Assembly: GCF_019844075.1 (NCBI RefSeq)
Contig: NZ_CP081964.1
Location: 2,170,001-2,234,000, forward strand
DNA: 64,000 nt
Direction: 5' to 3'
From: Curtobacterium sp. TC1
GTDB taxonomy: Bacteria > Actinomycetota > Actinomycetes > Actinomycetales > Microbacteriaceae
How positions within the stretch are numbered: the stretch's first letter is position 1; each line of letters starts with the position of its first letter. The notes beneath the pieces are model-generated. The model was not told the DNA's origin. It was given only the letters and a program-made list of their open reading frames with translations, and ran no database searches. Shown piece after piece: positions 1 through 64,000 of this stretch. A program made the translations under genes and the position numbers.

Positions 1-1183
1 ACCCCGCGATCCCGAGCGTCGACAGCGCCTTGTTGTCGGTGCCGCCCGACAGCAGGTAGGGCAGCACCGGGGCGCCCGGGTCGTGCCGACCGAGGACGTC
101 GCGGACGGCGTCGACGAGCGGTCCGCCGAAGTCCTGCTCGAGACCGATGTCGCGGAAGGACATCACGACCTCGACCTCGTCGCCGGCGAGCTCCCGCACG
201 CGAGCGAGGACCGACTCCTCGTCACCGGGCAGGCAACGGATGTCGACGAGGGCCTCGGCCGTGTCCGGGATCACGTTGTGCTTGTAGCCCGCGGTCAGGA
301 CCGTCGGGTTCGTCGTGGTGTGCAAGGCGGCGTGGATGAACCGCGAGGCCGACCCCGTCGCAAGAGCGACCTCGTCCGGGCCGGTCACCGTCGGGTCCAC
401 GCCGAGGAACCGAGCGACCTCGGCGACCATCGCGTCGGTCGTGGCCGACAGGCGCACCGGCCACTCCTCGCTGCCGATCCGGGCGACGGCCGCGGCGAGC
501 TTCGTCACGGCGTTGTCGCGGATGACGTGGGAACCGTGTGCCGCCGTGCCGCGCGCGACGAGCTTGATCCACATCAGCGCCTTCTCACCCGTCTGCAGCA
601 GGTAGGCGCGGCGGTCGCCGAGGGTGATCGAGTACCCGCCCACCTCGCTGATGGCGGCGCTGGCCCCGGCGAAGACCTCGGGGTGGTGCTCGACGACGTG
701 GTGCGAGCCGAGGACTCCCCCGGCTTCCTCGTCGGCGAAGTACGCGATCACGAGATCGCGCTCGGGAGCCCCGTGCTGCTCGATGACGTCCGAGAGGGAC
801 GTGAGCATCATCGCGTCCATGTTCTTCATGTCGACGGCGCCCCGCCCCCACAGCGACCCGTCCTTGACCACGCCGCCGAACGGGTCGACCGACCAGTTCG
901 CCGGGTCGGCCGGCACGACGTCGAGGTGTCCGTGCACCACCAGTGCCGGCTTGTCCCGGTTCCGACCAGGGACGCGTGCCACGACGCTCACGCGGTCCGG
1001 CTCGGACTCGAACAGCTGCGGCTCGAGGCCCAACGTGCGCAGCTTGTCCTCGACGTAGTGCGCCGCCTCGGTCTCACCGCGCGACTTCCCCTCGCCCCAG
1101 TTCGTCGTGTCGATGCGGATGAGGTCACGCGCGATCGCCGCGGTGGCCTCGAGCTCGGTCGCGGTCGACTCCGGGTTCGTCAT
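1..1183 (-). CDS. M20/M25/M40 family metallohydrolase, 3' end cut by window edge
   Basis: Zinc-type amidohydrolase of the ArgE/DapE/carboxypeptidase G2 superfamily, expected to hydrolyse a peptide or N-acyl amide bond in the cytoplasm; the substrate cannot be read from the sequence. About 394 residues are visible from an ATG at 1183 and the C-terminus runs off the left edge. The metal-site motif HGHLDVV lies at residues 84-90, a second ligand region DMKN at 118-121, and the catalytic Glu pair in ADEEAGG at 150-156; a dimerisation-domain HGSHV follows. No clear Shine-Dalgarno is present. It is divergent from tRNA-Leu. Family assignment is firm; dipeptidase, succinyl-diaminopimelate desuccinylase and acetylornithine deacetylase cannot be separated here. 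Confidence 0.9.
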   Translation of the reverse strand, partial: MTNPESTATELEATAAIARDLIRIDTTNWGEGKSRGETEAAHYVEDKLRTLGLEPQLFESEPDRVSVVARVPGRNRDKPALVVHGHLDVVPADPANWSVDPFGGVVKDGSLWGRGAVDMKNMDAMMLTSLSDVIEQHGAPERDLVIAYFADEEAGGVLGSHHVVEHHPEVFAGASAAISEVGGYSITLGDRRAYLLQTGEKALMWIKLVARGTAAHGSHVIRDNAVTKLAAAVARIGSEEWPVRLSATTDAMVAEVARFLGVDPTVTGPDEVALATGSASRFIHAALHTTTNPTVLTAGYKHNVIPDTAEALVDIRCLPGDEESVLARVRELAGDEVEVVMSFRDIGLEQDFGGPLVDAVRDVLGRHDPGAPVLPYLLSGGTDNKALSTLGIAG

Positions 1184-1264
1184 GCCACCACGGTATCGGT
1201 GCGCACCGACGCTGCTCGGCCCGGAGACGCCGCGTGCTGGACGCGCCCGGGATGCGCGGCCGTG

Positions 1265-1294
1265 TTCATCGGGCGATCAGACCCGTGCTAGTGT
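1265..1294 (+). promoter_or_regulatory. possible tRNA-Leu promoter
   Basis: A weak -10-like TAGTGT at 1289-1294 follows TTCATC at 1265-1270 with an 18-nt spacer, about 50 nt upstream of the mature tRNA 5' end. Only position and loose consensus support it. Confidence 0.3.
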
Positions 1295-1345
1295 TTTCTC
1301 TCGGCAGGGACGCCGGGGAAACCCGGGGAAATCGCCACACATCCA

Positions 1346-1431
1346 GTCCGGATGGCGGAATTGGTAGACGCGCTAGCTTGAGGTGCTAGTGCCCGTATTA
1401 GGGCGTGGGGGTTCAAGTCCCCCTTCGGACA
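1346..1431 (+). tRNA. tRNA-Leu (anticodon GAG)
   Basis: An 86-nt class II tRNA. The acceptor strands GTCCGGA (1346-1352) and TTCGGAC (1424-1430) pair with one G-T wobble, and the discriminator is A1431. The anticodon stem CTAGC/GCTAG encloses loop TTGAGGT, giving anticodon GAG, which reads the CTC/CTT leucine codons. A long variable arm (GTGCCCGTATTAGGGCG region) is typical of tRNA-Leu, and the T loop GTTCAAGTC is present. CCA is not encoded, since CAG follows the discriminator. A terminator lies just downstream. Confidence 0.97.
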
Positions 1432-1444
1432 CAGAAACATGCGG

Positions 1445-1478
1445 TGCCCCCTGACCTTTCGGTCCGGGGGCATTTTCT
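1445..1478 (+). terminator. Rho-independent terminator after tRNA-Leu
   Basis: A hairpin at 1445-1472 has a 7-bp outer stem TGCCCCC/GGGGGCA, one mismatch, 4 inner pairs and a short loop. It is followed by TTTT at 1473-1476. Confidence 0.8.
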
Positions 1479-1533
1479 GTTGCGCCTCCCGGCGAGTGCC
1501 GCCATCGCTGCGCTCGCGGACGGGCGACAAGAT

Positions 1534-1625
1534 CGACGTCGTACGACATCGATGCTGTCGCAACGGCGCCGGCACAACGGTTGCCGGCGCGCGCCGACGA
1601 CAGAGTCGACGTCGTACGACGTCGA
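1534..1625. repeat. paired GTCGTACGAC palindromes
   Basis: Two copies of a palindromic unit lie 73 bp apart: CGACGTCGTACGACATCGA at 1534-1552 and a perfect 20-bp palindrome TCGACGTCGTACGACGTCGA at 1606-1625. Each is followed by a GATG-TGTCG tail, so they are also direct repeats of each other. The pair lies between tRNA-Leu and the 3' end of ndh. Related pairs occur at 17818-17855 and 49341-49381. No coding function is apparent. Confidence 0.75.
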
Positions 1626-1674
1626 TGGTGTCGTTCCGGGTCGGGCCGGAGCGCGGGTTGCAGCGTGCGCACAA

Positions 1675-1720
1675 ACGGACAGGAGGCGCGGTGCCAGCTG
1701 GCACCGCGCCTCCTGTCCGT
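1675..1720 (-). terminator. 46-bp perfect palindrome, probable ndh terminator
   Basis: A perfect inverted repeat centred on AGCT at 1696-1699 ends 14 nt from the ndh stop codon. On the minus strand it is followed by a short TTTGT. The core GGTGCCAGCTGGCACC is shared with hairpins near 43639 and 63270, so this is both a likely terminator and a member of a dispersed family. Confidence 0.7.
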
Positions 1721-1733
1721 CAGGTGGTTGCGT

Positions 1734-3062
1734 CTAGCTCTTCGACGCCTCGACGAAGTTGCGACGCGGGTCCGTCTCCTTGATGAGCGAGGTCGCGTCG
1801 CGGCCCGAGACGGCGCCGGTGACCCAGCCGATGACGATGCGCGCCTTGCGGTTCAGCGTCGGCATCGCGTACACGTGGTACGCGCGGTGGGCGAGCCACG
1901 CCAGCAGGTTCGTCATCTTGATGCCCTTGATGTTCGCGGCACCCTTGGCGACACCGTACGAGGCGACCGTGCCGATCGAGGGGTGGCGGTACTCCTCGAG
2001 GGGCTTGCCGGTGATCGTCGCGACGACGTTGTCCGCCGCCACGACGGCCTGGCGCACGGCGTTCTGCGCGTTCGGCGGGTAGAACGCCGGCTGCTTGTCG
2101 GCGGTCAGGTCGGGCACCTGCGCGACGTCACCGAGGCCCCAGACACCGGGGACGACCTCGTGCGTGTCCTCTGCCTCGACCTGGAGCTTCGCGTTGGCGG
2201 CGAGGTGCCCCTTCGGTCCGCGGGGCAGGTCGGAGGCGTCGAGCAGCGGGTTCGGCTTGACGCCAGCGGTCCACACGAGCAGCCCGGTCGGGATCTCGTC
2301 GCCGTCGGAGAGCTTGACGATGCCGTCCTCGGCGCTCGGCATGGTGGTCTTCAGACGCACGTCGATGCCGCGGGCGCGGAGCGACTCGAGCGTCCACTTG
2401 GACAGCTCCGGGCCGACCTCGGGCGCGACACGGTCGAGCGCGTCGATGAGGATCCAGCGGGGCTGCTCCCCCGCGAGCGACGGGTACGTCTTGATGGCGG
2501 CCTGCGAGACGTCGAAGAGCTCGCCGATCGCCTCGACACCGGTGTAGCCACCGCCGACGAAGACGCTGGTGAGCAGACGACGACGTTCGTCCTCGTCACG
2601 TGTGGCAGCGGCCTTCGCGATGTTGTCGAGGAGCTTGGCGCGCACGTAGGCGGCCTCTTCCACGCTCTTGAAGCCGACGCCGTACTCCTCGAGCCCGGGG
2701 GTCGGGAAGGTGCGGGTGACCGAGCCGAGCGCGACGACGAGCTGGTCGTAGCCGAGCGTGCGGTCGTCGCCACCGGCGGTCGCGATCGAGACGGTCTTGT
2801 CCGCCGACGAGATCCCGGTGACCTTGCCCTGGATGACGCGGGTCTTGCGCAGCGCACGGCGCAGTTCGACGGTGACGTCCTTCGGGGCGATGTGGCCGCC
2901 GGCGACCTCGGGCAGGAACGGCAGGTACGTGTAGTAGGTGTTCTGGTCCACGAGCGTGATGCGCATGGGCACGGTCGCTGCGTGCTTCTGCAGCTGCTTG
3001 ACGGTGCTGTAGCCAGCGGAGCCGCCGCCGAGGACGAGGACGTGAGGGATCGAGTCTGCCAT
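1734..3062 (-). CDS. ndh: NAD(P)/FAD-dependent oxidoreductase, type II NADH dehydrogenase
   Basis: A single-subunit, non-proton-pumping NADH:menaquinone oxidoreductase of the respiratory chain, acting at the inner face of the membrane. The 442-residue length is typical of NDH-2. An FAD-binding Rossmann motif LGGGSAGY lies at residues 11-18, a second dinucleotide site VFVGGGYTGVE at 168-177, and the FAD-closing GLGDVAQVP at about 309-317; a WTAGVKPNP segment near 264-272 is characteristic. No long membrane helix is seen, as expected for a monotopic enzyme. It is transcribed alone, with a large hairpin immediately after its stop. Ndh and ferredoxin-reductase-like family members overlap in sequence, but the motif set favours Ndh. 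Confidence 0.88.
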   Translation of the reverse strand: MADSIPHVLVLGGGSAGYSTVKQLQKHAATVPMRITLVDQNTYYTYLPFLPEVAGGHIAPKDVTVELRRALRKTRVIQGKVTGISSADKTVSIATAGGDDRTLGYDQLVVALGSVTRTFPTPGLEEYGVGFKSVEEAAYVRAKLLDNIAKAAATRDEDERRRLLTSVFVGGGYTGVEAIGELFDVSQAAIKTYPSLAGEQPRWILIDALDRVAPEVGPELSKWTLESLRARGIDVRLKTTMPSAEDGIVKLSDGDEIPTGLLVWTAGVKPNPLLDASDLPRGPKGHLAANAKLQVEAEDTHEVVPGVWGLGDVAQVPDLTADKQPAFYPPNAQNAVRQAVVAADNVVATITGKPLEEYRHPSIGTVASYGVAKGAANIKGIKMTNLLAWLAHRAYHVYAMPTLNRKARIVIGWVTGAVSGRDATSLIKETDPRRNFVEASKS

Positions 3063-3094
3063 TCCTCCGGTCTACCGGACTTTGGCTTGGCGCG

Positions 3095-3304
3095 TCATGA
3101 GCTGCGCGGCCTGTCGCGCAGCCGCCACCAGGCCGTCTCCGCCAGGTCGACACCCGTGTAGACGCCGTGCGGGGTCCGTCGGGACTCGGTCAGCGAGAAC
3201 CGTCGCAGCCGGTAGCCGCCCCCGAACCGGTCGATGATCGCCTCGGGAGAGGACTCCGCGTCGCGTTTGACGTACCAGGTGCGGTCGTCGACGGACTCGA
3301 TCAC
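3095..3304 (-). CDS. small protein of unknown function, 69 aa
   Basis: Not recognised. A GTG start at 3304, 25 nt after the helicase stop, gives a compact protein with alternating charged and aromatic residues (WYVKRD, FGGGYRLRRF, ETAWWRLRD) and no signal peptide or membrane segment. The position in the dinB-helicase operon and the non-random composition support it being real; an upstream in-frame extension to 3415 overlaps the helicase end and is arginine-rich like a shadow frame, so it is not used. Function is unknown; co-transcription with repair genes is inference. Confidence 0.6.
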   Translation of the reverse strand: MIESVDDRTWYVKRDAESSPEAIIDRFGGGYRLRRFSLTESRRTPHGVYTGVDLAETAWWRLRDRPRSS

Positions 3305-3329
3305 GGGCGGACCGCCCGGACCGCACCCG

Positions 3330-5288
3330 TCACCGGCGCCCGCCGATGCGGGAGCGCAGGACGTCGATGCGCTTCTGGATCTGCTCGATGCTCGCCTGGG
3401 CCACCGCCGGACCACCGCTGATCCGCCGGAGTTCGGCGTGGATGGCGCCGTGCGGCTCGTTCGAGTGCCGCGACCAGATCGACACGAGCCGGGCGAGCTC
3501 GGTGCGCTGCTCCTTGATCGTCATGTACATCGGACGGTTCTCGGGCTCGGCGGCCTTCGGCAGGCCGTCCTTGACGGTGCGGCCCTTGGAGCGCTTCGCC
3601 TGGGTCGCCTGGCGCGCCCGGAGCAGGTCGCGCACCTGGTCGGGTTCGAGCAGCCCGGGGATGCCGATGAAGTCGAGTTCCTCGAGCGACCCGACCTCGC
3701 CGCCGGTGCCGAACTCGCCGCCGTCGTACAGGACGCGGTCGAACGACGCCTGCGAGTCGAGCGCCTCGAACGGCTGGACCTCGAGCAGGCTCTCGGACGC
3801 CCGGTCTTCCTTGTTGGCCTCGGCGACCATCGCGTCTTCGGGGTTGTACATGCCGTCGTCGGCGTCCTTGGGACGGTCGAGGGCGTGGTCGCGTTCGAGC
3901 TCGAGGGTCGCGGCCAGCGCCATCAGGCCGGGCACGCTGGGCAGGAACACCGACGCGGTCTCCCCACGGCGGCGAGCACGCACGAAGCGGCCGATCACCT
4001 GGGCGAAGAACAGCGGGGTGCTGGCGCTCGTGGCGTAGACCCCGACGCAGAGCCGCGGGACGTCGACCCCCTCGGACACCATGCGGACGGCGACCATCCA
4101 CCGCGAGGTGTCGTCGGCGAACGCACTGATCCGGCTGGACCCGGCGGCTTCGTCGGACAGGACGACGGTCGGCCGCTCCCCGGTGATCTGCTGCAGGATC
4201 CGGGCGTACGCGCGTGCCGTGGTGGTGTCCGTCGCGATCACCAGACCGCCGGCGTCGGGCACACCACGGCGCACCTCGGTCAGGCGCTTGTCGGCTGCCG
4301 ACAGCACGGCCGGCATCCACTCGCCCTCGGGAGACAGCGCGGTGCGCCACGCCTGGGCGGTGATGTCCTTCGTCACCTGTTCGCCGAGGGAGGCCGACAT
4401 CTCGTCGCCCATCCGGGTCTTCCAGCGCATCTGGCCGGCGTAGGCCATGAACAGCACGGGCCGGACGACGCCGTCCTTCAGCGCACGGCCGTAGCCGTAG
4501 TTGTAGTCGGAGATCGAGGTGCGGATGCCCTGCTCGTCGGGTGCGTACTGGACGAACGGGATCGGCGCGGTGTCGGAGCGGAACGGCGTGCCGGACAGCG
4601 AGAGTCGTCGGGTGGCGCCGGAGAACGCTTCTCTGATGCCGTCGCCCCAGGTGAGTGCGTCGCCGCCGTGGTGGACCTCGTCGAGGACGACCAGGGTGCG
4701 CCCGCCCTCGGTGATCTTCTTGTGCACCTCGGGGTTCATGCCGACCTGGGCGTACGTGATCGCGACGCCCTGGTAGTGCCGGCCGAACATGCCGTCGCCG
4801 TTCTTGAACATCGGGTCGATCCGGATGCCCACGCGATCGGCGGAGTCGGCCCACTGCCGCTTGAGGTGCTCGGTGGGGGCGACGACCACGATGCGGTCGA
4901 CGGTGCCGCGCGCGAGCAGCTCGGTGGCCAGGCGCAGCGCGAACGTCGTCTTGCCGGCGCCGGGCGTCGCTGCCGTGAGGAAGTCGCGCGGCTCGGATTC
5001 GAAGTACTTCGTGAGGGCTTCGACCTGCCAGGCGCGGAGCTTCGACGCGGTCCCCCACGCAGCGCGGTCCGGGAACGCCGGGGACAGGTGTTGGACGGCC
5101 GAGTTGCCGGCTGCTTCGGCCAGGGCGGCCGCGTCGGCTTCGTCGCGCGCCACCGCGTCGGCGTGCGCGGACGACGATGCGCCCGACGACGTGTCGGTCG
5201 ACCCCGCGGCGCCGTCTCCGGCCCGGTCGTCCCCCGACTCGGCCCACAGCGTGGCGGGCTGCTGCTGTTCGTACTCCGCTGCGCTCAC
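3330..5288 (-). CDS. DEVH-box superfamily 2 helicase
   Basis: ATP-dependent nucleic-acid helicase or translocase with an XPB/RAD25-like layout, about 652 residues. Walker A TPGAGKTT is at 108-115, the DEVH box at 203-206, motif III-like SLSGTPFRS near 230, and motif VI-like QVIGRFVRARRRGE in the C-terminal RecA domain. The first 75 residues are acidic and low complexity. GTG at 5288 has CAGG five bases upstream; a GTG at 5309, just after the dinB stop, is a possible longer start. It lies 23 nt downstream of dinB, so the two are probably co-transcribed. A role in DNA repair is inferred from that context only. Confidence 0.85.
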   Translation of the reverse strand: MSAAEYEQQQPATLWAESGDDRAGDGAAGSTDTSSGASSSAHADAVARDEADAAALAEAAGNSAVQHLSPAFPDRAAWGTASKLRAWQVEALTKYFESEPRDFLTAATPGAGKTTFALRLATELLARGTVDRIVVVAPTEHLKRQWADSADRVGIRIDPMFKNGDGMFGRHYQGVAITYAQVGMNPEVHKKITEGGRTLVVLDEVHHGGDALTWGDGIREAFSGATRRLSLSGTPFRSDTAPIPFVQYAPDEQGIRTSISDYNYGYGRALKDGVVRPVLFMAYAGQMRWKTRMGDEMSASLGEQVTKDITAQAWRTALSPEGEWMPAVLSAADKRLTEVRRGVPDAGGLVIATDTTTARAYARILQQITGERPTVVLSDEAAGSSRISAFADDTSRWMVAVRMVSEGVDVPRLCVGVYATSASTPLFFAQVIGRFVRARRRGETASVFLPSVPGLMALAATLELERDHALDRPKDADDGMYNPEDAMVAEANKEDRASESLLEVQPFEALDSQASFDRVLYDGGEFGTGGEVGSLEELDFIGIPGLLEPDQVRDLLRARQATQAKRSKGRTVKDGLPKAAEPENRPMYMTIKEQRTELARLVSIWSRHSNEPHGAIHAELRRISGGPAVAQASIEQIQKRIDVLRSRIGGRR

Positions 5289-5311
5289 TGGACCTGATTC
5301 TACCGCCACCG

Positions 5312-6556
5312 TCAGTCCTGCCTGGCGTGCGGGACGTGGCCGTCGGGGGTCCGGCGGACCAGGGATGCCGGTCGCAGCACGCCTGCGCCGAACCGCGCGG
5401 CGACCGCGTCCACCGTGGTCTCGGTCTCGCGCCACGGCGCGTCGTCGTCCCAGAGCGCGTTGCTCGCCGCGGCCGGCACGAGGTTCTCGCCGCGGACCCC
5501 GATGAGCCGGATCCGGTTGCCCGGCCGGTGCAGCACGTCGTACAGCTCGACGGCTTCACGGTGCAGCCGCTTGGCGACGTCGGTGGGCTCGGCGAGGGTC
5601 CGCGAGCGGGTCAGGGTGGTGAAGTCGGTGTAGCGGACCTTGAGCGCGACGGTGCGGGCCTGCACGTCCGCGTGACGCAGGCGGACGGCGACCTTGTCGG
5701 CGAGGCGCAGGAGTTCACGCGCGACGTCGTCCCGCTCGGTCAGGTCGTGGCCGAACGTGACCTCGTGTCCGATGGACTTCTCGCCGACGCCGGTGTCGAC
5801 GACGCGGGGATCGCGCCCCCACGACAGGTCGTGCAGGCGCTGGCCACCAGCGGGCCCGAGGGCGGACACGAGCGACCCGAGGGGCGTGTTCGCCAGGTCG
5901 CCGACGGTCCGGATGCCACGGCGCTCGAGGGTCTCCTGCGTCTTGCCGCCGACACCCCAGAGCGCCGAGACCGGCTGCGGGTGCAGGAACGCGATGGTGT
6001 CGGCTCCGGGGACGACGAGCAGCCCGTCCGGCTTGGACCGGCTCGACGCGAGCTTCGCCACGAACTTGGTCGATGCGGCGCCGACCGAACAGTGCAGGCC
6101 CGTCTCGGCGTGGACCGTGCGTCGGATGGCCCGACCGATCTCCCACGGCGTGCCGTACAGCCGGAGCGCACCGGCGACGTCGAGGAACGCCTCGTCGATG
6201 CCGAGCCGCTCGACCCGCGGGGTGAACCGGTCGAAGACCGCCATCACCGCGGCGGACTTGTCGCGGTACTTCTCGAAGTGCGGCTCGACGATGATCGCGT
6301 TCGGGCAGCGGCGCTTCGCGATGGCCATCGGCATCGCGGAGTTCACCCCGTACTTGCGGGCCTCGTACGTCGCCGCGGTGACCACGGACCGGTCGGAGTC
6401 GTGGCCGACGATGACCGGCAACCCCACCAGGTCGGGCCGGTCGAGCAGTTCGACGGACGCGAAGAAGGCGTCCATGTCGACGTGCAGCACCGTCGCCGAG
6501 ATGTCGTCCACCGGGGCGTCGGAGACGAGCCGGTTGCTACCGTCCTGCTTGCTCAC
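5312..6556 (-). CDS. dinB: DNA polymerase IV (Y-family translesion polymerase)
   Basis: Error-prone DNA polymerase that bypasses lesions. The 414-residue product has the catalytic motif HVDMDAFFASVE, with Asp27 and Asp29, and the second acidic pair in GIDEAFLDV at Asp121/Glu122, plus an HhH region GVGGKTQETLERRG. The steric-gate aromatic pair FF follows Asp29. A GTG at 6556 gives an N-terminus matching the family; frames upstream of it are not conserved in character. No obvious C-terminal beta-clamp peptide is visible. It heads an operon with the DEVH helicase and a 69-aa protein. Actinobacteria often have several Y-family polymerases, so DinB1 or DinB2 type is undecided. Confidence 0.92.
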   Translation of the reverse strand: MSKQDGSNRLVSDAPVDDISATVLHVDMDAFFASVELLDRPDLVGLPVIVGHDSDRSVVTAATYEARKYGVNSAMPMAIAKRRCPNAIIVEPHFEKYRDKSAAVMAVFDRFTPRVERLGIDEAFLDVAGALRLYGTPWEIGRAIRRTVHAETGLHCSVGAASTKFVAKLASSRSKPDGLLVVPGADTIAFLHPQPVSALWGVGGKTQETLERRGIRTVGDLANTPLGSLVSALGPAGGQRLHDLSWGRDPRVVDTGVGEKSIGHEVTFGHDLTERDDVARELLRLADKVAVRLRHADVQARTVALKVRYTDFTTLTRSRTLAEPTDVAKRLHREAVELYDVLHRPGNRIRLIGVRGENLVPAAASNALWDDDAPWRETETTVDAVAARFGAGVLRPASLVRRTPDGHVPHARQD

Positions 6557-6770
6557 ACCGAGATGATGCCAGGCACCACCGACATCGCCGCCCGGCTCGG
6601 CGTGCGGAGGTCGCTCTGCGCCGAGAGCACCGTGCGACCTTCGTCGATCCGTGCCGGGTTGATCGCTCGGTGCGGCGCTGCAAGGCCGCACGGAGCGGGC
6701 AACCTCGCACCAGCCCACAAGTCCCGCACCGTGCTCGCGCGCCCGGCGCCCGGCGCGCGCGGGTGCCGCG
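6557..6770. other. intergenic stretch without a recognisable gene
   Basis: This 214-bp gap lies between the acyl-CoA dehydrogenase-like gene and dinB, both on the minus strand. It contains local GC-rich inverted repeats around 6734-6775 (CGCGCGCCCGGCGCCCGGCGCGCG) that may terminate the upstream gene, and presumably the dinB promoter. No good -35/-10 pair was found. Confidence 0.4.
6734..6762 (-). terminator. possible GC-rich hairpin after the acyl-CoA dehydrogenase-like gene
   Basis: An inverted repeat pairing CGCGCGCCCGG with CCGGCGCGCGCG lies 10-35 nt past the stop on the minus strand. There is no T tract, so termination is tentative. Confidence 0.35.
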
Positions 6771-7946
6771 TCAGGCGGGCGGACCGAGCAATGACATCGC
6801 GAGGGTGCGCGCCGCCGAGTCCCGCGACGACGGGTGGTACTGCCCGGCCCGCACGTCGCGCGCCAGGCGGGCGAGCTCGCTCGACGACCGGAACGCCGAG
6901 CCCCCGACGACCCGCATCGCCTCGTCCACCACGTGCTGCGCCGTGTCCACCGCCCGCGCCTTCGTGCCGACGAGCAGCGGGAACCACCGGGCGCCGAGCT
7001 CGTCGCGTTCGTCCACCGAGCGGGCGAGGGCGTCGACCTGCAGGGTGATCGCGTCGACGGCACCGCGCAGGTCCGCGAGGGCACGACGGACGTCGGGGTC
7101 CTGCGACCGGGGCGAGCCGTCGGCCGCCGCGCGTCGCCCGACGGCGTCGACCGCCAGCGCGATGGCCCGCTCGGCGACGCCGACGTACACCGACGCGATG
7201 AGCAGCTCGAACGCCGCGAAGACCCCGAACACGAGCGGGTCCTGGTTCGGTCCGACGGGCAGCGACCGGACGATGCGGTCGGCGGGCACGTGCACGCCGT
7301 GCAGCTTCGTCGTGCGGCTCTGCGTGGCCCGCATGCCGAGGGTGTCCCAGTCGTCCAGGTGCTCGACGTCGCCGTCGGACCGGAGCACGAAGCCGTGCAC
7401 GAGCCGCGGTTCCGGCCCCGTCTCGTCCTTGCCGAACACGCTCAGCAGGTCCCACGCCGGCGCGAGGGACGTGAACACCTTGGTGCCGGTGAAGCGGTAC
7501 CCGCCGTCGCCGTCCGGCTCCGCCGTCGTCGACGAGTCGAACAGGACGGCGTCGTTGCCGGGTTCGCTCACCCCGAATGCCAGGAGTTGGTCGTCCGCAG
7601 CGTGGTCGGTGACGGCCTGGAGGAACGACCCGCCTCGCGCACGCACGGCGCGCGCCGCCTGCACCCACACCTGGTGCATGCCGAGGCCGAGTGCCGTCGC
7701 CGGCGCGGCCTGGGCGAGGGTGCGCTGGACGGCGGCCGTGGCGCGGAGGCCGAGTCCGGAGCCGCCCTGGGCCACCGGGACCCCGATGCGCAGGTAGCCG
7801 GCGGAGCGGAGCTCGTCGAGGTCCTCGGCGCAGAAGGCGTTCGCGGCGTCGTACCCGGGGGCCCGGTCGGCGATGCGGGCGAGCAGGTCGTCCGGCACGG
7901 TCCAGGGTGCCGCGTCCGTGCCGGCGTCCGTGTTGGCCTTCGTCAT
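6771..7946 (-). CDS. acyl-CoA dehydrogenase family flavoprotein
   Basis: Flavin-dependent enzyme of the acyl-CoA dehydrogenase fold, 391 residues, cytoplasmic. An N-terminal helical domain carries PVAQGGSGLGL near residue 56; a middle beta domain has FGVSEPGND and FTGTKVFTSLAP, typical substrate/flavin loops; a helical C-terminal domain ends in a conserved VVGGSAFRSSSELARLARDVR segment. The ATG start at 7946 is the only good one. Besides true acyl-CoA dehydrogenases, this fold includes DszC/SfnC-type FMNH2-dependent monooxygenases, and the absence of an obvious catalytic Glu motif leaves both open. It is divergent from an SGNH hydrolase 23 bp away. Confidence 0.8.
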   Translation of the reverse strand: MTKANTDAGTDAAPWTVPDDLLARIADRAPGYDAANAFCAEDLDELRSAGYLRIGVPVAQGGSGLGLRATAAVQRTLAQAAPATALGLGMHQVWVQAARAVRARGGSFLQAVTDHAADDQLLAFGVSEPGNDAVLFDSSTTAEPDGDGGYRFTGTKVFTSLAPAWDLLSVFGKDETGPEPRLVHGFVLRSDGDVEHLDDWDTLGMRATQSRTTKLHGVHVPADRIVRSLPVGPNQDPLVFGVFAAFELLIASVYVGVAERAIALAVDAVGRRAAADGSPRSQDPDVRRALADLRGAVDAITLQVDALARSVDERDELGARWFPLLVGTKARAVDTAQHVVDEAMRVVGGSAFRSSSELARLARDVRAGQYHPSSRDSAARTLAMSLLGPPA

Positions 7947-7969
7947 GGCACGAGACTAGGGTCCGGAGC

Positions 7970-8764
7970 GTGTCAGATCGTCATCCTTGGTCCAGGTACG
8001 TCGCGATCGGTGACTCGTTCACCGAGGGGATCGGCGACCCCGACCCCACCGTCCCCGGTGGAAACCGGGGCTGGGCGGACCGGGTCGCCGAGGTGCTCGC
8101 GCACGGGTCCGACGACTTCGCGTACGCCAACCTGGCGATCCGCGGCCGGCTGCTGCAGCAGATCATCGACGAGCAGGTCGAACCGGCGCTCGCGCTCCGC
8201 CCGGACCTGGTCACGGTGTCCGCCGGGGGCAACGACATCATCCGGCCGGGCTCCGATCCGGACGAGCTCGCCGAACGGGTGGACGCGATGGTGTCGCGAC
8301 TGCGGAGCGACGGTGCCACCGTGGTGCTCTTCACCGGCCCCGACGTCGGCATGACGCCGGTGCTCGGCATGGTGCGCGGCAAGACGGCGATCTACAACGA
8401 GAACCTGCACGCCATCGCCCTGAAGCACGGCGCCCTGGTGGCGAACATGTGGGCGCTCCGGGTGCTCCGCGACCCGCGCATGTGGGCGCCGGACCGACTG
8501 CACCACTCCCCGATGGGCCACTCCACGATCGCCGCGGCGGTGCTCGACACCCTCGGGGTGCCGCACGGGCTGGAGCCGTTCAACCCGGATCCGCTCGAGG
8601 CGCGGCCCTGGCGCGAAGCCCGTGCCGAGGACCTCGGCTGGGCGAAGGAGTACCTGGTGCCGTGGGTCGTCCGGCGCATCAAGCACACGTCGTCGGGCGA
8701 CGGCGTCTCGGCCAAGCGCCCCGAGCTGCAGGACGTCGTCGAGCACCGGTCCGACACCCCGTAG
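7970..8764 (+). CDS. SGNH/GDSL-type hydrolase
   Basis: Esterase or lipase-like serine hydrolase, about 264 residues, without a signal peptide. Block I GDSFTEG with the nucleophile Ser lies near residues 18-24, block III SAGGNDI near 84-90 supplies the Gly and Asn of the oxyanion hole, and the block V DRLHHSPMGH region carries the catalytic Asp and His. A GTG at 7970 is chosen because AGGG lies eight bases upstream and the frame upstream is not conserved in style. The natural ester substrate is unknown. It stands alone, facing a beta-lactamase-fold hydrolase across a hairpin. Confidence 0.87.
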   Translation: MSDRHPWSRYVAIGDSFTEGIGDPDPTVPGGNRGWADRVAEVLAHGSDDFAYANLAIRGRLLQQIIDEQVEPALALRPDLVTVSAGGNDIIRPGSDPDELAERVDAMVSRLRSDGATVVLFTGPDVGMTPVLGMVRGKTAIYNENLHAIALKHGALVANMWALRVLRDPRMWAPDRLHHSPMGHSTIAAAVLDTLGVPHGLEPFNPDPLEARPWREARAEDLGWAKEYLVPWVVRRIKHTSSGDGVSAKRPELQDVVEHRSDTP

Positions 8765-8815
8765 CCGAACGACGCCCGTCCTCGTCCGCACGCCTCCGCA
8801 GCCGCACCCCACCAC

Positions 8816-8851
8816 GGTCATCGCGCCCCGACTCCCCGGGGCGCGTTGACC
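8816..8851. terminator. bidirectional hairpin between convergent hydrolase genes
   Basis: The outer arms GGTCA (8816-8820) and TGACC (8847-8851) and inner arms CGCGCCCC and GGGGCGCG form a 13-bp stem with one T-T mismatch and an 8-nt loop. It sits between two convergent genes. No long T tract is present on either side. Confidence 0.65.
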
Positions 8852-8858
8852 GCACGGG

Positions 8859-8904
8859 GGCGCGAATCGGGTCGTGCGCACACCGCGAACCGGGTCGTGC
8901 GCAC
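8859..8904. repeat. short direct repeat, GAAYCGGGTCGTGCGCAC
   Basis: Two near-identical copies, GCGAATCGGGTCGTGCGCAC and GCGAACCGGGTCGTGCGCAC, lie head to tail just after the intergenic hairpin and before the 3' end of the serine hydrolase gene. The repeat is non-coding. Confidence 0.6.
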
Positions 8905-8921
8905 TCTGTGGTCGGCGCAGG

Positions 8922-10268
8922 TCAGTCGGCGGGCCGGCGGAGCGTGAGCGGGCCGTCGTGCAGCGGCTCGGTCTCCCACACGGTGGTGGCGGTGCCGGTC
9001 TGCCGGTCGATCCGGACGTGCGCCAGGTGCGGGGTCTCGACGAACCGCACGTCGACGAGCACGGTCCGGCCGTCGGCGGCGAGGGCGCCGCTCGCCGCGA
9101 GCGGTCCCTCGACGAGCCACTCCCCCTCGCCGACCGGCACGGAGAGCGTCCCCCCGTCGACGTCGAGCGTGAGCCGCCACCCCGCGTCGTCGTGGGCCAA
9201 CGGGCCGACGTCGACGAGGCCCTGGAGCGAGCCGCCGCGCACCGCGGGCAGCCCCAGGGAGGCGAGTCGGGCCTCCAGGGCGGAGTCCGCACCCGTGTCG
9301 GACGGACGGTCGACGGCGGGCAGCAGGTGCTGCCAGGCCGCGTCGAGGACCGCCTGCATGTCGAGGCTCTGTCCCGTGATCGCGAGGACGACGTCCTGCT
9401 CGGGCAGGACGACGCAGAACTGGCCGTAGGCGCCGTCGCCGCGGAAGCCGTGGCGGGCCATCCAGAACTGGAAGCCGTAGCCCTGGGACCAGTCCGGGTT
9501 CTCCTCCCCCGGGTTCTCGACCTGGGTCCTCGTGGCGGCGGCGACCCAGTCCTCGTCGAGGATCCGCTCGCCGTCCCACACCCCGCGCTGCAGGTAGAGC
9601 TGGCCGAGCGCGGCGATCGCCGAGGTCGGGGCGTAGCACCCGCTGAACCCGAGCTCGGCGCCCGTCTCGTCGCGTCGCCAGGCGAGGTCGTCGATGCCGA
9701 GCGGGTCGAGCAACCGCGGCCGCAGGTACTCGACGAGCGGTCCGCCGCTGACCCGTCGCACGATGCTCGCGAGCGTGTACGTGCAGGGCTGGTTGTAGGC
9801 GAAGACGGAGCCGGGCTCCTCGTCCGGCGGGGTGAGCAGGAAGCCCCGGACGGTGTTCGTCGGGTCGGCGGCGCGAGCGCGGTCGAGTGCTTCCTCGCGG
9901 TGGCCGCTCGCCATCGCGAGCAGGTGCCGGACCCGGATGCGGCGGCTGCGTTCGTCCGTGATCTCGGCGTCGAGCTCGGGGAAGTACGACAGGGCGGTGG
10001 CGTCGAGGTCGATGAGGCCCTCACGGACCGCGATGCCGACCGCCGCCGCGGTGAAGCTCTTGCTCAGCGAGTAGAGCAGGTGCACCCGGTCGGCCGCGTA
10101 CGGCTGCCACCACCCCTGGGCGACGACCTGGCCGTGGCGGAGCAGCATCAGGCTGTGCGGCTCGACACCGGCGGTCGACTCGAGGGCGTCGACGAACGCG
10201 AGCACACCGCGGGCGTCGATGTCGAGGGCGGAGGGGGTGGTCCGGGGGAACGTCTTCGTCGTCGTCAC
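8922..10268 (-). CDS. serine hydrolase, class C beta-lactamase/AmpC-like fold
   Basis: Penicillin-recognising-enzyme fold hydrolase of 448 residues, probably an esterase or D-amino-acid peptidase rather than a resistance enzyme. The nucleophile motif SLSK is at residues 67-70 (Ser67, Lys70); a Tyr-X-Asn candidate lies in FAYNQP; the C-terminal 120 residues form an extra beta-rich domain. No signal peptide is visible, which argues for a cytoplasmic esterase. ATG start at 10268. The substrate is unknown. It lies 50 nt downstream of the D-Ala-D-Ala carboxypeptidase on the same strand, so co-transcription is possible. Confidence 0.85.
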   Translation of the reverse strand: MTTTKTFPRTTPSALDIDARGVLAFVDALESTAGVEPHSLMLLRHGQVVAQGWWQPYAADRVHLLYSLSKSFTAAAVGIAVREGLIDLDATALSYFPELDAEITDERSRRIRVRHLLAMASGHREEALDRARAADPTNTVRGFLLTPPDEEPGSVFAYNQPCTYTLASIVRRVSGGPLVEYLRPRLLDPLGIDDLAWRRDETGAELGFSGCYAPTSAIAALGQLYLQRGVWDGERILDEDWVAAATRTQVENPGEENPDWSQGYGFQFWMARHGFRGDGAYGQFCVVLPEQDVVLAITGQSLDMQAVLDAAWQHLLPAVDRPSDTGADSALEARLASLGLPAVRGGSLQGLVDVGPLAHDDAGWRLTLDVDGGTLSVPVGEGEWLVEGPLAASGALAADGRTVLVDVRFVETPHLAHVRIDRQTGTATTVWETEPLHDGPLTLRRPAD

Positions 10269-10318
10269 CCGTCCGACAGTACGGACTCCGGGTGGTGCGC
10301 GTCAGCGCGCGAGCACCG

Positions 10319-11548
10319 TCAGCCCTGGAACGGGTTCGTCCAGCGCCACCAGACGCCGGGGTCGTCGATCGTGCGCTCGAGCACGAGCGGCACCGTGACC
10401 GGGTCGTGGTCCGTGACCGTGAAGCGGACCGTCCCGACCCGCTCGCCCTTCGTCCCGAGGGTGACCTCGTCGAGGTGCGCCGTCGCCCGCACCTTCGTCT
10501 TCCCCCAGACCAGGACCTCGGCCGCCTTCGCGGTGACCGCGTCGGCCTCGTCCTGCCAGGGGGTGGAGAACGTGCCGAAGGTCTGGCCGGCGTGGGTGAG
10601 GGGCACGACCTGGAAGTTGTCCGCGACCGACCGGAGCAGCCGTTGCACGTCGACGTCGAGCGAGTCGTGGTCGACCCCGCCGAGCATCACACCGATGACT
10701 GTGACGTCGCGGCCGCCGCGCTCGTAGGTCGCCGCGAACAGCAGGCAGGCGCCGGCCTCGTCGAGGGTGCCGGTCTTGATGCCCTCGATGCCGTCCAGAC
10801 CGAGCAGCTTGTTCGAGTTCTCGATCTCGCCGACCGTCGGGATCGTGACGTCCTTCGTGCCGACGATCTCCTTGACCACCGGATCCGCGAGCGCGAGCTG
10901 GCCGAGGTCGACCAGGTCGGTGGCGGTCGAGGTGTTCTGCGGGTCGAGACCGGTCGGCTCGTGGATCGTGGTGTCGTCGAGGTCGTGCTCCTCGAGCCAC
11001 TTCGTCGCCGCCTGCTCGTACTCGGCGATCGACCCGAACGCCCAGATGGCGAGGGCGCCGGCGTAGTTGTTCGCCGACTTCATGAGCATCACCTGGAACG
11101 CCTGATGCTCGGTGAGCTTCAGGCCGGCGGGCATCGGCGCGACCTCGCCGTTCATCGCCGCGTACTTGGCGTAGAGCGACTCCATCTTCGGCGTGAAGGT
11201 GATCGCCGGGCCGGACTCCCCCGCCGCCATCGGCTTCTCGTCGAGCACCACGAGCGCCGTGACGATCTTGGTGATGCTCGCGATCGACCGGGGCTTCGTG
11301 TCACCGCTGGTGCGCAGGCTCTCCGGGAAGTCGGTGGCCTCGACCGCGGTGGCGCCGTAGCCGGGGAAGCTCAGGGCCGGCACGCTCGACGTCGGGGCCG
11401 AGTACGTGGTGGTCGAGGCGCTCGCCGGGCCGAACGGCACGACGGCCGCGGCCACGAGGTACCCGGCGACGAGCACGAGGACCGCGACGACGGAGATCGT
11501 CACGGGCCTCCGGACGGCGGAGCGGGGGCGGCGGACGACTCGTGACAC
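10319..11548 (-). CDS. D-alanyl-D-alanine carboxypeptidase-like protein
   Basis: Low-molecular-weight penicillin-binding protein that trims the terminal D-Ala of peptidoglycan side chains outside the membrane; 409 residues. An N-terminal hydrophobic segment at about 16-37 acts as signal or anchor. The catalytic SxxK is SITK at 91-94, SxN is in MKSANNY near 175, and KTG is in GIKTGTLDEAG. GTG at 11548 is chosen because the positively charged arginine-rich start precedes the membrane segment; the open frame continues far upstream antisense to the formamidase gene, which is not credible. Divergent from the formamidase operon with a 78-bp gap. Confidence 0.87.
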   Translation of the reverse strand: MSRVVRRPRSAVRRPVTISVVAVLVLVAGYLVAAAVVPFGPASASTTTYSAPTSSVPALSFPGYGATAVEATDFPESLRTSGDTKPRSIASITKIVTALVVLDEKPMAAGESGPAITFTPKMESLYAKYAAMNGEVAPMPAGLKLTEHQAFQVMLMKSANNYAGALAIWAFGSIAEYEQAATKWLEEHDLDDTTIHEPTGLDPQNTSTATDLVDLGQLALADPVVKEIVGTKDVTIPTVGEIENSNKLLGLDGIEGIKTGTLDEAGACLLFAATYERGGRDVTVIGVMLGGVDHDSLDVDVQRLLRSVADNFQVVPLTHAGQTFGTFSTPWQDEADAVTAKAAEVLVWGKTKVRATAHLDEVTLGTKGERVGTVRFTVTDHDPVTVPLVLERTIDDPGVWWRWTNPFQG

Positions 11549-11626
11549 GGGAACCGAGCGTACCGGGGGCGGTTCCCGCGCGCCTGCGAGGAAGCCGCCG
11601 TGTCGGCCGTGCCAGAGTAGACCGCG

Positions 11627-12721
11627 ATGACGACTCCCGCGATCCCGACCCTGCAGCCCGGCGCCGGCCCCGTCCGCTCGGCGCGCTACCTGCCCGTCGA
11701 CCCCGACACGGTCCTCTGGGGTCGACTGCCGAACGGCGACGACCGGCCCGCGATCACGATCGCGCCCGGCGACGACGTGACGATCGACACCGTCAGCCAC
11801 GAGGGCATCCTGCCCGACCAGGGCAGCGATCCGCTGGCGTACTTCGGGTCGCACGGGGTCGCCCCCGAGCACGTGCTGGACGACGCCGTCGCGATCGCCA
11901 GGAGCGGCCACCGGGACCCAGCCACCGACGGCCCGCACGTGGTCTCCGGCCCGATCGCCGTCGAGGGTGCCGAACCGGGCGACGTCCTGACCATGACGGT
12001 GCTCGAGACGCTGCCGCGCGTGCACTACGGCGTCGTCTCGAACCGGCACGGCCGTGGTGCCCTGCACGGCGAGTACCCGGTCGACGGCACCACGGTCAGC
12101 GTCTTCGCCGACGTGGTCGACACGGCCGAGGGCCGGCGGGGCCGCATCCCCCTGACCGGGGCCCGCGACCGCTTCGCGCACTTCCCGCTGGCCCCCTTCC
12201 TCGGCATCATGGGCGTCGCCACGCCCGGCGAGCGGTTGCACTCGGTGCCACCGGGCCGACACGGCGGCAACGTCGACGTGAACCTGCTGCAGGTCGGCGC
12301 GCAGCTGCACCTGCCGGTCCTGGTGCCCGGGGCGCTCGCCTACGTCGGCGACCCGCACTTCGCGCAGGGTGACGGTGAGGTCGCCCTGACGGCGATGGAG
12401 GCATCGCTCCGTGCGACCGTCCGGTTCGACGTCACGCCCGCCGCCGAGGCCGCGCAGGAGTTCGGTGACCTGGTCTGGCCGCTCGTCGAGACCCACGAGT
12501 TCCTCGTGCCGACCGGCATGGACCCGGACCTCGACGAGGCCGTCCGCGCCTGCGTCCGGCACGCCGTCGCGATCCTCGGTGCCCGCTGGGGCATGGAGCC
12601 GCACCTGGCGTACGCGTACCTGTCGGCCGCGACGGACTTCAACATCTCGCAGGTGGTCGACCTGGTCACCGGCGCACACGCCCGCATCCGCAAGGCCGAC
12701 TTCGAGGAGCCCGCCCGATGA
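11627..12721 (+). CDS. acetamidase/formamidase family protein
   Basis: Hydrolyses short amides (formamide, acetamide or similar) to ammonia and the acid in the cytoplasm; FmdA/AmdA family, 364 residues, a usual length. Family-typical segments include an N-terminal WGRLPNGDDRPAITIAPGD, a central GRIPLTGARDRFAHFPLAPFLGIMGVA, the glycine-rich PPGRHGGNVDVNLL, and a C-terminal AYAYLSAATDFNISQVVD. Metal-binding His and Asp in these segments are expected from the family. The start is ATG at 11627. It overlaps the following amidase by four bases (ATGA), so the pair is translationally coupled and probably degrades amides stepwise or in parallel. Confidence 0.88.
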   Translation: MTTPAIPTLQPGAGPVRSARYLPVDPDTVLWGRLPNGDDRPAITIAPGDDVTIDTVSHEGILPDQGSDPLAYFGSHGVAPEHVLDDAVAIARSGHRDPATDGPHVVSGPIAVEGAEPGDVLTMTVLETLPRVHYGVVSNRHGRGALHGEYPVDGTTVSVFADVVDTAEGRRGRIPLTGARDRFAHFPLAPFLGIMGVATPGERLHSVPPGRHGGNVDVNLLQVGAQLHLPVLVPGALAYVGDPHFAQGDGEVALTAMEASLRATVRFDVTPAAEAAQEFGDLVWPLVETHEFLVPTGMDPDLDEAVRACVRHAVAILGARWGMEPHLAYAYLSAATDFNISQVVDLVTGAHARIRKADFEEPAR

Positions 12722-14301
12722 CCACAGGAGCGCCGGAGGGCTTGCTCGACGCCCTCGACGCGTACGAGGCCGCCCTCGCCGCGAACGACCTCGAGGCCCT
12801 CGACGCCGCGTTCGTCGACGCGCCCGGCACGATGCGCGGGGACGACCGCGGCCTGCTCGTCGGGCACGACGCGATCAGCGCGTTCCGCGGGGCACGGGGC
12901 GGGGTCCAGGCCCGCTCGCTGACGCGCGTCGAGGTCCGCTCCCTGGCCGACGGACTCGCCCTGGTCGTGTCGGTGTCCGAGTTCGCGGCGGGTGGGCAGG
13001 GCCTCCAGACCCAGCTGTGGCGCCGCGACGGCGACACGGGCACCCGCACGGGGTCCGGCACCGGCACCCCACCGCGCTGGCGCATCGAGGCCGCCCACGT
13101 CACCGGCCGCCCCAAGGCGTTCGACACCACGATCTGGCGGGCCGTCGGGGACCCGCTGGTCGCCCCCACCGCGTCCGGACCGCTCGACGGACGCACCGTC
13201 GCGGTGAAGGACCTCTACGCCGTCCCCGGCCAGCCCGTCGGCGCCGGCAACCCCGCGTACCTGCGCGAGTCCCCCGTCCAGGCCACGCCGGCTGCCGCCG
13301 TCGCCGCGCTCCTCGACGCCGGCGCGTCGATCCGCGGCATCGCGCGCACCGACGAGTTCGCGTACAACCTGACGGGTCGCAACGAACACCACGGCACCCC
13401 GCCCAACGGGGCGGTCCCGACCCGACTGCCGGGAGGTTCGTCCAGCGGATCCGCATCGGCCGTCCGTCTCGGGATGGCCGAGATCGGGATCGGCACGGAC
13501 ACCGCGGGATCGGTGCGGGTCCCCGCCTCGTACCAGGGGCTGTGGGGCCTCCGGACGAGCCACGGCGCGGTCTCCCGACAGGGCCTGCTCCCGCTGGCGC
13601 CGTCCTTCGACACGGTGGGGTGGCTCACCCGGAGCGCCGACGTCCTGCTCGCGGCGCTCGACGCCAGTACGCCGTCAGTGTCGGCGACCGCGTCGGCCGC
13701 GGCGTCGGACGAGCCGACCGAGCTGCTCGTGCCCGCTGAGCTGGTGGACCTCGTCGAGCCCGCCGTCGCTCAGGCCTTCGCTGCGTTCGTCGCCGGACAG
13801 GACGCACCGATCGGTTCCGTGCGGCTCACCGACCTCGGGGTCCCGCCGCTCGAGGACCTGCGCGAACTCCTGCGCCTCGTGCAGGCCGCCGAGGCCGTCG
13901 CCGCCCACGGTGCCTGGATCGACGCCCACCCCGGCGCCCTGAGCGCCGTCGTCGGCGACCGGTTCGCCGCCGCCCGGGCGAACGACCCCGCCGCCACCGC
14001 CGACGCCGTCGCGCGACTCGACGACGTCCGGGCCACGATCCGCACGGCGCTCGCCGACCGGACGCTCCTCTTCCCGACCGTCCCGGGGCCCGCACCGCTC
14101 ATCGCCGCCGACACCACGGCGCTCGAACGCACCCGGACCGCGACGACGGCGATGACGAGCCTCGCGAGCGTCGGCGGCCTGCCGGCGGTCAGCGCTCCCG
14201 CCCTCACCGTGGACGGCGCACCCGTCGGCGTGTGCCTGGTCGGCGGACCGGGCACCGACCGTGCCCTGGTGATCCGTGCCGGACGGATGCTGCAGCACTG
14301 A
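12718..14301 (+). CDS. amidase with N-terminal AtzH/HpxZ-like domain
   Basis: A 527-residue two-domain protein. Residues 1-135 look like an NTF2/SnoaL-fold AtzH/HpxZ (DUF3225) domain: a helix-rich start, GLLVGHDAISAFRG, and a closing RWRIEAAHVT strand. Residues 150-527 form an amidase-signature enzyme with Lys164 (VAVKDLY), the Ser pair 241-242 of GGSSSGS and nucleophile Ser265 in DTAGSVRVPAS. The amidase part resembles AMI1-type indole-3-acetamide hydrolases and allophanate-hydrolase-like enzymes (DEFAYNLTGRNEHHGTP). Separate hpxY (amidase) and hpxZ genes occur together in other bacteria, so this is a fusion of known neighbours. The ATG overlaps the formamidase stop. The substrate is unknown. 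Confidence 0.85.
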   Translation: MTTGAPEGLLDALDAYEAALAANDLEALDAAFVDAPGTMRGDDRGLLVGHDAISAFRGARGGVQARSLTRVEVRSLADGLALVVSVSEFAAGGQGLQTQLWRRDGDTGTRTGSGTGTPPRWRIEAAHVTGRPKAFDTTIWRAVGDPLVAPTASGPLDGRTVAVKDLYAVPGQPVGAGNPAYLRESPVQATPAAAVAALLDAGASIRGIARTDEFAYNLTGRNEHHGTPPNGAVPTRLPGGSSSGSASAVRLGMAEIGIGTDTAGSVRVPASYQGLWGLRTSHGAVSRQGLLPLAPSFDTVGWLTRSADVLLAALDASTPSVSATASAAASDEPTELLVPAELVDLVEPAVAQAFAAFVAGQDAPIGSVRLTDLGVPPLEDLRELLRLVQAAEAVAAHGAWIDAHPGALSAVVGDRFAAARANDPAATADAVARLDDVRATIRTALADRTLLFPTVPGPAPLIAADTTALERTRTATTAMTSLASVGGLPAVSAPALTVDGAPVGVCLVGGPGTDRALVIRAGRMLQH

Positions 14302-14336
14302 CGCGAGCCGCGCCTCCCGGTCCGCTCGTCGCGGCG

Positions 14337-15155
14337 CTAGGAGGCGAGCCGCTGGGCCTGGGTGACCGCCCACAGTCCGACGGCGCTCGCCGCGGCGATG
14401 TTGAGCGAGTCGACGCCGTGCGCCATCGGGATGCGCACCGTCGTGTCGGCCGACGCGATCGCGGCGGGCGTCAGCCCCTGCCCCTCGGTGCCCATGACGA
14501 GCGCCACCTTGCCCGGGACGTCGCGGGCGAACTCGGCCAGGTCGACGGACTCGTCGGTGAGCGCCATCGCGGCGAGGTGGAAGCCCTGCGCACGCAGTTC
14601 CTCGCCCGCCGCCGGCCACTCGCCGATCCGGGTCCACGGGATCTGCAGGACCGTGCCCATGCTCACCCGGACGCTCCGGCGGTACAGCGGGTCGGCGCAC
14701 CGCGGGCTGACCAGGACCGCGTCGGCGCCCAGACCGGCGACGCTGCGGAACACGGCTCCGACGTTCGTGTGGTCGACGATGTCCTCGAGCACGACGACGA
14801 GCTTCGCGCCCCGCACCACCTCGGCGACCGTCGGCAGCTCAGGACGCTGCACCGCGGCGATCGCGCCACGGTGCATGCGGAAGCCGGTGAGTTCCTCGAG
14901 CAGGGCATCGGGACCGACGAAGACCGGGCCGTCGTGGTCGGCGACCAGCGGCAGGACGCTGTCGAGCCACTTCTCCTGCACCAGGATGCTCCGCGGGACG
15001 TGCCCGGCACGGACCGCGCGCTCGATGACCGTGTTCGACTCGGCGATGTACAGGCCGCCCTCCGGTTCGCTCACCCGGCGGAGGGCCACGTCGGTCAGAC
15101 GGGCGAAGTCGTCGAGGCGGGGGTCGTCGAGGGAGTCGATGCGGACAGGGTGCAC
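14337..15155 (-). CDS. TrmH/SpoU-family RNA 2'-O-methyltransferase
   Basis: SAM-dependent methyltransferase of the SPOUT class acting on rRNA or tRNA ribose; 272 residues. Motif 1 DHTNVGAVFRSV, motif 2 VMGTEGQGL and motif 3 IPMAHGVDSLNIAAASAV are all present in the C-terminal half, after an N-terminal substrate-binding region with HRGAIAAVQRP. A GTG at 15155 (HPVRIDSLDDPRL follows) is chosen: it matches usual family length. The frame stays open upstream through a 12-bp repeat and into the sirtuin coding region antisense, which would add an Ala/Pro/Thr tail unlikely to be real. The RNA target cannot be read. Confidence 0.88.
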   Translation of the reverse strand: MHPVRIDSLDDPRLDDFARLTDVALRRVSEPEGGLYIAESNTVIERAVRAGHVPRSILVQEKWLDSVLPLVADHDGPVFVGPDALLEELTGFRMHRGAIAAVQRPELPTVAEVVRGAKLVVVLEDIVDHTNVGAVFRSVAGLGADAVLVSPRCADPLYRRSVRVSMGTVLQIPWTRIGEWPAAGEELRAQGFHLAAMALTDESVDLAEFARDVPGKVALVMGTEGQGLTPAAIASADTTVRIPMAHGVDSLNIAAASAVGLWAVTQAQRLAS

Positions 15156-15207
15156 GGGGCTCGTTTCGGTGTGGCGCAGGTGGTGGGCCGGCCGGTGACG
15201 CGCTGGT

Positions 15208-15279
15208 GTCGCGGCTGGCGTCGCGGCCGGTGTGGCGGCTGCCTTCGCGGCTGGCGTCGCGGCTGGCGTCGCGACTGGC
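15208..15279. repeat. 12-bp tandem repeat, six units
   Basis: Units of GTCGCGGCTGGC and variants repeat with an exact 12-bp period in the gap between the divergent methyltransferase and sirtuin genes. Because 12 is a multiple of three, the repeat leaves both outward reading frames open (TPAA-like on minus, AAGV-like on plus), which makes start-site prediction for both genes ambiguous. Confidence 0.85.
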
Positions 15280-15324
15280 GTGCCGGTCGGGAAGCGACCG
15301 GGACGGTCGGCTGTTGAGGGTACC

Positions 15325-16260
15325 GTGAACAGGGTGCTGGATGATGCTGCGTCGACGACCGGACCGCCCACCGGGGCGCCGACCGGTCCGCCGACCGCAG
15401 CGGACCTCGACCGCGTGGTCGAGGTGCTCGCGGGCAAGCGCTTCGCCGTGCTCTCCGGCGCCGGCCTGAGCACCGACTCCGGCATCCCCGACTACCGCGG
15501 CGCCGGACGCGTCGTGCGCAAGCCGATGACGTTCCAGGAGTTCCGATCGGACGCCGCCAAGCGGCAGCGGTACTGGGCCGGTTCGCACCTCGGCTGGCGC
15601 AGCTTCGCCGCTGCCCGGCCGAACGAGGGACACCGGGCACTCGCCGCGCTCGAGCAGGCGGGTGTCGTCACCGGGGTCATCACCCAGAACGTCGACGGTC
15701 TGCACCTCCGTGCCGGATCGCGCCGCGTCGTCGAGATCCACGGGTCGATGGACCGCGCCCTCTGCCTGACGTGCGGGCAGGTGTTCTCGCGCGCCGACCT
15801 CGCCACGACGATCGACCGCGCCAACCCGTGGATCGACGAGCCCGGCTCGGTGCAGCTGCAGCCCGACGGCGACGTCGAGATCACCGACGTCGAACGGTTC
15901 GTGGTGCCCGACTGCTCGGTGTGCGGCGGGATGCTCAAACCGGACGTCGTGTTCTTCGGCGAGTTCGTGCCGACCGAGAAGTTCCACGAGGCCGTGTCGA
16001 TCGTCGCCGACGCCGAAGCGCTGCTCGTGGTGGGGTCGTCGCTGACCGTGAACTCCGGCGTGCGGCTCGTCGACCACGCTGCCCGCCGCAAGAACCCCGT
16101 GGTCATCGTGAATCGCGGTGCCACCCGCAGCGACCGCCGCGCAGCCGTGAAGCTCGACGGCGGGACGACCGAGACGCTGGTGCACCTGGCCGAACGGCTG
16201 GGGGCGGCGGGGTCCGCGCCCGCGGGGTCCGCTCAGCCGTCTGGGATGATCGACGGGTGA
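15325..16260 (+). CDS. Sir2 family NAD-dependent protein deacylase
   Basis: Sirtuin that removes acetyl or other acyl groups from protein lysines using NAD; 311 residues. NAD-binding GAGLSTDSGIPDYRG is near residues 44-58, TQNVDGLHLRAG near 118-129 and the catalytic His in EIHGSM; a zinc ribbon is formed by LCLTCG and PDCSVCGG. FFGEFVP follows as in class II/III sirtuins. GTG at 15325 is preceded four bases upstream by TTGAGGG, a better start than those inside the 12-bp repeat. It overlaps the phosphatase gene by four bases (GTGA). Confidence 0.9.
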   Translation: MNRVLDDAASTTGPPTGAPTGPPTAADLDRVVEVLAGKRFAVLSGAGLSTDSGIPDYRGAGRVVRKPMTFQEFRSDAAKRQRYWAGSHLGWRSFAAARPNEGHRALAALEQAGVVTGVITQNVDGLHLRAGSRRVVEIHGSMDRALCLTCGQVFSRADLATTIDRANPWIDEPGSVQLQPDGDVEITDVERFVVPDCSVCGGMLKPDVVFFGEFVPTEKFHEAVSIVADAEALLVVGSSLTVNSGVRLVDHAARRKNPVVIVNRGATRSDRRAAVKLDGGTTETLVHLAERLGAAGSAPAGSAQPSGMIDG

Positions 16261-16895
16261 CGACGCTCCTGTACCTGGTCCGGCACGGTGAGACCGACTG
16301 GAACGCGCAGCGCCGCATCCAGGGTTCCACCGACATCCCGCTCAACGACACCGGACGGCGACAGGCCGCCGACGCCGCCGAGCTCCTCGCCCGCCGGCGG
16401 TTCGACGCCGTCGTCGCCTCACCGCTGTCCCGCGCCGCCGAGACCGGGGCGATCATCGCCGACCGCCTCGGACTGGCAGCGCCCACCACGTACCCCGGGC
16501 TGGCGGAACGCTCGTACGGCGAGGCCGAGGGACTCACCGACACCGAGGTCACGGCCCGGTACCCGCACGACGACATCCCGGGGCGCGAGTCCCGGTCGGC
16601 GCTGCTCGCCCGCATCACCGAGACGCTCGGCGAGATCGCGGTGCGCTTCGACGGCGGGGTCGTGGTCGTCGCCACCCACGGTGCGGTGATCCGGAGCGTG
16701 GTGAACGAAGCGGCGCCCGGCACCGCCGATCGGCACGCCACCCCGATCCGCAACGGCTCGATCCACTCGTTCCGCTGGGACCCCGAGCGCTTCCACGCGG
16801 AGCTCGTCCGGTTCGACGACCCGATCGACGACGTCTCGGACGGGCCCGGGCGGTACGCGTTCGACTACCAGAACCCGCTGGAACGCCGGGGCTGA
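16257..16895 (+). CDS. histidine phosphatase family protein
   Basis: Phosphoglycerate-mutase-like phosphatase, 212 residues, cytoplasmic. LVRHGETDWN near residues 7-16 contains the phospho-accepting His with its RHG motif; the second conserved His is in VVATHGAVIRSV. The acid residue region AERSYGEAEG is also present. Substrate unknown: metabolic phosphatase or broad-specificity are both possible. GTG at 16257 overlaps the sirtuin stop, so the two are translationally coupled. Confidence 0.9.
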   Translation: MTTLLYLVRHGETDWNAQRRIQGSTDIPLNDTGRRQAADAAELLARRRFDAVVASPLSRAAETGAIIADRLGLAAPTTYPGLAERSYGEAEGLTDTEVTARYPHDDIPGRESRSALLARITETLGEIAVRFDGGVVVVATHGAVIRSVVNEAAPGTADRHATPIRNGSIHSFRWDPERFHAELVRFDDPIDDVSDGPGRYAFDYQNPLERRG

Positions 16896-17040
16896 GCGAG
16901 CGCCGGCCGCAGCGTCCCGACGGCGCGCTGTGCGAGCGCCTGCCGCGGACGGCACGCTGGTCGGGCTCCGGGCAACGCAGTGCGCGGACGGTACGGCCGT
17001 CCTGCGACTAGGCTCCGACGCACCCGAACCAGGGGGCGAC

Positions 17041-17778
17041 ATGGTGACCGACGGAACCGACACGGGTGGCTGGCAAGCCGACCAGCAGGACGACGACCTC
17101 GACCGTGCCTTCGGCCCCGAGACCGCCAGCGTGCAGACCCGCACGATGGGACAACGGGCCCGCACCTGGCTCGTCATCGGCGGCAGCACCGTCGTCGTCG
17201 CCGGGGTGATCGCCCTCGTGCTCGGCACCATCATCGGCAGCGTGCAGAACGGCATCGGTGGCGTGTTCCCCCGGCCGGACATGGCCCTCGACCGGCTCGA
17301 CGACCGGCTCGCCGACGTGCCGGGCGTCACCAAGGTCCGCCACCACCGGGCCGAGAAGACCGGCTTCGCGAGCTACGACGCCACCGCGACGATCACGGCC
17401 GACCCGTCGCTGGACGCCGCCGCCCGGACCGACCTCGTCGACGCCCTGAGCCGTGCGACCGACTCGGCTGGCGGCAACGGCGTCCGGGTCGTCGCGATCG
17501 CCGACCTCGGCACGCTCGAGGTGGGTGTCTCCGACTCCCGTGCGGTCACGGCGAAGCGCCTGGTGCTGGCGGACACGCTCGACCACATCGGCGGGGTCAC
17601 GGCCGTCCGCTGCTCGTGGGAACGCGGTGGCACCCCGTCGGACCGCGCCGCCGACCAGTCGATCACCGTCGAGACCCCGGGACGAGGGGCTGCCGTCCCA
17701 CCGATCGTGGCGCGGGTGACCGAGGAGACGCACAAGGTGTTCCCCGGGGCGAGCGTCGAGGTGGTCGCGGCGAAGTAG
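17041..17778 (+). CDS. single-pass membrane protein of unknown function
   Basis: Not recognised. 245 residues from an ATG at 17041 preceded by AGGGGGC seven bases upstream. An acidic cytoplasmic N-terminus of about 45 residues is followed by one membrane helix (residues about 48-68, rich in V, I, G) and an exported domain of about 175 residues. The exported part has two related-looking halves of alternating strands with ATATITADPS and RAADQSITVETPG. No catalytic motif or lipobox is seen. It stands alone before a palindromic repeat. Confidence 0.7.
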   Translation: MVTDGTDTGGWQADQQDDDLDRAFGPETASVQTRTMGQRARTWLVIGGSTVVVAGVIALVLGTIIGSVQNGIGGVFPRPDMALDRLDDRLADVPGVTKVRHHRAEKTGFASYDATATITADPSLDAAARTDLVDALSRATDSAGGNGVRVVAIADLGTLEVGVSDSRAVTAKRLVLADTLDHIGGVTAVRCSWERGGTPSDRAADQSITVETPGRGAAVPPIVARVTEETHKVFPGASVEVVAAK

Positions 17779-17817
17779 CGGTCGGCCGGTCGTGTGGCCG
17801 ACGCAGAACGACGAATC

Positions 17818-17855
17818 CGATGTCGCACGACATCGACGATGTCGTGTCGCATCGA
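17818..17855. repeat. paired TGTCGCACGACA-type palindromes between convergent genes
   Basis: Two half-units, CGATGTCGCACGACATCGA and CGATGTCGTGTCGCATCGA, partly inverted to one another, occupy the gap between convergent genes. The unit is a variant of the GTCGTACGAC family near 1534 and 49341. It could fold as a terminator hairpin on either strand. Confidence 0.65.
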
Positions 17856-17868
17856 CCGACGCGCCTCG

Positions 17869-18951
17869 CTACCGCGCGCGCCGGTCGGCCACGGCCCGCT
17901 CGACCGCCCGCACCACCTGCTCCGCCGAGTCCTGCCACCGGAACCGCGCCGCCCGCTCGACCGACTGCGCCGAGGCCTCGTCCCACCGTTCCTCGACCCG
18001 CCGCACCGCAGCAGCGACCGCCGACGGCGAGGCCGGGTCGAAGTACTCGGCCGCACCGCCGCCGATCTCGCGGAAGATCGGGATGTCGCTCACCACGACC
18101 GGGGTACCGACGCCCATCGCCTCGACCAGCGGGATGCCGAAGCCCTCGTCGTACGACGCGGTCGCCAGGGCAGTCGCCGACCGGAGCACGGACAGGTACT
18201 CCTCGTCGGTCGCACCGTCGTGGAACACGATCGCGCCGGCCGGTGCGAGCCCCTCGAGCCGTGCGCGGTCGGCGTCCGAGACCCGTGACATGCAGTGCAG
18301 GGTCCAGTCCGCCCCGAGCAGCGGCAGCGCGGCCGCCAGTGTCTCGACGTTCTTGTAGGGCATGAACGAACCCATGTAGACGAGCGAGCGGTCGCGCGGT
18401 GCGCCGGCCACCCGCGGTGTGGCCGGGTCGGCGGCGTTGTACGCCACCGTCACGGGACGCCTCGTCAGCCGGTGCTCGGCGATGAGCCCGGCGGTCGTCT
18501 CCGACACGGTGACGACCCCGTCGGCACCGTTCAGCAGGAACCGCTGCGGCACCCACGACAGGTGGAACGCGCGCCACCCGAGCCGGAGCGGCCACGAGAA
18601 CTCCCGCGGCGGCGTGCGGTTCCGGTAGTAGATCAGGTCGTGCAGCGTCAGCACGAGCGCGTAGTCGCGCCCCCGCGAGCCCATCGTCTGCATCGGCGAG
18701 AACACCGCGTCGAGGCCGAGCCGGTTCACCCGTCGCGCGACGAGCGGCTCCCCCGCGTCGGTCGGCGCCGGCAGCAGCTCCCACGGCAGGTCGCGCGGCA
18801 GGGACTCGAGCTGGCGCTCGTCGTGGACGAGCAGCACGAAGTCGTGCCGGTCGGGCAGGTTCCAGGCGACCCCGGCGGTGAACCGGCTGATGCCGTCGTG
18901 GCGGCCGATGCGGACGTAGCGGCAGTCGATGCCGATGCGCAGGCGCGTCAC
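17869..18951 (-). CDS. glycosyltransferase family 4-like protein
   Basis: Retaining GT-B glycosyltransferase transferring a sugar from a nucleotide donor, 360 residues, probably at the cytoplasmic face for an envelope or exopolysaccharide glycan. The C-terminal domain has YMGSFMPYKNVETLAAALP, then the donor-site motif DEGFGIPLVEAMGVGTPVV, with the E-x7-E type pattern, and SDIPIFREIGGGAAEYFDP. The N-terminal domain has GIDCRYVRIGRHDGISRF. GTG at 18951 overlaps the upstream hydrolase stop (GTGA), indicating coupling. The acceptor is not deducible. Confidence 0.87.
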   Translation of the reverse strand: MTRLRIGIDCRYVRIGRHDGISRFTAGVAWNLPDRHDFVLLVHDERQLESLPRDLPWELLPAPTDAGEPLVARRVNRLGLDAVFSPMQTMGSRGRDYALVLTLHDLIYYRNRTPPREFSWPLRLGWRAFHLSWVPQRFLLNGADGVVTVSETTAGLIAEHRLTRRPVTVAYNAADPATPRVAGAPRDRSLVYMGSFMPYKNVETLAAALPLLGADWTLHCMSRVSDADRARLEGLAPAGAIVFHDGATDEEYLSVLRSATALATASYDEGFGIPLVEAMGVGTPVVVSDIPIFREIGGGAAEYFDPASPSAVAAAVRRVEERWDEASAQSVERAARFRWQDSAEQVVRAVERAVADRRAR

Positions 18952-19949
18952 GCGTCGATCTCCTCGGTCGCGCCGGCCGTCGTCGCGGTCGCCCTGGAGG
19001 CCCGTCCCGCGCCCGCCGGTCGGCCCGCCTTGGCAGCGCGGCCGCGTCCAGGGCGCGCCGGTGTGTCCGCCATCCGGCGCAGCACGGCGGCGGCGGCCGG
19101 TGCCGGTGTCTCGTAGTGCACCAGGTGCCCGACGCCGGGGATGACCACGAGCTCGGCATCGTGCAGGCGTGCGGCCAGGGCGCGCTGCTCCGGCACCGCC
19201 GTGATGTCGTCGTGCTCGGCGGCGATCATCAGGACCGGCACCTCGATGCGGTCCGCGTACTCGGACACGTCGTGGCTGACCGAGGTGCGGAACGCCTCGA
19301 GCACGCTCGTACGGTTCGCGAAGGCCGAGAAGTAGCGGTCGTGCTGGTCGTGCACCCAGCGGCGCATCCCGCGGTCGTGGGACTTGAGCATCGCGATGCT
19401 CATCACCCGCACGATGGCGGCGTTCCGCAGGATGCCGAGCCCGATCGGCTTCGGCAGCACCGCGCCGGCCCGGTAGTAGCCGATCGCGATCCCGGTGCCG
19501 ACCGCCCGGGGTCCCTGCAGCGCGGGGGCGGCGATCGGGTTCACGAGGACGAGCAGCCGGGTGTCGAGCCCCGCGGCGACGGTGGCGGACACCACGATCG
19601 AACCGAACGAGTGACCGAGCACGACGGCGTCGCGCCCGAGCCCGAGCGCCGCGTGGAACGCGGTCAACCAGGCGACGTACGACTCGATGCCGGACACCGG
19701 CAACGGGTCGGACACGCCGAAGCCGGGCAGGTCGGGGACGATCACCCGCACGCCCCCCAGGTGCGCGGCGATGGTCTCGAGGCCGTGGTGGTCGCCACGG
19801 AAGCCGTGCACCGCCAGGACGGTCTGCGTCGCGTCCGACGGCCCGTACTCCCAGTAGTGCGTGGTGCGGCCGTCGACCTGCACGGACCGGTGGACCACCG
19901 GCGTGGCGGCCATGAGCGACTGGTACGGGGAGAGCACGGGCGGTTGCAT
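18948..19949 (-). CDS. alpha/beta hydrolase
   Basis: Alpha/beta-hydrolase-fold enzyme of 333 residues, cytoplasmic. The oxyanion HGFRGDHHG lies near residue 48, the nucleophile elbow GHSFGS near 119, an acid region AAEHDD and the catalytic His in PGVGHLVHYE. The last 45 residues are low-complexity Ala/Arg/Gly. The ATG at 19949 is chosen over upstream frame extension that enters the treS promoter region. The substrate is unknown. It is co-transcribed with the glycosyltransferase through a four-base overlap. Confidence 0.85.
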   Translation of the reverse strand: MQPPVLSPYQSLMAATPVVHRSVQVDGRTTHYWEYGPSDATQTVLAVHGFRGDHHGLETIAAHLGGVRVIVPDLPGFGVSDPLPVSGIESYVAWLTAFHAALGLGRDAVVLGHSFGSIVVSATVAAGLDTRLLVLVNPIAAPALQGPRAVGTGIAIGYYRAGAVLPKPIGLGILRNAAIVRVMSIAMLKSHDRGMRRWVHDQHDRYFSAFANRTSVLEAFRTSVSHDVSEYADRIEVPVLMIAAEHDDITAVPEQRALAARLHDAELVVIPGVGHLVHYETPAPAAAAVLRRMADTPARPGRGRAAKAGRPAGAGRASRATATTAGATEEIDA

Positions 19950-19981
19950 CGGCGCCAGTCTACGAAGACATCCGCACGAAA

Positions 19982-20022
19982 CCCCGGACACCCGGAGCAT
20001 CGCGCGCCTATCGTGTCCGGGG
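19982..20022 (+). promoter_or_regulatory. inverted repeat around a possible treS -10 element
   Basis: The arms CCCCGGACAC (19982-19991) and GTGTCCGGGG (20013-20022) are perfect complements separated by 21 bases, with a -10-like TATCGT at 20009-20014 partly inside the right arm. It lies 42 bp upstream of the treS start. It may be an operator or a leader hairpin; no factor is assigned. Confidence 0.4.
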
Positions 20023-20064
20023 CGGGCTCTCGACGAGGCCCGTGGACCTTCGACGAGGAGCACG

Positions 20065-21774
<1,710 letters not shown>

Positions 21775-21811
21775 CGCGGGTGGTGTCGGTGCGTCCCGTT
21801 AGCCTGACCGC

Positions 21812-22567
21812 GTGACGTTCCCCACAGCACAGCTCGAAACGCCCGCCCCGGCGCAGGACCTCTCCGGGCGACCCTGGTGGCACGCCCTCGGCGTCTTCGA
21901 CCTCGAGACCACCGGTGTCGACGTCGAGACGGCGCGGATCGTCACGGCGCACGTCGGCCTCATCGACATGACCGGAACCTCCATCGCCGAGGGCGCGTGG
22001 ATCGCCGACCCGGGAATCGCGATCCCCGAGGGCGCCGCGGCCGTGCACGGCTACACCACGGAGCGCGCCCAGGCCCAGGGGCGTCCCGCCGCCGAGGTCG
22101 TCGCCGAGGTCATCGCTGCGATCGAGGCCGTGTTCGCCCGCGGGATCCCGCTGGTGATCTACAACGCGCCGTACGACCTGACGGTCCTCGACCGCGAGGC
22201 AAAACGGCACGGCTTCGCGTCCCCCGTGATCGGCAACGTCGTCGACCCGCTCGTCATCGACAAGGCCCTCGACACGTTCCGCAAGGGCAAGCGCACGCTC
22301 GAGGCGGCGTCCGAGCTGTACGGCGTCACCCTCGACGACGCCCACGACGCGGGTGCGGACGCGATCGCGGCCGGGCGGGTCGCCCAGGCCATCGCCGGCA
22401 AGTACCAGGACGAACTCGGCATCTCGGCCGAAGAGCTCCACCGCAAGCAGGTCGGGTGGTGCGCTGAGCAGGCGAGCTCGTTCCAGGAGTACATGCGCAA
22501 GAAGCGCGACCCCTCGTTCGTGGCTGATGGTCGCTGGCCCCACCGGAACGCCTCCGCGGGCATGTAG
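21812..22567 (+). CDS. DEDDh 3'-5' exonuclease, DNA polymerase III epsilon-like
   Basis: Exonuclease domain protein of 251 residues. Exo I motif VFDLETTGVD near residues 30-39 supplies Asp and Glu; IYNAPYDLTVLDREAKRHG carries the Exo II Asp; HDAGADAIAAGRVA near 178-191 is the Exo III DEDDh His/Asp. The C-terminal 60 residues have no assigned domain. It could proofread or process RNA/DNA ends; epsilon proper is not certain. The GTG start at 21812 follows the treS stop by 37 bp, so read-through from treS is possible. Confidence 0.85.
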   Translation: MTFPTAQLETPAPAQDLSGRPWWHALGVFDLETTGVDVETARIVTAHVGLIDMTGTSIAEGAWIADPGIAIPEGAAAVHGYTTERAQAQGRPAAEVVAEVIAAIEAVFARGIPLVIYNAPYDLTVLDREAKRHGFASPVIGNVVDPLVIDKALDTFRKGKRTLEAASELYGVTLDDAHDAGADAIAAGRVAQAIAGKYQDELGISAEELHRKQVGWCAEQASSFQEYMRKKRDPSFVADGRWPHRNASAGM

Positions 22568-22642
22568 CATCTCAGCGGGGGCAGATCACGGTATCCGTCC
22601 CGCACCGATGCAGGACGAAGCACCAACAGGAGATCAGCACAC

Positions 22643-23770
22643 GTGTTCTTGAAGACCTTCGGGTGGTCACTCGTGATCACCGTCCTCGCCCTCGCCACGG
22701 CGCTGATCTACGGCAGCTGGAGCGCAGTGGTCATCACGCTGATCCTCGGCGTGCTCGAGATCAGCCTCAGCTTCGACAACGCGGTGGTCAACGCCCGCAT
22801 CCTCGAGCGGATGAGCCCGTTCTGGCAGAAGATGTTCCTGACGGTCGGCATCGTCATCGCCGTGTTCGGCATGCGCGTGGTCTTCCCGCTGCTCATCGTG
22901 GCCGTCACGGCACACCTCAGCCCGGTCGAGTCGATCCAGCTCGCGCTCGAGAAGGGCCCCATCGACGAGCCGGGCACCTACGCCTACCTGCTCCACGAGG
23001 CGCACCCGCAGATCGCCGCCTTCGGTGGGATGTTCCTGCTCATGATCTTCCTCGACTTCATGTTCGAGGACCGCGACATCCTCTGGCTCAAGTGGCTCGA
23101 GCGCCCGCTGCACTTCCTCGGCCGTCTGCCGATGGTGAACGTCGTGGTCGCCCTCGCACTCCTCGCCCTGTTCGGCGTCACGTCGGGCGACCACCAGGCG
23201 ATCGTCCTCGTCTCCGGGATCGCCGGGCTGGTGACGTACTTCCTCGTCACGGGCCTCGGCGGCCTGTTCGACGTCGGCGACCCGGACGACGACGGCAACT
23301 CGTTCGAGAGCGCCGACGAGATGGACGCCGAAGCGGGTCGCATCGTCTCGAAGCGCCGGCTCGGCCACGTGACCGGTCGTGCCGCGTTCCTGCTCTTCCT
23401 GTACCTCGAGGTCATCGACGCGTCGTTCTCCTTCGACGGGGTCATCGGCGCGTTCGCCATCACCGCCGACCCGATCATCATCGCGCTCGGTCTCGGGCTG
23501 ATCGGCGCGATGTTCGTCCGGTCGCTCACGGTGTTCTTCGTGCGACAGGGCACGCTCGACGAGTTCGAGTACCTCGACCACGGCGCGCACTGGGCCATCG
23601 GTGCGCTCGCCGTGATCCTGCTCGTCACCATCACGACCGAGGTCAACGAGATCGTGACCGGGCTCATCGGCGTCGTCTTCATCCTCGCGGCCTTCGTGTC
23701 GTCGATCGTCCGCAACCGTCGCAAGGCCGACCACCCCACTCCCGCGGAGCCGGCGATGCTCTCGCGCTGA
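22643..23770 (+). CDS. DUF475/TerC-like integral membrane protein
   Basis: A 375-residue polytopic membrane protein with about 9-10 hydrophobic helices. Family-defining acidic intramembrane motifs are EISLSFDNAVVNA near residues 33-45 and EVIDASFSFDGVIGA near 256-270, comparable to the TerC ion-site motifs; the loop FDVGDPDDDGNSFES is strongly acidic. It heads the Ter operon. TerC-family proteins are linked to metal-ion (Mn2+) export and the tellurite-resistance phenotype; the substrate here is inference. GTG start with AGGAGA nine bases upstream; 54 bp separate it from the first terD. Confidence 0.87.
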   Translation: MFLKTFGWSLVITVLALATALIYGSWSAVVITLILGVLEISLSFDNAVVNARILERMSPFWQKMFLTVGIVIAVFGMRVVFPLLIVAVTAHLSPVESIQLALEKGPIDEPGTYAYLLHEAHPQIAAFGGMFLLMIFLDFMFEDRDILWLKWLERPLHFLGRLPMVNVVVALALLALFGVTSGDHQAIVLVSGIAGLVTYFLVTGLGGLFDVGDPDDDGNSFESADEMDAEAGRIVSKRRLGHVTGRAAFLLFLYLEVIDASFSFDGVIGAFAITADPIIIALGLGLIGAMFVRSLTVFFVRQGTLDEFEYLDHGAHWAIGALAVILLVTITTEVNEIVTGLIGVVFILAAFVSSIVRNRRKADHPTPAEPAMLSR

Positions 23771-23824
23771 CCCGGTCCGACACACGAAACCCCCACTCCA
23801 GCACGCCACGAAAGGGTCACCGCC

Positions 23825-24412
23825 ATGGGTCTCAGCCTCCAGAAGGGTCAGTCGCTCTCACTGACGAAACAGGACGGCAGCGCGCTGTCCCGCGTCCGCC
23901 TCGCGCTCGGCTGGGACGCCGTCGCGACGAAGCGGGGGCTGTTCGGCGGCCGCAAGGAGGCCGAGGTCGACCTCGACGCGTCGGCGATCTTCTTCGACGT
24001 GCAGGGCGCGCCCATCGACTACGTCTGGTTCAACCAGCTGCGCAGCAAGGACGGCTCGGCCCAGCACACCGGTGACAACCTCACGGGTGCCGGGGACGGT
24101 GACGACGAGACGATCCGCATCGACCTGTCGGCGGTCCACGCCTCGGTCGCGCAGATCGTCTTCGTGATCAGCAGCTACAGCCGCCAGACGTTCGACACGG
24201 TGCAGAACGCCTTCTGCCGGGTGGTCGACGACTCGACGGCCGGTACCCCCGAGGTCGCGCGCTACCAGTTGACCGACTCCGGGCCGCACACCGCGATGGT
24301 CATGGCCAAGGTGTCCCGCGTCGGGACCGGATGGTCCTTCAGCGCCATCGGTGAGCGCGCGAACGGCCGGACCGTGCAGGACCTCGTCGCACCGGCGTCC
24401 GCCGCGCTCTGA
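23825..24412 (+). CDS. TerD family protein, copy 1
   Basis: Calcium-binding TerD-fold stress protein, 195 residues, cytoplasmic. The two acidic Ca2+-site motifs are present: DLDASA at 49-54 and DGDDE at 91-95, with WFNQLRSKDGS between. It differs from copies 2 and 3 by an insertion GLFGGRKEAE after residue 38 and by a divergent C-terminus (WSFSAIGERANG instead of [10 protein letters not shown]). ATG start at 23825 with AAAGGG upstream. It lies in the Ter operon 20 bp before copy 2. Confidence 0.93.
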   Translation: MGLSLQKGQSLSLTKQDGSALSRVRLALGWDAVATKRGLFGGRKEAEVDLDASAIFFDVQGAPIDYVWFNQLRSKDGSAQHTGDNLTGAGDGDDETIRIDLSAVHASVAQIVFVISSYSRQTFDTVQNAFCRVVDDSTAGTPEVARYQLTDSGPHTAMVMAKVSRVGTGWSFSAIGERANGRTVQDLVAPASAAL

Positions 24413-24432
24413 GCGGGAAGGACACACCGCAC

Positions 24433-25014
24433 ATGGCGACCCTCTCCCTCTCCAAGGGCAACAACCTCTCCCTGACCAAGACGGACCCGAGCCTCCGACG
24501 GGCCATGATCGGCCTCGGCTGGGATCCCCGCACCACCGCGGGTGAGCAGTTCGACCTCGACGCCTCGGCGCTGTTGGTCGGTGCGAACGGCCGCGTGCGG
24601 TCGAACGACGACTTCATCTTCTACAACCAGCTGCAGTCGGTCGACGGTTCCGTCGTCCACCAGGGCGACAACCGCACGGGCGACGGCGACGGTGACGACG
24701 AACAGATCCTCATCGACCTCGACGCCGTCGCTCCGGACGTCGAACGCGTCGTGATCGTCGTCACGATCGACCAGGCGGAGGCCCGCCACCAGAACTTCGG
24801 ACAGGTGCGTGGCGCGTTCTGCCGGGTCGTCAACGACGAGACCGCGAACGAGGTCGTGCGGTTCGACCTGACCGAGGACGCCGCATCCGAGACCGGCATG
24901 ATCTTCTCGGAGATCTACCGGTACAACGGGGAGTGGAAGTTCCGCGCCGTCGGCCAGGGGTACGCTTCCGGCCTCCGCGGCGTGGCGACCGACTACGGCG
25001 TCGTCCTCGACTGA
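24433..25014 (+). CDS. TerD family protein, copy 2
   Basis: 193-residue TerD-fold protein. Ca2+ motifs DLDASA at 41-46 and DGDDE at 86-90 are intact, and the C-terminus has the canonical [16 protein letters not shown]. It is the closest relative of copy 3 (shared [10 protein letters not shown] start and FIFYNQ core), indicating tandem duplication. ATG start with GGAAGGA upstream. Role in tolerance to tellurite, oxidants or phage follows from the family; in this organism it is inferred. Confidence 0.94.
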
Positions 25015-25042
25015 CCGTCCCCACCGACTGAAAGGCACGACC

Positions 25043-25621
25043 ATGGCAGGACTGACCCTCACCAAGGGCAACAACCTCTCGCTCACGAAGACCAGCCCCG
25101 GTCTGACGGTCGCCACCGTCGGTCTCGGCTGGGACCCCCGCACGACCACGGGCGAGCAGTTCGACCTGGACGCCTCGGCACTGCTGCTGAGCGCGTCGGG
25201 CAAGGTGCGCTCGGACGCCGACTTCATCTTCTACAACCAGCCGCGCAGCGCCGACGGATCGGTCGAGCACAAGGGCGACAACCGTACCGGCCAGGGTGAC
25301 GGCGACGACGAGCAGATCAGCATCGACCTGACGTCGCTGCCCGCCGACGTGGACCGCGTGGTCATCGTCGTGTCGATCGACCAGGGCGAGGCCCGCGGTC
25401 AGAACTTCGGCCAGGTCCGCAGCGCGTACTCGCGGGTGCTCGACCAGGACGGCACCGAGATCGTGCGGTTCGACCTCTCCGAGGACGCCGCCCCCGAGAC
25501 GGCGATGATCTTCTCGGAGATCTACCGGAACGGTGCCGAGTGGAAGTTCCGCGCCGTCGGGCAGGGCTACACCACGGGCCTCGCCGGGATCGCCACCGAC
25601 TTCGGCATCCAGCTCGGCTGA
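25043..25621 (+). CDS. TerD family protein, copy 3
   Basis: 192-residue TerD-fold protein with intact DLDASA (41-46) and DGDDE (86-90) motifs and the C-terminal [15 protein letters not shown]. Nearly the same length and layout as copy 2. ATG at 25043 with GAAAGG upstream. It lies 28 bp after copy 2 and 43 bp before telA in the same operon. Confidence 0.94.
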
Positions 25622-25664
25622 CCCGCCGACGCCGACGACCGCACCCAGACCAGGAGAACCAGCC

Positions 25665-26885
25665 ATGCCCGGACCGCTCGCTCCGCCGGAACCGACCGAC
25701 CCGACCGAGGACGCCCTCGTCCTCCGCCCAGCAGCATCCGCCGAGGTCGTGACCCCGGACGACGCCCCGGGCATGGTGCCGGTCGACCCGGAGCGGCAGT
25801 CCCAGATCGCCGCCCAGGCGCGGGAGTTCGTCGACGAGGTCGCCTCGCTCGACCCGCGTTCGCCGGCGTTCACCGAGAAGGTCGACGGCATCACCTCGAT
25901 CGGCGGCGTCGAGATCGCCCGGTCCGGCGGGTTCTCGTCACGGATGCTCGAGCGTTCGCAGACGTCGGTCGCCGGTGCCAAGCGGACCGGTGACAGCGCG
26001 CAGGTCAAGGTCGCGACGACGCTCGGTGACCTGCGTTCCACCGTCGAGGACCTGACGCCGAACCAGGCCGACCTCAGCACCGGTCGCAAGATCCTCGGGC
26101 TCATCCCCGGCGGCAACAAGCTGGCGAAGTACTTCCAGAAGTACGAGTCGGCGCAGACGCAGCTCGACCACATCATCAAGTCGCTCATGGCCGGCCAGGA
26201 CGAGCTCCGCAAGGACAACGCCACCCTGGCGGACGAGAAGGTCCAGCTGTGGGAGACCATGCAGCAGCTGAGCGAGTACGCCGTCTTCGCGAAGGCGCTC
26301 GACGCGGCGACGGTGACGAAGGTCGAGTCCCTGCGGAACGGCGGTCGCGTCGACGAAGCGCAGAAGCTCGAGTCCGACGTCCTCTTCCCGGTGCGCCAGC
26401 GCCACCAGGACATCCTCACGCAGCTCGCCGTCTCGGTGCAGGGCTACCTCGCGATGGACCTGGTCCGGAAGAACAACACCGAGCTCATCAAGGGTGTCGA
26501 GCGTGCGCGGACCACGACCATCGCGGCGCTCCGGACTGCCGTCGTGGTCGCCCAGGCGCTCGCGAACCAGCGGATGGTGCTCGACCAGATCGACGCCGTG
26601 AACAACACCACGAACGCGATGATCCTGCAGACCAGCGAGATGCTGCGCGATCAGACCACGCGGATCCACCAGCAGGCGACCAACTCCGGCGTCAGCGTCG
26701 AGACGCTGGAGCGTGCGTTCGACAACGTCTTCCAGACGATGGACGCGATCGACTCGTTCCGCTCCGAAGCCGCACAGAACATGGCCTCGACGGTGACGGC
26801 GCTCGAGTCCGGCATCCAGCGTGCGAAGCCCTACCTGGAGCGCGCGCGACAGTCCGGCGACGACCCGCGCTCGATCAGCCGATGA
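25665..26885 (+). CDS. telA: toxic anion resistance protein TelA family
   Basis: Cytoplasmic, almost wholly alpha-helical protein of 406 residues, the TelA/YceH family that accompanies TerD. Conserved features seen are the VPVDPERQSQI start of the domain near residue 40, GRKILGLIPGGNKLAKYFQKYESAQTQLD near 140-168, and a long coiled coil ending in SGIQRAKPYLERA. The ATG at 25665 has AGGAGA nine bases upstream. The biochemical role of TelA is not established; association with Ter complexes at the membrane is known from the family. Confidence 0.92.
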   Translation: MPGPLAPPEPTDPTEDALVLRPAASAEVVTPDDAPGMVPVDPERQSQIAAQAREFVDEVASLDPRSPAFTEKVDGITSIGGVEIARSGGFSSRMLERSQTSVAGAKRTGDSAQVKVATTLGDLRSTVEDLTPNQADLSTGRKILGLIPGGNKLAKYFQKYESAQTQLDHIIKSLMAGQDELRKDNATLADEKVQLWETMQQLSEYAVFAKALDAATVTKVESLRNGGRVDEAQKLESDVLFPVRQRHQDILTQLAVSVQGYLAMDLVRKNNTELIKGVERARTTTIAALRTAVVVAQALANQRMVLDQIDAVNNTTNAMILQTSEMLRDQTTRIHQQATNSGVSVETLERAFDNVFQTMDAIDSFRSEAAQNMASTVTALESGIQRAKPYLERARQSGDDPRSISR

Positions 26886-26903
26886 CCCGAACGGCCGACC
26901 ACG

Positions 26904-27464
26904 GTGCGTGACCGTCTGCGCGCGCTGTTCGGCCGCGACGACGATCGCGAACCGACGGCCACCGATGCCACACCGGCGTCGGTGGCTGCCGCCGCTGCTG
27001 CGCGCATCGACGTCCGCGGAGCCGGCGGGCAGTCGGACGACGCCGCGGCTGCGGCGGGGCTCGACGACCTCCGCGCCTTCGTCCGGGCCGCCGGGGCCGA
27101 GCTGCCCACGGTCGTGTCGTCACGGATCCGACACGTCGAGGACCTGCTCCGCGAGGCGGCCGGCACGGTGGTGGCACGCGGGGCCTCGACCGAACAGCGG
27201 TTCCTCTTCCAGGCCATCGTGGACGACTACCTGCCCACCCCGGTCCGGACCTACCGGTCCCTGCCGGACGACGACCGCACCGAGGACAGCGCGGCGACCC
27301 GCACACTCACCGAACAGCTCGACGTCGTCGCCGAGACCGTCGACGACATGCACGAACAGATCAGGAGCGGAGCCATCGCAGAGCTCTCCACCCACGGACG
27401 GTTCCTCCGTGACCGTCTCGGCGACGGCGACCCGGGTCTCCGACTCCGCGGAGCGGACTCGTGA
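26904..27464 (+). CDS. unrecognised Ter-operon protein, 186 aa
   Basis: Not recognised. A GTG start 18 bp after telA gives an acidic, Ala-rich, mostly helical protein with no membrane segment. Residues about 55-160 look like a folded helical unit: EDLLREAAG, FQAIVDDYLPTPVRTYRSLP, then TLTEQLDVVAETVDDMHEQIRSG. The C-terminus carries STHGRFLRDRLGDGD. Its position between telA and a terD, with a four-base overlap into the latter, makes a role with TelA/TerD likely, for example as a helical adaptor. TerB was considered but no TerB metal-binding acidic motif was found. Confidence 0.75.
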   Translation: MRDRLRALFGRDDDREPTATDATPASVAAAAAARIDVRGAGGQSDDAAAAAGLDDLRAFVRAAGAELPTVVSSRIRHVEDLLREAAGTVVARGASTEQRFLFQAIVDDYLPTPVRTYRSLPDDDRTEDSAATRTLTEQLDVVAETVDDMHEQIRSGAIAELSTHGRFLRDRLGDGDPGLRLRGADS

Positions 27465-28021
27465 CCGGGCGGCTCGTGCCGGGCGCGAACGCGGCGCTGA
27501 CGGCCGAGAACCCCGGTCTGGACGCGGTCGTCGTGGGCATCGCCTGGGACCAGATCGCGAGCCGGGGCCCGTCCGCCGAACTCGTCCCGGTGGCGATCGT
27601 CTGCGGCGACGACGGCAAGGTGCTCTCCGACGAGGACCTGGTGTTCTTCAACCAGCTCGACGGCGCCGACGCGTCGGTGCGGTTCCTCGACGACTCCGAC
27701 GACGAGGAGATCGACGTCGACCTCGTCAGTGTGCCGGACGCCGTCGACAAGATCGTCTTCGCCGTCTACCTGGACCCGGACCCGCGCTCCCCTCGCGACC
27801 TCGGCTCGGTCCGCTCGATGACCATCCGGGTCGGATCGTCCGACGGCCGTGAACTCGTCCGCTTCGACCTGCCCTCCGATCGGAACCACACCATCGACGC
27901 GGTGATCCTCGGCGAGCTGTACCGCCACCGGTCCGAGTGGAAGTTCCGCGCGGTCGGCCAGGGCTACACGACGGGGTTGACGGGGCTGCGCACCGACCAC
28001 GGCATCGGCCGCGCCCGATGA
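27461..28021 (+). CDS. divergent TerD family protein, copy 4
   Basis: 186-residue TerD-fold protein. The overall pattern is kept: NPGLDAVVVGIAWD, VFFNQLDGAD, and C-terminal [19 protein letters not shown]. The first calcium motif is lost: DLDASA is replaced by ELVPVA at 40-45, while an acidic cluster DDSDDEE remains at 77-83. It may therefore bind metal differently or act as a scaffold. GTG start overlaps the upstream stop (GTGA) and the stop overlaps the next ATG (ATGA), so translation is coupled on both sides. Confidence 0.88.
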   Translation: MTGRLVPGANAALTAENPGLDAVVVGIAWDQIASRGPSAELVPVAIVCGDDGKVLSDEDLVFFNQLDGADASVRFLDDSDDEEIDVDLVSVPDAVDKIVFAVYLDPDPRSPRDLGSVRSMTIRVGSSDGRELVRFDLPSDRNHTIDAVILGELYRHRSEWKFRAVGQGYTTGLTGLRTDHGIGRAR

Positions 28022-28803
28022 CGTCCGGGCACCCGTACCTGCGGCGACGGCGGCGACCCGTGGCCGAGGCCGCGTCCACTGGGACGACGACCGCCCCCGG
28101 TCGCTCGGCGACACCGAGCCACACGTCGACGGTGCTGCCCCCGCGCACGTCGGCCGCGCCCGCGGCACCGGCGGCGGGCACGGCACCACGGCCCGCCGGA
28201 CCGTCCACCCCCGTCGGCACCGCAGCCCCTGCGGGCTCCGCAGCGCCCGCAGGCCCGTCCGAGCGGGTGCTCCGCCGCCGCGCCGAGCTCGCACGTCGTG
28301 TCCGCCCGTTCCCCGCCCCTGATCCCCGGGCCGTCCGCCTGCTCGGCCCGGACGACCCCGTGGTCCGCATCGACCGCCGCCGGTCCGCCGTGGGTGCGCT
28401 CACCGTCACCGGCTGCACGAGCGCGGCCTGGGAGACCGTCGACTGGACCGTCGGCGCGACCACCGCCGCCGGCGCCGAAGCGGGCCGTCGCGTCGTCACG
28501 GCGGGCAACCGCCCCCTCGTCGGGTTCGAGGACGGCACCGCACTCGTGTCCCTCCGACACGTCCGACAGCTCCGACGTGCGCTGTTCATGGCCCGCGGCA
28601 CGGAACGGCTCGTCGTCTCCCTGCACGACGGCACCACGGTCGGCGTCGCCGAGGGCACCCCCGACACCATGACCGTGCTCGCGCTCTCCGTCGTCGACGG
28701 GGAGCTCGAACTCCGCGCCGAGCCCTTCGCTCGCGCGACCCACGACGGCGACGTGTTCGCCGCCTTCGGGTTCGTCCTGTCCACTCCGGTCCCGGGGGTC
28801 TGA
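28018..28803 (+). CDS. unrecognised Ter-operon protein with Ala/Pro-rich linker, 261 aa
   Basis: Not confidently recognised. A short basic start (YLRRRRRP) is followed by a disordered Ala/Pro/Thr region to about residue 85 and a folded domain from about 95 to 261. The folded part has strand-rich segments DPVVRIDRRRSAVGAL, ALVSLRHVRQLRRALFMARGTERLVVSL and DGELELRAEPFA. The spacing of the last strands recalls a TerD C-terminus, so an extreme TerD relative is possible, but the calcium motifs are absent. The ATG overlaps the preceding stop; the CitE-like gene begins three bases after its end. Confidence 0.72.
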   Translation: MTSGHPYLRRRRRPVAEAASTGTTTAPGRSATPSHTSTVLPPRTSAAPAAPAAGTAPRPAGPSTPVGTAAPAGSAAPAGPSERVLRRRAELARRVRPFPAPDPRAVRLLGPDDPVVRIDRRRSAVGALTVTGCTSAAWETVDWTVGATTAAGAEAGRRVVTAGNRPLVGFEDGTALVSLRHVRQLRRALFMARGTERLVVSLHDGTTVGVAEGTPDTMTVLALSVVDGELELRAEPFARATHDGDVFAAFGFVLSTPVPGV

Positions 28804-28806
28804 CCC

Positions 28807-29973
28807 ATGCGCCACTTCGCCCACCTCGACGGACAGGACCAACTGTTCCTGCACCCGCCGGAGGACGTCCGCCGCGACAGCGACCAGGGCCTGCGGGCGG
28901 TCGCCCTCGGCGCCACGCTCTACACGCCGGCGATCCGCCCGGACCTGGTGCACGACGTGCGGCGCCAGACCGCGCTCGGCGCCGGGTCGATCGTGCTCTG
29001 CCTCGAGGACTCCGTCGCGGACGCCGACCTCCCCGTCGCCGAGACCCACGTCGAGGACGCCCTGCGCGCCCTGCAGGAGGACGCGGACGACGCCACGCTC
29101 CCCCAGCTCTTCCTGCGGGTCCGCGACCCCGGACACCTCCGACGACTGACCGACCGCTTCGGCGACCGTCTGCTCGACGTGCTCACGGGCTTCGTCCTGC
29201 CGAAGTTCGAGGACTCCCCGGACAGCGGATCCCGCTACTTCGACGTGCTCGACGACCTGAACGCCGGCCGTCCCGAACACCGCCGCCTGCTGGTCATGCC
29301 GATCCTCGAGTCACCGTCGATCATGCACCGCGAGACCCGCACCGAGGCGCTCGCCGCCCTCCGCGACCTGCTCCTGGCGCGCCGCCGCGACGTCCTGGCG
29401 CTGCGCATCGGCGCCACGGACCTGTCGAGCGTGTTCGGCCTGCGGCGCCCGTCCCACCTGACCGCGTACGAGGTGCAGGTGCTCGCCTCGGTCATCGGTG
29501 ACGTGGTCAACGTCCTCGGCCGTGCCCGCGACGGCTTCGTCGTCAGCGGCCCGGTGTGGGAGCACTACCCCGACTCCGACCGCGTGTTCCGCACCCAGCT
29601 GCGGGCGACGCCGTTCGAGGTCGCCGGCGACCTCGCGCTCCGCCGTCAGCTCTTGCTCGAGGGCTTCGACGGCCTGCTCCGCGAGGTCACGCTCGACCGC
29701 GCGAACGGACTGACCGGCAAGACCGTCATCCACCCCCGGCACGTGCCCCTGGTGCACGCGATGTCGGTGGTCAGCGACGAGGAGTTCTCGGACGCGACCG
29801 ACGTCCTCGCGAACGTCGACGGTGGTGTCGCCGCCTCGCGCTACGGCAACAAGATGAACGAGATGAAACCGCACCACGACTGGGCCGAACGCACGGTCCT
29901 GCGCGCCCGGGCGTTCGGTGTCGCCAACCCCGACGTGACCTTCGTCGACGTGCTCGAACGGAGCCTGCCGTGA
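28807..29973 (+). CDS. HpcH/HpaI aldolase-citrate lyase family protein (CitE-like)
   Basis: TIM-barrel lyase of the CitE-like family, 388 residues, found in Ter-linked biosynthetic modules that are proposed to make a nucleoside-like metabolite. Visible motifs are LCLEDSVADADLP (metal/phosphate site Glu-Asp), PILESP and LRIGATDLSSVFGLRR (CoA or substrate loop), and TGKTVIHPRHV near residue 305. ATG start three bases after the previous gene; its stop overlaps the GTG of the PRTase fusion (GTGA). The reaction is unknown; C-C lyase or aldolase chemistry is inferred from the fold. Confidence 0.87.
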   Translation: MRHFAHLDGQDQLFLHPPEDVRRDSDQGLRAVALGATLYTPAIRPDLVHDVRRQTALGAGSIVLCLEDSVADADLPVAETHVEDALRALQEDADDATLPQLFLRVRDPGHLRRLTDRFGDRLLDVLTGFVLPKFEDSPDSGSRYFDVLDDLNAGRPEHRRLLVMPILESPSIMHRETRTEALAALRDLLLARRRDVLALRIGATDLSSVFGLRRPSHLTAYEVQVLASVIGDVVNVLGRARDGFVVSGPVWEHYPDSDRVFRTQLRATPFEVAGDLALRRQLLLEGFDGLLREVTLDRANGLTGKTVIHPRHVPLVHAMSVVSDEEFSDATDVLANVDGGVAASRYGNKMNEMKPHHDWAERTVLRARAFGVANPDVTFVDVLERSLP

Positions 29974-32657
29974 CCGACGCCCCGCCCTCCCCCGCCGACC
30001 TCGGTGTCGCCCTCGCCGACGCCCCGGCGACGGCGGCCGCTCCGTCCGTGCCGCTCGGCGCCCTCGCCCGGATCGCACTGCGTCGGAACCCGCAGCGAGC
30101 GCACCTGCTCGTCTCCACAGTGCTCGCGAAGCACCTGCCCACCGTCCCCGCGGTCGCCCTGGCGGCGGGCGAGGCCCTGGCCGCACGGGTCGCCGACGTC
30201 CTCGACGGCGGGTCGCGCTGGGACACCACCGCCGCCGCCCGGCTCGAGCGCGTCGTCCGCGCAGCCGCGGCCGCCGACGGACCGGACCGCGCGACGGCCC
30301 CCGGCGCGGGCTCCGGGGGCGAGGACCACGGCACCCTCGCGGTGCACCACGCCGCGACCACCCTCCGGACGGACCTCGCGGCGCTGCGCCCCGAGCACCC
30401 GGACGCGCTCGTCCTGGGCTTCGCCGAGACGGCGACCGCGCTCGGCGCGATGGTCGCCGAGGCGCTCGGAGCCGCGTACCTGCACTCCACCCGGCACGAC
30501 CCGCCGGGCGCGGTGCCCGCCGCCGGGTTCGACGAGGCCCACTCCCACGCGACCGCACACCGCCTGCTGCCCACCGACCCCGACTGGCTGCCCGGTGCGG
30601 GCACGGTGGTGCTCGTCGACGACGAGCTGAGCACCGGTGCCACCGCGCGCGCGACGATCCGCGCACTGCACGCCCTCGCCCCGCAGCGGCGCTGGGTGGT
30701 CGCCGGTCTCATCGACCTCCGCTCTGCGGCGGACGTCGCGGCGACCGAGGCCCTCGCGGCCGAGATCGGGACGCCCGTCACGGTGGTCGCGCTCGGCCGC
30801 GGCGACGCCGTGCTGCCGGCCGACCTCGCCCGCACCGCCTCCGCGGTCGTCGCGGCCCACGCGCTCGCACCGACGGACGCACGGCACCGGTCCGAGGCGC
30901 CGCGGACCGAGACCGGTGGGGTGTCGGACGGGAGGCCCGTGGCGGCCCCGACCCGCGCCTCCCGTCCGACCACGGTCACCATCGTGACCGCACCGCCGAC
31001 CGCCGTCGACCGTGCCGGCACGCCGGCACGCCGCGTCCGGCTCCCCCGCACCGACGTCGAGGGGATCGCACGCGACGTCGTCGCGGCGCTCGGAGACCCC
31101 GGCGACGCTCCGCGTCGCGTCCTGGTGCTCGGCACCGAGGAGCACATGCACACGCCGCTCGTGGTCGCAGACGCGATCCGGCGGCAGTCCGACGCCGACG
31201 TGCGGTTCTCGACCACCACGAGGTCCCCGGTCGCCGTCCTCGACGACCCGGCCTGGCCGATCCGATCCGGGGTCCGCTTCCGGTCGCACGACGCCACCGT
31301 CGACGGACCCGGTGAACGGTTCGCGTACAACGTGCACGGCTTCGACGCGATCGTGGTCCTGCCCGAACCCGGGACCGAACGCAGCCTGCTCGACGGACCG
31401 GACGGCCTCCTCGCCGCCCTGCTGACCGCGGCGCCCACCGTCGTCCTCGTGAGCGCGCCGCTCGAGCTGCACGACGGCTCCCGCGTCCCGCGGCCGCTCA
31501 CCGGGCCGTCCTTCGGCTCGTACGAACCCGACGACGTCACGTGGCTGCTCCAGGACCTGGCCGGCGCGGCACTCGAGGCCGACACGGCGGACCGCGAGCG
31601 GGCCATCCAGCTCGAGGGCGCGAACTACGCCGAGTCGCTGCCCGTCGAGTACGTCCCGTCGGACGAGTACGAGGCGCTCTACCGCGACGCCCTCGACCGG
31701 TCCGCTGCACGCATCGCCGAGGCCGTGGGGATCGTCACCGAGCTGATCCTGCGCGGCCGGTCACAGCCGGTGCTCGTGTCCCTGGCACGGGCGGGGACCC
31801 CGATCGGCATCCTGGTGCGCCGCTGGGCCGAGGTACACCACGGCTTGCGCCTCCCCCACTACACGGCGAGCATTGTGCGCGGCGTCGGCGTCGACGAGAC
31901 CGCGCTCCGCTGGCTCGCAGCCCACCACGACCCGAGCCAGGTCGTCTTCGTCGACGGGTGGACGGGCAAGGGCGCCATCACCCGCGAGCTCACCGAGGCC
32001 CTGGACCGCTTCGCGGCCTCGGACGGTGTCCGTTTCCCCGACGACCTCGCCGTCCTGGCAGACCCCGCGGGCTGCACGCCCCTGCACGGCACCCGTGACG
32101 ACTACCTCGTCCCGTCGGCCTGTCTCAACTCGACGGTGTCCGGGCTGGTGTCCCGCACCGTGCGCAACCCCACCCTGACCCCCGACGGCACCTTCCACGG
32201 CGCCAAGCAGTACCGCGACCTCGCACCCCGCGACCACTCCCGCGCCTTCGTCGCCGCGATCGCCGAGCAGTTCGACGCCGTCCGCGACCGCGTCGACGCG
32301 GTGGTGGCCACCCGTGCAACCGATGGCTCGCAGGAGGTCGACTGGCGTGGCATGCGCACCGTCGAGGCGATCGGGTCGGAGTTCGGCATCGACGACCTGC
32401 ACCTCGTGAAGCCGGGTGTGGGCGAGACCACGCGCGTGCTGCTCCGCCGGGTGCCGTGGCAGGTGCTCGTCCGCGACCCGGACGACCTCGACATCGCCCA
32501 CGTCGTCGCCCTCGCACGGGAGCGCGGCGTCCCCGTCCTGACCCGGCCGGACCTGGCCTACAGCTGCGTCGGGCTCATCCACCCCCTCGGCAGCCGGGTG
32601 GCCGGTTCCACGGTACGGACCGCTGTCGCCGACGCCGCCACGGGTGGTGCGGCGTGA
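29970..32657 (+). CDS. fused PRTase_2-TRSP-StiP-PELOTA protein, 895 aa
   Basis: A very long protein joining units that are usually two genes. Residues about 28-300 form a phosphoribosyltransferase-like domain with PRPP loop VVLVDDELSTGAT at 213-225. Residues about 355-510 match the TRSP domain, with the literal TRSP motif at 417-420. Residues about 512-780 match the StiP/second PRTase-like domain (SFGSYEPDDVTWLL at 514-527; loop VVFVDGWTGKG at 658-668). The final 95 residues look like a PELOTA RNA-binding domain (HLVKPGVGETTRVLLRRVPW). The frame is continuous with no stop, GTG at 29970. Known family role: base-sugar chemistry in a Ter-linked metabolite pathway; the product is unknown. Confidence 0.85.
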   Translation: MTDAPPSPADLGVALADAPATAAAPSVPLGALARIALRRNPQRAHLLVSTVLAKHLPTVPAVALAAGEALAARVADVLDGGSRWDTTAAARLERVVRAAAAADGPDRATAPGAGSGGEDHGTLAVHHAATTLRTDLAALRPEHPDALVLGFAETATALGAMVAEALGAAYLHSTRHDPPGAVPAAGFDEAHSHATAHRLLPTDPDWLPGAGTVVLVDDELSTGATARATIRALHALAPQRRWVVAGLIDLRSAADVAATEALAAEIGTPVTVVALGRGDAVLPADLARTASAVVAAHALAPTDARHRSEAPRTETGGVSDGRPVAAPTRASRPTTVTIVTAPPTAVDRAGTPARRVRLPRTDVEGIARDVVAALGDPGDAPRRVLVLGTEEHMHTPLVVADAIRRQSDADVRFSTTTRSPVAVLDDPAWPIRSGVRFRSHDATVDGPGERFAYNVHGFDAIVVLPEPGTERSLLDGPDGLLAALLTAAPTVVLVSAPLELHDGSRVPRPLTGPSFGSYEPDDVTWLLQDLAGAALEADTADRERAIQLEGANYAESLPVEYVPSDEYEALYRDALDRSAARIAEAVGIVTELILRGRSQPVLVSLARAGTPIGILVRRWAEVHHGLRLPHYTASIVRGVGVDETALRWLAAHHDPSQVVFVDGWTGKGAITRELTEALDRFAASDGVRFPDDLAVLADPAGCTPLHGTRDDYLVPSACLNSTVSGLVSRTVRNPTLTPDGTFHGAKQYRDLAPRDHSRAFVAAIAEQFDAVRDRVDAVVATRATDGSQEVDWRGMRTVEAIGSEFGIDDLHLVKPGVGETTRVLLRRVPWQVLVRDPDDLDIAHVVALARERGVPVLTRPDLAYSCVGLIHPLGSRVAGSTVRTAVADAATGGAA

Positions 32658-33478
32658 CCGCGCTGGTCGGCTTCGACCTGGACCGCACGCTCGTCTACTC
32701 GGCCGCGGCACTGCTGCTCGACGGACCGGACGAGACCGCTCCGGCGCTCGTCGTGACCGAGGTCTACCGGCACGCGCCGCTGTCGTTCATGACCCGGGCC
32801 GCCGACACCGCCCTCGCCGCACTCGCCGAGCGCGCCGCGGTCGTGCCCGTCACCACCCGGACGGTCGCGCAGTACCGGCGCATCCGGCTCCCGCTGCCTG
32901 CCGCCGGATGGGCCGTCACGACGAACGGCGCGGTCCTGCTCCACGACGGCAGGCCCGACGACGACTGGACGGCTGCGCTCCGGGACGAGATCGACGCGAC
33001 CTCGGCTCCGCTCGAGACGGCCGAGGCGCTCGTGCTCGCCGGGCTCCCCGCGGCGGCACTGCTCCGCAACCACCGCGCCGAGGACCTCTTCGTCTACGCC
33101 GTGCTCGAGCGGACGGAACTCCCGGACCACGCGGTGTCCGACCTGGCGGCGACCCTCGCCGAGCAGGGTTGGACGGTGTCGGTGCAGGGTCGGAAGCTGT
33201 ACGCGGTCCCGGTCGCGATCCGGAAGGAGCGGGCCCTGGCGGCCGTCGCGGAGCGGCTCGGCGCCACCCGGGTCGTCGCGGCAGGCGACTCACTGCTCGA
33301 TCGCGACATGCTCGCCGCAGCCGACGTCGCGATCCGGCCGGCCCACGGTGAGCTGCACGCGGCGGGGTGGACGGCGCCGCACCTGCTCGTCACGCGGTCG
33401 TCAGGGGTCCTGGCCGGCGAGGAGATCATCGGCCTCGCCGCACGTGCCGTCGCCGACGTACCGGTACCCGCCAGCTGA
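32654..33478 (+). CDS. HAD superfamily hydrolase of the Ter module
   Basis: Phosphatase of the haloacid dehalogenase fold, 274 residues. Motif I FDLDRTLVYS at about 7-16 has the Asp nucleophile and the general acid Asp two residues on; motif II Thr is in VPVTTRT; the Lys is in AIRKERALAAVAERLG; motif IV GDSLLDRDML supplies the acidic pair. It is the last gene of the Ter operon, with a GTG overlapping the PRTase-fusion stop. It probably dephosphorylates an intermediate of the same pathway. Confidence 0.87.
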   Translation: MTALVGFDLDRTLVYSAAALLLDGPDETAPALVVTEVYRHAPLSFMTRAADTALAALAERAAVVPVTTRTVAQYRRIRLPLPAAGWAVTTNGAVLLHDGRPDDDWTAALRDEIDATSAPLETAEALVLAGLPAAALLRNHRAEDLFVYAVLERTELPDHAVSDLAATLAEQGWTVSVQGRKLYAVPVAIRKERALAAVAERLGATRVVAAGDSLLDRDMLAAADVAIRPAHGELHAAGWTAPHLLVTRSSGVLAGEEIIGLAARAVADVPVPAS

Positions 33479-33505
33479 TCCCGGTCTCCTGCTGGTCTGC
33501 GTCTC

Positions 33506-33535
33506 CCGCTCCTGCTCCTGCTCCTGCTCCTGCTC
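33506..33535. repeat. CTCCTG hexanucleotide/trinucleotide microsatellite
   Basis: Five consecutive units of CTCCTG-type sequence lie just after the last Ter-operon gene and before the L31 terminator hairpin. Non-coding; copy number may vary between strains. Confidence 0.7.
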
Positions 33536-33546
33536 CACCGAGGATG

Positions 33547-33580
33547 AACGGGCGGCCCTCCCAAAGGAGGACCGCCCGTT
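33547..33580 (-). terminator. hairpin after rpmE2
   Basis: A 9-bp stem AACGGGCGG/CCGCCCGTT, one mismatch, 5 further pairs and a 4-base loop, 20 nt past the L31 stop. It can also end the Ter operon reading from the left. No strong T tract. Confidence 0.7.
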
Positions 33581-33600
33581 CCGACGTGCTGTGGGTCTGC

Positions 33601-33849
33601 TTACTTGGAGAAGCCCTTGAAGCGCTGGTTGAACTTCTCGACGCGACCGGCCGAGTCGAGGATGCGCTGCTTGCCCGTGTAGAACGGGTGCGAAGCGGAC
33701 GAGATCTCGACGTCGATCACCGGGTAGGTGGCACCGTCGAGCTCGATCGTCTTGTCGCTGTTCGCGGTCGAACGCGTCAGGAAGGTCTCACCGGAGGCCA
33801 GGTCACGGAAGACGATGGCGCGGTACTCGGGGTGGGTGTCGGTCTTCAT
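33601..33849 (-). CDS. rpmE2: 50S ribosomal protein L31 type B
   Basis: 82-residue ribosomal protein, type B: it lacks the CxxC zinc pairs of type A L31 and keeps the family signature [24 protein letters not shown]. In many bacteria type B L31 replaces the zinc form under zinc limitation and is Zur-controlled, but no AT-rich Zur-like palindrome is seen in the 108 bp upstream. GGAAAC lies just before the ATG. Transcribed alone. Confidence 0.96.
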
Positions 33850-33957
33850 GGAGTTTCCTCGATAGCGGTAGCGGTGGTGGGATTGCGCGAGATGCGCGGG
33901 AAGTCATCGGCTTGCGCCAGCCGTCAACGTTACCAGACGGACGGCACGATCGCAGCG

Positions 33958-34740
33958 CTACGACGCGCGCGCCGTGTAGCGGCCGGCGTCCTTCGTGACG
34001 GACAGCGCGATGCCGAACGCCTCGGTCAGGGTCTCGTCGGTCAGGACCTCGTCGATCGGTCCGGCGGCCTGCACGTGGCCGTCGGCGAGCACCAGGGCGT
34101 GGGTGAACCCTGCGGGGATCTCCTCGACGTGGTGGGTGACGATCACGATGGCCGGTGAGTCGGCGCTCTGGGCGTAGCCACCGAGGGTGCGGACGAGGCT
34201 CTCGCGGGCGCCGAGGTCGAGCGAGGCGGCCGGCTCGTCCAGGAACAGGATCTCCGGGTCGGTCATGACGGCGCGGGCGATCTGGACGCGCTTCTGCTCG
34301 CCGTCGCTCAGCTCGCCGAAGGTGCGGTCGGTGAAGGAGCCCAGGCCCCACTCCTCGAGCACGCGCTGGGCACGGCGGACGTCGAGTTCCTCGTACTCCT
34401 CGTTCCAGCGACCCGTGACCGAGTACGCGGCCGTCAGCACGACGTCGATGACCTTCTCGGTCACCGGGATGCGGCGGGCCAGTGCGGTCGAGGCGAAGCC
34501 GATGCGCGGGCGGAGCTCGAACAGGTCGGCGCCGCCCAGCTCGGTGCCGAGCACCTCGACGTCACCGGAGGTCGGGAACGTCTGCGCGCCGGCGACCTGC
34601 AGCAACGTGGTCTTGCCGGCACCGTTCGCGCCGAGCACGACCCAGCGTTCGTCGTCCTGCACCTCCCACGAGATCGAGTCGAGGATGGTGGCCCCGTTGC
34701 GGACCACGGAGACGTCTGACAAGCGCACGACCGAGGGCAT
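33958..34740 (-). CDS. ABC transporter ATP-binding protein
   Basis: Stand-alone ABC ATPase of 260 residues: Walker A GANGAGKTT at 37-45, Q-loop region in GFASTALARR, signature LSDGEQKR, Walker B ILFLDEPA and switch His in VTHHVEE. No permease is adjacent, so the transport partner or a soluble role is unknown; it resembles YlmA-type ATPases. It starts 9 bp after the glycogen synthase stop and is probably co-transcribed with it. Confidence 0.9.
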   Translation of the reverse strand: MPSVVRLSDVSVVRNGATILDSISWEVQDDERWVVLGANGAGKTTLLQVAGAQTFPTSGDVEVLGTELGGADLFELRPRIGFASTALARRIPVTEKVIDVVLTAAYSVTGRWNEEYEELDVRRAQRVLEEWGLGSFTDRTFGELSDGEQKRVQIARAVMTDPEILFLDEPAASLDLGARESLVRTLGGYAQSADSPAIVIVTHHVEEIPAGFTHALVLADGHVQAAGPIDEVLTDETLTEAFGIALSVTKDAGRYTARAS

Positions 34741-34749
34741 GCGACCAGC

Positions 34750-35949
34750 CTACGGGTTCCGGCCGAGCACCTCGTCGTAGACCTGCCGTGTCCTGGTGGC
34801 GATCGCGTCCCAGGTGAACTCCGACTCGACGCGCAGGCGTCCGGCGCGGCCCATGAGCTTCGCGAGCCCCTCGTCGGCGAGCACCTCGTTGAGGGTCGCC
34901 GCCAGGTCCGCCACGTACTGGTCGGGGTCGGTCGGGGTGCCCGTGCCGTCCTGCGCCTGGTCGATCGGGACGATGCGGCCGGTGAACCCGTCCGCGACGA
35001 CCTCGGGGATGCCCCCGGTGCCGGTGCCGACGACGGGGATCCCGCAGGCCATGGCCTCGAGGTTCACGATGCCGAGCGGCTCGTAGATCGACGGGCACAC
35101 GAACACGGTGCCCGAGGACAGCACGTTGACGATCTCCTCGTGCGCGAGCATCCGGTCGATCCAGACGACGCCCTCGCGCTGCTCGCGGAGGCCCTCGACC
35201 AGCCCGGTGACCTCGGCGAGGATCTCGGGGGTGTCCGGCGCGCCGGCGCAGAGCACGATCTGGACGTCCTCGGGGAGCGAGGCCACGGCGCGGAGCAGGT
35301 AGGGCAGCCCCTTCTGACGGGTGATCCGGCCGACGAACACCACGCTGGGACGCGACGGGTCGACACCGAGGGCACGGACGGCGTCCTCGTCGACCTGCGG
35401 CTTCCAGGCGTCGATGTCGATGCCGTTGTAGACGACGTGCACCTTCGACGGGTCGATCGACGGGTACGAGCGCAGGATGTCGGCGCGCATGGCCTTCGAC
35501 ACCGCGATGACACCGTCGGCGTTCTCGAACGCCTCGCGTTCCATCCAGCTCGACAGGCGGTAGCCGCCACCGAGCTGCTCGGCCTTCCACGGACGGAGCG
35601 GCTCGAGGCTGTGCGCGGTGACGACGTGGGGGATGCCGTACGTCAGCTGCGCGATCCGGCCCGCCGAGTTCGCGTACCAGGTGTGCGAGTGCACGAGATC
35701 GGCACCCTCGACGTCGGCAGCGATGGCCACGTCGGTGCCGAGCGCCTGCAGCGCGCCGTTCGCCTGCTCGAGACCGGCCGGCGTCCGGTACCCCCAGACG
35801 TCGGCTTCGTCGCGGAAGGCCCCGAACGCCCGGACACGGACGTCGGTGTCCGTCCCCGACCGCAGCGCAGCGGTGAGTTCGGACACGTGGACACCCGCAC
35901 CGCCGTAGACCTCCGGCGGATACTCCCTGGTCAGCAGATCGACTCGCAC
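34750..35949 (-). CDS. glgA: glycogen synthase, actinobacterial GlgA/GlgM type (GT4)
   Basis: GT-B glucosyltransferase of 399 residues. The N-terminus [15 protein letters not shown] carries the ADP-glucose KxGG-like loop variant seen in actinobacterial enzymes; the C-terminal [31 protein letters not shown] is the GT4 donor motif. The mycobacterial orthologue in the same divergent arrangement with glgC is GlgM, which makes alpha-maltose-1-phosphate from ADP-glucose and glucose-1-phosphate; the same activity here is inferred from synteny. GTG start at 35949, 47 bp from glgC; a TACGTT lies seven bases before the GTG, compatible with a leaderless mRNA. Confidence 0.9.
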
Positions 35950-35996
35950 TGGATCAACGTAACCGGTTCCCAGTGCTGACGCCTACTGTGAGCGGC
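35950..35996. promoter_or_regulatory. compact divergent promoter region of glgA and glgC
   Basis: Only 47 bp separate the two divergent starts. On the plus strand a -10-like TACTGT at 35983-35988 lies eight bases before the glgC ATG; on the minus strand TACGTT lies seven bases before the glgA GTG. Neither gene has a good Shine-Dalgarno, so both may be leaderless, with overlapping promoters. Confidence 0.45.
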
Positions 35997-37238
35997 ATGG
36001 CTCCAAAGAAGGTCTTCGGCATCGTGCTCGCTGGCGGCGAGGGGAAACGGCTCATGCCGCTCACGGCCGACCGGGCGAAGCCCGCAGTCCCGTTCGGCGG
36101 GAACTTCCGTCTCATCGACTTCGCGCTGTCGAACCTGGTGAACTCCGGTCTGCAGAAGATCGTCGTCCTCACCCAGTACAAGTCGCACAGTCTCGACCGG
36201 CACGTCGCCGAGACCTGGCGCATGGAGGGCCTGCTCGGGTCCTACGTGGCGTCGGTCCCCGCGCAGCAGCGGCTCGGCAAGCGCTGGTTCGCCGGGTCGG
36301 CCGACGCGATCCTGCAGTCGCTCAACCTGCTCCGCGACGAGCGCCCCGACATCGTCGTGGTGGTCGGCGCCGACCACGTGTACCGGATGGACTTCCACCA
36401 GATGGTCGAGGCGCACATCGCCTCGGGCCGCAGCGCCACCGTCGCGGCGATCCGGCAGCCCATCGAACTGGCCGACCAGTTCGGCGTCATCCAGGTGGAC
36501 CCCGACGACCCGACGAAGATCGACGCCTTCCTCGAGAAGCCGAAGGACCCCGTCGGGCTCGCCGACTCCCCCGGCGAGGTCCTCGCGTCGATGGGCAACT
36601 ACGTGTTCAACGCGGACGCCCTCGTCGACGCGGTGCTGCGCGACGGCCAGCTCGAGACCTCGGCGCACGACATGGGCGGCGACATCGTCCCCGACTTCGT
36701 GAACCGCGGCGACGCCGGCGTGTACGACCTGCAGCGCAACGAGGTCCCCGGTTCCACCGACCGCGACAAGTACTACTGGCGCGACGTGGGGACGATCGAC
36801 TCGTTCTTCGACGCCCACATGGACCTCATCGCCCCGGTGCCGGTGTTCAACCTGTACAACCAGGACTGGCCGATCTTCAACCAGCAGACGAACCTGCCGC
36901 CGGCGAAGTTCGTGCGGGACGCGAACGGCAACACCGGCTCCACGGTCGACTCGCTCGTGTCGCTCGGCTGCCTCGTGTCGGGTGCGCAGGTGGAGCGCAG
37001 CATGATCGGCCCGTGGTGCGGGATCGACTCCGGTGCGAAGGTCCTCGACTCGATCGTGTTCGAGCGGGCGACGATCGGTGCGGGGTCGGTCGTGAACCGG
37101 GCGATCCTCGACAAGGACGTCGTCATCGCACCGGGCGCGCAGGTCGGCGTCGACCGTGAGGCCGACGAGGCTCGCGGCTTCACCGTGACCGAGTCCGGCA
37201 TCACGGTGGTCGGCAAGGGCGTCCGCGTCGACGCGTAG
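35997..37238 (+). CDS. glgC: glucose-1-phosphate adenylyltransferase
   Basis: Makes ADP-glucose from ATP and glucose-1-phosphate, the committed step of glycogen and maltose-1-phosphate synthesis; 413 residues. Nucleotide loop [13 protein letters not shown] lies at about 10-22, followed by [32 protein letters not shown] and the C-terminal left-handed beta-helix hexapeptides are present. ATG at 35997 is used because [14 protein letters not shown] matches the usual N-terminus; an ATG at 35973 would overlap the promoter. Divergent from glgA. Confidence 0.96.
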
Positions 37239-37275
37239 CGTCGGCCGGTCACGTCGACACCGACGAACGGACGGT

Positions 37276-37321
37276 CAGGAGGCACGGCTCGCGTCACGGA
37301 CGCGGGCCGTGCGTCCTCCTG
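37276..37321 (+). terminator. glgC terminator hairpin
   Basis: Interrupted stem of CAGGAGG, CACGGC and CGCGTC with their complements, one bulge, between glgC and serB. Its outer arm resembles the AGGAGGC hairpin family found near 1675 and 43639. Confidence 0.65.
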
Positions 37322-37337
37322 TCGGTACCGTTGGTGC

Positions 37338-37976
37338 GTGCCCCGCTTCCTCGTCGTCCTCGATGCCGATTCCACCCTCCTCGAGGACGAGGTGATCGAA
37401 CTCCTGGCGGACACCGCCGGGACCCGGCCACAGGTCGCGGCGATCACGGAGCGCGCCATGCGCGGGGAGATCGACTTCGCCGAGAGCCTCCGGGAGCGTG
37501 TCGCGACCCTGGCGGGCCTCCCGGTCGACGTCTTCCGACGCGCACAGCAGGCGGTCCGCGTGACGCGGGGAGCCGACCAGCTCGTCCGCGGCGTGCACGC
37601 CGCCGGCGGGACCGTCGGTGTCGTGTCGGGCGGGTTCCACGAGGTCCTGGACCCGTTCGCCGAGCAGCTCGGCCTCGACCACTGCCGGGCGAACCGGCTC
37701 GAGGTGACCGACGGCGTTCTGACAGGACGCGTCCTCGGCGACGTCGTGGACGCGCACGCGAAGGCCGTCGCCCTGCGCGAGTGGGCGGCCGCGGACGGCG
37801 TCGACGCGTCCCGCACCGTCGCGGTCGGCGACGGGGCGAACGACCTCGAGATGATGCGCGTCGCCGCCCTGGCGGTGGCGTTCGACGCGAAGCCGCGCGT
37901 GCGGGAGCAGGCGGACGTCGCGGTCGTGGACCGCGACCTGTCCGCCGTGCTCGCGACGCTCGGCCTGCGCGGCTGA
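37338..37976 (+). CDS. serB: phosphoserine phosphatase
   Basis: Last step of serine synthesis: phosphoserine to serine. HAD fold, 212 residues, with the SerB motif DADST at 9-13, Ser/Gly motif SGGFHEV near 98, Lys and GDGANDLEMM near 172. There is no N-terminal ACT domain, unlike some actinobacterial SerB2. GTG start 17 bp past the upstream hairpin. Stands alone, convergent with fabG. Confidence 0.92.
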   Translation: MPRFLVVLDADSTLLEDEVIELLADTAGTRPQVAAITERAMRGEIDFAESLRERVATLAGLPVDVFRRAQQAVRVTRGADQLVRGVHAAGGTVGVVSGGFHEVLDPFAEQLGLDHCRANRLEVTDGVLTGRVLGDVVDAHAKAVALREWAAADGVDASRTVAVGDGANDLEMMRVAALAVAFDAKPRVREQADVAVVDRDLSAVLATLGLRG

Positions 37977-37995
37977 CCCGTCCGCTCCTCGCAGC

Positions 37996-38063
37996 CGAGT
38001 CTCGCGCACGGCGACACTTCTCGGCCCGCGCGGCCCGAGCAGTGTCGCTCAGGCCGAGACTCG
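37996..38063. terminator. composite bidirectional hairpin between serB and fabG
   Basis: Nested inverted repeats: CGAGTCTCG (37996-38004) with CGAGACTCG (38055-38063), and GCGACACT with AGTGTCGC inside, then CTCGG/CCGAG at the tip. It sits 20-25 bp from both stops. No T tract. Confidence 0.65.
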
Positions 38064-38087
38064 GGCCAGGCCGGCCAGGCCGGGCGG

Positions 38088-38801
38088 CTAGTGGCCCATC
38101 CCGAGGCCGCCGTCGACCGGGATGATCGCACCCGAGACGTACCCGGCCCCGTCGCTCGCCAGGAACAGCGTGGCGTCGGCGACGTCGTCGACGGTGCCGT
38201 AGCGGGCCGCCGGGATCGCCTTCTTGAACTCGGCCTGCAGCTCGTCGGACAGCGCGGCCGTCATGTCGGTCTGGATGAACCCGGGTGCGACGACGTTGGC
38301 GGTGATGCCGCGCGAGCCGAGCTCGCGGGTGATCGAGCGGGCCATGCCGACCAGGGCGGCCTTCGACGACGCGTAGTTGACCTGGCCGATCTGGCCGTAG
38401 GCGCCGACGACGCTCGACATGAGCACGATGCGGCCGAACTTCGCCTTCATCATGCCCTTGGTGGCGCGCTTGACGACGCGGAACGTGCCGGTCAGGTTGG
38501 TGTCGACGACGCTCGTGAAGTCGTCTTCGGACATGCGGAGCAGCAGCTGGTCGTTCGTGATGCCGGCGTTCGCGACGAGCACCTCGATCGGGCCGAGTTC
38601 GGCCTCGACCTGCGTGAAGGCGGCGTCCACCGACGCCGTGTCGGTGATGTCGGCCTGCACGGTGAGGGCACCCTCGGGTCCGCCCTGTCCGCTCCGCGAC
38701 GTGACCGCGACGCGGTGCCCTGCGGCGACGAAGCGCTCGGCGAGGGCGTGGCCGATGCCGCGGTTGCCGCCGGTGATCAGGACGGTACGGGGGGTGCTCA
38801 T
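38088..38801 (-). CDS. fabG: 3-oxoacyl-ACP reductase
   Basis: Short-chain dehydrogenase that reduces 3-oxoacyl-ACP with NADPH in fatty acid elongation; 237 residues. NADP site TGGNRGIG at about 9-16, NAG at about 82, catalytic Ser in LMSSVVG and YASSK (Tyr-x3-Lys) near 146-150; C-terminal YVSGAIIPVDGGLGMGH is typical of FabG1/MabA. ATG at 38801 with GGAGCGACC just upstream. Monocistronic, with inhA not adjacent. A general SDR reductase cannot be ruled out but the C-terminus favours FabG. Confidence 0.92.
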   Translation of the reverse strand: MSTPRTVLITGGNRGIGHALAERFVAAGHRVAVTSRSGQGGPEGALTVQADITDTASVDAAFTQVEAELGPIEVLVANAGITNDQLLLRMSEDDFTSVVDTNLTGTFRVVKRATKGMMKAKFGRIVLMSSVVGAYGQIGQVNYASSKAALVGMARSITRELGSRGITANVVAPGFIQTDMTAALSDELQAEFKKAIPAARYGTVDDVADATLFLASDGAGYVSGAIIPVDGGLGMGH

Positions 38802-38966
38802 GGTCGCTCCGTTCGGTGGTGGTGTGCGGTCGTGTCGTGCCGACGGGTCGGCGGACACGCCCGGACGAGCGTACCGGAGCCACCACGACAGCCCGTTCGC
38901 GCGCGGCGCACCCACGATCGGTCGCGGAGGCTTAGGCTTGACCACGGGTAGACGGAGACCATCTGT

Positions 38967-39389
38967 ATGAAGAGCACGCACACCAGCATCACCACGCTCC
39001 CGGACTCGCCGGAGCTGGACCGGGCGCACCGCCTGTCCCGCTACGTGTGGCAGATGGCGATCCGCGTCGTCCTGTTCGTCGTGGCCGTGCTCGTCTACTC
39101 CATCTGGCACTCCTGGATCGCCGTCGTGCCGATCGTCCTCGCCGCCGTGATCCCCTGGGTCGCCGTCATCGTCGCGAACGCGGGCAGCCGGACCGAGAGC
39201 GACATGATCTCCCCCGCCGGTGCGATGCAGCTCTACGACGCGGTCGACCCCGGCCTCCGGGAGCAGCAGGAAGAGGACCGCGCCCAGGCCTACCGCGACG
39301 AGCAGGACCGCCTCCGGCAGCAGGCGCAGCACGCGCAGGACGAGTGGCAGCGCAACGGCGATCGCTCGAAGATGTGGGGGCACCGCTGA
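38967..39389 (+). CDS. DUF3099 membrane protein
   Basis: 140-residue actinobacterial DUF3099 family protein. Two adjacent hydrophobic helices (about 28-45 and 50-70) are followed by a charged helical tail rich in Gln, Glu and Arg; the start contains the family-typical SITTLPDSPELDRAHRLSRYV. Function unknown. First gene of an operon: stop and next start overlap (TGATG). Confidence 0.87.
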   Translation: MKSTHTSITTLPDSPELDRAHRLSRYVWQMAIRVVLFVVAVLVYSIWHSWIAVVPIVLAAVIPWVAVIVANAGSRTESDMISPAGAMQLYDAVDPGLREQQEEDRAQAYRDEQDRLRQQAQHAQDEWQRNGDRSKMWGHR

Positions 39390-39697
39390 TGGGGGCCACG
39401 TTCGACCTGCACACCGAGCCGGGCTCGACCCCCGTGTGCTCGCGTGCCGGCTGCTCGAACACCGCTGCGTGGCGGGTCAACTGGCGCAACCCCCGGATCC
39501 ACTCCGCCGACCGCGTGAAGATCTGGGCGGCGTGCGAGGAGCACCGCGACTTCCTCGCCGACTACCTGCGGTCCCGTACCTTCCCGGTGCGCGTCACCGG
39601 CATGCACGAGGACGTCGACCGGCTCGACGACGAACGCGACCCGGCATCGTCGCCGAAGAACGACGTCGGGGTGCGCTCCACCGGCACCGGTCGATGA
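39389..39697 (+). CDS. small cysteine/histidine (zinc-ribbon-like) protein
   Basis: 102 residues, function unknown. CSRAGCSNTAAW supplies a CxxxxC pair and AACEEH a CxxH pair, consistent with one bound zinc; between them VNWRNPRIHSADRVKIW is a conserved-looking segment. The C-terminus is acidic and disordered. Overlaps DUF3099 upstream by one base and SURF1 downstream by four, so a role linked to cytochrome oxidase assembly is possible but unproven. Confidence 0.78.
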   Translation: MGATFDLHTEPGSTPVCSRAGCSNTAAWRVNWRNPRIHSADRVKIWAACEEHRDFLADYLRSRTFPVRVTGMHEDVDRLDDERDPASSPKNDVGVRSTGTGR

Positions 39698-40674
39698 CCG
39701 ACGACTTCGACCCGCACTCCCGGTACGGCCGGAAGCACGCAGCCAAGCTGCAGCGCGCCGCCGACCACGCCCGTCGGTCCGTGCCGGCCGACGACCGTCC
39801 CGCCCAGGACCCGGACGAGCCCTTCGTCGGCTGGCACTTCGTCCGCAGTCGTCGCTGGCTCGGGTACTTCGCGATCGCCGTGGCGTTCGCGATCGTCTGC
39901 GCGCTGTTCGGCATGTGGCAGTGGGACCGCCGGAACGAGGCCGTCCGCCAGAACGAGCAGGTCGCCCAGAACTACGACCACACCCCCGTGCCCCTCGACC
40001 AGGCGCTGCCGACGGCCTCGAGCTGGCAAGACGAGCAGGAGTGGCTCCGGGTCGCCGTGACCGGCCGGTACGACGTCGACGCGCAGCTGCTCGTGCGCAA
40101 CCGCGTGCACAACGGCCAACCCGGCTTCGAGGTCCTCACCCCGCTGGTCACCGACGACGGCCGGGCGTTCATCGTGGACCGCGGCTGGGTCCCCACCGGC
40201 AACGCGCAGGACGCCCCCGACCACGTGCCCGCTCCCCCGTCGGGTGAGGTGACGGCGATCGTCCGCCTGCAGCAGAGCGAGCCCCGGATCCCCGGCCGCT
40301 CCGACCCCGCGCACACCGACCAGGTGCAGTCGGTCACCCTGGCGGACGTCGCGAAGAAGGTCGACACCCCGATCTGGACCGGCGCGTACGGCGAACTCGC
40401 GTCCGAGTCCCCCGCCCCGACCGAGGCCCGCCCGCTCGGCTGGGAACGGCCCACCGCCGACACCGGCCTGCACCTGAGCTACTTCATCCAGTGGTTCCTG
40501 TTCGCGGCCGGCGGCTTCGGGTTCCTGGCCTACGTGATGGTGCAGGAGTACCGGAACCTCAACCAGGACGACCCGGAGGAACGCGAGCGCGCCCAGGAGC
40601 GGCAGCGCCGCAAGGACGCCAAGCCGAAGACCGACGCCGAGATCGAGGACGACCTGATCGCGTCCCGTCGCTGA
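39694..40674 (+). CDS. SURF1 family cytochrome c oxidase biogenesis protein
   Basis: Membrane protein assisting heme a insertion into cytochrome c oxidase; 326 residues. Two helices flank the exported domain: residues about 55-75 ending in MWQWDRR, and about 263-285 (YFIQWFLFAAGGFGFLAYVMV). Between them are family motifs VTGRYD, LVRNRVHNGQPGFEVLTPLV and VDRGWVP. An unusually long charged tail (about 40 residues) follows. ATG overlaps the upstream stop. Fits with ctaA and ctaB 8-10 kb away. Confidence 0.93.
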   Translation: MTDDFDPHSRYGRKHAAKLQRAADHARRSVPADDRPAQDPDEPFVGWHFVRSRRWLGYFAIAVAFAIVCALFGMWQWDRRNEAVRQNEQVAQNYDHTPVPLDQALPTASSWQDEQEWLRVAVTGRYDVDAQLLVRNRVHNGQPGFEVLTPLVTDDGRAFIVDRGWVPTGNAQDAPDHVPAPPSGEVTAIVRLQQSEPRIPGRSDPAHTDQVQSVTLADVAKKVDTPIWTGAYGELASESPAPTEARPLGWERPTADTGLHLSYFIQWFLFAAGGFGFLAYVMVQEYRNLNQDDPEERERAQERQRRKDAKPKTDAEIEDDLIASRR

Positions 40675-40721
40675 CCGGTGGCGCGTGTGTACGCGTGCTC
40701 GTGTGCGCGTGCGCACCGTGC

Positions 40722-41150
40722 GCACCGTGCGCACCTCGCAACCCCGTGCGGGCTTCCGCGCACCGTGCCCCGCTACAAGCGCGCACCCAGCACGCAACGC
40801 CGCACCGGACCGCGAACCCGGCACCGTGCGGACAGGAGGCGCGGGGCACGACCGGCACCGCGCCTCCAGGCCGCACCGTGCGCACCTCACAACCCCGTGC
40901 GAGCTTCCATGCACCGTGCCCCGCTACAAGCGCGCACCCAGCCCGCAACACCGCACCAGACCGCGAACCCGGCACCGTGCGGACAGGAGGCGCGGTGCAC
41001 GACCGGCACCGCGCCTCCAGGCCGCACCGCGCGCACCTCACAACCCCGTGCGAGCTTCCGCGCGCCCTGCCCCCGCTACAAGCGCGCACCCAGCACGTTC
41101 CGCCGCACCGGACCGCGAACCCGGCACCGTGCGGACGGGCTCCGCCCGGC
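40722..41150. repeat. 151-bp tandem repeat, about 2.8 copies
   Basis: Three head-to-tail copies with an exact 151-bp period start at 40722, 40873 and 41024; the last diverges after about 120 bp. Each unit holds ACCCCGTGCG, CGCTACAAGCGCGCACCCAG, a GAACCCGGCACCGTGCGGAC block and, in copies 1 and 2, a 13-bp-stem hairpin GGAGGCGCGGTGC/GCACCGCGCCTCC (40835-40867 and 40986-41018). It separates convergent surf1 and the ABC-F gene. All reading frames look Arg/Pro-rich and coincidental, so it is treated as non-coding. Confidence 0.9.
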
Positions 41151-41171
41151 CGCCCGCCCGACCGACCCGCG

Positions 41172-42770
41172 TCAGGCGAGCTCGATGAGCTCCGCGTAGT
41201 CCTTGTTCCAGTGGTCCTCGGTGCCGTCCGGCAGCAGCAGCACGCGCTCCGGGTTGAGCGCCTCGACCGCACCGGCGTCGTGGGACACCAGGACGACCGC
41301 GCCCTCGAAGCCGGCCAACGCGTTCAGGATCTCCTCGCGCGAGGCCGGGTCGAGGTTGTTCGTCGGTTCGTCGAGCAGCAGGACGTTGGCGCCGGAGACG
41401 ACGATCATCGCGAGCGACAGACGCGTCTTCTCACCGCCGGACAGGACCCCGGCCTTCTTGTAGCCGTCGTCGCCGGTGAACAGGAACGACCCGAGCACCC
41501 GACGGGCCTCGGTCTCGTTGAGGTCGGTCGACGCCGACACCATGTTCTCGATCACCGTGCGGTTGACGTCGATGTTCTCGTGCTCCTGCGCGTAGTAGCC
41601 GATGCGCAGGCCGTGGCCGGGCTGGATCTCGCCCGTGTCGGGCAGGTCGGCCCCCGCGAGGATCCGGAGCAGCGTCGTCTTGCCGGCACCGTTGAACCCG
41701 AGGATCACGACGCGCGAACCGCGGTCGATCGCCAGGTCGACGCCCGCGAAGATCTCGAGCGAGCCGTAGGACTTCGACAGCCCCTCCGCCATGAGCGGGG
41801 TGCGGCCGCACGGGGCCGGCGTGGGGAAGCGGATCTTGGCGACCCGGTCGGCGACGCGCTCGTCCTCGAGTCCGGCGAGCAGCTTGTCCGCCCGCGCGAC
41901 CATCTGGTGCGCAGCCGCGGCCTTCGAGGCCTTCGCACCGAAGCGAGCGGCCTGGTCCTTGAGTGTCGCGGCCTTCTTCTCGGCGCCCGCGCGCTCCTTG
42001 CGGCGACGCTCCTCGTCGGCGACGCGCTGGCGCTGGTACAGCTTCCAGCCCATGTTGTAGATGTCGATGGTCTGGCGGTTCGCGTCGAGGTAGAACACGC
42101 GGTTGACGACCTCGTCGACGAGCTCCACGTCGTGGGAGATGATGATGACGCCGCCGGGGTAGGTCTTCAGGTGCTCACGCAGCCACACGACCGAGTCGGC
42201 GTCGAGGTGGTTCGTGGGCTCGTCGAGGATCATCGTCTCGGCGTCCGAGAACAGGATCCGGGCGAGCTCGATGCGACGCCGCTGCCCACCGGACAGGGTC
42301 TTCAGCTGCTGGTCGAGGATGCGGTCCGGCAGCTTGAGGTTCGACGCGATCGAGGCCGCTTCGGCCTCGGCCGCGTAGCCGCCGAGCGCGTTGAACTGGT
42401 CGTCGAGCCGGCTGTACCGGCGCATCGCCTTCTCGGCGACGGCCTGGTCGTCACTCGCCATGTCGAGCGTGGCGAGGCGGATGCCCTCCACCAGCTCGCC
42501 GAGCCCGCGGGCGTCGAGGATGCGCTTCCGCGCCGTCTCCTCCGGGTCGCCCGATCGTGGGTCCTGCGGCAGGTAGCCGATCTCACCACCGCGGTCGATC
42601 TTGCCGCCCGTGGGCTGCGTCTCGCCCGCGAGGGCCTTGGTCATCGTCGTCTTCCCCGCGCCGTTGCGGCCGACGAGTCCGATCTTGTCACCCTTCTCGA
42701 CACGGAAGGACACGTCCTCCATGAGGAGACGAGCTCCGACGCGGATCTCGAGTTCGTGCACGGCAAGCAC
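41172..42770 (-). CDS. ABC-F family ATPase
   Basis: Soluble tandem ATPase of 532 residues that binds the ribosome and regulates or rescues translation (EttA/Uup/antibiotic-resistance ARE class). Two nucleotide-binding domains: Walker A VGRNGAGKTT at about 33-42 and GFNGAGKTT in the second; signatures LSGGQRRR and LSGGEKTR; Walker B ILDEPTNHLD and LLDEPTNNLD. The linker is a basic helical hairpin (RQRVADEERRRKERAGAEKKAA). No membrane domain. GTG start at 42770. Which subfamily cannot be fixed; resistance is not implied. Confidence 0.93.
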   Translation of the reverse strand: MLAVHELEIRVGARLLMEDVSFRVEKGDKIGLVGRNGAGKTTMTKALAGETQPTGGKIDRGGEIGYLPQDPRSGDPEETARKRILDARGLGELVEGIRLATLDMASDDQAVAEKAMRRYSRLDDQFNALGGYAAEAEAASIASNLKLPDRILDQQLKTLSGGQRRRIELARILFSDAETMILDEPTNHLDADSVVWLREHLKTYPGGVIIISHDVELVDEVVNRVFYLDANRQTIDIYNMGWKLYQRQRVADEERRRKERAGAEKKAATLKDQAARFGAKASKAAAAHQMVARADKLLAGLEDERVADRVAKIRFPTPAPCGRTPLMAEGLSKSYGSLEIFAGVDLAIDRGSRVVILGFNGAGKTTLLRILAGADLPDTGEIQPGHGLRIGYYAQEHENIDVNRTVIENMVSASTDLNETEARRVLGSFLFTGDDGYKKAGVLSGGEKTRLSLAMIVVSGANVLLLDEPTNNLDPASREEILNALAGFEGAVVLVSHDAGAVEALNPERVLLLPDGTEDHWNKDYAELIELA

Positions 42771-42885
42771 AGTGGACGTCCAATCAGTTGGTGGGTTTGC
42801 ACAACGACGTGTGCGTGAGGTGCACCGCTACGCTGACGGGACCGATGGTTCCGAACGGGACCAGCAGTCCATTCTAGGAGAATCC
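42771..42885. other. divergent intergenic region of ABC-F and bioY
   Basis: 115 bp with a -10-like TACGCT at 42829-42834 for bioY and a strong Shine-Dalgarno AGGAG at 42876-42880. No BirA- or BioQ-like palindrome was recognised. Confidence 0.35.
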
Positions 42886-43485
42886 ATGACGAACGCCACC
42901 GGGTTCGCTCCCCGCGCAGTCCTCGCCGACCGTCTGCGGACGCACGGGCTGGCCACGAACGCCGCCCTCGTCGCCGGCGGAGCCCTGTTCACCGCTGCGA
43001 TGGCACAGCTCGAGGTCCCGATGTGGCCGGTCCCGATCACGGGTCAGACGCTCGCCGTCGTGCTCGTCGGCGCGACGCTGGGTGCCCGCCGCGGCATGCT
43101 CTCACTGCTCGTCTACGCCGTCGCCGGCCTGGCGGGCGCACCGTTCTTCGCCGACATGACCGGTGGCCTGCAGGCCCTCGCCGTGCCGAGCTTCGGGTAC
43201 GTCATCGGGTTCATCCCCGCCGCGGGTGTCGTCGGCTGGCTCGCGCGCCGCAACTGGGACCGTCACGTCGGACGCGCCGCGGTGGCGATGCTGCTCGCGA
43301 GCGCCATCCCGTTCGTGACCGGCCTGCCCTACCTGGCGATCGTGCTCGGTCAGCTCGGTGCCCCGAACGACCTGCAGTCGGTGCTCGCCGCCGGCCTGTA
43401 CCCGTTCATCCTCGGCGGCATCGCGAAGGCGCTCATCGCCGCGGGCATCCTGCCGCTCGCGTGGAAGGCCGTCGGCCGCCGCTGA
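42886..43485 (+). CDS. bioY: biotin transporter BioY
   Basis: S-component of an ECF biotin importer, 199 residues, about six membrane helices. Motifs typical of BioY: PMWPVPITGQTLAVVLVGATLGARRG, LLVYAVAGLAGAPFFA, GGLQALAVPSFGYVIGFIPAA. ATG at 42886 with AGGAG five bases upstream. No bioM/bioN genes adjoin it, so it either uses shared EcfAT or acts alone. A perfect terminator hairpin follows. Confidence 0.95.
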   Translation: MTNATGFAPRAVLADRLRTHGLATNAALVAGGALFTAAMAQLEVPMWPVPITGQTLAVVLVGATLGARRGMLSLLVYAVAGLAGAPFFADMTGGLQALAVPSFGYVIGFIPAAGVVGWLARRNWDRHVGRAAVAMLLASAIPFVTGLPYLAIVLGQLGAPNDLQSVLAAGLYPFILGGIAKALIAAGILPLAWKAVGRR

Positions 43486-43532
43486 CGCGCACCCGTCGGC
43501 TGCGGTCGACACGGTTGACTCGCGCGGCTCTT

Positions 43533-43568
43533 GCGGCCGGGGTTCCGAAATCTCGGAACCCCGGCCGC
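43533..43568 (+). terminator. bioY terminator, perfect 16-bp stem
   Basis: GCGGCCGGGGTTCCGA and its exact complement with a 4-base loop AATC, then TTT. It contains the TCCGAAATCTCGG element that recurs in similar form at about 59096. Confidence 0.85.
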
Positions 43569-43578
43569 TTTCGCATCC

Positions 43579-43610
43579 GTTTGTGGAACCTCGGCGAACG
43601 TGAGCAGCGT
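43579..43610. repeat. single copy of a 32-bp element found tandemly near 59135
   Basis: GTGGAACCTCGGCGAAC followed by a variable segment and GCGTGTCG matches the unit repeated at 59135-59245. It lies between two hairpins in the convergent gap of bioY and the SUF operon. Confidence 0.55.
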
Positions 43611-43638
43611 GTCGCGCCCCGCGCGCAGCGCGACCACA

Positions 43639-43686
43639 GACGGACGGGAGGCCCGGTGCCAGCTGGCACCGGGCCTCCCGTCCGTC
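43639..43686. terminator. 48-bp perfect palindrome, SUF operon terminator
   Basis: Perfect inverted repeat centred on AGCT (43661-43664), 12 bp from the last SUF-operon stop. Same core GGTGCCAGCTGGCACC and AGGAGGC/GGGAGGC arms as the element at 1675-1720. Confidence 0.75.
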
Positions 43687-43698
43687 AGGCCGTCGCGA

Positions 43699-44028
43699 CT
43701 AGATCGCGAACCCGAGCGCGCGCATCATCTCGCGTCCGTCGTCGGTGATCCGTTCCGGACCCCACGGCGGCATCCAGACCCAGTTGATGCGGAAGGCGTC
43801 CACGATGCCGTCGAGGGCGTTCGCGGTGTCGCCCTCGATGACGTCGGTGAGCGGGCAGCCGGCACTGGTCAGCGTCATGCTGATCACGAGCGCCGAGGCC
43901 TCGTCGTCCCAGGCGAGGTCGTAGATCAGGCCGAGGTCGACGATGTTGACGCCGAGCTCCGGGTCCTGGACCTCCTTCAGCCCCTCGACGACCTCGTCGA
44001 ACTTGTCCGGCGCGAGTGCCGCGATCAT
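43699..44028 (-). CDS. metal-sulfur cluster assembly factor, DUF59 (SufT/PaaD-like)
   Basis: 109-residue DUF59/MIP18 family protein assisting maturation of iron-sulfur proteins. LKEVQDPELGVNIVDLGLIYDL is the core motif; the conserved Cys lies in SAGCPLTDVI, and VWMPPWGPERITDDGREMMRALGF ends it. ATG overlaps the sufC stop by one base (TGATG), so it is the last gene of the SUF operon. Confidence 0.94.
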   Translation of the reverse strand: MIAALAPDKFDEVVEGLKEVQDPELGVNIVDLGLIYDLAWDDEASALVISMTLTSAGCPLTDVIEGDTANALDGIVDAFRINWVWMPPWGPERITDDGREMMRALGFAI

Positions 44029-44810
44029 CAGGCCTGCGCCTCGGCAGCAGACGCCGCGGCGGCCTGCACGTAGCGGTCGTAGCCCTCGTTCTCGAGGCGG
44101 TCGGCGAGCTCCGGGCCGCCCTGCTCGGCGACCTTGCCGGCGACGAACACGTGCACGAAGTCCGGCTTGATGTAGCGGAGGATGCGCGTGTAGTGCGTGA
44201 TGAGCAGCACACCGAGACCGGTCGCGGCCTTGGCGCGGTTCACGCCCTCGGACACGATCTTCAGCGCGTCGACGTCCAGGCCGGAGTCGGTCTCGTCGAG
44301 GACGGCGAAGCGCGGCTTGAGGAGCTCGAGCTGCATGATCTCGTGGCGCTTCTTCTCGCCACCGGAGAAGCCCTCGTTGACGTTGCGCTCGGCGAACGAC
44401 GAGTCCATCTTGAGGTCGGCCATCGACTGGCGGAGCTCCTTGATCCAGCCGCGCAGGGCCGGGGCCTCGCCGTCGATCGCCGTCTTGGCGGTGCGGAGGA
44501 AGTTCGACACCGTCACGCCGGGGATCTCGACCGGGTACTGCATCGCCAGGAACATGCCGGCACGGGCGCGCTCGTCGACGCTCATCGCGAGGACGTCCTC
44601 GCCGTCGAGGGTGATCGAGCCGCCGACGACGTTGTACCGGGGATGACCGGCGATCGTGTACGCCAGCGTGGACTTGCCGGAGCCGTTCGGCCCCATGATC
44701 GCGTGGATCTCGCCCTCGTTGATCGTGAGGTCGACACCCTTGAGGATCTCCTTGGTGCCCTGATCGGTGTCGATCGAGACCTGGAGGTCGCGGATTTCCA
44801 GAGTGGACAT
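44028..44810 (-). CDS. sufC: Fe-S cluster assembly ATPase SufC
   Basis: ABC-type ATPase of the SufBCD scaffold; 260 residues. Walker A GPNGSGKST at 40-48, signature FSGGEKKRHEI, Walker B FAVLDETDSGLD and THYTRIL are all as in SufC. AAAGGAA lies upstream of the ATG at 44810. 71 bp separate it from the Rieske gene, the largest gap inside the operon. Confidence 0.97.
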   Translation of the reverse strand: MSTLEIRDLQVSIDTDQGTKEILKGVDLTINEGEIHAIMGPNGSGKSTLAYTIAGHPRYNVVGGSITLDGEDVLAMSVDERARAGMFLAMQYPVEIPGVTVSNFLRTAKTAIDGEAPALRGWIKELRQSMADLKMDSSFAERNVNEGFSGGEKKRHEIMQLELLKPRFAVLDETDSGLDVDALKIVSEGVNRAKAATGLGVLLITHYTRILRYIKPDFVHVFVAGKVAEQGGPELADRLENEGYDRYVQAAAASAAEAQA

Positions 44811-44881
44811 TGCGTGGGTTCCTTTGGTTTTCTGTCGTGTCGCGGACGGGCCGCGGAAAGTGTGGGGGCCGGGAGGCGGTG

Positions 44882-45208
44882 TCAGTCGACCGGGACGGGA
44901 TCGTGCACGTCGACGTAGACGTCGCCCTCGCGCACCTCGACCCGGAACACCGGGACGGGCTCGTACGCCGGGAAGTTCTGCGGCTTCCCCGTGGCGAGCG
45001 AGAACCGGGAGCCGTGCGCCCAGCACTCGAGTGTGTCGCCCTCGATGAACCCCTCGGCCAGCGAGATGTCCCCGTGGGTGCAGGTGTCGCCGATGGCGTG
45101 CACGGTGCCGGAGGAGTCCTTCACGATGGCCACCGCGGTGCCGTCGACGACGGCACGCATCGGGCTGTCGACCGCGATCTCGGACTCCGCGCAGACCTTC
45201 GTGGGCAT
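44882..45208 (-). CDS. Rieske [2Fe-2S] ferredoxin-like protein
   Basis: 108-residue Rieske-fold electron carrier. Cluster ligands are Cys43/His45 (CTHGDISLAEG) and Cys62/His65 (CWAHGSRFSLATG). It resembles ferredoxin components of non-heme dioxygenases, but no oxygenase is nearby; in the SUF operon it may supply electrons for cluster assembly or be a client. The ATG overlaps the sufD stop (TGATG). Confidence 0.93.
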   Translation of the reverse strand: MPTKVCAESEIAVDSPMRAVVDGTAVAIVKDSSGTVHAIGDTCTHGDISLAEGFIEGDTLECWAHGSRFSLATGKPQNFPAYEPVPVFRVEVREGDVYVDVHDPVPVD

Positions 45209-46473
45209 CAGGCGTCGGCCTCCGCCGGCGCGACGATCGCCGAGCGGCCCTCGGCGAGCTCCTGCTCGACCGCGGCGATGAGTCGTTCCTCGAGCTCGGG
45301 CGCACCGATCTTCTGGATGACCTCGACCAGGAAGCCGAGCACGACGAGACGACGCGCTTCCTCTTCGGGGATGCCGCGGGCCTGCAGGTAGAACAGCTGC
45401 TCGTCGTCGAATCGACCGGTCGCACTCGCGTGGCCGGCGCCCTCGATGTTGCCCGTCTCGATCTCGAGGTTCGGGATGCTGTCCGCGCGGGTGCCGTCGG
45501 TCAGCACGAGGTTGCGGTTCTGCTCGTACGAGTCGGTGCCGTCACCGGCGCGGCCGATGAGCACGTCACCGATCCACACGGTGTGCGCACCCTTGCCCTG
45601 CAGCGCGCCCTTGTAGTTGACCCGACCGCGCGTGTTCGGCGCGTCGTGGTTCACGTAGACCTGCTGCTCGATGTACTGACCGGCGTCGGCGAAGTACACG
45701 CCGTACATCTCGGTGTCGGCGCCCTGTGCACCGAGGTGCGTCGAGGGGTTGACCCGGATGACGTCGCCGCCGAGCGAGACCACGACGTGCTTCAGGAAGG
45801 CGTCACGGCCGACCTCGGCGAAGTGCGTCGAGACGTGCACTGCGTCGTCGTCCCAGTCCTGCAGGCTGACGACCGTCAGGCGTGCGCCTTCTTGCACGAC
45901 GATCTCGATGTTCTCGCTGAGCAGTGCGCTGCCACGGTTGTCGAGCACGACGATGCCCTGGGCGTGCGGCTCAGCGGTGATGACCGTGTGCGCCGCGCGG
46001 GGCTGCGTGCCGAAGTCGGAGCGCGTGATGGTGATGAACTCGTGCGCCTCGGTCGCCTTCACGGTGACGGCGAGGACCGCGTCACGCGCGGTCCAGGCCG
46101 CGGCTGCCGCGCGGTCCTCCGGCAGACCGGCGGTACCGACGCGGGGGTCGTCGCTGCGACCCCACTCGACGTCGGCACCGTCGGACTGCCGGGCGAGGAA
46201 CCGGTAGGCGGATCCGTCGAGACCGCCGTCGAGCAGCGGCTGGAGCTTCGCCAGGGGCGCGAACTTCCAGTTCACCTCGCGCCCGGTGACGGTCGGGAAC
46301 GCCCCGAGGTCGCCGGACTGGAACCGCTCGGAGCGGGTCTGGACCGGGATCTTCTTGTCGGGGGCGTCCCAGCCGCCGTCGGAGTGGGCTCCGGCGCCGT
46401 GCTGGTCGGCACCCTGGGCGGCTGCCGCGGGCTCGATCGGCTGGTCGATGTGGGGAGGGGTGGTGCTGGACAT
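45208..46473 (-). CDS. sufD: Fe-S cluster assembly protein SufD
   Basis: 421-residue SufB/SufD beta-helix scaffold subunit that works with SufB and SufC. The C-terminal core has HVVVSLGGDVIRVNPSTHLGAQGADTEMYGVYF, VDHDAPNTRGRVNYKGAL-like and NLEIETGNIEGAGHASATGRFDDEQLFYL. The N-terminal third is divergent, as usual. The ATG follows the sufB TAG with no gap. Confidence 0.94.
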   Translation of the reverse strand: MSSTTPPHIDQPIEPAAAAQGADQHGAGAHSDGGWDAPDKKIPVQTRSERFQSGDLGAFPTVTGREVNWKFAPLAKLQPLLDGGLDGSAYRFLARQSDGADVEWGRSDDPRVGTAGLPEDRAAAAAWTARDAVLAVTVKATEAHEFITITRSDFGTQPRAAHTVITAEPHAQGIVVLDNRGSALLSENIEIVVQEGARLTVVSLQDWDDDAVHVSTHFAEVGRDAFLKHVVVSLGGDVIRVNPSTHLGAQGADTEMYGVYFADAGQYIEQQVYVNHDAPNTRGRVNYKGALQGKGAHTVWIGDVLIGRAGDGTDSYEQNRNLVLTDGTRADSIPNLEIETGNIEGAGHASATGRFDDEQLFYLQARGIPEEEARRLVVLGFLVEVIQKIGAPELEERLIAAVEQELAEGRSAIVAPAEADA

Positions 46474-47892
46474 CTAGCCGACGGATCCTTCCATGCTCAT
46501 CTCGATGAGCTTGTTGAGTTCGAGCGCGTACTCCATCGGGAGCTCGCGGGCGATCGGCTCGATGAAGCCACGGACGATCATCGCCATCGCTTCGTCCTCG
46601 GCCATGCCGCGGGACATCAGGTAGAAGAGCTGCTCCTCGCTCACGCGCGAGACCGTGGCCTCGTGCCCGAGCTGGACGTCGTCGACGCGGATGTCGATCG
46701 CCGGGTACGTGTCGCTCCGGCTGATCGTGTCGACGAGCAACGCGTCGCAGCGGACGGTGTTGGCCGCGTGGTGCGCGGCCGGGTCGACCCGGACCTCGCC
46801 GCGGTAGCCAGCACGACCGCCACCGCGGGCGATCGACTTCGAGACGATCGACGACGTCGTGTACGGCGCCATGTGGATCATCTTCGCGCCGGCGTCCTGG
46901 TGCTGGCCGGGGCCGGCAAAAGCGACGGACAGGGTCTCGCCCTTGGCGTGCTCACCGGCGAGGTAGATCGACGGGTACTTCATCGTCACCTTGGAGCCGA
47001 TGTTGCCGTCGATCCACTCCATCGTGGCGCCCTCGTGCGCGATCGCACGCTTGGTCACGAGGTTGTAGACGTTGTTCGACCAGTTCTGGATCGTCGTGTA
47101 GCGCACGCGGGCGTTCTTCTTCACGATGATCTCGACGACGGCCGAGTGCAGCGAGTCCGACTTGTAGATCGGCGCCGTGCAGCCCTCGATGTAGTGGACG
47201 TAGGAGTCCTCGTCCGCGATGATCAGCGTCCGCTCGAACTGGCCCATGTTCTCGGTGTTGATCCGGAAGTAGGCCTGCAGCGGGATCTCGACGTGGACGC
47301 CCTTCGGGACGTAGACGAACGAGCCGCCGGACCAGACCGCCGTGTTCAGCGCGGCGAACTTGTTGTCGCCGGCCGGGATCACGGTGCCGAAGTACTCCTG
47401 GAAGAGCTCAGGGTGCTCGCGGAGCGCCGTGTCGGTGTCCATGAAGATGACGCCCTGCTGCTCCAGGTCCTCGCGGATCTGGTGGTACACGACCTCGGAC
47501 TCGTACTGCGCGGCGACGCCGGCGACGAGGCGCTGGCGTTCGGCCTCGGGGATGCCGAGCTTCTCGTAGGTCGCGCGGATGTCCTCGGGGAGGTCCTCCC
47601 ACGACTGCGCCTGCTTCTCGGTGGAGCGCACGAAGTACTTGATGTTGTCGAAGTCGATGCCCGTCAGGTCGGCACCCCACGTCGGCATCGGCTTGCGGCC
47701 GAAGAGCTGCAGGCCCTTGAGCCGGTTCTTGAGCATCCACTCGGGCTCGTGCTTGAGGTTCGAGATGTCGGTGACGACCTCGTCCGAGACACCACGGCGG
47801 GCCGAGGCCCCGGCGGAGTCGGAGTCGGACCAGCCGAACTCGTATTGCCCGAGCCCTTCGAGCTCGGGACGGTCGATGAGCACGTCGGACAT
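46474..47892 (-). CDS. sufB: Fe-S cluster assembly protein SufB
   Basis: Main SUF scaffold, 472 residues, where clusters form with SufD and SufC. Conserved segments include [47 protein letters not shown], the Cys-bearing [10 protein letters not shown] and [25 protein letters not shown] at 47892 with AGGAGA upstream; longer upstream frame is not family-like. First gene of the operon; no sufR regulator is adjacent. Confidence 0.97.
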
Positions 47893-48144
47893 GGTCTCCT
47901 CGTTTCCTTCTCGCGGGACAGCGTCTTCAGGTGTGAACCCGTGGCGTCTGGACGCCATTCCACCGCAGACCGCTGACAAGCGGTCACGGTGCTGCTCCCT
48001 CGCAACGACAATGGTTCCACGCAGTCCGTGGAGTGATCGGCGATCTCGGCCCATTCGGAGCCAGCGCCTGCCTAGACTTGACTGCTGCTGAACCCTCGAA
48101 TCCTACAGGTTCGCTGCACGGAACAACAGGAAGGCACCACCCTC
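47893..48144. other. divergent sufB-ctaA control region
   Basis: 252 bp holding the promoters of both operons. A -35 TTGACT is seen for ctaA; for sufB no convincing pair was found. No gene is present. No IscR/RirA/SufR-type palindrome was recognised with confidence. Confidence 0.4.
48078..48106 (+). promoter_or_regulatory. probable ctaA promoter
   Basis: TTGACT at 48078-48083 and TCCTAC at 48101-48106 with a 17-nt spacer; start of transcription expected near 48113, 32 nt before the GTG. Confidence 0.5.
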
Positions 48145-49119
48145 GTGACTCGCGTCGGACCCCCCGTCGACCAGGATCTCCGGACCGCACGGTGGTGGTC
48201 GCTCCCCCGGGTCGTCGACCGTCGGGTCATCGCACTGGCGTGGGCCTCGTTCGTGGTCGAGGTCGTGTTGATCGGCACCGGCGGCCTCGTCCGGCTGACC
48301 GCGTCGGGCCTCGGATGCCCCACCTGGCCCAAGTGCACGGCGGATTCGCTCGTGTCGACGCCCGAGATGGGCGTGCACGGGATCATCGAGTTCGGCAACC
48401 GACTGCTCACCTTCGTGCTCGTCATCGTGGCGATCGCGATGTTCCTGGCGGTCGTCCGGATGCTCCGCACGCGCCCCGAACTGTTCTGGCTCGCGTTCGC
48501 TCAGGGCGTCGCGATCCCGGTGCAGGCCGTCATCGGCGGGCTGAGCGTGCTCACGAACCTCAACCCCTTCGTCGTCGGGCTGCACTTCGTCGTGTCCGCC
48601 GCCCTGACCTCGGTCACCGCGGCCCTGGTCTACCGGACGATGCACGGCCCCCGCACCAGCCGTCGCGTGGTGCCCGGCTGGTACACCGGTGTCGTCCGTG
48701 GCACGGTCGCCGCGGTCGTGGTCACCGTCCTGGTCGGCATCCTCACCACCGGCAGCGGCCCGCACGCCGGCGCCGACGAGGCCGTGGACGGCGGCATGCT
48801 GCACCGCACGGGCTTCGACCCCGCGGTCATGGAACACCTGCACGCCTGGCCCGCCTACACGCTGTTCGCGCTGACGCTCGTCCTCGTGGTCGGCGCCGTC
48901 CGCCTCCGGATCTCGAGCAAGTGGGCGCTCCTGCTGCTCGTCGTCGAGTTCCTGCAGATCGCCGTCGGCCTGACCCAGGCCCGCACCGGGCTGCCCGTCG
49001 GGCTGGTGGGCACGCACATGGTGCTCGCCGGGCTGCTCGTCGGAGCCACCACGGCGGTCGTGCTCGCCACGCGCGCCAGCGCCGGTCGCGCGGCCGTGCG
49101 CGAACCACTCGACGCCTGA
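48145..49119 (+). CDS. ctaA: heme A synthase, COX15/CtaA family
   Basis: Oxidises heme o to heme a for cytochrome aa3 oxidase; 324 residues, eight predicted membrane helices. GTGGLVRLTASGLGCPTWPKC holds the first heme-ligand region and disulfide Cys; FGNRLLTF, GLHFVVSAAL and the second-half EHLHAWPAY and GTHMVLAG supply His ligands. GTG at 48145 with AGGAAGG upstream. Divergent from sufB; followed by a 36-bp palindrome. Confidence 0.95.
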   Translation: MTRVGPPVDQDLRTARWWSLPRVVDRRVIALAWASFVVEVVLIGTGGLVRLTASGLGCPTWPKCTADSLVSTPEMGVHGIIEFGNRLLTFVLVIVAIAMFLAVVRMLRTRPELFWLAFAQGVAIPVQAVIGGLSVLTNLNPFVVGLHFVVSAALTSVTAALVYRTMHGPRTSRRVVPGWYTGVVRGTVAAVVVTVLVGILTTGSGPHAGADEAVDGGMLHRTGFDPAVMEHLHAWPAYTLFALTLVLVVGAVRLRISSKWALLLLVVEFLQIAVGLTQARTGLPVGLVGTHMVLAGLLVGATTAVVLATRASAGRAAVREPLDA

Positions 49120-49165
49120 CGCCCGGGCGCGTCGCGCGCTCGGCGCCCGACCGACGCCCGGCCTG

Positions 49166-49201
49166 CGACACCCCACGAGTCGATCGACTCGTGGGGTGTC
49201 G
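49166..49201 (+). terminator. 36-bp perfect palindrome after ctaA
   Basis: Inverted repeat centred on CGATCG (49181-49186), arms CGACACCCCACGAGT and complement, 46 bp past the ctaA stop. Confidence 0.7.
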
Positions 49202-49340
49202 TTCGTTGCACCCGCATCGGGTGCGGGCGCATGGTCCGACAGTCCACGCGACGATCGACCGGTGGATCGTCGCAGAACGCGTGCGCCCCGCGCCCACGGA
49301 CGCACAGGGCGCGCACCCGACGGCGACCTGGAACGACGAA

Positions 49341-49381
49341 GGCGACGTCGTACGACATCGAGATCGTCGTACGACGTCGCC
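49341..49381. repeat. inverted GTCGTACGAC pair at the 3' end of ctaB
   Basis: GGCGACGTCGTACGAC (49341-49356) and its exact complement (49366-49381) with a 9-base loop form a 16-bp stem, 7 bp from the ctaB stop. Each arm contains the palindrome GTCGTACGAC seen at 1534-1625, so it is a ctaB terminator candidate and a member of a dispersed family. Confidence 0.75.
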
Positions 49382-49388
49382 CAGTGGC

Positions 49389-50330
49389 CTAGAAGGTGAA
49401 GACCTGCGGCAGCAGCGGGTCGATGCCCACGGCGATGAAGAGCAGCGTCAGGTACGTGATCGAGCTGTGGAAGACGCGCATCGGCTGCACGTGCTCGACG
49501 TGCTGGATCGCCCGCGAGTACAGCCGGTGCGACTCGACGACGAACCAGATGCCACCGGCCAGTGCGACCACCGTGTACAGCGGTCCCATGTGCGCAACGG
49601 GGATGAGGAGGAGCGAGCAGACCAGGGTGGCCCACGCGTACAGCACGACCTGCAGGCCGACGACGGTGCGACCGCGGACCACGGCGAGCATGGGGACGTC
49701 GGCGGCGTCGTAGTCGTCGCGGTACTTCATCGACAGCGGCCAGTAGTGCGGCGGCGTCCAGAGGAAGATCACCATGAACAGGATGACCGGGGCCCAGGTG
49801 AGCGACCCGGTGACGCCCGCCCAGCCGATGAGCACGGGCATGCAGCCGGCCGAGCCGCCCCACACGATGTTCTGCGGGGTGCGGCGCTTGAGCCAGAGCG
49901 TGTAGACGAACACGTAGATGAGGATGGCGATGACGCTCAGGGCGGCCGCGAGCCAGTTCACCAGGAACCCGAGGACCGCCGTCGACAGGACGCCCAGGAC
50001 CCACGAGAACACCAGGGCCTCGCGGTCGGAGAGCTCGCCGGTCACCAGCGGGCGCGTGCTCGTCCGCTTCATCAGGCGGTCGATGTCGCGGTCGATGTAG
50101 CAGTTGAACGCCGACGCCGAACCGGCGGACATCGCGCCGCCCAGCATCGTCCAGAAGACGAGCCACAGGTCCGGCACGCCGCGCTCGGCCAGGAACATCG
50201 TCGGCGCCGTGGTCACGAGCAGCAGCTCCATGACCCGCGGCTTGGTCAACGAGACGTACGCACGGACCTTGCGGGACAGCGGCGATCGGGGTCGATCGGT
50301 GTCGGGCCTGGTCACGGTGGCAGTCGGCAA
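49389..50330 (-). CDS. ctaB: heme o synthase (protoheme IX farnesyltransferase)
   Basis: Transfers a farnesyl group to heme b, giving heme o for CtaA; UbiA family, 313 residues, about eight or nine membrane helices. The prenyl-diphosphate motif NCYIDRDID (Asn76, Asp80, Asp84) and the second-loop [12 protein letters not shown] are present. The start is probably TTG at 50330, because GAGG lies five bases upstream, whereas the in-frame GTG at 50315 has no Shine-Dalgarno. Divergent from tkt as in other actinobacteria. Confidence 0.95.
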
Positions 50331-50746
50331 GGGAACCTCAGTCTGTTCGCATCAGCTCGCACACTCGGTGGACGACTGCGGCGGCGTCCGGGCATGCGCT
50401 GACCCGGAATGTCCACGGGTCCCGATCAGTTTACGGGATGGAAGCGCCGCGACGATGCCCCGCTCGCCCATCCCGCGCCGAACGACGGGCCACGGAGCAC
50501 GACACGCCCGGCAGACGGGGCCTCGACGACTCGACTTATGAACATCGGGCGTCACCTGAACCCCTTCTGAGTGGCTGGTCACTATGCTGGACCTGCCCTC
50601 CCAGAGTGCGCGCCCCGATGACGTCGGCCGCGATGAGCCGGTCGGCCGCCGCTAGACGGCGACACGACTCGGCCCCGGGATGGCCACATGTCCGTGCGAT
50701 GGCACGAGCCCTCGCACATGTCGCATCAAGAAGGGTCAAAATCCAA
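50331..50746. other. ctaB-tkt divergent intergenic region
   Basis: 416 bp without a credible gene. It should contain the ctaB and tkt promoters; a -10-like TATGCT at 50583-50588 fits a tkt start about 150 nt upstream of the coding start, but no matching -35 was found. A long tkt leader is therefore possible. No repeat or RNA motif was recognised. Confidence 0.4.
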
Positions 50747-52840
50747 GTGGCTGAATTCACCTGGGACGCCATCGACCGGAAGGCCGTCGACACGGCCCGC
50801 GTTCTCGCCGCCGACTCGGTCGAGGCCGCCGGCAACGGTCACCCCGGCACCGCGATGAGCCTCGCGCCGCTCGCACACCTGCTCTTCCAGAAGGTGATGC
50901 GTCGCGACCCGAGCGACTCCACCTGGATCGGCCGCGACCGCTTCATCCTGTCCGCCGGTCACGCCTCGATCCTGCAGTACGTGCAGTTCTACCTGCACGG
51001 CTACGGCCTCGAGCTCGAAGACCTCCAGCACCTGCGCAAGTGGGGCTCGAAGACCCCGGGTCACCCGGAGTACGGCCACACCGACGGTGTCGAGATCACC
51101 ACCGGCCCGCTCGGCCAGGGCCTCGCGTCCTCGGTCGGCTTCGCCTACGCCCAGCGCTTCGAGCGCGGCCTGTTCGACCCGGAGACCCCGGCCGGCCAGT
51201 CGCCCTTCGACCACTTCACCTACGTGATCGCCGGTGACGGCGACATGCAGGAGGGCGTGACGAACGAGGCGGGCTCGCTCGCCGGTCGTCAGCAGCTCGG
51301 CAACCTGATCGCGTTCTACGACTCGAACCAGATCTCGATCGAGGACAACACCGACATCGCCTTCTCGGAGAGCGTCCCCGAGCGCTACGAGGCACTCGGC
51401 TGGCACGTCCAGATCGTCGACTGGAAGAAGACCGGCGAGTACTCCGAGGACGCCGTGGAACTCCACGCCGCGATCGAGGCCGCCCAGCAGGTCACCGACA
51501 AGCCGTCGCTCATCGTCCTCAAGACGATCATCGGCTGGCCGTCGCCGACCAAGCAGAACTCCGGCAAGATCCACGGTTCGGCGCTCGGCGCCGACGAGAT
51601 CAAGGGCCTCAAGGAGGTCCTCGGCTTCGACACCGCGAAGACCTTCGAGGTCGCCCCCGAGGTCCTCGAGTACACCCGCGGCGCCGTCGCCAAGGGCCAG
51701 GCGCAGCACGCCGAGTGGCAGAAGAGCTTCGACGCGTGGGCTGCCGCCAACGCCGACAAGAAGGCGCTGTTCGACCGGGTCAACGCCAAGGAGCTCCCCG
51801 AGGGCCTCGAGGCGGCACTGCCGGTCTTCCCGACCGACAAGGCCGTCTCGACCCGTGCCGCCTCCGGCAAGGTCATCAACGCCATCGCGCCGCTGATGCC
51901 CGAGTTCTGGGGCGGTTCGGCCGACCTCGCCGAGTCGAACCTCACCACGATCGAGGGCGCCAAGTCCTTCGGTCCGGCCGAGGCCTCGACGTCGACGTGG
52001 AGCACCGACCCGTACGGCCGCGTGCTGCACTTCGGCATCCGCGAGCACGCGATGGGCTCGATCCTCAACGGCATCGTCCTGCACGGGAACACCCGCCCCT
52101 TCGGTGGCACGTTCCTGATCTTCAGCGACTACATGCGTCCGGCGGTCCGTCTCGCCGCACTCATGGGCGCGCCGGCGATCTACGTCTGGACCCACGACTC
52201 CATCGCCCTCGGCGAGGACGGCCCGACGCACCAGCCGATCGAGCAGGTCTCGTCGCTCCGCGCGATCCCGGGTCTCGACGTGGTCCGCCCCGCCGACGCC
52301 AACGAGGTCGCCTACGCGTGGCTCGAGATGCTCAAGCACACCGACCGTCCGGCCGGCATCGCACTGAGCCGGCAGAACCTGCCGGTCTTCGAGCGTGGCG
52401 AGGGCGACGCCTCGGGTGAGGTCTTCGCCTCGGCGAAGAACGTCGCCAAGGGCGCGTACATCCTGGCCGAGGCGCCGAACGGCACCCCGGACGTGATCCT
52501 CATCGCGACCGGTTCCGAGGTCCAGATCGCCGTCGAGGCCCGCGAACAGCTCAAGGGCGAGGGCATCAACGCCCGCGTCGTGAGCGCCCCGTCCATCGAG
52601 TGGTTCCGCGCCCAGTCCGAGAACTACCAGGACCAGGTGCTCCCGAAGGACGTCACCGCTCGCGTGTCGGTCGAAGCCGGCATCGCCATGAGCTGGCGCG
52701 ACATCGTCGGCGACAAGGGCCGCAGCGTCTCGATCGAGCACTTCGGTGCCTCGGCCGACTACCAGACGCTCTTCAAGGAGTTCGGCTTCACGACGGAGCA
52801 CGTCGTGGCCGCCGCGAAGGAATCGATCGCGGCTTCCTGA
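50747..52840 (+). CDS. tkt: transketolase
   Basis: Thiamine-diphosphate enzyme of the non-oxidative pentose phosphate pathway; 697 residues, the usual size. [16 protein letters not shown], the ThDP motif [18 protein letters not shown] and [13 protein letters not shown] are diagnostic; the C-terminal domain ends in [20 protein letters not shown] at 50747 starts the family-like [29 protein letters not shown] lies 11 bases upstream, rather far. First gene of the tkt-tal-pgi-zwf-opcA-pgl operon. Confidence 0.97.
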
Positions 52841-52847
52841 CCCACAG

Positions 52848-52877
52848 GGGCCGGGTCCGGTTCGCCGGATCCGGCCC
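52848..52877 (+). terminator. 13-bp hairpin with TTCG loop between tkt and tal
   Basis: GGGCCGGGTCCGG and CCGGATCCGGCCC pair with one G-T and close a TTCG tetraloop, seven bp past the tkt stop, then only TT. It may be a partial terminator or mRNA-end stabiliser, since the downstream operon continues. Confidence 0.65.
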
Positions 52878-52967
52878 TTCTGCCGGGAGGCGCGGTTCGG
52901 CCCCGCCACGCGCCCCCGGTCCCCCAGACCCCGGCCACCAGGCCGATGAAGGAAAGAAGAGAAACAC

Positions 52968-54080
52968 ATGGCTGAGAACACCCCCACTGCCGCCCTCTCC
53001 GCGGTCGGCGTGAGCATCTGGCTCGACGACCTGTCCCGCGAGCTCCTCGAGACCGGCAAGCTCACCGAGCTCATCGAGCAGAAGAACGTCGTCGGCGTGA
53101 CCACGAACCCGACCATCTTCGCCTCGGCCCTCGCCAAGGGCGAGCGCTACGACGCCCAGGTCAAGGAGCTGGCCGCCGCCGGCACCGAGCTCACCGACGC
53201 GATCTTCGAGATCACCACGCAGGACGTCGCCAACGCGTCCGACCTGTTCAAGCCGATCTACGACTCGACGAAGGGCTTCGACGGCCGCGTGTCGATCGAG
53301 GTCGAGCCGGGCCTGGCGCACGAGACCGCCAAGACCATCGAGCAGGCCAAGTTCCTGTTCGAGAAGGTCGGTCGCGAGAACGTCCTCATCAAGATCCCGG
53401 CGACGGTCGAGGGCCTCGAGGCCATCACCGAGGTCATCGGCGCCGGCATCTCGGTGAACGTCACCCTGATCTTCTCGCTCGAGCGCTACCGCGCCGTCAT
53501 CGACGCTTACCTCGGTGGGCTCGAGAAGGCCAAGGCCGCCGGGCACGACCTGTCGAAGATCCACTCGGTCGCCTCGTTCTTCGTGTCGCGCGTCGACTCC
53601 GAGATCGACAAGCGCCTGGACGCCGTCGGCACCGACGAGGCCAAGGCCCTGAAGTCGAAGGCCGGCATCGCCAACGCGCAGCTCGCCTACCAGGTCTGGA
53701 CCGAGGCGTTCGCCTCCGAGCGTGCCCTCGGCCTGCTCGAGGCCGGCGCGAACACGCAGCGTCCGCTCTGGGCCTCGACCGGCGTCAAGGACCCGTCGCT
53801 GCCGGACACGCTCTACGTGACCGAGCTCGCCGCCCCGAACACCGTCAACACGATGCCGGGCAAGACGCTCGACGCCACGTTCGACCACGGTGAGATCCAC
53901 GGCGACGCGATCGCCGGCACCTTCGACGCCGCGCAGCAGGTCCTCGACCAGCTCGCAGCGCAGGGCATCGACTACGACGACGTCGTGGCGCTGCTCGAGA
54001 AGGAGGGCGTGGACAAGTTCAACGTCTCGTGGGGCGAGCTCGTCGACACCGTGAAGACCGCGCTCGAGGGCGCCAAGTAG
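52968..54080 (+). CDS. tal: transaldolase
   Basis: Moves a dihydroxyacetone unit between sugar phosphates; 370 residues, long actinobacterial type. [13 protein letters not shown] near residue 43, [16 protein letters not shown] with the Schiff-base Lys, and [18 protein letters not shown] at 52968 with GAAAGAAGAG upstream. Its TAG overlaps the GTG of pgi by one base (TAGTG). Confidence 0.97.
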
Positions 54081-55678
54081 TGACGGTTTCCATCGCTGCC
54101 AGCGGCGATGCCGCGCGGGCCATCGACTCGGTGGTCCCGCGGCTCGTCGCTGACCTGGTGGCCTCGGGCATCACCGCCCAGGACCCCGAGCTGTGGGGAC
54201 CGGACGCCGAGGCCGAGGCGTCGAAGCGCCTCGGCTGGGTGGAGGCCGTCTCGGTCTCCCGCCCGCTCGTCGCCCAGATCACCGCGCTGCGCGAGTCGCT
54301 CCGTGCCGAAGGGGTCGACCACGTCGTCCTCGCCGGCATGGGCGGCTCGTCGCTCGCTCCCGAGGTGATCACGCGCACCGCCGGTGTGCCGCTGACGGTC
54401 CTCGACTCGACCGACCCCGCGCAGGTCCGCGCCGCCGTCTCGACCGACCTCGAGCGCACCGTGCTCGTCGTCTCGTCGAAGTCCGGTTCCACGCTCGAGA
54501 CCGACTCACAGCGTCGGGTCTACGAGCAGGCGTTCCGCGACGCCGGCATCGACCCCGCCCGCCGCATCGTCGTCGTCACCGACCCGGGCTCCGCGCTCGA
54601 GGCCGCCGCGACCGACGCGGGCTACCGTGTCTTCACCGCCGACCCGACCGTCGGCGGCCGCTACTCGGCCCTCACCGCGTTCGGGCTCGTCCCCTCCGGT
54701 CTCGCCGGGGCGGACATCGCCGAGCTGCTGGACGAGGCCGACGCCATCTCCGCGCTGCTGTCGGTCGACCTCGACGAGAACCCCGGGCTCGTGCTCGGCG
54801 CGGTGCTCGCGGGGACCGACCCGCTGCGCGACAAGATCGCGATCGTGCCGGACGGCACCCACATCGTCGGGTTCGGCGACTGGGTGGAGCAGCTGATCGC
54901 GGAGTCGACCGGCAAGAGCGGACGTGGCCTGCTGCCGGTCGTGCTGCACGCCGACTCCCCCGAGGTCTCCGCAGCGCTGCCCGACGTCCAGGTCATCCGC
55001 CTGGTCGGTTCGCGCGAGGACGAGCGCCACGTGGCCGAGGGCGAGGTCGAGATCACCGGGACGCTCGGTGGCCAGATCCTCGTCTGGGAGTACGCCGTCG
55101 CGGTCGCCGGGCGCCTGCTCGGCATCGACCCGTTCGACCAGCCCGACGTCGAGGCCGCCAAGGTCGCGACCCGTGCGCTGCTCGACGACCGTCCCACGGC
55201 TGCCGTGCCCGCGTTCACCGAGGACGGCATCGCCGTCTCCGCGACGCCGGGACTGCCGGTCGGGACGACGCTCGCAGAAGCCGTGACGGGCCTCCTGTCC
55301 GAACTGGGCGCCACCGGCTACGTGGCAGTGCAGGCGTACGTCGACCGCACCACGAACCGTGACCTCGAGACGGTCCGCGACGCCCTGGCGGCGCGCACGC
55401 GCCGTCCGGTCACCTTCGGGTACGGCCCGCGGTTCCTGCACTCGACCGGGCAGTACCACAAGGGCGGCCCCGCCACCGGAGTGTTCCTCCAGATCGTGGC
55501 CGACGAACCGGACGACCTGGCGATCCCGGGCCGGCCGTTCACGTTCGGGCAGCTCCTCCGGGCCCAGGCAGCCGGTGACGCGAGTGTCCTCGCGCAGCAC
55601 GGCCGCCCGGTCCTCACCCTCACGACGTCGGACGTGCGCGCCGCCACAGCGGCCATCGCCTCCGCCGTCTCCCACTGA
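54080..55678 (+). CDS. pgi: glucose-6-phosphate isomerase
   Basis: Interconverts glucose-6-P and fructose-6-P; 532 residues, SIS domains with VLAGMGGSSLAPEV, VVSSKSGSTLETDS and PVTFGYGPRFLHSTGQYHKGG. This belongs to the divergent actinobacterial/deinococcal type rather than the E. coli form. GTG at 54080 coupled to tal. Located between tal and zwf, linking glycolysis to the oxidative branch. Confidence 0.94.
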   Translation: MTVSIAASGDAARAIDSVVPRLVADLVASGITAQDPELWGPDAEAEASKRLGWVEAVSVSRPLVAQITALRESLRAEGVDHVVLAGMGGSSLAPEVITRTAGVPLTVLDSTDPAQVRAAVSTDLERTVLVVSSKSGSTLETDSQRRVYEQAFRDAGIDPARRIVVVTDPGSALEAAATDAGYRVFTADPTVGGRYSALTAFGLVPSGLAGADIAELLDEADAISALLSVDLDENPGLVLGAVLAGTDPLRDKIAIVPDGTHIVGFGDWVEQLIAESTGKSGRGLLPVVLHADSPEVSAALPDVQVIRLVGSREDERHVAEGEVEITGTLGGQILVWEYAVAVAGRLLGIDPFDQPDVEAAKVATRALLDDRPTAAVPAFTEDGIAVSATPGLPVGTTLAEAVTGLLSELGATGYVAVQAYVDRTTNRDLETVRDALAARTRRPVTFGYGPRFLHSTGQYHKGGPATGVFLQIVADEPDDLAIPGRPFTFGQLLRAQAAGDASVLAQHGRPVLTLTTSDVRAATAAIASAVSH

Positions 55679-55700
55679 CTCGTAAGGAGTTCACCGACTC

Positions 55701-57239
55701 ATGTCACCGGTGGCAATCACCCCGGAGCACAACCCGCTCCGGCTGCCGACGGATCGTCGACTGAACCGGATCGCGGGACCGAGCACGCTCATCATCTTCG
55801 GCGTGACGGGCGACCTGTCACGCAAGAAGCTGATGCCGGCGGTCTACGACCTGGCCAACCGGGGGCTGCTGCCCCCGGGGTTCGCGCTCGTCGGCTTCGC
55901 CCGGCGCGACTGGGAGGACCAAGACTTCTCCCAGCTCGTGCACGACGCCGTCAAGGAACACTCCCGCACACCGTTCGACGAGGACGTCTGGCGTCAGCTC
56001 GAACAGGGCATCCGTTTCGTCCAGGGCTCGTTCGACGACCCCGAGGCGTTCCTGCAGCTCAAGCAGACCGTCGACGAGCTGGACGCCGAGCGCGGGACGC
56101 TCGGCAACCACGCGTTCTACCTGTCCATCCCGCCGAAGATGTTCCCGGTGGTGACCGAGCAGCTGAAGCTGTCCGGGCTCACCGAGAAGCGCGAGGGCTC
56201 GTGGAGCCGCGTGGTCGTCGAGAAGCCGTTCGGTTCCGACCTCCGCACGGCACGCGAGCTGAACGCGATCGTCGAGAGCGTCTTCGCGCCCGACGACGTG
56301 TTCCGCATCGACCACTACCTCGGCAAGGAGACCGTCCAGAACCTGCTGACGCTCCGGTTCGCGAACCAGATGTACGAACCCATCTGGAACTCGAACTACG
56401 TCGACCACGTGCAGATCACGATGGCCGAGGACATCGGCGTCGCCGGACGTGCCGCGTACTACGACGGCATCGGCGCGGCGCGCGACGTCATCCAGAACCA
56501 CCTGCTGCAGCTCCTCGCGCTCACTGCGATGGAGGAACCCGTCTCGTTCAAGGCCGCAGACCTGCGTGCCGAGAAGGAGAAGGTGCTCTCCGCCGTGCGC
56601 CTGCCCGAGGACCTGTCGACCGCCACCGCGCGCGGACAGTACGCCGGCGGCTGGCAGGGCGGCGAGAAGGTGCTCGGGTTCCTCGACGAGGCCGGGATGA
56701 ACCCCGAGTCCGGCACCGAGACGTACGCGGCGATCAAGCTCGACATCGCGACCCGTCGCTGGCAGGGCGTCCCGTTCTACCTGCGTGCCGGCAAGCGGCT
56801 CGGCCGTCGCGTCACCGAGATCGCGATCGTCTTCAAGCGTGTCCCCGAGGACGTCTACGGCAACTCGCAGTCGCCCCTCGGCCAGAACGCGCTCGTCATC
56901 CGTGTGCAGCCGGACGAGGGCGTCACGCTCCGGTTCGGCTCGAAGGTCCCCGGCGTCGGCACCCAGGTGCGCGACGTGACGATGGACTTCGGCTACGGCC
57001 ACGCCTTCACCGAGGCGTCCCCCGAGGCGTACGAGCGACTCATCCTCGACGTGCTCCTCGGTGACCCGCCGCTGTTCCCGCGGCACCAGGAGGTCGAGCT
57101 GTCCTGGAAGATCCTCGACCCGATCGAGGAGTTCTGGGCCACGCAGGGCCAGCCCGAGCAGTACCGTCCCGGCACGTGGGGCCCGGCGTCCGCCGATGCC
57201 CTGCTCGCCCGCGACGGCCGGACCTGGAGGCGTCCATGA
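55701..57239 (+). CDS. zwf: glucose-6-phosphate dehydrogenase
   Basis: Oxidises glucose-6-P with NADP; 512 residues. NADP fold IIFGVTGDLSRKKLMPAVYDL, the active-site RIDHYLGKETVQNLL and FYLRAGKRL are present. ATG at 55701 with AAGGAG 11 bases upstream. The stop overlaps the opcA ATG (ATGA), consistent with OpcA acting on Zwf. Confidence 0.98.
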   Translation: MSPVAITPEHNPLRLPTDRRLNRIAGPSTLIIFGVTGDLSRKKLMPAVYDLANRGLLPPGFALVGFARRDWEDQDFSQLVHDAVKEHSRTPFDEDVWRQLEQGIRFVQGSFDDPEAFLQLKQTVDELDAERGTLGNHAFYLSIPPKMFPVVTEQLKLSGLTEKREGSWSRVVVEKPFGSDLRTARELNAIVESVFAPDDVFRIDHYLGKETVQNLLTLRFANQMYEPIWNSNYVDHVQITMAEDIGVAGRAAYYDGIGAARDVIQNHLLQLLALTAMEEPVSFKAADLRAEKEKVLSAVRLPEDLSTATARGQYAGGWQGGEKVLGFLDEAGMNPESGTETYAAIKLDIATRRWQGVPFYLRAGKRLGRRVTEIAIVFKRVPEDVYGNSQSPLGQNALVIRVQPDEGVTLRFGSKVPGVGTQVRDVTMDFGYGHAFTEASPEAYERLILDVLLGDPPLFPRHQEVELSWKILDPIEEFWATQGQPEQYRPGTWGPASADALLARDGRTWRRP

Positions 57240-58180
57240 AGATCGACATGCCGAACACCACGGTCTCGAAGATCCAGAAGAAGCTCGTCCACATCCGAGA
57301 AGAGGGCGGCGCCGTCGCCCTCGGACGCGTCCTCACGCTGATCATCTCGACGGCCCTCGGCCACGAGGAAGAAGCGATCGAGGCGGCGAACGAGGCGTCC
57401 CGCGAGCACCCGATGCGCGTGATCATCGTGTCGAAGAACGACGGCGACACGAAGTCGCCGGGTCGTCTCGACGCGCAGATCCGCGTGGGCAGCGACGCGG
57501 GCGCCAGCGAGGTCATCGTCCTCCGCGCCTACGGCGAGACCGCGACCGACGAGGAGAGCCTGGTCACGGGCCTGCTCCTGCCGGACGCCCCCGTCGTGGC
57601 CTGGTGGCCGCAGACCGCGCCGTCGCAACCGTCGGCCTCGGCACTGGGCCGCATCGCCCAGCGCCGGATCACCGACGCGGCCGCGCAGAAGAACCCGAAC
57701 GGCGCGATCGAGGCCCTCGGTGCCTCGTACGTGCCGGGCGACACCGACTTCGCGTGGACGCGTCTGACCCTGTGGCGGAACCAGCTCGCCGCGGCACTCG
57801 ACCAGCCGCCGTACGAGCCCATCACCAGCGTCGAGGTGACGGGCGCGTCGGACAGCCCGTCGACGATCCTGCTCGCCGCCTGGCTGCAGCTCCAGCTCGA
57901 GGTGCCGGTCACGGTCACCACGTCGCCGCGTGCGACCGGGTCGAGCGGGATCCACGGCGTCAAGCTCGTGCGCGAGTCGGGCACCATCGACCTCGAGCGT
58001 TCCCTGGTGGACGTCGCGACGCTCTCGATGCCCGGTCAGCCCACGCACGACCTGTCGCTGCCACGCCGCAACCTGCGTGACTGCCTGGCCGAGGAACTCC
58101 GTAGACTCGACCCGGACGTCCTCTTCGGAGACGTCGTCAAGCACGGGGTACCCCAGCTGCGCGAGACCATCGCCCGCTGA
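57236..58180 (+). CDS. opcA: glucose-6-phosphate dehydrogenase assembly protein OpcA
   Basis: Actinobacterial/cyanobacterial factor that promotes oligomerisation and activity of Zwf; 314 residues. Segments typical of the family are RVLTLIISTALGHEEEAIEAANEASREHPMRVI-like N-terminus and the central LPDAPVVAWWP. ATG at 57236 with GGAGG five bases upstream. Translationally coupled to zwf. Confidence 0.95.
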   Translation: MKIDMPNTTVSKIQKKLVHIREEGGAVALGRVLTLIISTALGHEEEAIEAANEASREHPMRVIIVSKNDGDTKSPGRLDAQIRVGSDAGASEVIVLRAYGETATDEESLVTGLLLPDAPVVAWWPQTAPSQPSASALGRIAQRRITDAAAQKNPNGAIEALGASYVPGDTDFAWTRLTLWRNQLAAALDQPPYEPITSVEVTGASDSPSTILLAAWLQLQLEVPVTVTTSPRATGSSGIHGVKLVRESGTIDLERSLVDVATLSMPGQPTHDLSLPRRNLRDCLAEELRRLDPDVLFGDVVKHGVPQLRETIAR

Positions 58181-58195
58181 GCACCCCACAACGGT

Positions 58196-58250
58196 CGGGC
58201 CGCCTGTCTGGTGCAGGCAGCCCGATCGGACCGAAGGCGGTCGTACGACC
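58196..58250 (+). other. opcA-pgl intercistronic hairpins
   Basis: A hairpin CGGGC/GCCTG with complements at 58196-58224, followed by a 12-bp palindrome GGTCGTACGACC at 58239-58250 that contains the GTCGTACGAC core of the dispersed palindrome family. It could stabilise or attenuate the transcript before pgl. Confidence 0.5.
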
Positions 58251-58278
58251 GGTCGGCCGCCACGAACACGGGAGTCAC

Positions 58279-59049
58279 GTGACCAACGAACGGCGGGTGC
58301 TCGTGCACCCGGACAAGCAGGCCCTCGGCGCTTCGGTCGCCGCACGCTTCATCACGAAGATCATCGACGTGCTCGACGAGCAGGAGCGTGCCGACATCGC
58401 GATCAGCGGTGGCTCGGTGTCGTCCCTCGTCCTCGCCGCGATCGGCCAGTCCCCGGCGCGCGAGAGCGTCGACTGGTCGAAGGTCCACGTCTGGTGGGTC
58501 GACGAGCGTTGGGTGCCGGCCGGTGACGCCGACCGCAACACCACGGGGACGCAGACCGACTTCTTCGACCACGTCGACATCCCGGAGTCGAACATCCACC
58601 CGATGCCCGCGTCCGACGCCGGCATCGACATCGAGGAAGCCGCACTGCGGTACGAGCGCGAGCTGCAGGACGCCGCGTACGAAGGCGCCGTCGCTCCCCG
58701 CTTCGACATCACGCTGCTCGGTGTCGGCCCCGACGGGCACACCGCATCGCTCTTCCCGGAGTTCCCGCAGCTCACGGTCACCGACCGCGCCGTCGTGTCC
58801 GTCGACGACTCCCCCAAGCCGCCGCCGCAGCGTCTGACGGTCACCTACCCGGTGATCAACGCCTCGCAGCGCGTGTGGGTCATCCTGTCCGGTGCGGAGA
58901 AGGCGTCGGTCCTCGGGCTCGCCCTGGCCGGCGCCTCGGTCGAGGACGTCCCGGTCGGTGGCGTGCAGGGCCGCAAGCGCACCGTGTTCTTCGTGGACCA
59001 GGACGCCGCGCGCGACGTCCCCGAGAACCTCATCGCGTCGACGTACTAG
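58279..59049 (+). CDS. pgl: 6-phosphogluconolactonase
   Basis: Hydrolyses 6-phosphogluconolactone, the product of Zwf; SOL/DevB family, 256 residues. AISGGSVSSLVLAAIG, VWWVDERWVP and LLGVGPDGHTASLFPEFP are the family motifs. GTG at 58279 with GGGAG upstream. Last gene of the pentose phosphate operon; 98 bp from opcA. Confidence 0.96.
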   Translation: MTNERRVLVHPDKQALGASVAARFITKIIDVLDEQERADIAISGGSVSSLVLAAIGQSPARESVDWSKVHVWWVDERWVPAGDADRNTTGTQTDFFDHVDIPESNIHPMPASDAGIDIEEAALRYERELQDAAYEGAVAPRFDITLLGVGPDGHTASLFPEFPQLTVTDRAVVSVDDSPKPPPQRLTVTYPVINASQRVWVILSGAEKASVLGLALAGASVEDVPVGGVQGRKRTVFFVDQDAARDVPENLIASTY

Positions 59050-59091
59050 ACGGGCCTCCCGTCCGTCTTCCCCCTCGTCCACCGCCCCTCC

Positions 59092-59245
59092 AGGTTCCGA
59101 AATATCGGCATCTGGGCGCGCGCGTCGGCCGTCCGTGGAATCTCGGCGAACCGCACGCGGGGTGTCGTGGAACCTCGGCGAACCGCACGCGGCGTGTCGT
59201 GGAACCTCGGCGAACCGCACGTGGCGTGTCGTGGCACACCTCGGA
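59092..59245. repeat. 32-bp tandem repeat (3.5 copies) with upstream TCCGAAATATCGG element
   Basis: Units beginning GTGGAAYCTCGGCGAACCGC start at 59135, 59167, 59199 and (degenerate) 59231, an exact 32-bp period. Upstream, GGTTCCGAAATATCGG at 59093-59108 echoes the bioY terminator arm. The same two elements occur together near 43540-43610. No spacers, so not CRISPR. It lies between convergent pgl and rbpA. Confidence 0.85.
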
Positions 59246-59269
59246 CGGGACGCCCGCCCTCCACGAAAC

Positions 59270-59308
59270 ACGAAGGCCCCCACACCATCTCGGTGCGGGG
59301 GCCTTCGT
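59270..59308 (-). terminator. rbpA terminator
   Basis: 12-bp stem ACGAAGGCCCCC/GGGGGCCTTCGT, one mismatch, 4 inner pairs and a 5-base loop, 13 nt past the rbpA stop; TGTTTC follows on the minus strand. Confidence 0.8.
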
Positions 59309-59321
59309 CAGTGTGTCTGCG

Positions 59322-59690
59322 TCACGCCTTCTTGGCGGCGGTTCCGCGACGCTCGCGAAGCTGCTGGAGCGCGTCCTCGAGGAGCTGCGCTGCCTCTTCC
59401 TCGGTGCGACGTTCCTTCACGTACGCGAGGTGCGTCTTGTAGGGCTCCGTCTTGGAGACCACGGGCGGGTTCTCCTTGTCGCGCCCGGCGGGGAGACCGC
59501 TCGACGGCGAATCGACCGTCTCGGGGATCTCTTCGTCCGGGAGGTTCGCGGCGAAGTACCGCACGACCTCGTTGCCGAGGGCGTCCCAGTAGGAGATCGC
59601 CACACGCTCGGCCTGGACCCCGCGGTCCTGTTCGCCCATCGGTCCCGCGCCGACGCGAGACCCTCGGATTGCACTGCCTCCGCTAGCCAT
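59322..59690 (-). CDS. rbpA: RNA polymerase-binding protein RbpA
   Basis: Actinobacterial transcription activator that binds the beta subunit and principal sigma factor; 122 residues. N-terminal tail SAIRGSRVGAGPMGEQDRGVQAERV, a core domain without zinc cysteines (ISYWDALGNEVVRYFAAN), and the C-terminal sigma-interaction domain PYKTHLAYVKERRTEEEAAQLL. ATG three bases after the secG stop, so it is the end of the glycolytic operon. Confidence 0.96.
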   Translation of the reverse strand: MASGGSAIRGSRVGAGPMGEQDRGVQAERVAISYWDALGNEVVRYFAANLPDEEIPETVDSPSSGLPAGRDKENPPVVSKTEPYKTHLAYVKERRTEEEAAQLLEDALQQLRERRGTAAKKA

Positions 59691-59693
59691 GGA

Positions 59694-59945
59694 TCAGACC
59701 CCCGCCGTGAACTTGTTGATGAGACCGAGCACGATGATGGAGACGATCCAGACCAGACCGAGGATCACCGTGATGCGGTTGAGGTTGCGCTCGGCGACGC
59801 CGGACGCCCCGAGGTTGCTCGTCACGCCGCCACCGAACATGTCGGAGAGGCCGCCACCGCGGCCCTTGTGCAGGAGGATGAGGAGCGTGAGCAGGAGGCT
59901 CGTGATTGCGAGCAGGACCTGCAGCACGACGGAGAGTATCGCCAC
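59694..59945 (-). CDS. secG: preprotein translocase subunit SecG
   Basis: 83-residue SecYEG accessory subunit. Two membrane helices (about 3-25 and 58-77) are separated by the glycine-rich loop HKGRGGGLSDMFGGG. ATG with AAAGG upstream. Conserved position between tpiA and rbpA. Confidence 0.97.
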   Translation of the reverse strand: MAILSVVLQVLLAITSLLLTLLILLHKGRGGGLSDMFGGGVTSNLGASGVAERNLNRITVILGLVWIVSIIVLGLINKFTAGV

Positions 59946-60059
59946 GACGTACCTTTCGTGTCAGTCAGCCGTACCAGTGTACCGGCCGCGCGGAGCACGG
60001 CCGGTACCTGGACGGGAGTGGTGCGGACGAGAGCCCGCATCGACGGCAGTCGGTGACGA

Positions 60060-60839
60060 CTACAGCCCGACGTGCTGGCGGAACCGGGCGATCGCCGCGA
60101 ACTCCTGCACGTCGAGGGATGCGCCGCCGACGAGGGCGCCGTCGATGTCGGGCTCGCGGAGGAAGCCGGCGATGTTGCCGGACTTGACCGAGCCGCCGTA
60201 CAGGACACGGGTGTCGGCGGCAGCCTGGTCGCCCCAGGCTGCGGCGATGCCACGTCGGATGGCCGCGCACTCGTCCTGTGCCTGCTCGGCGGTGGCTGCT
60301 TGGCCGGAGCCGATGGCCCAGACGGGCTCGTACGCCACGACGATGTCGGCGGGCTTGACCGCGTCGAGCACGACGCGGAGCTGCTCGACCGGCACGACGC
60401 CGGCACCACGCTGTTCGCGCTGCTCGCCGGTCTCGCCGACGCAGACCACGGGAACGAGACCGTGCTTGACGGCCGCTGCGGTCTTCGCGGCGACGGCCTC
60501 GTCGGTCTCACCGTGCAGCGTGCGCCGCTCGGAGTGGCCGACGATGACGTACTGCGCGTCGAGCGCGGACAGGAACGCGCCGGAGACGTCGCCGGTGTAG
60601 GCACCGGAGTCGTACTGCGACAGGTCCTGCGCGCCGAAGTGGATCGGCAGCTTGTCGGCCGAGATGAGCGTCTGCACGCTCCGCAGGTCGGTGAAGGGCG
60701 GGAACACCGCGACCTCGACGTCGTCGAAGTCGTGGCGGGCGTCCTTCAGGGTCCACGCGAGCTTCTGCACAGTGGCGATGGCCTGGAGATGATCGAGATT
60801 CATCTTCCAGTTGCCGGCGATCAACGGCGTGCGGGTCAT
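60060..60839 (-). CDS. tpiA: triosephosphate isomerase
   Basis: Interconverts DHAP and glyceraldehyde-3-P; 259 residues. GNWKMN (Lys), VGHSERR (His), [11 protein letters not shown] (Glu) and [10 protein letters not shown] are intact. ATG at 60839 is preferred: it overlaps the pgk stop as ATGA, while the GTG at 60848 lies inside pgk. 114 bp separate it from secG. Confidence 0.98.
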
Positions 60840-62053
60840 GCGGACCACCCCAGCGCTTCGAGACCGGGGAGCGACTTGCCCTCGAGGAACTCGAGGCTCG
60901 CACCACCGCCGGTCGAGATGTGCCCGAACTGGTCGTCCGAGAACCCGAGCGACCGAACCGCAGCGGCGGAGTCGCCACCGCCGACCACACCGAGGCCGTC
61001 GACCTCGGTCAGGGCCTTCGCGACGGTCTTCGTGCCGGCGGCGAACGCCGGGAACTCGAACACGCCCATCGGACCGTTCCAGAACACCGTCTTCGAGCCG
61101 GACACCGCCGACGCGAACCGCGCAGCCGTCTCCGGGCCGATGTCGAGGCCGATGCCGTCCGTGCCGAACGACGACGACTCGATCGCGTCGGCCGCGACCG
61201 TCTCGTGCGCAGCGTCGGCGGAGAACCCGGAGGCCACCACGACGTCGGTCGGCAGGTCGATCGTCACGCCGAGCTCCTTCGCCCGCGAGAGGTACTCGCG
61301 GACGACGTCGAGCTGGTCGGCTTCGAGCAGGGACTTCGCGACCCCGTGGCCCTGGGCCGCCAGGAATGTGAATAGCATGCCGCCACCGATGCAGAGGGTG
61401 TCGACCTTCGGCAGGATGTGGTCGATGACACCGAGCTTGTCGCTGACCTTGGAACCACCGAGCACGACCGTGTACGGCCGTTCCGGTGAGGTGGTCAGAC
61501 GCTCGAGCACACGCAGCTCGGTCTCGATCAGCGAACCGGCTGCACTGGGCAGCGCGGACGCGAGTTCGTAGACCGAGGCCTGCTTGCGGTGCACGACACC
61601 GAAGCCGTCGGAGACGAAGGCGTCGCCGAGTGCCGCGATGCGGTCCGCGAACGCGCTGCGCGAGGCGGCGTCCTTCGAGGTCTCCTCCGGGTTGAACCGG
61701 AGGTTCTCGAGCAGCAGGACGTCGCCGTCCTCGAGGGCCTCAGCGGCCGCGGTCGCCTCGTCGCCGACGGTCTCGCCGACGAACGTGACCTCCTTGCCGA
61801 GCAGCTCGGAGAGCCGCTGGCCGACCGGCGCGAGGGAGAACTCCGGCTTGGGTTCCCCGTCGGGGCGGCCCAGGTGGGAGATCACGATGACGCGCGCGCC
61901 GGCGGTGATGAGGGTGTTCAGGGTCGTCAGCGACGCCCGCACGCGGCCGTCGTCCGTGATCGTGCCGTCCTTGAGCGGGACGTTCAGGTCACAACGGACG
62001 ACGACGCGCTTGCCGGCGAGGTCGCCGAGGTCCTCGAGGGTGCGGAGAGCCAT
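60836..62053 (-). CDS. pgk: phosphoglycerate kinase
   Basis: Makes ATP from 1,3-bisphosphoglycerate; 405 residues. [36 protein letters not shown] and the C-terminal [13 protein letters not shown] nucleotide loop are present. ATG three bases after the gap stop (TAG-CAC-ATG), coupled to tpiA by a four-base overlap. Confidence 0.98.
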
Positions 62054-62056
62054 GTG

Positions 62057-63309
<1,253 letters not shown>

Positions 63310-63330
63310 AGGCAGGTCGGACGACCCGTC

Positions 63331-64000
63331 TCAGACGCCCTCGAGCTCCTCGGGGACACTCGCTTCCGTCCCGGGGATCCCGAGGTCCGACGCCCGCTTG
63401 TCGGCCATCGCGAGCAGCCGGCGGATGCGACCGGCGATGGCGTCCTTCGTCATGGGCGGGTCCGCGTGCTGGCCGAGCTCGTCGAGGGACGCGTCGCGGT
63501 GCTGCAGGCGCAGCGCGCCGGCGTACTGCAGGTGGTCGGGGACCTCGTCGCCGAGGATCTCGAGCGCGCGCTCGACCCGGGCGCAGGCGGCGACGGCGGC
63601 CTGCGCCGAACGGCGGAGGTTGGCGTCGTCGAAGTTGACGAGGCGGTTCGCGGTCGCACGGACCTCGCGACGCTGCCGCATCTCCTCCCAGTCGGCGGTG
63701 GTGCGGGCGGCACCCATCACCGTGAGCATCTGGCCGATGGCCTCGCCGTCGCGGATGACGACGCGGTGCACGCCACGGACCTCGCGGCCCTTCGCGGCGA
63801 CTCCGAGGCGGGACGCGGCACCGACGAGCGCCATGGCGGCCTCGTTGCCGGGGCAGGTGACCTCGAGCGCGGCGGCCCGGCCCGGGTCGGTCAGGGTGCC
63901 GGAGGCGAGGAACGCACCGCGCCAGATCGCGGCGAGGTCCTCGCGGTTGCCCGTGGTGAGCCGGTTCGGCAGGCCGCGGACGGGGCGACGACGGGCGTCC
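63331..64000 (-). CDS. whiA: DNA-binding protein WhiA, 5' end cut by window edge
   Basis: Regulator of sporulation and cell division in actinobacteria; the last 222 residues or so are visible and the N-terminus runs off the right edge. A LAGLIDADG-like domain contributes [36 protein letters not shown]; a C-terminal helix-turn-helix region is [26 protein letters not shown]. Position upstream of gap is conserved in many actinobacteria. Confidence 0.95.

Follow-up and report, generated by a model that had tools for sequence, protein, structure and literature searches.

The gene under study lies in a 64,000-nucleotide stretch of Curtobacterium sp. TC1 DNA (the window) and is a stop-free frame of 895 residues that begins with GTG, sharing four bases with the stop of the preceding gene (Table 1). 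The earlier note had described an uninterrupted frame joining four domains, and this is what a Pfam search finds: PRTase_2 and TRSP (PF15609 and PF12500), followed by StiP/PRTase_1 and PELOTA_1 (PF11202 and PF15608), all above their curated cut-offs, intact, in one frame and in the order expected of the two Ter-module proteins, neither half proving unrelated to StiP or TRSP. The literal TRSP motif and the PELOTA-like C-terminal end are likewise where they had been placed. Both PRPP-like loops exist too; the first has the limits given for it, whereas the second, which had been placed at residues 658-668, extends to 670. NCBIfam returned a single match on the fusion protein, PyrR, below its cut-off.

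Table 1. Features of the fusion gene and its neighbours in the window.
Feature	Positions	Strand	Basis or remark
Upstream Ter genes: DUF475/TerC-like, three TerD, TelA, one without Pfam match, fourth TerD	22643..28021	+	
C-C bond lyase gene (PF15617, HpcH/citrate lyase type), 4-base overlap with fusion gene	28807..29973	+	Pfam
PRTase_2-TRSP-StiP-PELOTA_1 fusion gene, 895 aa	29970..32657	+	GTG start, Pfam
PRTase_2 domain, aa 32-278	30063..30803	+	Pfam 192.3 bits (cut-off 28.8)
N-half PRPP loop VVLVDDELSTGAT, aa 213-225	30606..30644	+	position check, conservation
42-base REP-like palindrome, PRTase_2/TRSP linker	30926..30967	+	translated in frame
TRSP domain, aa 357-474	31038..31391	+	Pfam 80.1 bits (cut-off 25)
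TRSP motif, aa 417-420	31218..31229	+	position check
StiP domain (older Pfam name PRTase_1), aa 516-764	31515..32261	+	Pfam 318.2 bits (cut-off 28.7)
Pyrophosphate-loop-like SLARAGTPIG, aa 604-613	31779..31808	+	conservation
C-half PRPP-loop-like VVFVDGWTGKGAI, aa 658-670	31941..31979	+	conservation
C718 codon, better-placed protease-cysteine candidate	32121..32123	+	replaced in 5/181
PELOTA_1 (L7Ae-like) domain, aa 792-871, with K-P...E-x-T-R motif	32343..32582	+	Pfam 114.2 bits (cut-off 25)
HAD-type phosphatase gene, 4-base overlap (GTGA) with fusion gene end	32654..33478	+	weak profile match

The Ter biosynthetic module, reportedly defined by Anantharaman and others in 2012, is represented here by the genes on both sides of the fusion. 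Relatives of the lyase gene and of the HAD-type gene are each present in 77 of 79 loci, the latter assignment being weak by profile (S6PP, 23.3 bits against a cut-off of 20.3; NCBIfam HAD-IIB below its cut-off). None of six module proteins matched in PADLOC, and promoter and terminator scans scored the real sequence no better than shuffles. The palindrome in the linker occurs 97 times in the genome, and several other loci of the genus likewise bear a REP-like palindrome between PRTase_2 and TRSP.

We then examined whether relatives are fused or split, as the earlier note had proposed, and found both forms. The same fusion stands in 13 of 13 sampled Curtobacterium genomes carrying the family. 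These independent genomes rule out an assembly artefact in practice, and with the Pfam domains intact in one frame, the chance that two genes were joined by a fault of assembly or sequencing is negligible. The gene is genuine and belongs to a four-domain form that is widespread in actinobacteria, of which it is an ordinary example. The earlier statement that the module usually carries two separate proteins holds in many lineages, but among the Streptomyces sampled (fused at 72 of 74 named loci) and in the window's genus fusion is the rule. The view that the fusion is notable is not supported, since it is widespread and recurrent in Actinomycetes. The fused/split survey covered Actinomycetes, with single plasmid and phage records from outside Actinomycetota. 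In the class, 92 genomes passed the cut-off, the window's own included; for 21 of them, open-frame length alone suggests a fused gene in 14 (genus g50) and a split one in seven (family f36).

Where the genes are split, they overlap by four bases in 40 of 48 cases. The two forms coexist within a single genus (g100, g66 and g70), and the split form of S. rimosus and S. monomycini looks like a reversion. A tree shows repeated changes between the fused and split states, and the gene phase fits small frame shifts. Rows for this tree were thinned at random: within L060-L134, eight of 72 fused Streptomyces loci were kept, alongside the split L118 and L128 and L082, and so were 8 of the 25 loci of genus g50; L001 was omitted as a copy of the window. 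A second tree used 42 rows hand-picked for spread after the first had been seen, which makes its AU p-value post hoc. The one-chain form would appear to have arisen several times, probably from a translationally coupled pair and by small frame shifts.

Structure prediction (pTM 0.70), also proposed in the earlier note, gave a phosphoribosyltransferase fold for both halves. In VIA-align, the N half is nearest to adenine phosphoribosyltransferase (APRT), and it has the marks of a type I phosphoribosyltransferase, namely the predicted fold and a PRPP loop with two vicinal acids and TG, the key residues of which are conserved. For the C half, Foldseek gave 13 matches at E <= 0.001, 12 to PyrR and one to HGPRT, whose TM-scores over the query were 0.21-0.24. 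VIA-align, which re-ranks Foldseek's own matches, placed CriT of Bcs3 first, two Z units over the next protein and at 7% identity; PyrR was second, and the rows below Bcs3 were PyrR, HGPRT or their kin. CriT, absent from the Foldseek top 50 for both models, emerged in this second look. In the SLARAGTPIG loop, S604, R607, A608, G609, P611 and G613 are invariant in 181 of 181 sequences, as are D662, W664, G666, K667 and G668 in the second loop, where 179 of 181 have G at position 663, while the usual, though not universal, PRPP loop of these enzymes has two vicinal acids. Profile methods gave no such link: StiP searched against PDB profiles returned L7Ae-type and chance matches and nothing of the PRTase type, a profile-profile comparison of the StiP and PRTase_2 alignments returned nothing, and a Pfam scan of 34 StiP members matched Pribosyltran in one (E 0.14). 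The two phosphoribosyl-type transfer steps suggested earlier are supported by the two modelled folds and the conserved key residues of both loops. In summary, the predicted model of the second half resembles a sugar-transfer enzyme and not the protease of its database name.

That name, carried by current NCBI and Pfam entries and repeated as an annotation by one paper in the part available, makes the StiP half a cysteine protease. Candidate catalytic residues do exist: H630 and H743 are present throughout the 181 sequences, C718 is kept by 176 of them and C702 by 175, and three of the five sequences lacking C718 (L176, L179 and L180) have an ADPCG stretch that supplies a cysteine at another place. 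However, those five, which have I, M or A in place of C718, include a fused Curtobacterium protein and the two gammaproteobacterial plasmid copies that were read; six sequences have another residue at C702, a nine-row alignment (A5) has no invariant cysteine column, and phage ME3 has none of these positions. StiP thus does not have the conserved catalytic cysteine of papain-type proteases. Papain-type folds are also absent from the VIA-align rows listed, which is no proof, these rows being a re-ranking of Foldseek matches only, and a demonstration of StiP protease activity was not found in the accessible portions of the literature searched. Since neither candidate cysteine is invariant and the models match PRTase-type structures, we dropped the protease as the leading reading and regard it as highly improbable.

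If the C half has a PRTase fold, it need not be an enzyme: it could be an RNA-binding regulator that, like PyrR, attenuates or stabilises transcripts, here those of the Ter genes. PyrR chains are its best Foldseek matches and come second in VIA-align, and the PELOTA_1 tail is weakly similar to L7Ae by profile (best E 0.0076). Yet the invariance of the listed residues of both substrate loops goes beyond the need of binding alone, and relatives of the lyase and HAD genes are nearly always present, as a biosynthetic step would predict, making a regulator very unlikely. It is somewhat more plausible, though still on the doubtful side, that both halves are classic N-glycosidic PRTases acting on free base-like compounds, as in the 2012 nucleoside-like metabolite model, with no O-linked StiP product and a likeness to CriT that reflects only a shared fold. 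The APRT-like N half, the Foldseek order for the C half and the VIA-align rows under Bcs3 all agree with this, and citing papers, in the parts available, describe the Ter product, still only predicted, as a nucleoside or nucleotide derivative. The lead of CriT in VIA-align speaks against it, as does a phosphatase-type gene adjoining StiP in actinobacterial loci, in phage ME3 (annotated haloacid dehalogenase) and on a plasmid of Pseudomonas putida (annotated there as trehalose phosphatase), as CrpP adjoins CriT.

We favour, with moderate confidence, a four-domain form of two Ter-module phosphoribosyltransferases that probably arose recurrently by fusion of a coupled pair. Here, the StiP half would probably carry out another phosphoribosyl transfer, with a hydroxyl as its possible acceptor, aided by the L7Ae-like domain, which may hold RNA or position the acceptor; the 5-phosphate would then be taken off by the HAD phosphatase of the overlapping downstream gene. 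In a bolder version, StiP-PELOTA_1 would be an O-phosphoribosyltransferase that uses PRPP and accepts a hydroxyl of a ribonucleoside or of RNA held by the tail, HAD would trim the 5-phosphate, the module would make O-ribosylated nucleosides or O-ribosyl RNA marks that serve to signal stress or phage, and the many cysteine protease records would be misnamed; this is a tentative and rather unlikely proposal. As a parallel, yeast Rit1 transfers the ribosyl phosphate of PRPP to the 2'-OH of A64 in initiator tRNA. The parts of the literature searched, a scope outside which the module-defining 2012 paper lies, neither call StiP an O-ribosyltransferase nor describe the four-domain fusion.

The one-chain form had been taken to suggest that substrate is channelled from one active site to the other. 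Fusion does recur, and the multi-enzyme chain of Bcs3 builds a reaction chamber, according to the accessible part of its description. However, the mixed genera and the apparent reversions indicate that a single chain is not essential, and because the split genes mostly overlap by four bases, equal dosage and co-assembly account for the recurrence of fusion no less well than channelling, which we consider quite unlikely. The fusion would instead mainly fix equal amounts and proximity of two cooperating enzymes.

Fusion being routine, the interest lies in the reading of the second half, matches to which occur in 2566 of 72,556 plasmid records and which is annotated as a cysteine protease. A predicted PRTase fold nearest an O-ribosyl transferase, invariant substrate-loop residues, cysteines open to replacement and the coupling to a phosphatase gene point to a concrete, assayable reaction, and the one-chain form, delivering both transferases together, would simplify reconstitution.

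Among known systems, the four-domain proteins of other Actinomycetes (Streptomyces, Arthrobacter, Frondihabitans, Subtercola and Curtobacterium) have the same four domains and module genes, with best BLASTP identities of 45-97% among the matches listed and differences at the species level only. The split PRTase_2-TRSP and StiP-PELOTA_1 pairs on plasmids of Tsukamurella (L175), Rhizobium (L176) and Pseudomonas putida (L179) are like proteins of one module but form two chains, and the Pseudomonas and Raoultella plasmids and phage ME3 have an extra gene between the two PRTase genes, annotated as a phosphatase in two of the three. From APRT and PyrR this protein differs by its TRSP domain and by the fusion. 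CriT, the glycan phosphoribosyltransferase (gPRT) of Bcs3, a capsule polymerase of Haemophilus influenzae b, works with the HAD phosphatase CrpP and has helical bundles and the acids D680 and E818 on different loops, whereas StiP bears an L7Ae-like tail and has no known sugar acceptor. Their likeness is one of fold only; StiP may work like CriT but is not assigned to its group, and the overlapping HAD-type gene might be the counterpart of CrpP beside CriT.

The prediction that PRTase_2, TRSP, StiP-like and PELOTA domains are joined in one uninterrupted frame was borne out: one open frame encodes 895 residues and has four Pfam matches (table). The motifs named in the earlier note all lie where it had placed them, except that the second PRPP-like loop ends at residue 670, not 668. 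Models of both halves of the chain, PRTase_2-TRSP and StiP-PELOTA_1, show PRTase folds, and the substrate-loop residues are conserved. The fusion gene has a four-base overlap with each neighbour: its GTG start with the stop of the C-C lyase gene, and its stop with the GTG of the HAD-type phosphatase gene. The surrounding gene set is a Ter module.

Features of the fusion gene, its protein and the upstream module
Feature	Position	Strand	Remark
DUF475/TerC-like membrane protein	22643	+	upstream of fusion gene
Three TerD proteins	23825-25621	+	upstream of fusion gene
TelA	frame listed from 25533 (start approximate)	+	upstream of fusion gene
186-residue protein	26904-27464	+	upstream of fusion gene; no Pfam match
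Fourth TerD	27461	+	upstream of fusion gene
~261-residue protein	28018-28803	+	upstream of fusion gene; no NCBIfam match
C-C lyase	28807	+	directly upstream of fusion gene
Fusion gene	29970-32657	+	single open frame, 895 residues
PRTase_2	aa 32-278		Pfam, well above curated cut-off
TRSP	aa 357-474		Pfam, well above curated cut-off
StiP	aa 516-764		Pfam, well above curated cut-off
PELOTA_1	aa 792-871		Pfam, well above curated cut-off
42-base REP-like palindrome	30926-30967; 43642-43683		GGACGGGAGGC ... GCCTCCCGTCC

We then examined whether relatives are fused or split, as the earlier note had proposed, and both forms were found: 178 loci, a Streptomyces-heavy set scored with home-made profiles built from the whole-protein search matches, comprised 128 fused, 48 split and 2 without a TRSP match on the locus. 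That search returned 3930 proteins at E <= 1e-10 from a pool of 7995 scored candidates (0.55-1.75 times the query length); each of the 120 matches listed carries all four Pfam domains, an architecture already named by one source of database matches. The family occurs in 13 of 36 sampled Curtobacterium genomes, our own included, is fused in all 13, and is absent from three further Curtobacterium genomes. At the family level, StiP was found in 11 of 199 genomes, with ours and one from another genus fused and nine split. At the class level, StiP occurs in 93 of 394 genomes (92 above the cut-off) and TRSP in 92; with our own genome excluded, 70 of the 91 above the cut-off were examined, giving 36 fused and 34 split. 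As such, this fusion is an ordinary example of an architecture that is widespread.

In 40 of the 48 split pairs, taking the start codon nearest the upstream stop, the StiP-frame start overlaps that stop by four bases (ATGA, GTGA or TTGA), the exceptions being L054, L118, L128, L144, L146, L161, L176 and L178. Because of this overlap the two frames are one apart, and a small frame shift near the junction would join the genes. A first tree, built from the StiP-PELOTA part with 97 rows, required nine changes between the forms, at least five forced by starred branches. A careful 42-row tree, its rows hand-picked for spread after the first was seen, required eight (8-9 over bootstrap trees), at least four forced, and rejected a single group of all fused rows (p-AU 3.6e-86, a test not named beforehand). 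Change counts alone do not give the direction; since the four-base phase recurs in split lineages, we infer that the split form is ancestral and that fusion arose some six to seven times. The reverse has probably also happened as a later gene fission in Streptomyces rimosus and S. monomycini (L118, L128), whose split pairs are nested in a fused Streptomyces clade and have an in-frame TGA between TRSP and StiP with a start codon six bases on. The TRSP-StiP distances overlap widely, with a median of 111 bases (69-372) in the fused loci and of 189.5 bases (83-359) in the split ones.

The REP-like palindrome has 97 copies in the 4.16-Mb genome (reversed control, 0), one of them translated in frame within the fusion gene linker. 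Intact-armed copies lie at the corresponding place in L009, L013, L014, L055, L056 and L057; L011 and L058 have decayed versions, and L002 and L012 showed no copy there. The fused gene L002, although from a Curtobacterium genome, is divergent and falls outside the clade of the genus on a long branch, possibly as a separate acquisition or a relaxed copy.

The current database name of StiP is cysteine protease. Among 181 StiP sequences (178 distinct, Streptomyces-heavy), C718 is replaced in five (alanine in L002, methionine in the Rhizobium plasmid L176, isoleucine in phage ME3, the Pseudomonas putida plasmid L179 and the Raoultella plasmid L180) and C702 in six, so that a catalytic role for either cysteine would be unexpected; the protease reading was rejected as the leading one. 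An ADPCG stretch gives the three plasmid sequences a cysteine elsewhere and is absent from ME3 and the actinobacterial rows of the alignment. Residues S604, R607, A608, G609, P611 and G613 in the pyrophosphate-type loop, D662, W664, G666, K667 and G668 in the PRPP-type loop, and H630, S634, D642, D698, D711, S724, G725, R729 and H743 are invariant in all 181. The Pfam entry of StiP is listed as PRTase_1 in a passage of a 2026 paper (PMC13109261). The C-half profile matched L7Ae structures weakly (best E 0.0076), with KPGVGETTRVLLRR aligned to the L7Ae segment KKGTNETTKAVERS; of the 181 sequences, 180 extend into PELOTA_1, and all of these have K814, E819, T821 and R822. RNA binding by this domain is plausible. 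A paper that cites a 2012 study reports that a Ter PRTase is linked to a PELOTA or L7Ae domain (PMC5571608).

The fusion protein would carry out two transfers that depend on PRPP, with a hydroxyl perhaps the acceptor in the second, and dephosphorylation may follow; the benefit of fusion would lie mainly in equal dosage and proximity. The part worth pursuing is the StiP half read as a transferase like CriT, the O-phosphoribosyltransferase domain of Haemophilus influenzae b Bcs3, and not as a protease.

Among 79 loci longer than 8 kb, a set with 69 from Streptomyces, relatives of the lyase and of the HAD protein each occur in 77, and the usual order on one strand is lyase, PRTase_2-TRSP and StiP-PELOTA (fused or split), HAD. 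The module proteins at 26904-27464 and 28018-28803 each have relatives in five of the 79, including Curtobacterium L055 and Subtercola L059; Pfam matched neither the former nor the longer 27937 frame of the latter region. Just past the HAD gene, an inverted repeat (GAACGGGCGGCCCTCC...GGAGGACCGCCCGTTC, 33546-33580), also present near the HAD gene in other Curtobacterium loci, could be the operon terminator; it has no T run and was unflagged by a terminator scan.

On the Rhizobium plasmid, genes for PRTase_2-TRSP, StiP and a HAD-like protein lie together, and in the 17 kb read, from an incomplete plasmid gene table, no listed gene is named Ter protein or C-C lyase; two PRTases and a HAD protein may be the minimal core. 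The P. putida and Raoultella plasmids have an ATP-grasp gene upstream of the PRTase genes. The window genes tested between 20161 and 33478 gave no match to an ATP-grasp domain. The two PRTase genes are separated by a gene annotated as trehalose phosphatase in P. putida, by a hypothetical gene in Raoultella and by a gene annotated as haloacid dehalogenase in phage ME3.
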